From IMG/VR virus record IMGVR_UViG_3300030450_002477, positions 5,492 to 31,874 of that record: 26,383 nt of DNA; one strand, written 5' to 3'. The notes under the pieces are model-generated. The model saw only the letters and a list, made by a program, of their open reading frames with translations, ran no database searches and was not told the origin of the DNA. The stretch comes from a virus. Position numbers and translations under genes: made by a program. Position 1 is the first letter of the stretch. Every line of letters begins with the position of its first letter. Below, in pieces: positions 1 through 26,383 of the stretch.

Positions 1-1222
1 GGACTGTTTGTACTCTAGCTGAGTTATCAACGTGTAGACAGGCAGGTATAGCGTCTGGAAGGTTACATTGATAAGTATAAGACATGTAGCGACTACAGTC
101 AGGCATATCAAAATACTCGTGACAATGCTCTTCCAGAATAGCTGGAGCAAATGGTCTGAACTTCTGCCTTTGCTTGATCGTATTGACGAGATCTTTTGTG
201 GAAATTTCTCTTGGATCCGCCAAAAGACTTCTATTACCAAGAGCACGAGGACCAAACTCTGCACGACCATTTGCAACACCAACGATTTTATTTTTGAGTA
301 TGCAGTTAACCACTTCTTTCGGATCAATCTTGCGATTGATGTTATGACCGAGGTATGGCGAGAATTGGACTTTCTGTTCATTTGCTAGTAAAGCAGCTCC
401 TAATGCAGCACCTGCATCACCTGGATTTGGCATTATCCAGATATTATAGTCACTAAATCTTTTTTGTATTTTAGAGTTTACCACACAATTTAGTGCAACG
501 CCACCCCCATAACAAATATTATCACTGTACTTAGTTGCCATTTGGAAGAGTTTACCCACTTCTTCCTCTAAAACAACTTCTGCACTCTTTGCAACATCAA
601 CATCTTTACCTTCCAGTCCTCTTATACCCCTATGATTATTCTTAGAAAGTAGTTCCTCTAATGCCTTGGTATGACTGGGTTCTCCGAAGGCTGCCATTCC
701 CATGAAGACATATTCTTCATCTAATGGTTTCAAACCTGCCCATTTAGTCAAAGCAGAGTACCATAGACCTAAAGAGTTAGGATACTGTCTAGACCACACT
801 TTTTCATATGTTGCCTTACCATTGGACATTTCAGCAATCCAAATAGAAGAACAATCCCATTCTCCAATACTATCAATTACAACACATGCAGATCTATCAA
901 ATGATGAAGTTTGGAAGGCTGCAGCAGCATGTGACTTGTGATGGTCAAAATAAACCGTTGGTTCTAATGCTAAATTTCTTTCTTTCCTCCATGCAGACTG
1001 TCCAGCAACTAATTGCCTAGATCTCTTGATTAACGGATTCTCATAAAAAGCAACCGTCTCATCAAACATATTCATACACTGGGCAATGGATGCCGAATGT
1101 AAATCCAATTTCTTATCGTGCTTCTTCTTAGAGTAACGCTCTGAATGTGCAGCGAAGAGAATCTCATCATTATTCACTACTGCTACAGCAGCATCGTGAA
1201 ATCCTTCTGAAAAACCAATCAT
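1..1222 (-). CDS. Carbamoyltransferase, NodU/TobZ family (3' end outside window)
   Basis: The first 407 residues are visible. The reading frame runs off the left edge, so the C-terminal end is missing. I read the frame from ATG at 1222. Family landmarks are the DHHKSHAAAA block (residues 93-102, the metal/adenylate site of TobZ/NodU enzymes), GGGVALNC (239-246), NPGDAGAALGAA (266-277), GRAEFGPRALGNRS (319-332) and RQKFRPFAPA (352-361). Members of the family transfer a carbamoyl group from carbamoyl phosphate, via carbamoyl-AMP, to a sugar or other hydroxyl. The phage substrate cannot be told from sequence; a surface glycan, a small molecule or a modified base are all possible. It lies 6 bases downstream of a 39-residue leftward gene, so the two are probably co-transcribed. 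The family call is secure; the role is inferred. Confidence 0.93.
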   Translation of the reverse strand, partial: MIGFSEGFHDAAVAVVNNDEILFAAHSERYSKKKHDKKLDLHSASIAQCMNMFDETVAFYENPLIKRSRQLVAGQSAWRKERNLALEPTVYFDHHKSHAAAAFQTSSFDRSACVVIDSIGEWDCSSIWIAEMSNGKATYEKVWSRQYPNSLGLWYSALTKWAGLKPLDEEYVFMGMAAFGEPSHTKALEELLSKNNHRGIRGLEGKDVDVAKSAEVVLEEEVGKLFQMATKYSDNICYGGGVALNCVVNSKIQKRFSDYNIWIMPNPGDAGAALGAALLANEQKVQFSPYLGHNINRKIDPKEVVNCILKNKIVGVANGRAEFGPRALGNRSLLADPREISTKDLVNTIKQRQKFRPFAPAILEEHCHEYFDMPDCSRYMSYTYQCNLPDAIPACLHVDNSARVQTV

Positions 1223-1228
1223 ACCTTG

Positions 1229-1348
1229 TCAAGCAACATCGTCCTCGTCGTAGTCATCTTCGTCATCACCCTCGTAGATAAAGGGATCTTGACGACGAAG
1301 TTTCCATAATTTGTATTCACCTAATAACCATCTCCACAATTTAATCAT
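1229..1348 (-). CDS. Small acidic-tail protein, 39 aa
   Basis: A short leftward frame from ATG 1348 to TGA 1229. The N-terminal half is basic and tryptophan-rich (begins MIKLWRWLLGEYKLWKLRRQ). The C-terminal half is almost entirely Asp/Glu (EGDDEDDYDEDD). The split composition and the tight spacing to the carbamoyltransferase start (6 bases) argue that it is real. Very small proteins beginning with a similar W-rich basic stretch are familiar to me from T4-like cyanophages, but no function is known. A TATACT -10-like element lies on the minus strand near 1375-1380. Confidence 0.72.
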   Translation of the reverse strand: MIKLWRWLLGEYKLWKLRRQDPFIYEGDDEDDYDEDDVA

Positions 1349-1394
1349 GATATATCGATTAGGACAAGAGTATGTAGTATAACACATTTTTCCA

Positions 1395-1402
1395 AATAAA
1401 TA
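1395..1402 (+). promoter_or_regulatory. Late-promoter-like octamer AATAAATA
   Basis: AATAAATA differs by one base from the T4 late-promoter core TATAAATA. It ends 20 bases before ATG 1423, a normal spacing for a late transcript. The short motif in AT-rich DNA is the main caveat. Confidence 0.45.
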
Positions 1403-1422
1403 AATCCAACTCCCAAAAAACT

Positions 1423-1692
1423 ATGAACACTTATCCTGTACCACCATCAGGTATATCCACAGAACCTATAGATGGAATTACTATTTCAACAGCAAATGAT
1501 GGAGTAATACCAATATCTGAAACAATAGGGAATTTTGAGGGTTCAGTCGAAATAAGTACCGATTTTACGCAACGTAGTGAATTTGATGTTATACTAGAAA
1601 AATTAGAACACTCATTAGAGCATAGTCATGCTTTAGAAGCAAAAATTGATGCTCTGAGTGCAAAATTAGATAACATCTTCAAATTCGACTAA
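1423..1692 (+). CDS. Hypothetical protein with C-terminal coiled coil, 89 aa
   Basis: Starts MNTYPVPPSG. The N-terminal half is rich in Ile, Ser and Thr. Residues about 55-86 carry heptad-like hydrophobics with Glu, Lys and His (VILEKLEHSLEHSHALEAKI), suggesting a short coiled coil. The stop codon shares its last base with the ATG of the next gene (TAATG), so the two are probably translationally coupled. A late-promoter-like octamer lies just upstream, which would fit a minor structural or assembly protein, but that is inference. I do not recognise the family. Confidence 0.7.
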   Translation: MNTYPVPPSGISTEPIDGITISTANDGVIPISETIGNFEGSVEISTDFTQRSEFDVILEKLEHSLEHSHALEAKIDALSAKLDNIFKFD

Positions 1693-1868
1693 TGGCAGAA
1701 CTTCTTGAACTAATGCATGTTAGTATTGCATTTACAGCACTTTCTATGTCTGCAACAACAGCAATATTAGCTCCTGGTGTCGATTTACCAGATCATACAC
1801 CATTAATGGAAAGTTTGGTGTATGATCAAGAATTAAAAACCCAACGAGAAGGCAATTTACCAAAATAA
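1692..1868 (+). CDS. Hypothetical small protein with hydrophobic N-terminus, 58 aa
   Basis: Starts at ATG 1692 inside the stop of the preceding gene (TAATG) and ends at TAA 1868. Residues about 9-30 are hydrophobic (VSIAFTALSMSATTAILAPG), and could be a membrane segment or weak signal sequence. A polar tail follows. Its last 43 bases overlap, tail to tail, the end of the leftward sulfotransferase gene, so one of the two C-termini may be an extension. Function unknown. Confidence 0.55.
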   Translation: MAELLELMHVSIAFTALSMSATTAILAPGVDLPDHTPLMESLVYDQELKTQREGNLPK

Positions 1869-2722
1869 TTCTTAAAATTCATATAAACGGGTTCCATCAT
1901 CCTTTTTGCTTCTACCATGATCTCTGGAGTCATATCCATGACATCTGACTCCCATTGATCATTCAAATACTCTATATGAGGTGCCTTTGACCCCATATCG
2001 GGCACATAAGCGTTTGGATGTACCTTTCCTATAGGAAATCCTATAAAATCACTTAAAGGCTTCGTATGACCGTTCCAGAAGTCTTCCATAATGGTTATAT
2101 GGATATTATCTCGACCAAATGCAACTTCCCAGTTACCATACATGTCCACATAGTCAAAATCAACACCAGAACGTAAAAAATGACTCAATGGGTCATCTGG
2201 TTTCTGTTTTTGCCTCATAGACCACAATCTTGCAATAGGATCTCTGAAAACAAAGTGAACTTTAACATCAAAGTGCTTTTTTAGTTCAGGAGCGATTTCT
2301 TCAAGTAATCCACTACAACAAAACCCATTAGGATTACTAAAATCAGCAGTTGCCTTATAATCATGTTTTATATTATCCCAATTCTTCAAATTATAGTCAA
2401 TATACTTCTTAATAGTAAATGGTGCAGACCAAAACTTCTTTATCTCCTCATCAGTCCATAAACCCTTAACATATTGGGACTCATGAGTAAATATTCGAGG
2501 TTTTCTGTTAGTTGTGGACTTTCTTGAAGGTCCAAAAAACTTTTTATAAAATTTTACTCTTTCTACTACTCTTTTTTGTTCTTGTAACTGCAATAACCAC
2601 AAATATCCCTTTTCTTTACGATGTCCACTGTGACAATACTTATTTTTCCATCCTAATGTATAATATAAAGGAGTAGTACCAGACCAACCAGTACCAACGT
2701 TCAAAAATAGGGTGGGTTTCAT
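1826..2722 (-). CDS. Sulfotransferase-like protein A, 298 aa
   Basis: Sulfotransferases move sulfate from PAPS to a hydroxyl or amine acceptor. The PAPS 5'-phosphosulfate loop is seen at the extreme N-terminus (GTGWSGTT, residues 10-17). The 3'-phosphate-binding motif is seen as FRDPIARLWS (159-168). The length fits one sulfotransferase domain. The start is at ATG 2722, overlapping by ATGA the stop of a 52-residue upstream gene. A paralog sits head-to-head at 2905-3927 and shares the C-terminal pattern YVPDMGSxAP and LxDQW. No signal peptide or membrane segment is visible, so it acts in the cytoplasm. The acceptor is unknown; a host or phage glycan or a small metabolite is plausible. Confidence 0.85.
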   Translation of the reverse strand: MKPTLFLNVGTGWSGTTPLYYTLGWKNKYCHSGHRKEKGYLWLLQLQEQKRVVERVKFYKKFFGPSRKSTTNRKPRIFTHESQYVKGLWTDEEIKKFWSAPFTIKKYIDYNLKNWDNIKHDYKATADFSNPNGFCCSGLLEEIAPELKKHFDVKVHFVFRDPIARLWSMRQKQKPDDPLSHFLRSGVDFDYVDMYGNWEVAFGRDNIHITIMEDFWNGHTKPLSDFIGFPIGKVHPNAYVPDMGSKAPHIEYLNDQWESDVMDMTPEIMVEAKRMMEPVYMNFKNYFGKLPSRWVFNS

Positions 2723-2877
2723 TCCGAATGAAGTTCAATATGTATTTGTTCAGGAGTGTAGTTAGTCTTTACCCCTGCAATGATCATTTGCCTTCCCATC
2801 AGTTCAATTTTCTCTGCTTCTTCCTTAGATAAATCAGAGAAGGCAATGTTCTTGTCTATGTAGACATCATAAGACAT
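2719..2877 (-). CDS. Hypothetical protein, 52 aa
   Basis: Leftward frame from ATG 2877 to TGA 2719, too short for a usual ORF cutoff. It has an unusually clear Shine-Dalgarno (AGGAGG, 4 bases before the ATG). Its stop overlaps the start of sulfotransferase A (ATGA), indicating coupling. The protein starts MSYDVYIDKNIAFSDLSKEE and is acidic, with no membrane segment or metal motif. I do not recognise a function. Its promoter should lie in the short divergent gap before 2905. Confidence 0.75.
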   Translation of the reverse strand: MSYDVYIDKNIAFSDLSKEEAEKIELMGRQMIIAGVKTNYTPEQIHIELHSE

Positions 2878-2904
2878 TCGTCCTCCTTTCGCCTAATTCT
2901 ATAT

Positions 2905-3927
2905 ATGTCCAAACCAACACTATTACTAAATCCTGGTTGTGGCTGGGCAGCAACAACTCCTTTTCATTATACTTTGACGCTAGACAACAAATATGCTCAT
3001 ATGGGGCATAAAAAGGAGAATTGGTATTTAAAAAAATTATCCAATGAAACTGATGATATTAGAAAACAATTTAATAACATGTATTTCGGAAGAAAACTTG
3101 GAAAAAGACCTAAAGAAGGAAAAAGACCGAGAGAACATCCTTGGGGTGAAATTTTAGCATTTTATAACAAATATTCTACTAAAGTTGACCTAAAACCATT
3201 TTTAACAACACCTGCATCAATTGAAAATTATATTTCTTACTATTTGAGTCTTTGGGAAGTCGTAAAAGATGATTATGCTGCCGTTGCAGACTTTACAAAT
3301 GGAAATTTGGGGTTATCATATGATTTTTTACAAGAAATAGCTCCTAAATTGCGAGAACACTTCAATGTAAAGGTCACTTTTCAATTTAGAGATCCAATTA
3401 GACGTTATTTTTCGGAAATTGGGTCACTTTGTGAAGATTTTGCTACACCAGACCTAACTTCAGACTATGTAACCTGTCCGATAATGTCTTATAAGGTACC
3501 TTTGGTACAAAAATTGATGATGAGGAAAAAAGAACATAAAAAACTGTTTTTTTACAAATTACAACGACATGAATTCAGTGAATTATGTGATTTTGCGGGC
3601 ACTTATCTTAAATATAGCAATGTATTTGGAACAGAGAACTGTTATGTTACTATAATGGAAGACTTATGGGATAAAGAGCAAGAAAAAGAGCAACTTTCCA
3701 GTCTTTCAAACTTCCTAAATTACCAAGTTACAACTCTTCACGAAAATGTATACGTTCCTGACATGGGTAGCAATGCTCCTAAATACGAATTCCTTGAAGA
3801 CCAGTGGTTGTCTGACCTTGAAGACCTAAATGCTGATGATTATGACCAAGCATTCTTCTATATGAATACATACTACAAAGACTTTGAGTCAACATTCGGT
3901 TACATGCCTACATCATGGAAAAAATGA
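2905..3927 (+). CDS. Sulfotransferase-like protein B, 340 aa
   Basis: Paralog of protein A on the opposite strand. The 3'-phosphate-binding motif is intact (FRDPIRRYFS, residues 161-170). The N-terminal loop, however, reads GCGWAATT (11-18), with the Ser-Gly of the A copy replaced by Ala-Ala. The loop is therefore degenerate and activity with PAPS is uncertain. It shares TLxLNxGxGW at the N-terminus, ADF and EIAP in the middle, and YVPDMGSxAP with LxDQW near the C-terminus. It is about 40 residues longer, with a Lys/Arg-rich insert near residues 62-80. The divergent layout suggests duplication followed by inversion. It starts a rightward run with two SGNH-type genes. Confidence 0.82.
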   Translation: MSKPTLLLNPGCGWAATTPFHYTLTLDNKYAHMGHKKENWYLKKLSNETDDIRKQFNNMYFGRKLGKRPKEGKRPREHPWGEILAFYNKYSTKVDLKPFLTTPASIENYISYYLSLWEVVKDDYAAVADFTNGNLGLSYDFLQEIAPKLREHFNVKVTFQFRDPIRRYFSEIGSLCEDFATPDLTSDYVTCPIMSYKVPLVQKLMMRKKEHKKLFFYKLQRHEFSELCDFAGTYLKYSNVFGTENCYVTIMEDLWDKEQEKEQLSSLSNFLNYQVTTLHENVYVPDMGSNAPKYEFLEDQWLSDLEDLNADDYDQAFFYMNTYYKDFESTFGYMPTSWKK

Positions 3928-4028
3928 AGTGCTATCAGATGACTTTTATGACCATGTTGATGATACAGAAACTGGTTAGAGACAAATATCAACGTGCTTG
4001 GAAAATAATGCTTACTATACCGTCATGA
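3924..4028 (+). CDS. Possible coupling micro-ORF, 34 aa
   Basis: This frame begins at an ATG overlapping the stop of sulfotransferase B (ATGA) and ends in a TGA overlapping the ATG of the next gene (ATGA), so it bridges the two perfectly. The next gene has no Shine-Dalgarno, so translation through this frame would explain its initiation. Against it, the peptide is Met/Thr-rich and unconvincing. Another frame here reads VLSDDFYDHVDDTETG before a stop, which looks more protein-like and may be a remnant. Confidence 0.3.
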   Translation: MKCYQMTFMTMLMIQKLVRDKYQRAWKIMLTIPS

Positions 4029-4786
4029 AATTAGTAACTCTTGGGTGTTCTTGGACAAAAGGCACTGGTTCTGGTTATGAACATGGAATGTCTAGAGAAG
4101 AATATGAAGCAATTAATGAAGATAAGGATATATGTACCAAATATGCATTCAGAACTCACATAGCAGAACGTCTAGGTGCTAAGAATATCAACCTTTCTAG
4201 GATGGGATCTAGTAATCAGAGACAATTTAGACTAGCAACTAAGTATTTCAGTGAGAAACATGACCCTGACATGATTGTTTTATGGGGAATTACCTCTACA
4301 GCAAGACATGATGTCTATAGTGTCCACAAAAAACAGTATGTGAACCTATTATATGGTAATGGTTTTGCTCATGATAAGAATATGGAGAAGTCAGGAGTAG
4401 ATACTAGGTCATATTTAAAGAATAATTATGACCATGAGAATGAAATACAACAATTAGAGTACAATATAAAGCATTGGAACATCTTCTTTGAGTCTCTTGG
4501 TATAAAAAATTACTGGTTTGACACATTTAATCACCACCATTATAATATAAGGATACCAAATATGCTGTTTGGGGATAAACCTAAAAGAGATTTGATGTCT
4601 TTATTGTGTAATTACTATGATTTAGAATCAAATGACTGGGGATATCACATGTCTCAGTACGCTATGACTGATTCAAAACGTATTCAAGTACTATTAGAGG
4701 CAAAGAAAGTAAACCCACACAGTTACCATCCTACAAAAGAGGCTCATGTTGCTATTGCTGACATGATTATGAAGGAAATAACATGA
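4025..4786 (+). CDS. SGNH/GDSL hydrolase-like protein, 253 aa
   Basis: I start it at ATG 4025 (MKLVTLGCSW), because the tandem paralog begins MNLVTFGCSW. The upstream in-frame TTG at 3998 would add nine unrelated residues. Landmarks are the block I Ser (GCSW, Ser9), a conserved GSSNQRQF stretch like block II, and C-terminal HSYHPTKEAH with His235 as the likely catalytic base. SGNH enzymes hydrolyse esters, often acetyl groups on glycans. The usual block III GxND is not visible; the matching strand reads LWGITS, so the active site is atypical. There is no signal peptide. It overlaps the next gene by ATGA. It could remodel acyl groups on a glycan or small molecule; the substrate is unknown. Confidence 0.75.
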   Translation: MKLVTLGCSWTKGTGSGYEHGMSREEYEAINEDKDICTKYAFRTHIAERLGAKNINLSRMGSSNQRQFRLATKYFSEKHDPDMIVLWGITSTARHDVYSVHKKQYVNLLYGNGFAHDKNMEKSGVDTRSYLKNNYDHENEIQQLEYNIKHWNIFFESLGIKNYWFDTFNHHHYNIRIPNMLFGDKPKRDLMSLLCNYYDLESNDWGYHMSQYAMTDSKRIQVLLEAKKVNPHSYHPTKEAHVAIADMIMKEIT

Positions 4787-5562
4787 ACTTAGTTACCTTT
4801 GGGTGTAGTTGGGTAGCAGGTGTTGGTGCATCATATGATATTGATAACCCAGATGACCTAGAAACATATAAAACGTACTGTTTAGATAATGAAAAAACAG
4901 AGAAATATGCATGGAGAACACTATTATCTGAGAAATATAAGCTAAAAAATATAAACAAATCAAAAGGTGGGTCTGCTAATCAGTCTCAATTTAGACGTGC
5001 AACGAGACTGTTCTCTAATAGGGACTTTAATCCAGATGATACTATTATATTATGGGGTATTACTTCTTATTATAGGGATGAATTATGGTTCAATGGTCTA
5101 AAAATGTACTCATCATTCTCTTTTGGTGATTCAGCAAGAGACAATAGCAAAAAATATGGAGATTTCAGTCCTAAAAAGTATTTTTTCGACCATTTTGATG
5201 AAGAAGAGTCAATAAAATCGTTAAAATCTAATATTCGTCACTGGCAAGACTACTTTACTGCCAAAGGATTTCGGCATTATTGGTTTGATATTCTAAATGA
5301 GACGAATACAATAGAAAACCATCATTTAGACTTTGGTCAACCAGGTAAAAAAGACCTAATGTCACAACTTGCTACTGTTACAGGACTTGAAACATTAAAT
5401 GATTCCTATCATTGGAGCAGTTGGTTGATTGATTGTGATAGAATTAAGCATCTAGAACGAGTAGGGATGGTAAATCGTCATAGTTTTCACCCTACTCGTC
5501 AAGGTAATCAGACCATTTGCTCTTTGTTCGACCATCATCTAAAGACAATATTAAATGTCTAA
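4783..5562 (+). CDS. SGNH/GDSL hydrolase-like protein, tandem paralog, 259 aa
   Basis: Tandem copy of the preceding gene. It begins MNLVTFGCSWVAGVG with Ser9 in block I, has GGSANQSQFRRATR (about 62-75) like block II, and HSFHPTRQGN with His236 near the C-terminus. The strand that should carry Asn of block III reads ILWGITS, as in the paralog, so this variation is shared. Middle segments are also alike (NIxHWxxxF, YWFD, KxDLMS). The ATGA overlap with the first copy suggests co-translation. Duplication with divergence implies two related substrates or a heterodimer. The cytoplasmic, esterase-like role is inferred. Confidence 0.75.
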   Translation: MNLVTFGCSWVAGVGASYDIDNPDDLETYKTYCLDNEKTEKYAWRTLLSEKYKLKNINKSKGGSANQSQFRRATRLFSNRDFNPDDTIILWGITSYYRDELWFNGLKMYSSFSFGDSARDNSKKYGDFSPKKYFFDHFDEEESIKSLKSNIRHWQDYFTAKGFRHYWFDILNETNTIENHHLDFGQPGKKDLMSQLATVTGLETLNDSYHWSSWLIDCDRIKHLERVGMVNRHSFHPTRQGNQTICSLFDHHLKTILNV

Positions 5563-5580
5563 ATTATAGTACAGAGGCAA

Positions 5581-5793
5581 ATGGAAGAAAAACATTATCC
5601 CAAACCGAGGTGGGATCTCGAAAATGAAGTTGTACAACTAGAACAAATGCTAATTGTTTACGAACAAGAAATCGAACTACTTAAACAAGAAAAAAGTGAA
5701 CTCCGTCAAGAAGTTCACCTTTTAAAAAAACAAATTGAAATATTATCTACTCGTTCAAAAGGTCAATCCAATCATCATCAGGAACAAAAATAA
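5581..5793 (+). CDS. Coiled-coil protein, 70 aa
   Basis: Residues about 13-60 form a long heptad-type helix rich in Glu, Gln, Lys and Leu (VVQLEQMLIVYEQEIELLKQ and onward). A polar His/Gln tail ends the protein. Upstream AGAGGC gives a modest ribosome site 4 bases before ATG. No enzymatic motif. Its 3' end overlaps the convergent 40-residue gene by 47 bases. A small homo-oligomeric scaffold or DNA-associated protein is possible, but unproven. Confidence 0.7.
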   Translation: MEEKHYPKPRWDLENEVVQLEQMLIVYEQEIELLKQEKSELRQEVHLLKKQIEILSTRSKGQSNHHQEQK

Positions 5794-5869
5794 TTTCACC
5801 TTCAGCTAACCTGTCTTGGAGATCCTCTGCTAGAGAAGCATCTTCCATACCTGGTTCAAGATCATCCAT
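5747..5869 (-). CDS. Small acidic protein, 40 aa
   Basis: Leftward frame from ATG 5869 to TAG 5747. It begins MDDLEPGMEDASLAEDLQDR and ends with FVPDDDWIDLLNE; it is strongly acidic. A perfect T4-type late promoter octamer (TATAAATA on the minus strand, 5892-5899) lies 22 bases upstream of the ATG, the best single support that the gene is used. It overlaps the tail of the rightward coiled-coil gene. Function unknown. Confidence 0.65.
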   Translation of the reverse strand: MDDLEPGMEDASLAEDLQDRLAEGEIIFVPDDDWIDLLNE

Positions 5870-5891
5870 GTTATAATATGTAATAATAAAA

Positions 5892-5899
5892 TATTTATA
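5892..5899 (-). promoter_or_regulatory. T4-type late promoter TATAAATA
   Basis: An exact TATAAATA octamer on the minus strand, directed at the 40-residue gene. On the plus strand it abuts the ATG of the radical SAM gene, whose first base is the last base of the octamer, so late transcription here would run divergently from that start codon. Confidence 0.6.
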
Positions 5900-7176
5900 T
5901 GATGACCCCCGAAAATTATCGTGAATTGATGGCAGGGGGATTTTGTGCTTATCCGTTCCATAATATTAGAAACTCTCCTGTAGCAGGGTATGTTCCTTGT
6001 TGTTGGTCTAAAAAAATTGATAAAGAAGATAGTTATAAAAGAGATCCAATCAATACTACTCCCATCAAAGAATGGTTTAGTGGAGATTTTCAAACTCATA
6101 TTCGCAAGGCAATGCTTGCTGGAGATCGTAATGATAGTCTCATAAAATCTATGTGCTCTCGGTGTAAAGAGAGGGAAGATAGAACTGGTAATTCACCTCG
6201 TTTGATGAAAACCACTAAAGAAAGAGCAGAACTGATTAAAGAAATATTTGATGATAATGGTAATATCAAGAATAGAAATTTACGTTTTTTATCTTTACAA
6301 TTAAACATATGGGGTGTTCCATGTAACTTAGAGTGTATTGGATGCAATCCAGCAGATTCAACAACACGCTATAAAAGACTTAAAGAAATAGGTGATCCTT
6401 CTATTGTAAAAGAACTGGGAAGAGAACTATCAATCGTTGAGAACCTAATACACTCTGTAGATGTCAAAAAAAGAGATAGAACTCAGTTTTACAAAATTAT
6501 CAGCGAAGTTATTGATAATATTGAAATTGTTTCTCATATATCTTTCTGTGGTGGTGAACCTAGTCTGATGACTAACCACTTTGAATTATTAGATGCAATT
6601 ATAGCATCAGGTCATGCGAAATATATTGCTTTGGATTATGTTTCTAATATGACACTCTTTACTCTAAAGAAGATGAGGAAGTATATCACTGCTTTCAAAT
6701 CTTTTGATATTCAGTGGAGTGTTGATGGTATCGATAAAGTCAATCATTATTTGAGATATCCAACTGACTGGGAGGCAACCTTGAAGAATGTTCGCTCAGT
6801 TAAAAAATGGCTAAATGTTACAAAAAAAGGAAGACTCAGTGTAACATTTACACCATCAAACCTCGGTATACTTAATATGAAAGAAACTTTTGATTTTCTT
6901 GAAAAAGAAGGTTTGAAAACCCGTGATGTAACTGGTAAGTTTCAAATCTATAACCGCCTTGAGGATCCAAGAATTCTACGTCCTAGAAATCTTCCAGACG
7001 ATATAAAAGATAAAATAAAAAATGATGTTAGATCTATCAATGAAAGTGTTTACCGTGATATGATGAAAGAAACCCCTGTTGGTGACTGGAATAAATGCAA
7101 ATTATATCTGGATAAATTAGATGCTAGTCGTGGAACAAATTGGCGAGATACTTTTCCAATACTTGCCAAATACTGA
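5899..7176 (+). CDS. Radical SAM protein with N-terminal Cys-rich region, 425 aa
   Basis: The cluster-binding motif is PCNLECIGC (C142, C146, C149; CX3CX2C), followed by FCGGEP (217-221), the typical SAM-binding GGE. Such enzymes cleave S-adenosylmethionine to a 5'-deoxyadenosyl radical. Extra cysteines at 16, 34, 35, 86 and 89 lie before the core and could bind a second cluster, like a twitch/SPASM module moved to the N-terminus. Radical SAM proteins of this general kind occur in cyanophages, without known substrate. The start has two adjacent ATGs (5899, 5902) and no Shine-Dalgarno. It needs a reductant from the host. Its neighbours (SGNH, sulfotransferase, carbamoyltransferase) suggest a shared modification pathway, by inference only. 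Confidence 0.88.
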   Translation: MMTPENYRELMAGGFCAYPFHNIRNSPVAGYVPCCWSKKIDKEDSYKRDPINTTPIKEWFSGDFQTHIRKAMLAGDRNDSLIKSMCSRCKEREDRTGNSPRLMKTTKERAELIKEIFDDNGNIKNRNLRFLSLQLNIWGVPCNLECIGCNPADSTTRYKRLKEIGDPSIVKELGRELSIVENLIHSVDVKKRDRTQFYKIISEVIDNIEIVSHISFCGGEPSLMTNHFELLDAIIASGHAKYIALDYVSNMTLFTLKKMRKYITAFKSFDIQWSVDGIDKVNHYLRYPTDWEATLKNVRSVKKWLNVTKKGRLSVTFTPSNLGILNMKETFDFLEKEGLKTRDVTGKFQIYNRLEDPRILRPRNLPDDIKDKIKNDVRSINESVYRDMMKETPVGDWNKCKLYLDKLDASRGTNWRDTFPILAKY

Positions 7177-7191
7177 ATAGGATGCTATAAT
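7163..7191 (+). promoter_or_regulatory. Sigma70-type promoter for tRNA-Asp
   Basis: TTGCCA (7163-7168), a 17-base spacer and TATAAT (7186-7191). The -35 lies inside the 3' end of the radical SAM gene. Transcription would start about 7 bases before the tRNA, so the tRNA is probably made independently of the upstream gene by host-type RNA polymerase. Confidence 0.7.
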
Positions 7192-7204
7192 ATATAAGTC
7201 AAAA

Positions 7205-7278
7205 GGGATAGTAGTTCAGTGGTTTAGAATGCTGCCCTGTCACGGCAGAGGTCGTGGGTTCAAATCCCATCTGTCCCG
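7205..7278 (+). tRNA. tRNA-Asp (anticodon GTC)
   Basis: A full cloverleaf folds by hand: acceptor GGGATAG with CTGTCCC (one T-G wobble), D stem GTTC/GAAT, anticodon stem CTGCC/GGCAG with loop CTGTCAC (anticodon GTC at 7239-7241), T stem GTGGG/CCCAT with loop TTCAAAT, discriminator G at 7278. CCA is not encoded. It reads GAC and GAT codons; GAT is common in the neighbouring genes. Phage tRNAs usually supplement host pools for the phage codon bias. Confidence 0.96.
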
Positions 7279-7283
7279 TATCA

Positions 7284-7291
7284 CATAAATA
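7284..7291 (+). promoter_or_regulatory. Late-promoter-like octamer CATAAATA
   Basis: CATAAATA lies six bases after the tRNA. A transcript would begin about at the ATG of the 26-residue gene (7294), so it would serve the genes from 7378 onward better than that micro-gene. Confidence 0.45.
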
Positions 7292-7293
7292 AA

Positions 7294-7374
7294 ATGCCTT
7301 ATCTGATTCTTCTACCCATTGGTTTCCTTGCATACGGTTACCTAGTCATAAGGCAATATGATCCTCACACTTAA
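7294..7374 (+). CDS. Putative single-pass membrane micropeptide, 26 aa
   Basis: Frame from ATG 7294 to TAA 7374, followed after 3 bases by the next ATG. Residues 3-19 are one hydrophobic segment (YLILLPIGFLAYGYLVI) with a charged C-terminus, the layout of a small inner-membrane peptide. No Shine-Dalgarno is obvious and a promoter-like octamer lies only 2 bases upstream, so expression is uncertain. Confidence 0.45.
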   Translation: MPYLILLPIGFLAYGYLVIRQYDPHT

Positions 7375-7377
7375 ATC

Positions 7378-7581
7378 ATGGCATTTCAGAGAAAGCAGTT
7401 CCCATGGTATGTTTCAACCTTTCGTCTATTGAATGACTGGAGGTTGAAATTTTCTATGTGGCATAAAGAGAATATACGTTGGTGGCAAGATAAGTTAAAT
7501 CTTTCTTATTACAAAACATACTGGTTATCTTTCCTAGAAGGTGTTATAATTACAGCAGCAGTCTTTATATTTGTACTATGA
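7378..7581 (+). CDS. Small protein with C-terminal membrane anchor, 67 aa
   Basis: The first 45 residues are aromatic and basic (MAFQRKQFPWYV, then FSMWHKENIRWWQDKL). A hydrophobic segment, about residues 49-67 (FLEGVIITAAVFIFVL), closes the protein, giving a tail-anchored layout. Its stop overlaps the next start by ATGA. The run of 7294, 7378, 7578 and 7778 genes is tightly packed and probably one unit. Family not recognised; a membrane-associated accessory protein is the most that can be said. Confidence 0.7.
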   Translation: MAFQRKQFPWYVSTFRLLNDWRLKFSMWHKENIRWWQDKLNLSYYKTYWLSFLEGVIITAAVFIFVL

Positions 7582-7781
7582 AATTAGATAGACATCATGA
7601 TCCAATTGAAGATTTAGAAAGAGACTTATTACATGAAATAGAATTATGTGCCAAGGACTTGGGTGGTAAGATGGAGAAATATACTATTTCTAATTCATCA
7701 GGAGAAATATATAACCAGATCAAAATTACTTATGGTGCCCCTAAAACCCCAGATACATATAAACCTTCATATTATCAGTGA
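7578..7781 (+). CDS. Hypothetical protein, 67 aa
   Basis: Starts MKLDRHHDPIEDLERDLLHE, a helical acidic N-terminus, then a short beta-like stretch and a Pro/Tyr-rich tail (YGAPKTPDTYKPSYYQ). It overlaps the previous gene by ATGA and the following methyltransferase by GTGA, so translation of all three is probably coupled. No catalytic motif visible. Function unknown. Confidence 0.7.
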   Translation: MKLDRHHDPIEDLERDLLHEIELCAKDLGGKMEKYTISNSSGEIYNQIKITYGAPKTPDTYKPSYYQ

Positions 7782-8743
7782 AAATACCAGAAGTCTTTAC
7801 TAATATGCAAGATTCCATATTATTTGGGGATTGTCGCCAAACCCTAAGTGAGTTCCCAGAAAAGAGTGCACGTTGTTGTGTTACTTCGCCACCGTACTAT
7901 GGATTGAGAGATTACGGAGGGGAGGAGCACCAGATAGGGCAAGAAGAAACCCCTGAAGAATACATTCAAAGTCTGGTAGAGGTGTTTCGGGAGGTACGAA
8001 ATGTCCTGACAGATGATGGTACGCTGTGGGTGAACATTGGTGATTCCTATTATAACTATAGACCTGGTAGCATTGCTTATCCGAAACAGACGGTATCAAA
8101 TACCAAACAGGATTTACCCGATTCTAGTCCCAAGAGAGGCACACGCCTCCCTAACCTAAAAGAAAAAGACCTTATAGGGATTCCATGGATGCTTGCATTT
8201 GCCCTTAGAGCAGATGGTTGGTATTTACGTCAGGATATTATATGGCATAAACCTAATCCAATGCCCGAAAGTGTAAAGGATAGATGTACTAAGTCTCACG
8301 AATATATCTTCCTTCTTAGTAAGAATAAGAACTATTACTATAATAATGAAGCAATCAAAGAAGATGCAGTCGGGGAAAGATGGGCAGGTAATAAACCAAT
8401 CAATATCAATAATTCAAAAGACAACGAGAATACTTTCTCAGGACTAACAAGAGAAAGACAAATGGTGTATGATAAGAGAAACAAACGTAGTGTATGGAAA
8501 GTAACAACTAAACCATATAAAGGAGCACACTTTGCAGTCTTTCCATCTGAACTGATTGAACCTTGTATATTAGCAGCAAGTGAAGAATATGATACTATAC
8601 TAGATCCATTCATGGGTAGTGGTACAACTGCCTATACTGCAAGAAGAAACAATAGACATTACTATGGTTGTGAACTACATGAAGACTATGGGCATCTGAT
8701 ACAACAGAGAGTACCACCTTCTGTATTAGAATTATCCCTTTAA
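7778..8743 (+). CDS. DNA methyltransferase, beta-class N6-adenine/N4-cytosine type, 321 aa
   Basis: The catalytic motif IV is TSPPYYG (residues 36-42) near the N-terminus. The SAM-binding motif I, DPFMGSGTT (276-284), is near the C-terminus. This motif order defines the beta class. SPPY is commonest among N4-cytosine enzymes, though N6-adenine members exist. The centre carries WHKPNPMPES and KSHEYIFLLSKN, both typical of phage and restriction-modification orphans. Initiation is at GTG 7778 overlapping the previous stop; ATG 7805 is an alternative. There is no nuclease beside it, so it may protect phage DNA from host or competitor enzymes. It ends just before a symmetrical hairpin. Confidence 0.9.
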   Translation: MKIPEVFTNMQDSILFGDCRQTLSEFPEKSARCCVTSPPYYGLRDYGGEEHQIGQEETPEEYIQSLVEVFREVRNVLTDDGTLWVNIGDSYYNYRPGSIAYPKQTVSNTKQDLPDSSPKRGTRLPNLKEKDLIGIPWMLAFALRADGWYLRQDIIWHKPNPMPESVKDRCTKSHEYIFLLSKNKNYYYNNEAIKEDAVGERWAGNKPININNSKDNENTFSGLTRERQMVYDKRNKRSVWKVTTKPYKGAHFAVFPSELIEPCILAASEEYDTILDPFMGSGTTAYTARRNNRHYYGCELHEDYGHLIQQRVPPSVLELSL

Positions 8744-8750
8744 AATAAAA

Positions 8751-8784
8751 ACTCTGTACACCCTTCGGAGAACAGATACAGAGT
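8751..8784. terminator. Inverted repeat between convergent genes
   Basis: ACTCTGTA (8751-8758) and TACAGAGT (8777-8784) pair perfectly around an 18-base loop containing TTCGG. It sits between the ends of the rightward methyltransferase and leftward SGNH gene, so it could stop transcription from both sides. No long T-tract follows on either strand. Confidence 0.5.
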
Positions 8785-8790
8785 ATCTAG

Positions 8791-9378
8791 TTAATTTACA
8801 ATCTCTAGAATCTTATTTGCAATCTTCTGATGCCCTTTTTTATTAGGATGACCTAAAGGTGCATAACAATCCCATTGAAGTAACTCTGTTATATCAATAT
8901 CCCAATCAATCTTCTTATCCATTGATCTTGTTTTACTTACCTTATTATTCTCACTTACACCTACAGTAAGTAATATAAGTGGTATTCCCATTACCTTACA
9001 GTGATCCCTTATTGCAGTAGCAAACATATATTCATACATGTCTCCATAGAAGGGATCATAGATGTCCTTATAGAATCTGTTATATAATTTACCTTTACTC
9101 TCTGCTAGATTTACACTGAACTGAGTAAACCTATTCCTTTCTGTATCCCAGAATTCATTTCTTGAATTATAAGTTAACTGTATAACTGCCAAATCATAAT
9201 CCTTCATGTTATATCTAACCAGACACTGACGGGCGATTCTAAAATTACTTGCCCCTGCTCTGGACATATTAGACTCATGGGCTCCCAGTGCATTACAGAC
9301 CAATTTACTATATCTTTCTTCCTCTTCTTTTAGTTCTCCACCCCAACAGAAACTACAACCATCAAAATAAATTTTCAT
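8791..9378 (-). CDS. SGNH/GDSL hydrolase-like protein, 195 aa
   Basis: Block I reads DGCSFCWG with Ser9. A GASNFRIAR stretch corresponds to block II. C-terminal GHPNKKGHQ holds the expected base His177. Strand LTYNSRNE may supply the block III Asn. At 195 residues it is near the usual minimal SGNH domain and shorter than the two rightward paralogs, to which it is only distantly alike. It is the last gene of the left island, alone on this strand, with its own upstream AT-rich region and no clear Shine-Dalgarno. Probable cytoplasmic ester hydrolase; substrate unknown. Confidence 0.78.
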   Translation of the reverse strand: MKIYFDGCSFCWGGELKEEEERYSKLVCNALGAHESNMSRAGASNFRIARQCLVRYNMKDYDLAVIQLTYNSRNEFWDTERNRFTQFSVNLAESKGKLYNRFYKDIYDPFYGDMYEYMFATAIRDHCKVMGIPLILLTVGVSENNKVSKTRSMDKKIDWDIDITELLQWDCYAPLGHPNKKGHQKIANKILEIVN

Positions 9379-9545
9379 TACAAAAAAACTTATAGGTGCT
9401 TTTTATATGTAGAAAAAAATTTTGAAATCTCGGTACCTCTCGTCAGGGTTAAGGTTTGTAGGTTAGAAAGAAGGTACTTTTTTAGCCACGCCCGCCCTAA
9501 TTATAACATAAGGTAACAAATACACTGTGTTCGTTGATACTTACC

Positions 9546-9574
9546 TTGACAAATCACTGCATCTATGTTATAAC
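9546..9574 (+). promoter_or_regulatory. Consensus sigma70-type promoter facing the leftward array
   Basis: TTGACA (9546-9551), exactly 17 bases, then TATAAC (9569-9574). A transcript would start near 9581 and run against the end of the leftward array, antisense to its last genes. No rightward protein gene lies downstream, so an antisense or short regulatory RNA is the simplest reading. Confidence 0.55.
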
Positions 9575-9584
9575 AATACACAGC

Positions 9585-9614
9585 AAAATGCCCCAGTGTG
9601 GTTAACACTGAGGC
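9585..9614 (-). terminator. Hairpin at the end of the leftward array
   Basis: GCCTCAGTGT and ACACTGGGGC on the minus strand (9614-9605 and 9599-9590) pair with one mismatch around a 5-base loop, followed by ATTTT. It lies about 25 bases past the last candidate gene and would end the leftward transcript. Confidence 0.6.
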
Positions 9615-9638
9615 ACTGACAATCTTACTGTAATTGTT

Positions 9639-9734
9639 TTACCATTCCCCCCTGTAATATTTGTACAAAATGTGTCTAACTGCACGACTATCTGTCGCTG
9701 CTTCAAGTTCACTAATTGCTTGAGACTTGCTCAT
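9639..9734 (-). CDS. Hypothetical micro-protein, 31 aa
   Basis: Leftward frame from ATG 9734 to TAA 9639. It begins MSKSQAISELEAATDSRAVR and ends HILYKYYRGEW, a balanced helical sequence that looks coding. It would be the last gene of the array, just before the hairpin at 9590-9614. No Shine-Dalgarno visible. Function unknown. Confidence 0.42.
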   Translation of the reverse strand: MSKSQAISELEAATDSRAVRHILYKYYRGEW

Positions 9735-9776
9735 AGTTTGTAATAACGAAGGGACGAAGTTTGACTGTCTTTGTTG

Positions 9777-9863
9777 TTAATAACGGTGGGCGAAGTCATT
9801 CCACGAAGATGTTAACAATACACGAAGAACTGTGGTACGGTTGTTAACACTTGACGAACTCAT
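9777..9863 (-). CDS. Possible micro-protein, 28 aa
   Basis: Leftward frame from ATG 9863 to TAA 9777, Ser/Thr-rich, ending WNDFAHRY. It is supported only by its position in a continuous row of leftward frames. The surrounding DNA repeats short CTTCGTG-like words on the minus strand, so this may equally be non-coding. Confidence 0.25.
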   Translation of the reverse strand: MSSSSVNNRTTVLRVLLTSSWNDFAHRY

Positions 9864-9898
9864 ATTATGCTCGCTAAGACAACAATTACCACGAAGGA

Positions 9899-10000
9899 TT
9901 AGGGTGGACTTCTTATCATTTTGTTGAGTGCAATTAGAACAGGGTTTGTAACAACAATTTCGACTAAGTTTATAACAAAGTATAAAGAACTCACATACAT
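9899..10000 (-). CDS. Putative hydrophobic micro-protein, 33 aa
   Basis: Leftward frame from ATG 10000 to TAA 9899, starting one base after the stop of the upstream gene. Residues 5-26 are hydrophobic (SLYFVINLVEIVVTNPVLIA), then a basic tail. The close spacing supports it. Probably a small membrane peptide if made; no Shine-Dalgarno. Confidence 0.4.
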   Translation of the reverse strand: MYVSSLYFVINLVEIVVTNPVLIALNKMIRSPP

Positions 10001-10001
10001 T

Positions 10002-10184
10002 TTACTTGACATTCTTTACATTTTGCGTAGGAACGATTACACCCACTATTTGTGCATCATAAGGGTGTAATTTGAACAGTTCTGAATATACATTAGATGA
10101 GACAGATTTGCCTGTGTTTGTAATACTTTTCATGGAAGGATTAGGGTGATTTCGTTGATACTGCGGATAGGTATGATTACACAT
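10002..10184 (-). CDS. Hypothetical protein, 60 aa
   Basis: Starts at ATG 10184, which shares a base with the stop of the preceding gene (TAATG), the reason for choosing it over ATG 10133. The N-terminus is rich in His, Pro and Asn. The second half (NVYSELFKLHPYDAQIVGVI) looks like a folded segment. No recognised family. Confidence 0.5.
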   Translation of the reverse strand: MCNHTYPQYQRNHPNPSMKSITNTGKSVSSNVYSELFKLHPYDAQIVGVIVPTQNVKNVK

Positions 10185-10357
10185 TAGAAATTATCAATTA
10201 GTAACTGATCTTTCTTTGATAGATTATCACTAACCTCTTCATGGATTAGGCACTCTAAGTAATCACTTTTGTCATAGTAATTGTCTTGGTCATAGTCAAA
10301 ATCTGCTTGGTAATCTTCATCAGATTGTTGATAAGAAAGGTGAGTAAACTTAGGCAT
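10184..10357 (-). CDS. Hypothetical acidic protein, 57 aa
   Basis: Leftward frame from ATG 10357 to TAA 10184, coupled to the next gene by TAATG. The N-terminal half is a Tyr/Asp/Gln-rich acidic tract (DYQADFDYDQDNYYDKSDY). The C-terminal half is helical and ends KKDQLLIDNF. Such acidic small proteins are common among early phage proteins and can mimic DNA, but nothing here proves that. Confidence 0.6.
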   Translation of the reverse strand: MPKFTHLSYQQSDEDYQADFDYDQDNYYDKSDYLECLIHEEVSDNLSKKDQLLIDNF

Positions 10358-10362
10358 GGTTA

Positions 10363-10641
10363 CTAATAACGAGATGGGATAGATTTGTAAGGGTTTGTAT
10401 CATCTACAGATGACACGATTGAAGGGGATAAAATGTTATCAACTAACTCAGAATACAATTCTTCGTTATAACAATCTATGTCCTCTTTGAGTTCATGTTG
10501 TGATAACTTAGTGAAGTAATCTGTCAACTGTTCTTGTGCATAACGTACCAAATCTTTGGTGTCCATGTTATCAACAACTAACTCAACATATTGTTCAATA
10601 ACATCATCTAACTGTTGACGATTTAGTGTTTGATTGTTCAT
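10363..10641 (-). CDS. Hypothetical protein of the cyanophage MNRQQLDDVIEQYVE type, 92 aa
   Basis: Residues 1-75 are helical and acidic, with the pattern NRQQLDDVIEQYVE, then NMDTKDLVRYAQEQL, then an ELYSELVDNIL helix. I associate this pattern with small conserved proteins of T4-like cyanophages, none with known function. The tail is Ser/Pro-rich. It lies 2 bases from its upstream neighbour at 10644, in the same leftward unit. Confidence 0.72.
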   Translation of the reverse strand: MNNQTLNRQQLDDVIEQYVELVVDNMDTKDLVRYAQEQLTDYFTKLSQHELKEDIDCYNEELYSELVDNILSPSIVSSVDDTNPYKSIPSRY

Positions 10642-10643
10642 AC

Positions 10644-10844
10644 TTAGTCCTCCGAATCGTCTGAATAAAAGTGATCTGTCAACTCTTGGATTGTGTCAAC
10701 TATAATGTTAGTTTCAATCCCAAATACTTCAGGTTGAATGTTAGTTTGTCTAGAAAGTGCATCTAGGAAAATAGTAGTAACTGTTTCTAATTCACTTTCA
10801 GTTAGTGAATCATAGATGTCAAACTTGCCTTTGGTTTGTGTCAT
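10644..10844 (-). CDS. Hypothetical acidic helical protein, 66 aa
   Basis: Begins MTQTKGKFDIYDSLTESELE. It is mostly predicted helix, closes with the acidic tail DHFYSDDSED, and has no cysteine. Its start overlaps the stop of the upstream gene by ATGA. Length and layout match other array members that alternate in acidic helical type. Function unknown. Confidence 0.68.
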   Translation of the reverse strand: MTQTKGKFDIYDSLTESELETVTTIFLDALSRQTNIQPEVFGIETNIIVDTIQELTDHFYSDDSED

Positions 10845-11107
10845 TTAGCGACCTCCATATACTTCATGTAAGATGAAAAGAATTGTGGTAAATGTTGATT
10901 GTTATCTGTTACCTTATAATTGTAATTCTCTTTGTATTCTTTACATTGAAAATCATATTCACTTTTGGTTATTATCATTTTCTTTTGTGTATCTCCACGA
11001 AATGATAATACTTTCAACATGTGATTAGGGTTGATATGATTATTACTCCAATGTTTCACTGGATAATAATCAACGACCATATTGCCGTCCTTAGATGTTA
11101 GTTGCAT
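10841..11107 (-). CDS. Hypothetical protein, 88 aa
   Basis: Starts MQLTSKDGNMVVDYYPVKHW. It alternates short beta-like strands and basic/aromatic residues, including KVLSFRGDTQKKMIITKSEY, ending YMKYMEVAK. It overlaps the upstream gene by 10 bases and the downstream one by ATGA. No motif recognised. Basic surface residues would allow nucleic acid binding, but this is speculation. Confidence 0.66.
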   Translation of the reverse strand: MQLTSKDGNMVVDYYPVKHWSNNHINPNHMLKVLSFRGDTQKKMIITKSEYDFQCKEYKENYNYKVTDNNQHLPQFFSSYMKYMEVAK

Positions 11108-11403
11108 GATGTAATTACCTCTTGATTGTTATAAGTTGGATCGGGTGAAGTTTCAATGATTGTTGATACTTTGGTTTGCTTACTTATTTGTTTGAGTAAA
11201 CTTTGATCGTATTTCTTTGGAAAGTTAGATGTCATCAACTCCTCCCATCTTTCAACCTCATTATCACTTAGTGTTGAAACTAGGTAGTTGATACACATAT
11301 CTAAGATGCCCTCATTGTCTTGGCAAACTGATAACAATGTATCCTCTAATATTTCACGATCAATGTTATTTTTGTAGATGTGATTAGTAAATGATTGTTG
11401 CAT
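11098..11403 (-). CDS. Hypothetical protein, 101 aa
   Basis: I start it at ATG 11403 (MQQSFTNHIYKNN). The longer frame back to 11514 would overlap the neighbouring gene and adds a basic stretch unlike the rest. It contains an acidic helical core with the pattern LSDNEVERWEELM, then a Lys/Ser-rich segment. The EVERW-type stretch recurs in small T4-like phage proteins of unknown role. No catalytic residues are evident. Confidence 0.62.
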   Translation of the reverse strand: MQQSFTNHIYKNNIDREILEDTLLSVCQDNEGILDMCINYLVSTLSDNEVERWEELMTSNFPKKYDQSLLKQISKQTKVSTIIETSPDPTYNNQEVITSCN

Positions 11404-11447
11404 AGTTAGATTTGTAGATTGTGAACGATTGTTGTAAAGAAATGGGT

Positions 11448-11681
11448 TCAACCCCCTACAAGATTGTCTATTATCTTTTGATCTACTTCTTGTGCAACCC
11501 TGCCATCTAACCACTTGTTGATATGACGAGTCGTTGTAACTGAATACTTTACACGAGTTCTGAAGAATTTACCAGTTATGGAGTCATAACCTGCCACTGG
11601 TGTTTTGTAACTAAAAAAGACCTCGGTTCCGTTAGGGAAAGAAACTTCGGTCTGATTTGCTGCGATTGGTCTAAGATTCAT
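11448..11681 (-). CDS. Conserved phage small protein with FFSYKTPVA motif, 77 aa
   Basis: Begins MNLRPIAANQTEV. It contains GTEVFFSYKTPVAGY (about 18-32), then a beta-rich stretch and TTTRHINKWLDGR (about 49-61). The pairing of an FFSYxTPVA strand with a TTxRHINxW helix recurs in small proteins of unknown function in many phages, which is the basis for the call. It is the first gene of a transcription unit: the AT-rich -10 element (11713-11718) and a dyad (11747-11771) lie upstream. A 5-base-loop repeat GGGTT/AACCC covers its stop. Confidence 0.7.
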   Translation of the reverse strand: MNLRPIAANQTEVSFPNGTEVFFSYKTPVAGYDSITGKFFRTRVKYSVTTTRHINKWLDGRVAQEVDQKIIDNLVGG

Positions 11682-11712
11682 TTGAATGATTCCTTTGGTT
11701 GTTTACTCTTCT

Positions 11713-11718
11713 ATTATA
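11713..11718 (-). promoter_or_regulatory. -10 element TATAAT
   Basis: TATAAT on the minus strand, 32 bases before the ATG of the 77-residue gene. No consensus -35 is present. A dyad begins 29 bases upstream. Confidence 0.5.
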
Positions 11719-11746
11719 AGGGGTTATCAGGGGTAATAGGGGGAAA

Positions 11747-11771
11747 TGTGGACACTTTGACGACTGTCACA
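11747..11771 (-). promoter_or_regulatory. Recurrent intergenic dyad, copy 1
   Basis: On the minus strand TGTGACAGT, a short AT-rich centre, then AGTGTCCACA. The arms match with one extra C. It is located 11 bases after the stop of the 88-residue gene and 29 bases upstream of the next -10. Compare copies at 12663, 12973, 13945, 16851, 17976, 19350 and 21615. Confidence 0.6.
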
Positions 11772-11781
11772 CAGAACACCC

Positions 11782-12048
11782 TTATAACCGCTTTGCCCCT
11801 CTAGGGTGGGGATCAACTGGGAATAGATCTAAACTCAGTTGATATTTGTTTATATTATGTGATGCTAATCTCTTGTGAAACTTATCTAAATCCACTTTGA
11901 TTTCCTCCCAGTTGTTGTTACTAACTCTTGACAATTCTTCTCTAATTGTTGTTAGTCTAACAAAAGGTGGTCTCCTAAGTATCTTCCAATAGAGTGAAGG
12001 TTTATTCAATTCTTTATACTTTGGAGCATCTGATTTGAATAGTTTCAT
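11782..12048 (-). CDS. Hypothetical basic protein, 88 aa
   Basis: Starts MKLFKSDAPKYKELNKPSLY. It is rich in Lys and Arg with a helical middle (RLTTIREELSRVSNNNWEEI) and a Pro/Arg-rich end. It is the last gene of its unit; the dyad copy 1 follows its stop. Its ATG lies 2 bases after the stop of the 42-residue gene upstream. Function not recognised; basic charge is compatible with DNA or RNA contact. Confidence 0.65.
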   Translation of the reverse strand: MKLFKSDAPKYKELNKPSLYWKILRRPPFVRLTTIREELSRVSNNNWEEIKVDLDKFHKRLASHNINKYQLSLDLFPVDPHPRGAKRL

Positions 12049-12050
12049 TG

Positions 12051-12179
12051 TTAGTAATTATTGAGAGTTCTCCAAGGTTTGATAATACTTTCAGTTGATG
12101 ATTTATTATCCTTGGATGTTTCTTTCATCCTGATAATACCATTCTTTGATATTATATAAGTTCTTGTAAGTTGTGGCAT
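12051..12179 (-). CDS. Hypothetical basic micro-protein, 42 aa
   Basis: Leftward frame from ATG 12179 to TAA 12051. It starts MPQLTRTYIISKNGIIRM and continues with a Lys/Ser-rich segment ending in PWRTLNNY. Close spacing to the following gene (2 bases) supports it. No Shine-Dalgarno; unknown function. Confidence 0.5.
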   Translation of the reverse strand: MPQLTRTYIISKNGIIRMKETSKDNKSSTESIIKPWRTLNNY

Positions 12180-12215
12180 TGATTGTTAGTTAGTGAAAGA
12201 ACAGTTAGTAATACT

Positions 12216-12398
12216 TTATTGGCAAAGATCTTCAAATCTTTTATTAGTTTCATCTTCAATCTCTTTTATAACACCAGTAGGAGAATTCTGCTCTAATGTA
12301 TATAATTGATCTAAAGTTAGATTGTGATTCTTTCTATATTCTTCCCAAACTTCATCATAGATGTTCTCAAGAATTGATTCATTTTGTAGGCAACTCAT
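12216..12398 (-). CDS. Hypothetical acidic protein, 60 aa
   Basis: Starts MSCLQNESILENIYDEVWEE. It is a run of acidic amphipathic helices and ends NKRFEDLCQ, with a Cys near each end. The ATG shares a base with the stop of the upstream gene (TAATG). No motif. It is probably a small early protein, by location only. Confidence 0.62.
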   Translation of the reverse strand: MSCLQNESILENIYDEVWEEYRKNHNLTLDQLYTLEQNSPTGVIKEIEDETNKRFEDLCQ

Positions 12399-12601
12399 TA
12401 TACTATACCCTCCTCAATTAGTGGCATTACATCACCATAATCAGCGACAATCTCACCGCTTATGTTACATCTTACACATGAATATCCATGCTCTAAAGAT
12501 AAGTCAAAACAAAGGTCATTTGCCTTGTCTAGGTCATTGATTTCGATTGATCCATCCTCGAAGTTGGATGGAGTCTCGATTGTATATAAAAATTCAGTCA
12601 T
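12398..12601 (-). CDS. Hypothetical acidic protein, 67 aa
   Basis: Begins MTEFLYTIETPSNFEDGSIE. It alternates strands and helices, with CFDLSLEHGYSCVRCN in the middle: three cysteines, of which only CVRC forms a close pair, so a metal site is doubtful. First gene of a unit whose -10 element TATAGT lies at 12616-12621 with an AAAGGA stretch just downstream as ribosome site. Function unknown. Confidence 0.65.
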   Translation of the reverse strand: MTEFLYTIETPSNFEDGSIEINDLDKANDLCFDLSLEHGYSCVRCNISGEIVADYGDVMPLIEEGIV

Positions 12602-12615
12602 TGGATTAGTCCTTT

Positions 12616-12621
12616 ACTATA
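12616..12621 (-). promoter_or_regulatory. -10-like element TATAGT
   Basis: TATAGT on the minus strand, 14 bases before ATG 12601. It is the one promoter of the series whose dyad lies about ten bases farther away (42 rather than about 30), roughly one helical turn. Confidence 0.4.
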
Positions 12622-12646
12622 CCTCTAGTATTACAGAAAATGGGGC

Positions 12647-12664
12647 AAAAATCAAGCGATCTTG
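12647..12664 (-). terminator. Short hairpin with T-tract
   Basis: On the minus strand CAAG, loop ATCG, CTTG, then ATTTTTG. The 4-base stem is weak, but a near copy follows the dyad at 19340-19351, so it is a repeated design. Confidence 0.4.
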
Positions 12665-12686
12665 TGCCAGTTTGATTATTGGAACA
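12663..12686 (-). promoter_or_regulatory. Recurrent intergenic dyad, copy 2
   Basis: Most degenerate copy. On the minus strand TTCCAATAA, centre, AACTGGCACA. The stop codon of the 80-residue gene (12676-12678) lies inside it. Confidence 0.4.
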
Positions 12687-12918
12687 TGACTTCATTGAAC
12701 TGGTCACGATCATGTAATAATAGGTCAACCGCATTTGATACCATCAACCTGATCTGCAACCATGTTTGTCTTTTGATGGTCTCATTGTCGAAGTTATCGC
12801 ATAGTTCGATCACCTCATGCACTGATTGAGCGATCTCCTTACTACTGATTGACTCATCTACATCATAAAGATCGAAGTTGTTTCTTACGACTGTTGGGAC
12901 TGCATCAAATAAATTCAT
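12676..12918 (-). CDS. Hypothetical acidic helical protein, 80 aa
   Basis: Starts MNLFDAVPTVVRNNFDLYDV. It contains SISSKEIAQSVHEVIELCDN and further amphipathic helices, ending DRDQFNEVMFQ. No membrane or metal motif. It is the only gene of its unit: -10 element TATAAT at 12941-12946, AAGGAAAC just before the ATG as ribosome site, and its stop is embedded in dyad copy 2. Function not recognised. Confidence 0.68.
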   Translation of the reverse strand: MNLFDAVPTVVRNNFDLYDVDESISSKEIAQSVHEVIELCDNFDNETIKRQTWLQIRLMVSNAVDLLLHDRDQFNEVMFQ

Positions 12919-12940
12919 AGTTTCCTTGATTGGTTATATT

Positions 12941-12946
12941 ATTATA
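12941..12946 (-). promoter_or_regulatory. -10 element TATAAT
   Basis: Part of the minus-strand string TTATTATAATAATATAACC, which is repeated exactly at the 13883 gene. Followed by ribosome site AAGGAAA and ATG 12918. No consensus -35; the dyad starts 27 bases upstream. Confidence 0.55.
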
Positions 12947-12972
12947 ATAACTGATATTCTACCATAATGGGA

Positions 12973-13008
12973 ATAGTGTGTGACAGTAATTTGACCGTCA
13001 CACACTAT
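12973..13008 (-). promoter_or_regulatory. Recurrent intergenic dyad, copy 3 (longest arms)
   Basis: Arms 12973-12987 and 12994-13008 pair over 15 bases around CAAATT. The only non-Watson-Crick position is G-U if read in the leftward transcript, but A-C on the other strand. The stop codon of the gene ending at 13005 is inside the arm. Strongest evidence that this element can also form RNA structure. Confidence 0.7.
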
Positions 13009-13226
13009 GTAATAATTTTGCTAAGTGATATTACCATAAGAAATGATAACATTATCACCACATCATAACCCTTAGTTCTTATAAAGAATGGGAGACTAAT
13101 TGCATTTGCAGTTAGATACATTATTGAACCAATATAACTGCTTACATGTAATACAACATAGTAAGCAGTTACTATCAAGAATGATCCAATAATACGTCCA
13201 GTAGTGTATAATTTGAGTGATGACAT
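13005..13226 (-). CDS. Small integral membrane protein, 73 aa
   Basis: Three hydrophobic segments are visible: about residues 11-30 (RIIGSFLIVTAYYVVLHVSS), 33-48 and 54-71 (VVIMLSFLMVISLSKI), with a basic RTKGYD linker between the second and third. Together they make a compact inner-membrane protein. Its ATG shares a base with the stop of the upstream gene (TAATG). No transporter signature recognised. Early phage membrane proteins often alter host envelope or exclude superinfection, but there is no direct sign here. Confidence 0.7.
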   Translation of the reverse strand: MSSLKLYTTGRIIGSFLIVTAYYVVLHVSSYIGSIMYLTANAISLPFFIRTKGYDVVIMLSFLMVISLSKIIT

Positions 13227-13453
13227 TATAATCCCTTCAATGATAATGAATTATGATGATCTTGCTTTAGATGTAAACAAGTACGGTGAATTTGAAAGAG
13301 CAAACTAAAGTCTACACCCTCCCAATCTGTCCAGTCTGATACATAATCTTCAACTGAAAAATCACCAGTCCCATCTACACATAGTGGGCATGATTTGAAA
13401 TCTAGGTTATCATCAACCCAGAAGATTCTACCAAAAGTGTCACTTGAATACAT
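13226..13453 (-). CDS. Hypothetical protein, 75 aa
   Basis: Starts MYSSDTFGRIFWVDDNLDFK, with CPLC at about 22-25 and Cys 59 plus several His residues (HRTCLHLKQDHH) in the C-terminal part. A zinc site CxxC plus C/H is conceivable. The middle is acidic and Trp-rich (DWTDWEGVDF). Clear Shine-Dalgarno AGGAGG, 8 bases before ATG. Coupled to the membrane protein downstream. No family recognised. Confidence 0.68.
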   Translation of the reverse strand: MYSSDTFGRIFWVDDNLDFKSCPLCVDGTGDFSVEDYVSDWTDWEGVDFSLLFQIHRTCLHLKQDHHNSLSLKGL

Positions 13454-13468
13454 GATAATTGTCCTCCT

Positions 13469-13717
13469 TTACATATAAGATGTGAGTGAATGTAATAGGT
13501 TTGATGTATAATCAATAGACCTAATACAGTAACCTAAAGTATCAGTTATCTTATCAACTAATTCATCCTCGTTATCAACTTCCCAGATACCGATTGCATT
13601 AGTTTGTAACTCTAACTGTTGTTGCTTTTCATATTCAATAGCACCAGTAATTGATCCGAATTCTTCACAATTTTCTTGTGCTACATCAAACTCAATTTGT
13701 GTTACTAATAGTTTCAT
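13469..13717 (-). CDS. Hypothetical protein, 82 aa
   Basis: Start at ATG 13717 (MKLLVTQIEFD), because AGG of the upstream gene end lies at a proper distance. ATG 13726 would give three extra residues and overlap the previous gene by 8 bases. Acidic with a Gln/Glu-rich helix (AIEYEKQQQLELQTNAI), then IWEVDNEDELVDKI. The layout strand-helix-strand-helix resembles small alpha/beta phage proteins of unknown role. Confidence 0.66.
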   Translation of the reverse strand: MKLLVTQIEFDVAQENCEEFGSITGAIEYEKQQQLELQTNAIGIWEVDNEDELVDKITDTLGYCIRSIDYTSNLLHSLTSYM

Positions 13718-13718
13718 A

Positions 13719-13883
13719 TTATGCACCTACTAATGATACTGAAGGAGCATAAAATGGGGTGTGGTTAGTAACACCTTCCACCGCTACAACTTCACCTGTT
13801 TTGTTATAATGAGCATCTGCAATTTGACATGCTTCAGTATAACTTTTGGTGAACTGAATAGGTGAACTGAATACAACAAACAT
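13719..13883 (-). CDS. Hypothetical protein, 54 aa
   Basis: Leftward frame from ATG 13883 to TAA 13719. Starts MFVVFSSPIQFTKSYTEACQ; mixed alpha/beta with HYNKTGEVVAVEGV and a hydrophobic close. Clear ribosome site AAAGGAG, 7 bases upstream of ATG. First gene of its unit, directly after TATAATAATATAACC. Function unknown. Confidence 0.68.
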   Translation of the reverse strand: MFVVFSSPIQFTKSYTEACQIADAHYNKTGEVVAVEGVTNHTPFYAPSVSLVGA

Positions 13884-13906
13884 AATGAAACTCCTTTGGT
13901 TATATT

Positions 13907-13912
13907 ATTATA
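13907..13912 (-). promoter_or_regulatory. -10 element TATAAT
   Basis: Within TATTATAATAATATAACC, shared with the 12941 promoter and similar at 19311. The -35 position falls in the terminator loop and is not consensus; the dyad begins 33 bases upstream. Confidence 0.55.
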
Positions 13913-13919
13913 ATACATG

Positions 13920-13941
13920 AAAAATCCCCCTAATGGGGGAT
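13920..13941 (-). terminator. Intrinsic terminator
   Basis: On the minus strand ATCCCCC, loop ATTA, GGGGGAT, then TTTT. A 7-base GC-rich stem with a T-tract ends the unit arriving from 14703 and above. Confidence 0.8.
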
Positions 13942-13944
13942 CTA

Positions 13945-13968
13945 TGTGCCACTAATTTGACTGTCACA
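13945..13968 (-). promoter_or_regulatory. Recurrent intergenic dyad, copy 4
   Basis: On the minus strand TGTGACAGT, CAAATT, AGTGGCACA. Lies between the stop of the 43-residue gene (6 bases away) and the intrinsic terminator. Confidence 0.6.
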
Positions 13969-13973
13969 CTATA

Positions 13974-14105
13974 TTATAATATCATAGCGTGAACAAATAA
14001 AATAACACATAACCACACTAATATGGATCTTTGTTGTTCTAATTCATCCAAATCTTTGAGTTTAGATAATAACTCTGCTTTTGTACTTTTTGCACTAAGT
14101 TTCAT
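13974..14105 (-). CDS. Small tail-anchored membrane protein, 43 aa
   Basis: Leftward frame from ATG 14105 to TAA 13974. The first 27 residues form a charged helix (KSTKAELLSKLKDLDELEQQ). Residues 28-43 are hydrophobic (ILVWLCVILFVHAMIL). The start overlaps the stop of the upstream gene by ATGA. A small coiled-coil membrane peptide; function unknown. Confidence 0.6.
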   Translation of the reverse strand: MKLSAKSTKAELLSKLKDLDELEQQRSILVWLCVILFVHAMIL

Positions 14106-14431
14106 TTAGTCACCTCCATTTTGTTTACTAAACTATCAACACAGTCAGCATAATCATTACCCTCTATTATACACTTATTGACGTTATAATAGTTATCAGT
14201 TGTTGACTCTAATTCTTCAAAGATCTTATCAACATCCCTAGTGAAATCATCATTGAAATGATATTCATCAGATCCTTGAATATACCCTTCTAAAACATAA
14301 AGTATTGTAGAGATTTGATTGCCAGTCAATGATACTTTATGAGTTGAATTTTCAAAGTTATTATATACTATTTGCTTTGCATCTAACTCACTATTTGTTG
14401 CATTAGGGTTTGCAGTTTGTGAGTAATTCAT
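14102..14431 (-). CDS. Hypothetical protein, 109 aa
   Basis: Start at ATG 14431 (MNYSQTANPN) because GGAGGA lies 8 bases before it; the frame back to 14470 would lack such a site. The N-terminus is Asn/Thr/Ser-rich and unstructured. The remainder is acidic helical, with VSLTGNQISTILYVLEGYIQ and a stretch of Asp and Tyr (DNYYNVNKC). Similar VxLTxxQxxxILxVLE helices occur in small cyanophage proteins, function unknown. Confidence 0.68.
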   Translation of the reverse strand: MNYSQTANPNATNSELDAKQIVYNNFENSTHKVSLTGNQISTILYVLEGYIQGSDEYHFNDDFTRDVDKIFEELESTTDNYYNVNKCIIEGNDYADCVDSLVNKMEVTK

Positions 14432-14432
14432 G

Positions 14433-14513
14433 TTACTTTTCCTCCGTAAGTTTGAGATAAATGAACACACTTAGTGCGAACAGATTGTACGACCAAAATA
14501 ATACTAAGACCAT
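14433..14513 (-). CDS. Putative membrane micropeptide, 26 aa
   Basis: Leftward frame from ATG 14513 to TAA 14433, ending one base before the ATG of the 109-residue gene. Residues 1-20 form one membrane segment (MVLVLFWSYNLFALSVFIYL), then KLTEEK. The Shine-Dalgarno of the next gene is inside it. AGGAGG also lies upstream, but at a long spacing to this ATG. Confidence 0.45.
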   Translation of the reverse strand: MVLVLFWSYNLFALSVFIYLKLTEEK

Positions 14514-14523
14514 AATTATAATG

Positions 14524-14703
14524 TTATAAAACCCTCCTAACTTCATCTATATTCCATTCACTAACTGACTCACTAATTACCTCATGTGAGTTTACATCAG
14601 CATGAACAAGTTCCCTTGCTTCATCTTCATTTTGTGCTTCAACTTCTACTGTAAAATAAGTAGTTTCTTCACACATTACATGAAATGTTTGTAACTTAGT
14701 CAT
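14524..14703 (-). CDS. Hypothetical protein, 59 aa
   Basis: Leftward frame from ATG 14703 to TAA 14524. Starts MTKLQTFHVMCEETTYFTVE; beta-strand type N-terminus, then a helix EAQNEDEARELVHAD, then another strand. The motif strand-strand-NEDEA-helix recurs in small phage and bacterial proteins of unknown role. It overlaps the end of the zinc-ribbon gene by 8 bases. Confidence 0.65.
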   Translation of the reverse strand: MTKLQTFHVMCEETTYFTVEVEAQNEDEARELVHADVNSHEVISESVSEWNIDEVRRVL

Positions 14704-14881
14704 AGCAAATCCACTCCGCTTTGTTTATACTTTGTCGGCAACATTGACAAGTCAATGCACTCCAACTAAAATGAAATACTCTGGTTGATTGTGAACAACG
14801 AGGGCAAACTATCCATTTCCCATGAATACCTGCTCTTGTATATCTGTTCACTAATTGTTTCTCAGGAACGAATAATTTCAT
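14696..14881 (-). CDS. Small zinc-ribbon-like protein, 61 aa
   Basis: CPRC (residues 26-29) and CQCC (about 45-48) give two Cys pairs about 16 residues apart, a classical zinc-ribbon spacing. The N-terminus is basic and the C-terminus ends AEWICYD. Zinc ribbons often bind nucleic acid or RNA polymerase, so a role in transcription takeover is possible but not shown. The start ATG 14881 follows 2 bases after the stop of the upstream gene. Confidence 0.66.
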   Translation of the reverse strand: MKLFVPEKQLVNRYTRAGIHGKWIVCPRCSQSTRVFHFSWSALTCQCCRQSINKAEWICYD

Positions 14882-14883
14882 AA

Positions 14884-15093
14884 CTAAATGTCATTTTGGT
14901 TGACGAAATCCCACAATTCAATGAACTTGCGTAACCATGCTCGTTGATAATCAACAAGTTCAATCTGTGGTTGAGAGTGTAACAAATCAGATGCACACAT
15001 CAATGGTAAATGTTCTTTAGAAGTCCATTCTTCAAAGATTTGTGATAAGAATTGAAGGTTATTTGGTAACCCTTTGTTATCAATTTTTGACAT
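14884..15093 (-). CDS. Hypothetical protein, 69 aa
   Basis: Start at ATG 15093 (MSKIDNKGLP), with GAGGAA 7 bases upstream; the longer frame to 15141 would lie entirely over the neighbouring gene. Helical, Trp/Leu-rich (LSQIFEEWTSKEHLP; WLRKFIELWDFV), suggesting a small globular helical domain. Unknown function. It overlaps the upstream gene by 14 bases. Confidence 0.62.
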   Translation of the reverse strand: MSKIDNKGLPNNLQFLSQIFEEWTSKEHLPLMCASDLLHSQPQIELVDYQRAWLRKFIELWDFVNQNDI

Positions 15094-15217
15094 AAACATT
15101 CCTCGCATTTGAATACTTTGCTTTGAGAAGTTTGATAGCATGATGAATACTTACTGCTGTAACTTCTTCATCAATTCTATAACCTTCCACGAGTGCTGAA
15201 ACTGTAAACTTTCTCAT
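15080..15217 (-). CDS. Hypothetical basic protein, 45 aa
   Basis: Leftward frame from ATG 15217 to TGA 15080. MRKFTVSALVEGYRIDEEVT then a helix AVSIHHAIKLLKAKYS and a short strand ending YVKN: a compact strand-helix-strand. No Shine-Dalgarno other than GGAG, about 10 bases away. Overlap with the next gene supports coding. Function unknown. Confidence 0.58.
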   Translation of the reverse strand: MRKFTVSALVEGYRIDEEVTAVSIHHAIKLLKAKYSNARNVYVKN

Positions 15218-15222
15218 AACGA

Positions 15223-15510
15223 TTAGAACTCCAAATTTTCTTCATAGTCCTCAGCATATAACTCAGATCCACCATCATCAAAGGTCATAAACTCAAAGCA
15301 ATAGTAATCTGGGTCAATGTGATTCTGTTCACAGAATTTGAGAACATCATTGAGATCACCTTGAGTGATCTCGATCACATGATGCTTAGACTCGAAGTAG
15401 ACGAGGGATTCATCATGTTTTTTTGCTTTCTTAGGCACGAATAAAAGTCCTCTGTTGTCTACTCTTATATAATACCACGAATTAGAGTTCTGTAAGCAAA
15501 TTAGGGACAC
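15223..15510 (-). CDS. Hypothetical acidic protein, up to 95 aa (start uncertain)
   Basis: The frame can begin only at GTG 15510, which overlaps the end of the adenine methyltransferase by 29 bases; there is no in-frame ATG before residue 74. It reads WYYIRVDNRGLLFVPKKAKK, then strands and a helix (LNDVLKFCEQNHI), ending with a strongly acidic tail (ELYAEDYEENLEF). The acidic tail could mimic DNA, but this is speculation. Its place directly behind the methyltransferase/nuclease pair makes it a candidate regulator of that pair. Confidence 0.55.
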   Translation of the reverse strand: MSLICLQNSNSWYYIRVDNRGLLFVPKKAKKHDESLVYFESKHHVIEITQGDLNDVLKFCEQNHIDPDYYCFEFMTFDDGGSELYAEDYEENLEF

Positions 15511-16258
15511 TTTCTAAACTGTCACGATCATTTGCTATTCTCTCCTTTGCTTTACGATAATATTCACGAGACTTCTCACATCCTAAGTATATCCTACGAG
15601 TACGATTACATGCTACTCCAGTAGATCCACTACCCATAAAAATATCAAGGACTACATCACCCTCATTAGAATATGCTCTAATCATTCTTTCTAATACCTC
15701 AAGGTTCTTAGTAGTAGGATGCCATCCAATATAGTCCTTACTGGTAGTATGATTATTGATCTCCCAGACACAAGTAGGTATAGTTCCCTGAGTGTAGTCC
15801 TTGCCTGTTCTTATATTCTTTTTGAGTTTACGTTCAATTCTGATGTCATCATCATTGAATAAGAAATCATCACCCTTAGAGTAACACCATGCGTATTCAT
15901 GCTTACGAGCAAAATTATTCTTGGCACGACCACCCCAGTTGTATGACCATACTATCTCATTCTGAGATACTAACTGATCGTATAAACCCAACAAGAGTTT
16001 ATACTTTATAAATGTATCAGTCTTGAGAGTACCCCAGACTATCATCATACGATTAGGTTTGAGAACTCTAACTAATTCCTTAGTCCATGTATCACACCAT
16101 TTTAGATAGTCTCTCTCACTCTTCCATTGACTATCCCAACCCTTGCCACCATCAAATGATATATTATATGGTGGATCAGTCAAAACTAGATCCACTGAGT
16201 TATCCTTGACTGTCTTTAGAAAAGCAAGACAGTCTTTATTTACAAATTTACTCTTCAC
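15482..16258 (-). CDS. DNA adenine methyltransferase, beta class, 258 aa
   Basis: Motif IV DPPYNI (residues 28-33) is N-terminal and motif I DIFMGSGST (205-213) is C-terminal, the beta-class order. DPPY indicates N6-adenine methylation. The centre has WGTLKTDTFI and WGGRAKNNFARKHEY, and the C-terminal helix holds the usual GCEKSREYY. Length is right for a single-domain type II or orphan enzyme. Its start overlaps by 11 bases the end of a PD-(D/E)xK nuclease candidate, so the two are co-translated like a restriction-modification pair. The target sequence cannot be read from here. It differs clearly from the methyltransferase at 7778. Confidence 0.9.
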   Translation of the reverse strand: MKSKFVNKDCLAFLKTVKDNSVDLVLTDPPYNISFDGGKGWDSQWKSERDYLKWCDTWTKELVRVLKPNRMMIVWGTLKTDTFIKYKLLLGLYDQLVSQNEIVWSYNWGGRAKNNFARKHEYAWCYSKGDDFLFNDDDIRIERKLKKNIRTGKDYTQGTIPTCVWEINNHTTSKDYIGWHPTTKNLEVLERMIRAYSNEGDVVLDIFMGSGSTGVACNRTRRIYLGCEKSREYYRKAKERIANDRDSLESVPNLLTEL

Positions 16259-16790
16259 CTTTGAATCCTTCTAAGTGAGTGAATAATGTTTTGAAAAATG
16301 GGAAGTCCTCAGGGAAACCATCAATAAAAAATGTGCCACTGTTCTTAGTCTTACCACCATGCTGATTTGACCATGTTTTTTTAGTAACATAATCCACGAT
16401 CTCTTCCTTAGTACATGAATAGAACTCCATTCTATCAGGATATACTGCAACAAATACCATTATATCATAACAATGCTCTGGTCTGATTTGTTGCCATCTA
16501 AAATGTGGTTTCTTACCTGCCCATATAGTAGATCCTTTTACCTCAACCTTATAATTGTTGACTACTCTATCATATTCAGTGGTATTCTTTGCTCTCTCAA
16601 CCTTCCATCCTAAATTCTCACAATACTCTTCAACAAATGCTTCAAAATACTTTCCTTTGATCTTTGAACTCATTTCCCTATAGATCTTGAAGGGTGAGTC
16701 TGCATAGGGATCCTCAAGTCTACCATGAAGTGCATCATCATGGGTTATGTAATTTTCTACATGCTCTGCAAGTATTTGATTAGTGGACAT
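16248..16790 (-). CDS. Putative PD-(D/E)xK restriction endonuclease, 180 aa
   Basis: The centre reads EYDRVVNNYKVEVKGS: D74, then E83-V-K85, the strand order of the PD-(D/E)xK nuclease core. A preceding helix with Glu residues (YFEAFVEEYCENLGW) fits the alpha helix before the active site. After it come FRWQQIRPEHCYDIMVFVAV and an EFYSCTKEEI strand, as in type II restriction enzymes that bind DNA as dimers. The 11-base overlap with an adenine methyltransferase strengthens the call. It would cut unmethylated DNA, for example the host chromosome or a rival phage. Alternatives are an inactive remnant or a repair nuclease. It starts a unit with -10 at 16814-16819. Confidence 0.7.
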   Translation of the reverse strand: MSTNQILAEHVENYITHDDALHGRLEDPYADSPFKIYREMSSKIKGKYFEAFVEEYCENLGWKVERAKNTTEYDRVVNNYKVEVKGSTIWAGKKPHFRWQQIRPEHCYDIMVFVAVYPDRMEFYSCTKEEIVDYVTKKTWSNQHGGKTKNSGTFFIDGFPEDFPFFKTLFTHLEGFKGEE

Positions 16791-16813
16791 AATAAAACTC
16801 GTTTGTTTATAAT

Positions 16814-16819
16814 ACTATA
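16814..16819 (-). promoter_or_regulatory. -10 element TATAGT
   Basis: TATAGT on the minus strand, 24 bases before ATG 16790 of the nuclease gene, directly behind the terminator stem. The dyad starts 32 bases upstream. Confidence 0.5.
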
Positions 16820-16820
16820 A

Positions 16821-16848
16821 TAACCCCATTGAATGAACAATGGGGTTA
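16821..16848 (-). terminator. Hairpin terminator
   Basis: TAACCCCATTG and CAATGGGGTTA pair perfectly over 11 bases around a 6-base loop. Only TTAT follows on the minus strand, so termination may be partial. Confidence 0.65.
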
Positions 16849-16850
16849 TA

Positions 16851-16874
16851 GTGTACCAGTTTATAAACTGGCAT
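16851..16874 (-). promoter_or_regulatory. Recurrent intergenic dyad, copy 5
   Basis: Contains a perfect 16-base palindrome CCAGTTTATAAACTGG (16856-16871). The stop codon of the 100-residue gene lies in its centre. Confidence 0.6.
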
Positions 16875-17163
16875 CAAGCATATCTAAATCCTTCCCATGT
16901 TTGGTAGTCTTAGTAACACTTGATCTCAGTTTTACAACTGTTTCATTCCATGCTCTTATTTGAGCATTTTCTAGTTCACCTAAAATATGATGACTGTATA
17001 ATCTCAATAGATCAGCAGCATCTAAAATTGTAGGGTTCTCTGTTGCTTCAGATAACTCATCAAGTAAGTCTCTGGACATTGTTTCAATCTGTTTAGTCTT
17101 TTGAACAATCTCGTCAAGATCATTCATTACTTCCCAAACAGTTGAATAATCTAAACATGACAT
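16861..17163 (-). CDS. Hypothetical helical protein, 100 aa
   Basis: Start at ATG 17163 (MSCLDYSTVWE); the ten residues of the longer frame are encoded by the terminator hairpin and are not credible. Long amphipathic helices throughout (VMNDLDEIVQKTKQIETMSR; then a Leu-rich helix LLRLYSHHILGELENAQI), with a basic loop VTKTTKHGKD near the end. A helical bundle or dimer is likely. It stops inside the dyad copy 5. No function recognised. Confidence 0.68.
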   Translation of the reverse strand: MSCLDYSTVWEVMNDLDEIVQKTKQIETMSRDLLDELSEATENPTILDAADLLRLYSHHILGELENAQIRAWNETVVKLRSSVTKTTKHGKDLDMLDASL

Positions 17164-17180
17164 AATAATAGAAAGTAGAA

Positions 17181-17201
17181 GACCCCGACTCAATCGGGGT
17201 C
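17181..17201 (-). terminator. Hairpin terminator after the KTSC-like gene
   Basis: GACCCCGA and TCGGGGTC pair perfectly over 8 bases, loop 5, followed on the minus strand by TTCTACTTTC. The stable stem with an imperfect T-tract would end the unit that includes the structured RNA region. Confidence 0.65.
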
Positions 17202-17249
17202 AAATAAATGTGTTTCAATAAGTATTCAATTTTTCAGTCAGTTCAAAGT

Positions 17250-17474
17250 CTATGCTTCAACTGCTTGTAGTTTACCACTTCTGCGATAACCTGCAATGAG
17301 ACTTCCTACAGACTCATTTCTTTCGAGAGTTGACTGTAAGTCATTGCGAAGTTGTGATGAATCCTTTGCAACAAAACCATAAAGTTTTTCATTGCCTTGG
17401 AATTGCACCTCAACTGCATTATTCTCGCCAAAGTTGACAGCAGCGATAGCACTAGATCCTTGGATTTTTGCCAT
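17250..17474 (-). CDS. KTSC-like small protein, 74 aa
   Basis: Starts MAKIQGSSAIAAVNFGENNA. SSAIxAV followed by a strand xxxVxF and a Y/F-G turn (VEVQFQGNEKLYGFV) resembles the KTSC domain, a short beta-rich domain found alone or fused to lysyl-tRNA-synthetase-like and nuclease proteins. The end (SLIAGYRRSGKLQAVEA) fits the KTSC helix-loop only weakly. It has no Shine-Dalgarno and sits directly behind the structured RNA region (17490-17938), which would be its leader if no separate promoter exists. It ends about 50 bases before a hairpin terminator. Confidence 0.55.
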   Translation of the reverse strand: MAKIQGSSAIAAVNFGENNAVEVQFQGNEKLYGFVAKDSSQLRNDLQSTLERNESVGSLIAGYRRSGKLQAVEA

Positions 17475-17489
17475 AGTGGTGATTACATT

Positions 17490-17938
17490 ATGTAAGGGAA
17501 CATGCCTAGTTTATACTCATACGACAGGAGTTGAATTAGTACTGGATGACTTTTAGTAGTTGCGACCTACGAGGCACATTCGCCTTTCCTCGTTCATAAT
17601 TGGGGAGTTTCAAGGGAGTGGGGCATCAACATAGGTTTCACCTATATGCCCAAATTTACCTACTGGGAATCGCTTACACCTGAACCCCCACCACTTTCAA
17701 CCATCTGTCCAGTGCAGTAATAGGTTTCTACCAACGATCATGTGACTGCTTCTAAGTCAGTCTAGTCGGTAGGTTTGGGGCAGTAGAACCACATATCCCT
17801 TGAAACTATAGGTCTTACGAAACTGATCCGAGATGTCTGACTGGTCAAGAGGTGCTTCACCTGATCCTAACTCATTATGAGTCTAATTACAGGTACTAAC
17901 TCAGTCTCAGGGATCGGCATCCTTTTCTGCCTATAAAC
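17490..17938 (-). ncRNA. Unidentified structured RNA candidate, or giant structured leader
   Basis: About 450 bases with no convincing frame, visibly less AT-rich than its flanks, just downstream of a good sigma70-type promoter (17941-17968). Read on the minus strand it forms nested long-range helices. TGAGTTAGTAC (17903-17893) pairs with GTACTAATTCA (17542-17532), 11 bp with one G-U. Inside, AGTTTCAAGGGA (17807-17796) pairs with TCCCTTGAAACT (17617-17606), 12 perfect bp. Local hairpins: AGGTG/CACCT (17862-17850), CTACC/GGTAG (17772-17728) enclosing GACTG/CAGTC (17762-17744), a bulged 12-bp stem GGGCATATAGGT with partner (17651-17621), and ACGAGG/CCTCGT (17593-17569). It lacks the landmarks I know for tmRNA, RNase P RNA and group I introns. 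Ends are approximate. Confidence 0.6.
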
Positions 17939-18125
17939 ATATTATAACAGATCCAGACCTCATGTAAATGGTTCTTGTGACACTTTGTAGACTGTCACAC
18001 AGATAAAATTTATCTGCAAGTCTGAGGTGATCCAGTTGCCTTTTTTTGAACCTATATTCATTCTCGGTATAATAGACCTCATTATCATCAATGAGGTCAC
18101 TATAATCGGTAGCAGAATCAAACAT
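17931..18125 (-). CDS. Doubtful or truncated small ORF, 64 aa
   Basis: The N-terminal 43 residues look coding (MFDSATDYSDLIDDNEVYYT, then RFKKRQLDHLRLADKFYL). From about residue 44 the frame runs through dyad copy 6 and the promoter of the structured RNA (TIYMRSGSVIICL), so the C-terminus is probably not original. Either the dyad and promoter were inserted into an older gene, or the gene overlaps them. It follows the CobS-like gene by 23 bases. Function unknown. Confidence 0.4.
   Translation of the reverse strand: MFDSATDYSDLIDDNEVYYTENEYRFKKRQLDHLRLADKFYLCDSLQSVTRTIYMRSGSVIICL
17941..17968 (-). promoter_or_regulatory. Sigma70-type promoter for the structured RNA
   Basis: On the minus strand TTTACA (17968-17963), 16-base spacer, TATAAT (17946-17941). 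The only promoter of the leftward series with a recognisable -35. Transcription would start near 17934. Confidence 0.65.
17976..17999 (-). promoter_or_regulatory. Recurrent intergenic dyad, copy 6
   Basis: On the minus strand TGTGACAGT, CTACAA, AGTGTCACA: 7-base outer arms TGTGACA/TGTCACA are perfect. It ends 8 bases before the -35 of the structured-RNA promoter, the position of a classical activator site. Confidence 0.65.
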
Positions 18126-18148
18126 AGGTCAAACTACCCAGAGTAGAC

Positions 18149-19288
18149 TTATTTAGCATCCTCTGGAGTGATTTGAGCATCTATCTCAACTGAGTCATCT
18201 AACTTAGTGTATAATTGAAGGAATGACTCTTTGGTTTCATCATCAAATCGGTTCAAGCATATTTTGACCGCTTTGAGTTTATCACCAAATATTGAATATG
18301 CTCTTATGATGTGTACTAATCTCCTAGTTGAGATAACCTCATCAATTCCACCTTCATTGAAGGTCTTTCTTACTATTTCTGCCCAGTCTACTAGATGAAC
18401 AATGAATTTCTCATGGTCACCAGTCATAGGTATATTGAGTTGATCGCAGATCTTTCTAAGGATCTTATTCTCTGTAACTGGTGAAGGATAGTTCTGTTCA
18501 AATGTAATTGGGAACCTTTCAAGAAATGCTTCATTCAATACGTTAGTACCTATGAATCTACCATCATCAGATCCCTTGCCTTTAGTGTTAGCAGTTGCTA
18601 CAATATTGAAACCATCCTTAGGTCTAACAAATTGTCCTATCTTTTTGAGAAATACTCCCTTACCTTCAAGGATAGATTGTAAGCATAATATCTTATTACT
18701 TGCTAGATCAATTTCATCTAGTAGTAAGATAGATCCTCTTTCAAGTGCTTCAATTACTGGACCATTATGCCAAACAGTCTCACCATTTACTAATCTAAAT
18801 CCACCGATTAGATCATCCTCATCAGTCTCAACTGTAATGTTTACTCTAATGAGTTCTCTACCTAGTTGTGAACATGCTTGCTCAACTCCAAATGTCTTAC
18901 CATTGCCAGATAGTCCAGTAATGAATACAGGATAGAATTGGTTAGATCTTAGAACCTTCTTGACATCAGTAAATCCACCAAAGGGAACAAATGTATCATC
19001 CTTAGAAGGAACTAGATTTTGCTCTTCTTTCTGAACAAACTGAATATGTGGTCTTTCTCCTGACCTTAGTTGATCTGGTGATAGTTTGGACTCCTTGACC
19101 ATTTCATCCATAGTCAATCTCCAATGACCACGTTTGATTTTATACTGGTTCAGATACTTAGTAAGTGTCTGGTAACCTATCTCTTCATGGTTCTGACAAT
19201 ACTCTTTTACGATCTCTGCATCAATGTTGACTCCATAAGAATCTTTCAATCTATTGATGTGAACTGATCCGTCAATGGTTCTAGGCAT
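18149..19288 (-). CDS. cobS: CobS-like MoxR-type AAA+ ATPase, 379 aa
   Basis: AAA+ motifs: Walker A GLSGNGKT (125-132), Walker B ILLLDEID (187-194), sensor 1 ATANT (231-235), followed by NEAFLERF, a typical arginine-finger helix. The N-terminal 100 residues form a separate helical region. T4-like cyanophages commonly carry such a gene, annotated cobS after the ATPase of aerobic cobaltochelatase. Here no CobN subunit is nearby, but the gene upstream encodes a VWA protein, and MoxR/VWA pairs generally work as chaperone or metal-insertion machines. The phage role (cobalamin or other) is not proven. Ribosome site AGAGGA before ATG 19288. -10 element at about 19311-19319. Confidence 0.88.
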   Translation of the reverse strand: MPRTIDGSVHINRLKDSYGVNIDAEIVKEYCQNHEEIGYQTLTKYLNQYKIKRGHWRLTMDEMVKESKLSPDQLRSGERPHIQFVQKEEQNLVPSKDDTFVPFGGFTDVKKVLRSNQFYPVFITGLSGNGKTFGVEQACSQLGRELIRVNITVETDEDDLIGGFRLVNGETVWHNGPVIEALERGSILLLDEIDLASNKILCLQSILEGKGVFLKKIGQFVRPKDGFNIVATANTKGKGSDDGRFIGTNVLNEAFLERFPITFEQNYPSPVTENKILRKICDQLNIPMTGDHEKFIVHLVDWAEIVRKTFNEGGIDEVISTRRLVHIIRAYSIFGDKLKAVKICLNRFDDETKESFLQLYTKLDDSVEIDAQITPEDAK

Positions 19289-19310
19289 AAATTCCTCTTT
19301 TCGTTATATT

Positions 19311-19319
19311 AGTATAATA
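19311..19319 (-). promoter_or_regulatory. -10 element (TATTATACT)
   Basis: Minus-strand TATTATACTAATATAACG resembles the -10 regions of the 12918 and 13883 genes. It lies 23 bases before ATG 19288. The dyad starts about 31 bases upstream. Confidence 0.5.
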
Positions 19320-19333
19320 GTTGATTTGGTAAG

Positions 19334-19351
19334 AAAACTCAAGTGATCTTG
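19334..19351 (-). terminator. Weak hairpin with T-tract
   Basis: Minus-strand CAAG, loop ATCA, CTTG, then AGTTTTC. Same design as 12647-12664. Weak alone, but it overlaps the dyad and follows the VWA gene. Confidence 0.35.
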
Positions 19352-19372
19352 TGCCACTTTGTGAACTGGTGC
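19350..19372 (-). promoter_or_regulatory. Recurrent intergenic dyad, copy 7
   Basis: Minus-strand arms CACCAGTTC ... AAGTGGCACA. CACCAGTTC also pairs with the last codons of the VWA gene (GAACTGGTG, 19387-19379), giving a 9-bp hairpin whose loop holds the stop codon. Confidence 0.55.
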
Positions 19373-21556
19373 TTATGCCACCAGTTCAACAAATTTCTTA
19401 GTTATTATTTTATTTTGCTTCTTGCTCTTGAACATCTTTCTAAATGCCTTAGCAACGTCACGTTTAGCAGCATCCTCTTTGACTTCCATTTCATCATTTG
19501 CATTTAGGTTGTTGTTTGGTATTCCGAACCAACAATCAAATGCCTTAGTTGAAAAGGATACACATCCATTTTTCCTAACTTCATTTGACATATCATCAAC
19601 AGACTCAAATGCTTCATGTGCATACCAGTTGAACATTGATCTTAGTTCACCTCTTTGAAGTAACCTAAAGGATATGTAGGAACTGCTAGGAATATCTGCC
19701 CTAACTGCTTCAATCAATTTGGTTGTGAAGTTAGTTCTATGACCACCTTCAGATACAAAAGTTTGAGATCCTTTTCTTATGATAGCATTAGAAGGGATGC
19801 ACCACTGACCTTGCTTACTCTCACCAAAATAAGATTCTCCTCTCATTCTATTATATGAAGGTGAATTTGACTCACCATCAGTAAGAAATACACAGTGGCA
19901 TTTTTGAACTCCTGTTCTTTTAGTAAGTGCCTTGACTACTTGTCCACTTGCTATGATTGCTTCATTTAGTGGGGTTCCTGATAAACCTAAACCACTGGGG
20001 TGACCTATGTAATAGTTTTGGAATGAATCAACCAGTCTCCAGATATTCAATAGTTGCTCATCAAACTCTCTAGTCTTTGATGTATGAGTGAATAGATTGA
20101 TAAGTCTAAAAGTCTTATCAAATGTAAAGTCACCATCTACCCATCCCTTCTTAGTAATAGTTGAATTTTGGAAGTCATCAGGGTCTTGATCTAAACCAAC
20201 TTGCCATGCACAGTCACTAAAAGCATATACTTCAAATGGTATTTGTACTTTTCTACAGAACCAAATTAGTTGATATAATTGCTTTATAGTATTCATCATT
20301 TCATACTGCATAGATCCAGACCAGTCAAGCATGAATACTAAACCATGACTCTTACTATCAGGAATAGTTGTTACTTTCTTGAATACATCTTCATTGTATT
20401 TGTAAGTATGCAACTTAGTCATATCTAAGGAACCAGTTCTTGCTGTTGTTGCTCTTGCATATCCATCAGCAGATTTCTTCATTTCAAACTCTTTTACTAG
20501 AGCATTTACATCCTTATTAGATGATTTCTTGAAATCTTTGAATGATTGCTTACTATTCTCAATAGCATCAGCAATATGACCATAATAATTATAATTATTA
20601 TTGTCTGACTGTATTTCTGCTTGCTCTTTATCCTTATGAGAATAGTATTCATTACACACCCTATGAACTACATCAAATGGAATGATTGCCTTATCTAAAT
20701 CTAACTCTGGTATAGTAATATATGTGAGTTCTCTTGCTTCATCATCATTCAATCCTTCAACATTTCTATCAAATGATCTCTGAGTGGATGATTGCTCAAT
20801 ATCTCCTCTTGAAGGTGATGTTCCACCAGATAATTCCTCAAGTAATTCCTCATCAGTCATTTCATCAGGTGTTTTTGGTGTACCTTTACCCTGTACCTCT
20901 TCCTCACCATCATCTGACTCTGAATTACCACCACCACTCTCTTTTAGATCAGGTGCCTTATACTCTTCCTCTTGCTGTTGCTGTTGTTGCTTTTGCTCTT
21001 CTCTTCTCTGCTTTTCTATTTCAAATAGTTTCTTAGATAGTTGTAAAACTTCCTCAAATGTCTCTGCTTTTGTTATATCTGTTATAATATCGTTTTCAAC
21101 ATCATCAAAATCAAGGTCAAGGAAGGTTCCTATCTTGAAGTATAGATTGATCTTATCAATTAGTGAGAAAGCATTATAATCCTCGTCTTTCAACTCAAAG
21201 AAATCAGTATCATTCAATTCTCTATAAGCATTGAAGAAATCCTTATTCAAACCTGCAAATTTCTTCTTCATTAGTCTCTCAATTCTAGCATCCTCAACCA
21301 CATTTACATAATCCATTGGCACTTCACTATACTCTTCTTCTATCTTCCAATTTCTTGCAGGTGTGTATAGTGCATGACCAACCTCGTGACCAACTAACAT
21401 ATCATAAACATGCCTACTCGCTTGCCACATTGGTAGAACCAAAACCCTACGCTCTACATCAAATGATGCAGTATCAACCTTTTTATGCTCAACAATAAGG
21501 TTCTCTGTTGCTAGTAGTCTTGCTAAGTTACCTTTGATCTCAATGTTTACTGTCAT
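19373..21556 (-). CDS. Metalloprotease-like / VWA-domain protein (CobT-like), 727 aa
   Basis: N-terminal zinc motif HEVGH (57-61) with the later VVEDARIE (86-93), a combination seen in CobT-like and related VWA-peptidase proteins. Residues about 180-270 are a low-complexity linker: a Gln run, then acidic and Ser/Gly. The C-terminal half holds a VWA domain with MIDAS DWSGSM (411-416) and later LTDGES. VWA proteins of this type partner MoxR/CobS ATPases, and the CobS-like gene is directly downstream. In cyanophages the pair is sometimes annotated as a peptidase or CobT. The job could be metal chelation, protein remodelling or proteolysis; sequence alone does not decide. It starts at ATG 21556 after -10 TATAAT 21580-21585. 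Confidence 0.85.
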   Translation of the reverse strand: MTVNIEIKGNLARLLATENLIVEHKKVDTASFDVERRVLVLPMWQASRHVYDMLVGHEVGHALYTPARNWKIEEEYSEVPMDYVNVVEDARIERLMKKKFAGLNKDFFNAYRELNDTDFFELKDEDYNAFSLIDKINLYFKIGTFLDLDFDDVENDIITDITKAETFEEVLQLSKKLFEIEKQRREEQKQQQQQQEEEYKAPDLKESGGGNSESDDGEEEVQGKGTPKTPDEMTDEELLEELSGGTSPSRGDIEQSSTQRSFDRNVEGLNDDEARELTYITIPELDLDKAIIPFDVVHRVCNEYYSHKDKEQAEIQSDNNNYNYYGHIADAIENSKQSFKDFKKSSNKDVNALVKEFEMKKSADGYARATTARTGSLDMTKLHTYKYNEDVFKKVTTIPDSKSHGLVFMLDWSGSMQYEMMNTIKQLYQLIWFCRKVQIPFEVYAFSDCAWQVGLDQDPDDFQNSTITKKGWVDGDFTFDKTFRLINLFTHTSKTREFDEQLLNIWRLVDSFQNYYIGHPSGLGLSGTPLNEAIIASGQVVKALTKRTGVQKCHCVFLTDGESNSPSYNRMRGESYFGESKQGQWCIPSNAIIRKGSQTFVSEGGHRTNFTTKLIEAVRADIPSSSYISFRLLQRGELRSMFNWYAHEAFESVDDMSNEVRKNGCVSFSTKAFDCWFGIPNNNLNANDEMEVKEDAAKRDVAKAFRKMFKSKKQNKIITKKFVELVA

Positions 21557-21579
21557 GCTAATCTCGTTTGTATATCCTT

Positions 21580-21585
21580 ATTATA
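21580..21585 (-). promoter_or_regulatory. -10 element TATAAT
   Basis: TATAAT on the minus strand, 23 bases before ATG 21556. No consensus -35; the dyad begins 30 bases upstream. Confidence 0.5.
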
Positions 21586-21588
21586 CAT

Positions 21589-21615
21589 AAAAAAATCGCC
21601 CTGTGAAGAGCGATT
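21589..21615 (-). terminator. Intrinsic terminator
   Basis: Minus-strand AATCGC, loop, GCGATT and then a run of T (seven in all). The stem is 6 bp with possible additional inner pairs. Ends the 22560-21635 unit. Confidence 0.75.
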
Positions 21616-21637
21616 GTGCCACTTATTCAACTGGTCA
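21615..21637 (-). promoter_or_regulatory. Recurrent intergenic dyad, copy 8
   Basis: Minus-strand ACCAGTT, centre GAATA, AGTGGCACA. The TGA stop of the 137-residue gene (21635-21637) forms its first bases; the terminator stem follows immediately. Confidence 0.55.
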
Positions 21638-22048
21638 GTATGTTTTGACTTCTGGTGAGTAGTCGAGGATTCCTGAGATTCTCTTTTCAAGCGTGTGAGA
21701 AACATGTTTCTTGCTTTTCTCGCTTGCCTCATCTTCTGAGGTTTCAAGGTTCGCTTTGCATCCTTTCCTGAGTTGTGCATCCAATTTGGTGTATTCATGG
21801 GGTTCTAATCTCCTTACAGGCACTACTGACGATACTACCACATTTATATCTCTATGAGGAAGTTCACTTGTGCCAGTTCCACAACCTGTACACACAGTCA
21901 TGTGTTCTCCTGACTCAAAGGATATAATACCATAGTCAGGGTCACCAAACCCAAATTCAACAGGATCCCCAACTTTGAAATCTCCACCCTTCCATTGACT
22001 TTTATAGTCATTACCATAATTCTCAGGAAGTTGTCGAGTTACAGGCAT
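21635..22048 (-). CDS. Hypothetical protein, 137 aa
   Basis: Begins MPVTRQLPENYGNDYKSQWK, then GDFKVGDPVEFGFGDPDYGI, a beta-strand pattern with KVGDPVEF like the entry into a small beta-barrel (KOW/SH3-like). CTGCGTG (residues 53-59) is a Cys pair CxxC. From about residue 85 the chain is charged and helical, rich in Lys and Glu. No known family. It starts inside the stop of the VOC gene (TGATG), with GGAGACGC as ribosome site. The two form one unit. Confidence 0.68.
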   Translation of the reverse strand: MPVTRQLPENYGNDYKSQWKGGDFKVGDPVEFGFGDPDYGIISFESGEHMTVCTGCGTGTSELPHRDINVVVSSVVPVRRLEPHEYTKLDAQLRKGCKANLETSEDEASEKSKKHVSHTLEKRISGILDYSPEVKTY

Positions 22049-22560
22049 CAGCGTCTCCTAATTTGATCTAGTTTCTGGGCATGTATCTCATCAGGATACG
22101 AGTAGTATTTGAACTCTATCCAATTATCCCATGGATCTTTGATAGTAGTTCTATGACACCTTACATTTTGTCCATGAAGGTGTGCTTCCTCTGGTCTAAT
22201 CTTTTTAGGGATTAGAAAATTGTATTTAGAGTCAATTACATTGATCTCTTGATGACTTATACAATGGTTCACAACTTCAAAATACTCTTCCTTATCAAGG
22301 AATACTAAACCATTATGTCTAGGTAACCTTGAGTTAGGTTGAGGGATTGAAGTTTCTCCTTGCAAGACACTGATATGGTGACCTGCTAGTGAGAATATAA
22401 ATCCTAAGTTGTGACTACCATCCTCAACATTTATAGCAAACCTCTGACAGAACAAGCATCCTAATATGTCACAATACCATCTGATACCTTCCTCAATGTC
22501 AGGTATCGTAAATGCCATGTGCCAAAGAGTTTTGGTGTTCTTGTCTGAAAGAATGGTCAT
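22048..22560 (-). CDS. VOC-fold (glyoxalase/dioxygenase-like) protein, 170 aa
   Basis: Begins a typical VOC module with LWHMAFTIPDIEEGIRWYCD: His14 is the likely first metal ligand, and the second module ends NWIEFKYY with Glu149 as the likely last. HNGLVF in the middle gives the start of the second beta-alpha-beta-beta-beta unit and another His. VOC proteins bind a divalent metal and catalyse isomerisation, ring cleavage, thiol transfer or drug binding; the substrate cannot be named. The -10 TATAAT on this strand (22571-22576) lies only 10 bases before ATG, so the transcript may be nearly leaderless. It is co-transcribed with the 137-residue gene. Confidence 0.8.
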   Translation of the reverse strand: MTILSDKNTKTLWHMAFTIPDIEEGIRWYCDILGCLFCQRFAINVEDGSHNLGFIFSLAGHHISVLQGETSIPQPNSRLPRHNGLVFLDKEEYFEVVNHCISHQEINVIDSKYNFLIPKKIRPEEAHLHGQNVRCHRTTIKDPWDNWIEFKYYSYPDEIHAQKLDQIRRR

Positions 22561-22562
22561 GC

Positions 22563-22576
22563 TATAATATATTATA
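22563..22576. promoter_or_regulatory. Shared palindromic -10 of a divergent promoter
   Basis: TATAATATATTATA is a perfect 14-base palindrome offering TATAAT on both strands between the VOC gene (leftward) and the kdsB-like gene (rightward). No -35 consensus either way. Rightward leader would be about 16 bases, without Shine-Dalgarno. Confidence 0.55.
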
Positions 22577-22590
22577 CCATAATTTATGAT

Positions 22591-23301
22591 ATGTACAAAA
22601 ATAAAATTGTCACATGTATCATTCCATCAAGATTGTCTTCTAGTAGGTTTCCAAACAAACCTCTTGCTAAGATCAATGGTCGAGAAATGGTTCTTAGGGT
22701 TGCTGATATAGCAAAAGAGTCCAAACACCTTGACATGGTAATGGTTGCCACTCCAGATGATTCTATTGCTAAATTAGCAGACTCTAATGGTATCCCTGCA
22801 TACATCACAAGTGAACACTACACCTGTACTCATAGAGTTGCAGAGGTGTCACAATATATGAAATCAGATTACATATTCAATTTACAGGGTGATGAACCAC
22901 TCACCAAACCTGAGTGGATAGACCAAATGATTGAGTATGGAATTGACAATGAATATGATGTGGTGCAGAGTTCAAGAAAATTAGAGGATGGTGAAATTGA
23001 GGATGATGATGTAGTGAAGATGATTGAAAATAATGGTAAAGTTATTCACATGCAACGTAAACCTGACGTAATATGTAATAATATAACTGTTCAATTAGGA
23101 TTGTATTTGTACTCAATAAAAGCAATAAGAGACTTTCCTAATCTTGACATGACATTTGTAAAGTATTGGAAGGGATTAGATACAATAGGTTTCTGTGGTA
23201 AATATGATGTAATGCCATACGATCTAAAGTGTGGTAAAATAAGAGCAGTTGATAGACTGCATCACATAAAAGAAGTAGAATGGTCTTTACAGAACCAATA
23301 G
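22591..23301 (+). CDS. kdsB: 3-deoxy-manno-octulosonate cytidylyltransferase-like (CMP-KDO synthetase), 236 aa
   Basis: KdsB makes CMP-KDO from KDO and CTP for lipopolysaccharide or capsule. The nucleotide-binding start CIIPSRLSSSRFPNKPLAKI (9-28) matches the PARxxSxRxPxKPL signature. LQGDEPL (about 98-104) carries the catalytic Asp, and HRVAEV precedes it. The length is slightly below the bacterial 240-250. Related cytidylyltransferases for other acidic sugars are possible. The stop overlaps the start of a GmhA-like gene by 22 bases, indicating an operon for activated sugars. No Shine-Dalgarno is visible. Confidence 0.85.
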   Translation: MYKNKIVTCIIPSRLSSSRFPNKPLAKINGREMVLRVADIAKESKHLDMVMVATPDDSIAKLADSNGIPAYITSEHYTCTHRVAEVSQYMKSDYIFNLQGDEPLTKPEWIDQMIEYGIDNEYDVVQSSRKLEDGEIEDDDVVKMIENNGKVIHMQRKPDVICNNITVQLGLYLYSIKAIRDFPNLDMTFVKYWKGLDTIGFCGKYDVMPYDLKCGKIRAVDRLHHIKEVEWSLQNQ

Positions 23302-23732
23302 GATTTGAAGAAGGAGTGAAATTGTTTGCAGCAGCAAACAAAATAGCACTCATAGGTACTGGTGGTAATCTTGCTATTGCTCAACACATGGCAAGTGACA
23401 TATACCGTCATACTGATAAATTCTGCTTTGCACCTGATAGTGTAAACCTAACAGCATTAGGTGGTGACCACGATTGGAAGGAACCATGGATAGATTATGC
23501 CGAGCATACTGCTGATCTTATTATTGCTATTACATGCAGAACGAACTCACACCTAGTAAAAGTATTAGAACAAATAAACACGAAGGTTTTACTTATAGCA
23601 CCAAGTCAAGACGAATATTTACCTACTATTGTAATTGATGACGAATATTACCATGAATTTGAAATACGAGCATTATGGACAATCTATATGCTCATGCACT
23701 ATAATGGAGTTGAACTCCCCAAATTGCCATGA
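23280..23732 (+). CDS. Phosphoheptose-isomerase-like SIS-domain protein, 150 aa
   Basis: IALIGTGGNLAIAQHMASDI (about 22-41) corresponds to the GmhA signature GNGGSAADAQHFAAEL, the sugar-phosphate loop of the SIS fold. LTALGGD (about 59-65) and LIIAITCRTNS (81-91) are further SIS core elements, though the usual G-x-SGNS is altered. It is shorter than GmhA (about 190 residues), so the N-terminal helices are reduced. GmhA turns sedoheptulose-7-phosphate into D-glycero-D-manno-heptose-7-phosphate, the first step to activated heptose. The overlap with the kdsB-like gene supports a shared glycan pathway. It could also be a non-catalytic binding domain. Confidence 0.75.
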   Translation: MVFTEPIGFEEGVKLFAAANKIALIGTGGNLAIAQHMASDIYRHTDKFCFAPDSVNLTALGGDHDWKEPWIDYAEHTADLIIAITCRTNSHLVKVLEQINTKVLLIAPSQDEYLPTIVIDDEYYHEFEIRALWTIYMLMHYNGVELPKLP

Positions 23733-24001
23733 AACTTCTCTTGTTAGTGTTAGCACTAACACCAATGCCAGTTCATGCTCATAAATTATCTGACCATGGA
23801 TTCCATTGTGAGAAGGTCATTTACAGAGCATGTAAATACAATGCAGAATGGAGTCACATATCAAAGTACACACCTAATTGTGATAAGTCACAATTTAGAA
23901 GCAACAATCCTCAAAGGATAGTTGAATCGTGTACCTGTACTGGAATGAACAATCACACCCATGACTACCTCACTGAACCTCTTGCCAACAAAACGAAGTA
24001 A
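23729..24001 (+). CDS. Putative exported Cys-rich small protein, 90 aa
   Basis: Residues 1-17 are a signal peptide (MKLLLLVLALTPMPVHA), with probable cleavage after VHA. The mature part has five cysteines (27, 35, 51, 68, 70) and many His and polar residues, consistent with a disulphide-bonded periplasmic or outer-face protein. It overlaps the SIS gene by ATGA and the DUF3310 gene by 41 bases. No family is recognised. Export from an infected cell would fit an envelope change or superinfection role, by inference. Confidence 0.7.
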   Translation: MKLLLLVLALTPMPVHAHKLSDHGFHCEKVIYRACKYNAEWSHISKYTPNCDKSQFRSNNPQRIVESCTCTGMNNHTHDYLTEPLANKTK

Positions 24002-24215
24002 AACATCAAATGACATCGGACCACAATATTATAAACGTGGTAAGATACAAGTATGGGATTTCATAAGAGATCAAGGACTAGATTTCCATCTCGGCAACGT
24101 AGTAAAATATGTCTGTCGTGCAGGTCATAAGGATGACGACATCGCTGACCTAAAAAAAGCAATTCACTATCTTCAAAATGAACTCGAATACAGACAAAAT
24201 TCCACCTCTAGTTGA
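23961..24215 (+). CDS. DUF3310 / SaV-like protein, 84 aa
   Basis: The segment from YYKRGKIQVWDFIRDQGL to NVVKYVCRAGHKDDDIADLK and KAIHYLQNEL is the complete DUF3310 pattern, common in phages and sometimes loosely called nucleotide kinase. The N-terminal 20 residues, encoded over the previous gene's end, are variable. Activity is not established for this family. It overlaps the neighbours on both sides (41 and 38 bases), showing strong packing of this operon. Confidence 0.88.
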   Translation: MTTSLNLLPTKRSKTSNDIGPQYYKRGKIQVWDFIRDQGLDFHLGNVVKYVCRAGHKDDDIADLKKAIHYLQNELEYRQNSTSS

Positions 24216-24594
24216 AAAATATGATGATGTCACTGAACACCGTAAGGACATCTATTGTATTGATATAGATGGAACACTAACTGAACCACACGAAGGTACA
24301 CCATGGGAAGCAGTTCCTAGACCTAAACGTATAGAATATGTAAACGAGTTATACGATGAAGGTGCTACAATATACCTTGCAACAGCACGAGGATTCATTC
24401 GCAGCACAGCAATGCACGGAAATGATATAACATCAGCACAAAAAGAAGCAGATAAGTATTGTAGAGAACGAACAGAAGCACAACTGAAAAAATGGGGTGT
24501 GAAGTACCATGCTCTGTTCTTTGGTAAACCTAGAGCAGCAATATACGTTGATGATCGTGGTGTGAACGATAAGGACTTTTTTCCTGAGTCCTAG
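24178..24594 (+). CDS. HAD-like phosphatase, 138 aa
   Basis: Motif I DIDGTLTE (29-36), motif II region LATARG (about 67-72), a Lys in EAQLKKWG (about 102), and YVDDRGVND (about 122-130) as motif IV. This is the minimal HAD order with no cap domain. Small phage HADs of this type may act as sugar- or nucleotide-phosphate phosphatases. Next to kdsB-like and gmhA-like genes, a KdsC- or GmhB-like step would make sense, but the sequence is not typical of either. Its last 65 bases overlap the end of the leftward 327-residue gene. Confidence 0.82.
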   Translation: MNSNTDKIPPLVEKYDDVTEHRKDIYCIDIDGTLTEPHEGTPWEAVPRPKRIEYVNELYDEGATIYLATARGFIRSTAMHGNDITSAQKEADKYCRERTEAQLKKWGVKYHALFFGKPRAAIYVDDRGVNDKDFFPES

Positions 24595-25513
24595 TTACTA
24601 ACCACTCATAAGCACGTTGATACTCAGGATCATAGACGAACTTTTGATTATATTCTAAAAAACCTTTATCAATTAGATCTTCATATAACTGTGCTGGGCT
24701 CTTGAGTACATCAAGTCCTAGCATTTTTATAGTAAGATAACGTCTTACATCTTCACCTATAAGCATCCAGTCCCTAGTCCACCGAAAGAACTCTTTCTGG
24801 TTATCATTCAAATAATCATATCCCCACTTCAAATAGTTCAGGACCAGGGAAGACTCCCGTTCCATCTCATCTCTTTTCTTAGTTCTATACTGCTCTATCT
24901 TATCATAAACATGCACAGTCTTACTAAGAAACTCTGCATAGTAAATGTCTGTACCTGGCCAAGGAATGTAGATGTGCTGGTGCTCCAGGAATGCTTTTGA
25001 TAATATAAACTGTCTTGTTACAGGATCATTCATCTGGATAAACTTACTACCAGCAGGTAATTTCAGTTTATCCCAGTTCTTCCATATATCACACGAACGC
25101 CAAGGAAGAAAAAATGTAATTGGTGCTGGTGCTGCATCAATTACCTGCTGGACTGACTCGTATTCATCCTCTCTTATTGTAACTTGATCGTCTCTTGGTA
25201 AGAAGAACAAACTTCCCTCAGGAGTAGACACTCCTTGGGAAGCGACTCGTCCGAGATCCCACAAAAATGGACAAGTGCCGTAATAAGCAGTTTGATTACT
25301 AAATCTTCCATTGTTTATCTTGTTAGCATGGTGTTCTGACCAAACATAAGTCTTGTCACTATCGAAACATTCACGTTTAGTGTACATGTGGTCATAACGA
25401 CCAATAGCTTCTCGACATACTCCTGGTATTATACCAAACAAAAAAGAGGTATCTGAGGATAACCCCAAATACCTACACATGCTGTGATGCCATTTATCAG
25501 ATTGGTGTGCCAT
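24530..25513 (-). CDS. Unrecognised protein, possibly glycan-related, 327 aa
   Basis: No diagnostic motif found. The sequence is aromatic-rich and cytoplasmic, starting MAHQSDKWHHSMCRYLGLSS. It includes GSLFFLPRDDQ and ITFFLPWRSCDIWKNWDKLK, strand-loop patterns that recall glycosyltransferase-B type or capsule-associated proteins, then a helical C-terminal half ending RSHHDHQRILLL. The resemblance is weak and I give no function. Start ATG 25513 lies 18 bases after the 134-residue gene, without Shine-Dalgarno. It overlaps the HAD gene tail to tail by 65 bases. Confidence 0.7.
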   Translation of the reverse strand: MAHQSDKWHHSMCRYLGLSSDTSFLFGIIPGVCREAIGRYDHMYTKRECFDSDKTYVWSEHHANKINNGRFSNQTAYYGTCPFLWDLGRVASQGVSTPEGSLFFLPRDDQVTIREDEYESVQQVIDAAPAPITFFLPWRSCDIWKNWDKLKLPAGSKFIQMNDPVTRQFILSKAFLEHQHIYIPWPGTDIYYAEFLSKTVHVYDKIEQYRTKKRDEMERESSLVLNYLKWGYDYLNDNQKEFFRWTRDWMLIGEDVRRYLTIKMLGLDVLKSPAQLYEDLIDKGFLEYNQKFVYDPEYQRAYEWLVTRTQEKSPYRSHHDHQRILLL

Positions 25514-25531
25514 AATAAAGAAGAGGATGCT

Positions 25532-25936
25532 TTATGCCATTCCTCCACCCCATTGCTTATCTACACCATCAGTTGTTGTTCTATAATATCCAACATGTTC
25601 TGTCTTCTCTATTAGAATAGCATCAACTTCATCATCAGTTATAACACCTTTCTCTAGTAGTAACTGTACTAAACCTTCAGTCGATACCTCGATTGAGTCA
25701 GTATAGTATGGTGTCCATAATGTATGATGACTATATTCAGCAACAGTGCCATAGTCACCGTTGACTGCCTTAGTGTATAATGTTCTTGAATGTTCTACAA
25801 CATCAGTTGGTGAACATGTATATGGTAGCCACTGTTCATCAAGAGGAGCAAAATCAACCTCAAGGTCGATCATATTCTTCTCAGGATTTGCCCACTTAGG
25901 ATTCCTAGCAGCAGCGATTTCGTAATTAGTTGCCAT
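25532..25936 (-). CDS. Hypothetical protein, possibly virion-associated, 134 aa
   Basis: Begins MATNYEIAAARNPKWANPEK. The opening with RNPKWxxxEKxxIxxEVxF, and the later segment about a Tyr-rich SHHTLWTPYYTDSIE, are reminiscent of small proteins encoded beside tail-fibre genes in cyanophages, perhaps fibre-associated or assembly factors. C-terminal Gly-rich WGGGMA. Shine-Dalgarno GGAGG, 9 bases upstream of ATG. It follows the Gly/Asn-repeat protein by 15 bases, so it should share its late expression. Confidence 0.7.
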   Translation of the reverse strand: MATNYEIAAARNPKWANPEKNMIDLEVDFAPLDEQWLPYTCSPTDVVEHSRTLYTKAVNGDYGTVAEYSHHTLWTPYYTDSIEVSTEGLVQLLLEKGVITDDEVDAILIEKTEHVGYYRTTTDGVDKQWGGGMA

Positions 25937-25951
25937 TGTTTGTTTCCTCCG

Positions 25952-26383
25952 TTATGAATAGCGTAACCATAAAGATGAACTGTATGCCACAGTTGTATTA
26001 ACTGTAACTGAGTTCACTGTCACGTTTACGGAAGCAGTACCACTGATTGATAGGTTATCTGTTGGAATGTTACCTGCAACTGACAAATGGTCAGTAGCAA
26101 CGTTACCACCAACACCAACGTTTTCTCCACCAACGTTTACAGAACCACCAACTCCCAAATGGTTAGTAGGAACACCTCTGTTTACGTTATATGATCCACC
26201 TTTACCACCTTGAATGTTACCTGCAACGTTTACGTTAGTATTACCTTGAACGTTACCACCCTGTAAGTTACCTTGTAGGTTACCATGGATGTTACCTGAA
26301 GCAAGTGAGGTGTTACCCTGAATATTACCTGAACTCAATGACAAGTTACCACTTGGGTTAGCAGTAACGTTACCTGAACCAGA
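25952..26383 (-). CDS. Gly/Asn-rich repeat structural protein (5' end outside window)
   Basis: The frame continues without interruption off the right edge (SGSGNVTANPSGNLSLSSGN upstream), so the internal TTG at 26344 is not the start. The visible part repeats SxxSGNIQGN / NxQGGNVQGNTNVN, then GVGGNVATDHLSVAGN / IPTDNLSISG, and ends with alternating Thr/Val strands (VNVTVNSVTVNTTVAYS). Regular short Gly-Asn repeats with hydrophobic alternation suit a beta-solenoid fibre or adhesin. Such proteins occur at phage tails. It should be the C-terminal end of a larger protein followed by the 134-residue gene. Confidence 0.8.
   Translation of the reverse strand, partial: SGSGNVTANPSGNLSLSSGNIQGNTSLASGNIHGNLQGNLQGGNVQGNTNVNVAGNIQGGKGGSYNVNRGVPTNHLGVGGSVNVGGENVGVGGNVATDHLSVAGNIPTDNLSISGTASVNVTVNSVTVNTTVAYSSSLWLRYS

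Follow-up and report, generated by a model that had tools for sequence, protein, structure and literature searches.

What does a phage keep between a promoter and a gene when no protein is encoded there? The question is raised by a gene-free stretch of 510 nt (positions 17490-17999) in the window, by which we mean the whole 26,383-nt stretch of viral DNA that was analysed (from IMG/VR record IMGVR_UViG_3300030450_002477). A preliminary description, made from this sequence alone, had proposed either a new structured RNA or a giant 5' leader. In our analysis it is a real structured RNA on the minus strand, from about 17935 to 17475, and most likely also a giant leader of the small gene 17474-17250. 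What did not survive is the idea of a single large fold, since the RNA consists of independently folding modules instead. The stretch belongs to a family of phage mRNA leaders, apparently undescribed, that are built from folded modules. The recurrence of these modules, their nesting and the palindrome described below are beyond the reach of a reading of a single sequence.

The gene-free stretch of the window

Once the minus strand is read, all elements named in the preliminary description lie at the correct coordinates. There is indeed a promoter, TTTACA (17968-17963) and TATAAT (17946-17941) with a spacing of 16 nt. No credible ORF crosses 17560-17930, and the stretch is less AT-rich than its surroundings, as claimed (GC 0.44 versus about 0.35). 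The label "KTSC-like" for the downstream gene is unsupported: a Pfam search with its 74-aa protein gives nothing at E<0.01. The features of the stretch are given here, with module names coined in this analysis.

17941-17968, minus strand: promoter TTTACA-16 nt-TATAAT, from the sequence and from the -10 spacing in related leaders
17916-17931, minus strand: small hairpin GGCAgaaaaggaUGCC at the 5' terminus, probably where the transcript starts, from the sequence
17825-17921, minus strand: module D0, GAUGCCGAUCCCUGAGA (17921-17905) and CAGACAUCUCGGAUC (17839-17825) around D; recurs in 7 loci
17841-17904, minus strand: module D, inside D0; nhmmer E 1.5e-17, stem pairs covary in 42 relatives
17606-17807, minus strand: module E, closed by a 12-bp helix and containing M2; nhmmer E 2.1e-24, covariation, fold z -2.5
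17786-17781 with 17665-17660, minus strand: helix P3 of E, CUACUG with CAGUAG
about 17656-17617, minus strand: apical hairpin of E
17728-17772, minus strand: module M2 in E, with a minimal 2-nt guest loop and stems CUACCGAC/GUUGGUAG and GACUG/CAGUC; 93 instances, covariation
17693-17727, minus strand: M2b, conserved linker AAACCUAUUACUGCAC..CAGAUGGUUGAAAGU from M2 to the 3' half of E
17544-17593, minus strand: module M5, diverged variant with stem GAGG/CCUC and hairpin GUAGGUCGCAACUAC; nhmmer E 4.8e-4 and alignment with 26 relatives, hairpin covaries
17538-17543, minus strand: palindromic hexamer AGTACT, immediately 3' of M5
17250-17474, minus strand: 74-aa gene 3' of the leader, no Pfam match
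17532-17903, minus strand: 11-bp helix of the preliminary description (17903-17893 with 17542-17532), judged most likely coincidental

Two long helices in nested order had been called unlikely to arise by chance. This is true of one of them. A perfect 12-bp helix appeared in 1 of 60 dinucleotide shuffles of the stretch, whereas 11-bp helices containing no more than one G-U pair appeared in 8 of 60. Hence, only the 12-bp helix (17807-17796 with 17617-17606) is remarkable. It is P1, the closing helix of module E, and in homologues it covaries. The 11-bp helix exists, but it fails the test that the preliminary description had itself set: 2 of its 11 pairs are lost without compensation in two close relatives (L133 and L180). 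It is also near chance level. Its partners belong to the conserved core of D and to the palindrome after M5. We rejected the idea that the 11-bp helix closes a single global fold; the helix is most likely coincidental.

The folding energies do not single out the stretch as a whole, which is no more stable than its shuffles (z -0.9 on the plus and -1.3 on the minus strand). The E domain (17807-17606) is unusually stable, its z of -2.5 being matched by 1 in 200 shuffles. A bulged stem noted earlier at 17651-17621 is the apical hairpin of E and is conserved. At the 5' end, the related leader L010 has GGCAA..UUGCC at the place of the terminal hairpin. D0 surrounds content other than D in L010 and L012, and M2b recurs together with E-nested M2.

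Nested modules in marine cyanophages

A blastn search of the stretch against phages returned short blocks of 82-97% identity, all in noncoding DNA and in other gene neighbourhoods, from P-SSM2, P-SSM5, P-SSM7 and single-cell marine viruses. Weak matches in S-SSM4 and S-SSM6b were later confirmed by module query. The cobS gene nearby has an identity of only about 70% among these phages. Laid side by side, the blocks differ in order and have extra sequence in between. When IMG/VR was scanned for the patterns of three block cores, at least 120, 81 and at least 120 loci were found. Related leaders are found in P-SSM2 (two in the whole genome, 0.7 kb apart, at 55,820-56,090 and 56,590-56,900), P-SSM5, P-SSM7 and S-SSM4, and modules in hundreds of marine cyanophage contigs. 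An occurrence in host genomes was rejected, since a 20-nt core of E gave 0 exact matches among the 84,980 prokaryote species of GTDB. Most loci are metagenomic contigs of shared ancestry, and all evidence is sequence comparison. DNA methylase genes adjoin the leaders of P-SSM2 and P-SSM7, and P-SSM5 has a gene of the same size there (L001, L003, L278).

The modules differ in architecture. E is closed by P1 and P2; next come P3, a variable helix whose one-sided loop UUCAGGUGUAAGCGAUUCC is conserved, and the apical hairpin. In M2, two short stems are combined with a conserved ACAUGA side and with a joint, AC/AGAAG, that accepts a guest, and D has a variable closing stem surrounding GACUUAGUACC...GGUGAAGCACCUCUUGAGC. 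M3 spans 54 nt and has a UUCAG loop, M5 combines the stem GAGG/CCUC with a covarying hairpin, and M6-M8 are further recurring pieces. M5 would be a pseudoknot if GGAUGU pairs with ACAUCC; both are almost invariant, so covariation is no test of this pairing. M9 looks like an H-type pseudoknot, the pairs of which look consistent, with covariation that is not significant in 24 sequences. E and M2 have a GGUUC-helix-GGUAA junction in common (e.g., window 17790-17655), which may be a recurrent three-dimensional motif.

Modules sit inside each other. The guest site of M2 holds 2 nt in about a quarter of copies; in the others it is occupied by M3, D, E, M6 or a different insert of 35-221 nt that is closed by a stem. 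E contains no guest, M3, M2, M6, M2 plus M3, or other inserts, and D a hairpin, M3 or other inserts. Nesting is even reciprocal: E contains M2 in the window, and M2 contains E in three other leaders (L240, L078, L269). Such an arrangement is difficult to account for if the modules do not fold independently. Simple pattern matching distinguishes 109 orders of module landmarks among 315 distinct leaders. Many guests end in GGCA...UGUAAGUCC within a variable stem, like a common adaptor joint (M3 copies, L027 at about 11000-11060, the M2 guest of L245). We rejected a protein-coding origin, as the stretch has no ORF through it and guests do not come in multiples of three nucleotides.

Covariation was judged against a null in which the parsimony substitutions of each column are re-placed on the tree, a home-made procedure and not R-scape. 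The P3 pairs of E are paired in 97-99 of 99 sequences despite 10-17 substitutions per column. They lie above all or nearly all simulations, as do pairs in both stems of M2, in D, in both stems of M3 and in the M5 hairpin. On tool-made alignments, both partners change in 15 of the 29 pairs of minimal E copies (n=28), which none of 500 shuffles reach, and the covariation score of M5 falls from 0.35 to at most 0.07 when the partners are slid. High scores also occur for some non-pairs in E and D, as linkage between neighbouring columns would lead one to expect, and the alignment is ambiguous in columns 73-93 of E, the apical hairpin.

Near-identical phages provide two natural experiments. The leaders of L133 and L180 are 95-96% identical to that of the window and differ mainly in M2 and the palindrome (L180 also in the apical hairpin of E). 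Both stems of M2 have been swapped with compensation, from CUACCGAC/GUUGGUAG to CUUCUAAC/GUUAGAAG and from GACUG/CAGUC to CCCUG/CAGGG, and AGTACT has become AGATCT. The PSSM2_070 leader has different guests and different palindromes in P-SSM2 and P-SSM5 (CCATGG and GCTAGC), and the genes on both sides are nearly identical. The leader has been swapped between near-identical phages in both cases (window/L133 and P-SSM2/P-SSM5). Taken as comparative evidence, these data leave structure and modularity well supported. The simplest source of the shuffling is recombination between module copies.

One could also argue that the elements act as DNA: they would be mobile or recombination cassettes that bear hairpins, and the palindrome would be the place of recombination or cleavage. 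In favour of this, modules are exchanged fast between near-identical phages and a DNA methylase gene lies beside the leaders of P-SSM2 and P-SSM7. To us this seems very improbable. Compensatory stem changes include G-U pairs, the other end of the leader has no second copy of the hexamer, the hexamers of P-SSM2 and P-SSM5 differ between the same flanking genes, and the position is fixed between promoter and start codon.

From promoter to start codon

In related leaders, 6-9 nt mostly separate the end of the -10 box from the first base of the outermost helix. Where the leader begins with E or with a GGAAAACAAA clamp, the distance from a TATAAT-like box to the first paired base is mostly 6-7 nt (41 of 49, 31 of 60 and 10 of 11 leaders in three groups). 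Given this fixed distance, transcripts should begin at the helix or just before it. Leaders that begin with GUGUGAGG or AGUGAGAAACAG (e.g., L015, L028) are preceded by the motif GGGGG-ACG-TAAAGTGT instead of a TATAAT-type promoter; it is perhaps another promoter class of these phages.

At the other end, an ATG-initiated ORF of at least 38 aa comes after 264 of 355 leaders, at a median distance of 30 nt, and 51 of those without such an ORF stop at a contig edge. The genes behind the leaders fall into about 80 unrelated clusters, so there is no single obvious regulatory signal, and none of the seven downstream proteins scanned has a convincing Pfam match. At the level of sequence, the leaders have what is expected of cis-acting structured 5' leaders: a promoter ahead and a start codon close on the 3' side, both on the same strand, and a secondary structure that is conserved through compensatory changes.

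Every one of the 75 M5 copies has the terminal CAUCC and, next to it, a self-complementary hexamer. The hexamer comes in eight kinds (GCTAGC 26, CACGTG 18, CCTAGG 11, CTATAG 10, CCATGG 6, AGATCT 2, TCTAGA 1 and AGTACT 1). It is paired in 56 of 56 sequences, all three pairs vary on both sides, and the two outer pairs exceed the tree-aware null. Thus, the stretch varies in sequence and stays self-complementary, as expected of a self-dimerising RNA. The two bases of the central pair are adjacent and cannot pair within one chain; hence, the change on both sides points to a partner in a second RNA. Palindrome switching of this kind has served as evidence for symmetric kissing in OLE and GOLLD (PMC12286853). 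We read the hexamer as a signature of RNA-RNA homodimerisation, and dimerisation as a possible switch.

Two other roles for the hexamer were rejected. As for pairing with another site of the same RNA, there is only 1 extra copy near the 75 M5 copies versus 2.7 for other hexamers. It is probably not the site of the neighbouring methylase either, because the palindromes of P-SSM2 and P-SSM5 differ and the corresponding neighbour gene is kept in both (compared by its length of 921 bp and nearly identical flanks). Matched palindromes within one phage are seen in a single case: of 44 contigs searched, only one has two M5 copies, both with GCTAGC.

In 53 of 55 cases, 15-23 nt separate the end of the hexamer from the start codon. 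The spacer is 59% T and 2% G, with no Shine-Dalgarno core in 53. The window is exceptional, with its hexamer 63 nt from its gene. Two tiny ORFs, ATGAGTATAAACTAG and ATGTTCCCTTACATAATGTAA, lie between palindrome and gene in the window (17520-17475, minus strand), and ATGAGTATAAACTAG starts 17 nt past the palindrome, a spacing that is also found for the genes of other leaders.

M5 also has a Shine-Dalgarno-like GAGGAG, in-frame ATGs and high conservation, so that it might encode a short leader peptide (MDVPLGSQPKKELTS...) and be conserved as coding sequence. There is little chance of this. Changes in the hairpin preserve pairing and often alter the reading, the frame is shifted in L014 and broken in the variant of the window, and the hexamer CTATAG gives an in-frame stop where the others do not.

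A modular leader and its closest relatives

The leaders are outside every family model tested. As the preliminary description had noted, landmarks of GOLLD, ROOL, tmRNA, RNase P RNA and group I introns are missing. Searches of Rfam with cmscan gave no GOLLD, ROOL, OLE or riboswitch match, neither at the gathering threshold for the window and 11 loci nor at an E-value threshold for the window and the leaders of L007 and L012. There was no Rfam match at gathering score to tmRNA, RNase P RNA or group I/II introns, ARAGORN yielded tRNA-Asp only, and no splicing sites or Rfam intron match were found for the leaders. This tRNA-Asp (anticodon gtc, 7205-7278) is the sole Rfam or ARAGORN match within the window.

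The closest known RNAs are alike in single respects only. Tandem riboswitches place several RNA elements in one leader, and twintrons are RNA elements lodged within one another. Unlike the leaders, neither shows reciprocal nesting of many module types. Retroviral dimerisation initiation sites pair two viral RNA copies through a self-complementary hexamer, and phi29 pRNA is a viral RNA that pairs with another copy. The retroviral hexamer sits in a hairpin loop, whereas that of the leaders follows M5 in eight versions near the start codon, and its dimer is a prediction. Both retroviral dimerisation sites and phi29 pRNA have been named as RNA multimers (PMC12286853).

GOLLD, ROOL and OLE are, like the leaders, large structured RNAs; GOLLD and ROOL are phage-associated, and palindrome switching in a self-pairing element supports homo-oligomers of OLE and GOLLD (PMC12286853). 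Oligomerisation has been shown for all three, whereas we infer it for the leaders. Could the leaders be free-standing noncoding RNAs of this sort, large, ornate and phage-borne with a switching palindrome, the downstream gene being incidental or expressed from a processed transcript? About 80 unrelated clusters of downstream genes and leaders without any such gene would fit. We nevertheless consider it unlikely. Each known ornate RNA holds one fixed, global architecture, whereas the leaders consist of freely nested modules of hugely variable content, with no sequence or covariance match to them. Unlike these RNAs, the leaders usually lie directly before a gene start, at a close and narrow spacing and with a G-poor spacer, and many lack M5 and the palindrome.

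Structured 5' leader motifs of T4-like cyanophages, namely manA, wcaG and PhotoRC-II, are alike in another respect (PMC2864571, Weinberg 2010). They are tied to metabolic or photosynthesis genes, whereas the leaders are not, nest in one another and have no Rfam match. As manA and wcaG are riboswitch-like, each module could similarly be an aptamer that senses a metabolite or protein, and the nest a riboswitch-like device with multiple inputs. Conserved unpaired cores within freely varying stems and the position as 5' leader are in line with this idea. We regard it as improbable, given that no riboswitch in Rfam matches, no single pathway is involved, and no obvious terminator or anti-Shine-Dalgarno alternative was noticed beside the modules on informal inspection.

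Our preferred reading, with a probability of about 0.6, is a modular leader acting in cis: it would cap the 5' end and control how a phage gene is translated, possibly with dimerisation as a switch. Transcription would start at the first base of the outermost helix or just before it, and the 5' end would be base-paired at once. Such an end would protect the transcript from 5'-dependent decay. Comparison shows the leader to be a nest of compact modules, each closed by a helix that is free to vary; hence, one module can replace the loop of another. The module beside the gene is often M5, and in relatives the hexamer and then a U-rich, nearly G-free spacer lie ahead of the start codon. Palindrome switching suggests that the hexamer pairs with the same hexamer on a second transcript, which may tie translation to transcript concentration or keep several mRNAs together. 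Transcription from the promoter, cis control of stability and translation, and dimerisation are what we infer from these patterns. Some points speak against a cis-acting leader: some leaders have no gene directly 3' (e.g., the first of L007), the M5 of the window is diverged and far from its gene, and the many unrelated gene clusters offer no single obvious regulatory signal.

More tentatively, and at somewhat below even odds, the leaders could form a combinatorial RNA cassette system. A library of nestable modules would be reshuffled by recombination into hypervariable leaders, and the switching palindrome would be the dimerisation identity of each leader, restricting association to transcripts of the same kind.

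We found no earlier description of such leaders in the open-access papers searched. What appears to be new is their organisation into reciprocally nestable modules, not their being structured leaders as such. If our reading is true, then these phages carry a class of viral RNA that varies by whole folded domains, not by single bases, with many possible orders of nesting. Whether mutually exclusive palindrome dimerisation serves to control expression of natural phage mRNAs then becomes a testable question. Since cultured P-SSM2 carries two leaders and the modules are independent covarying folds, such experiments are feasible now.
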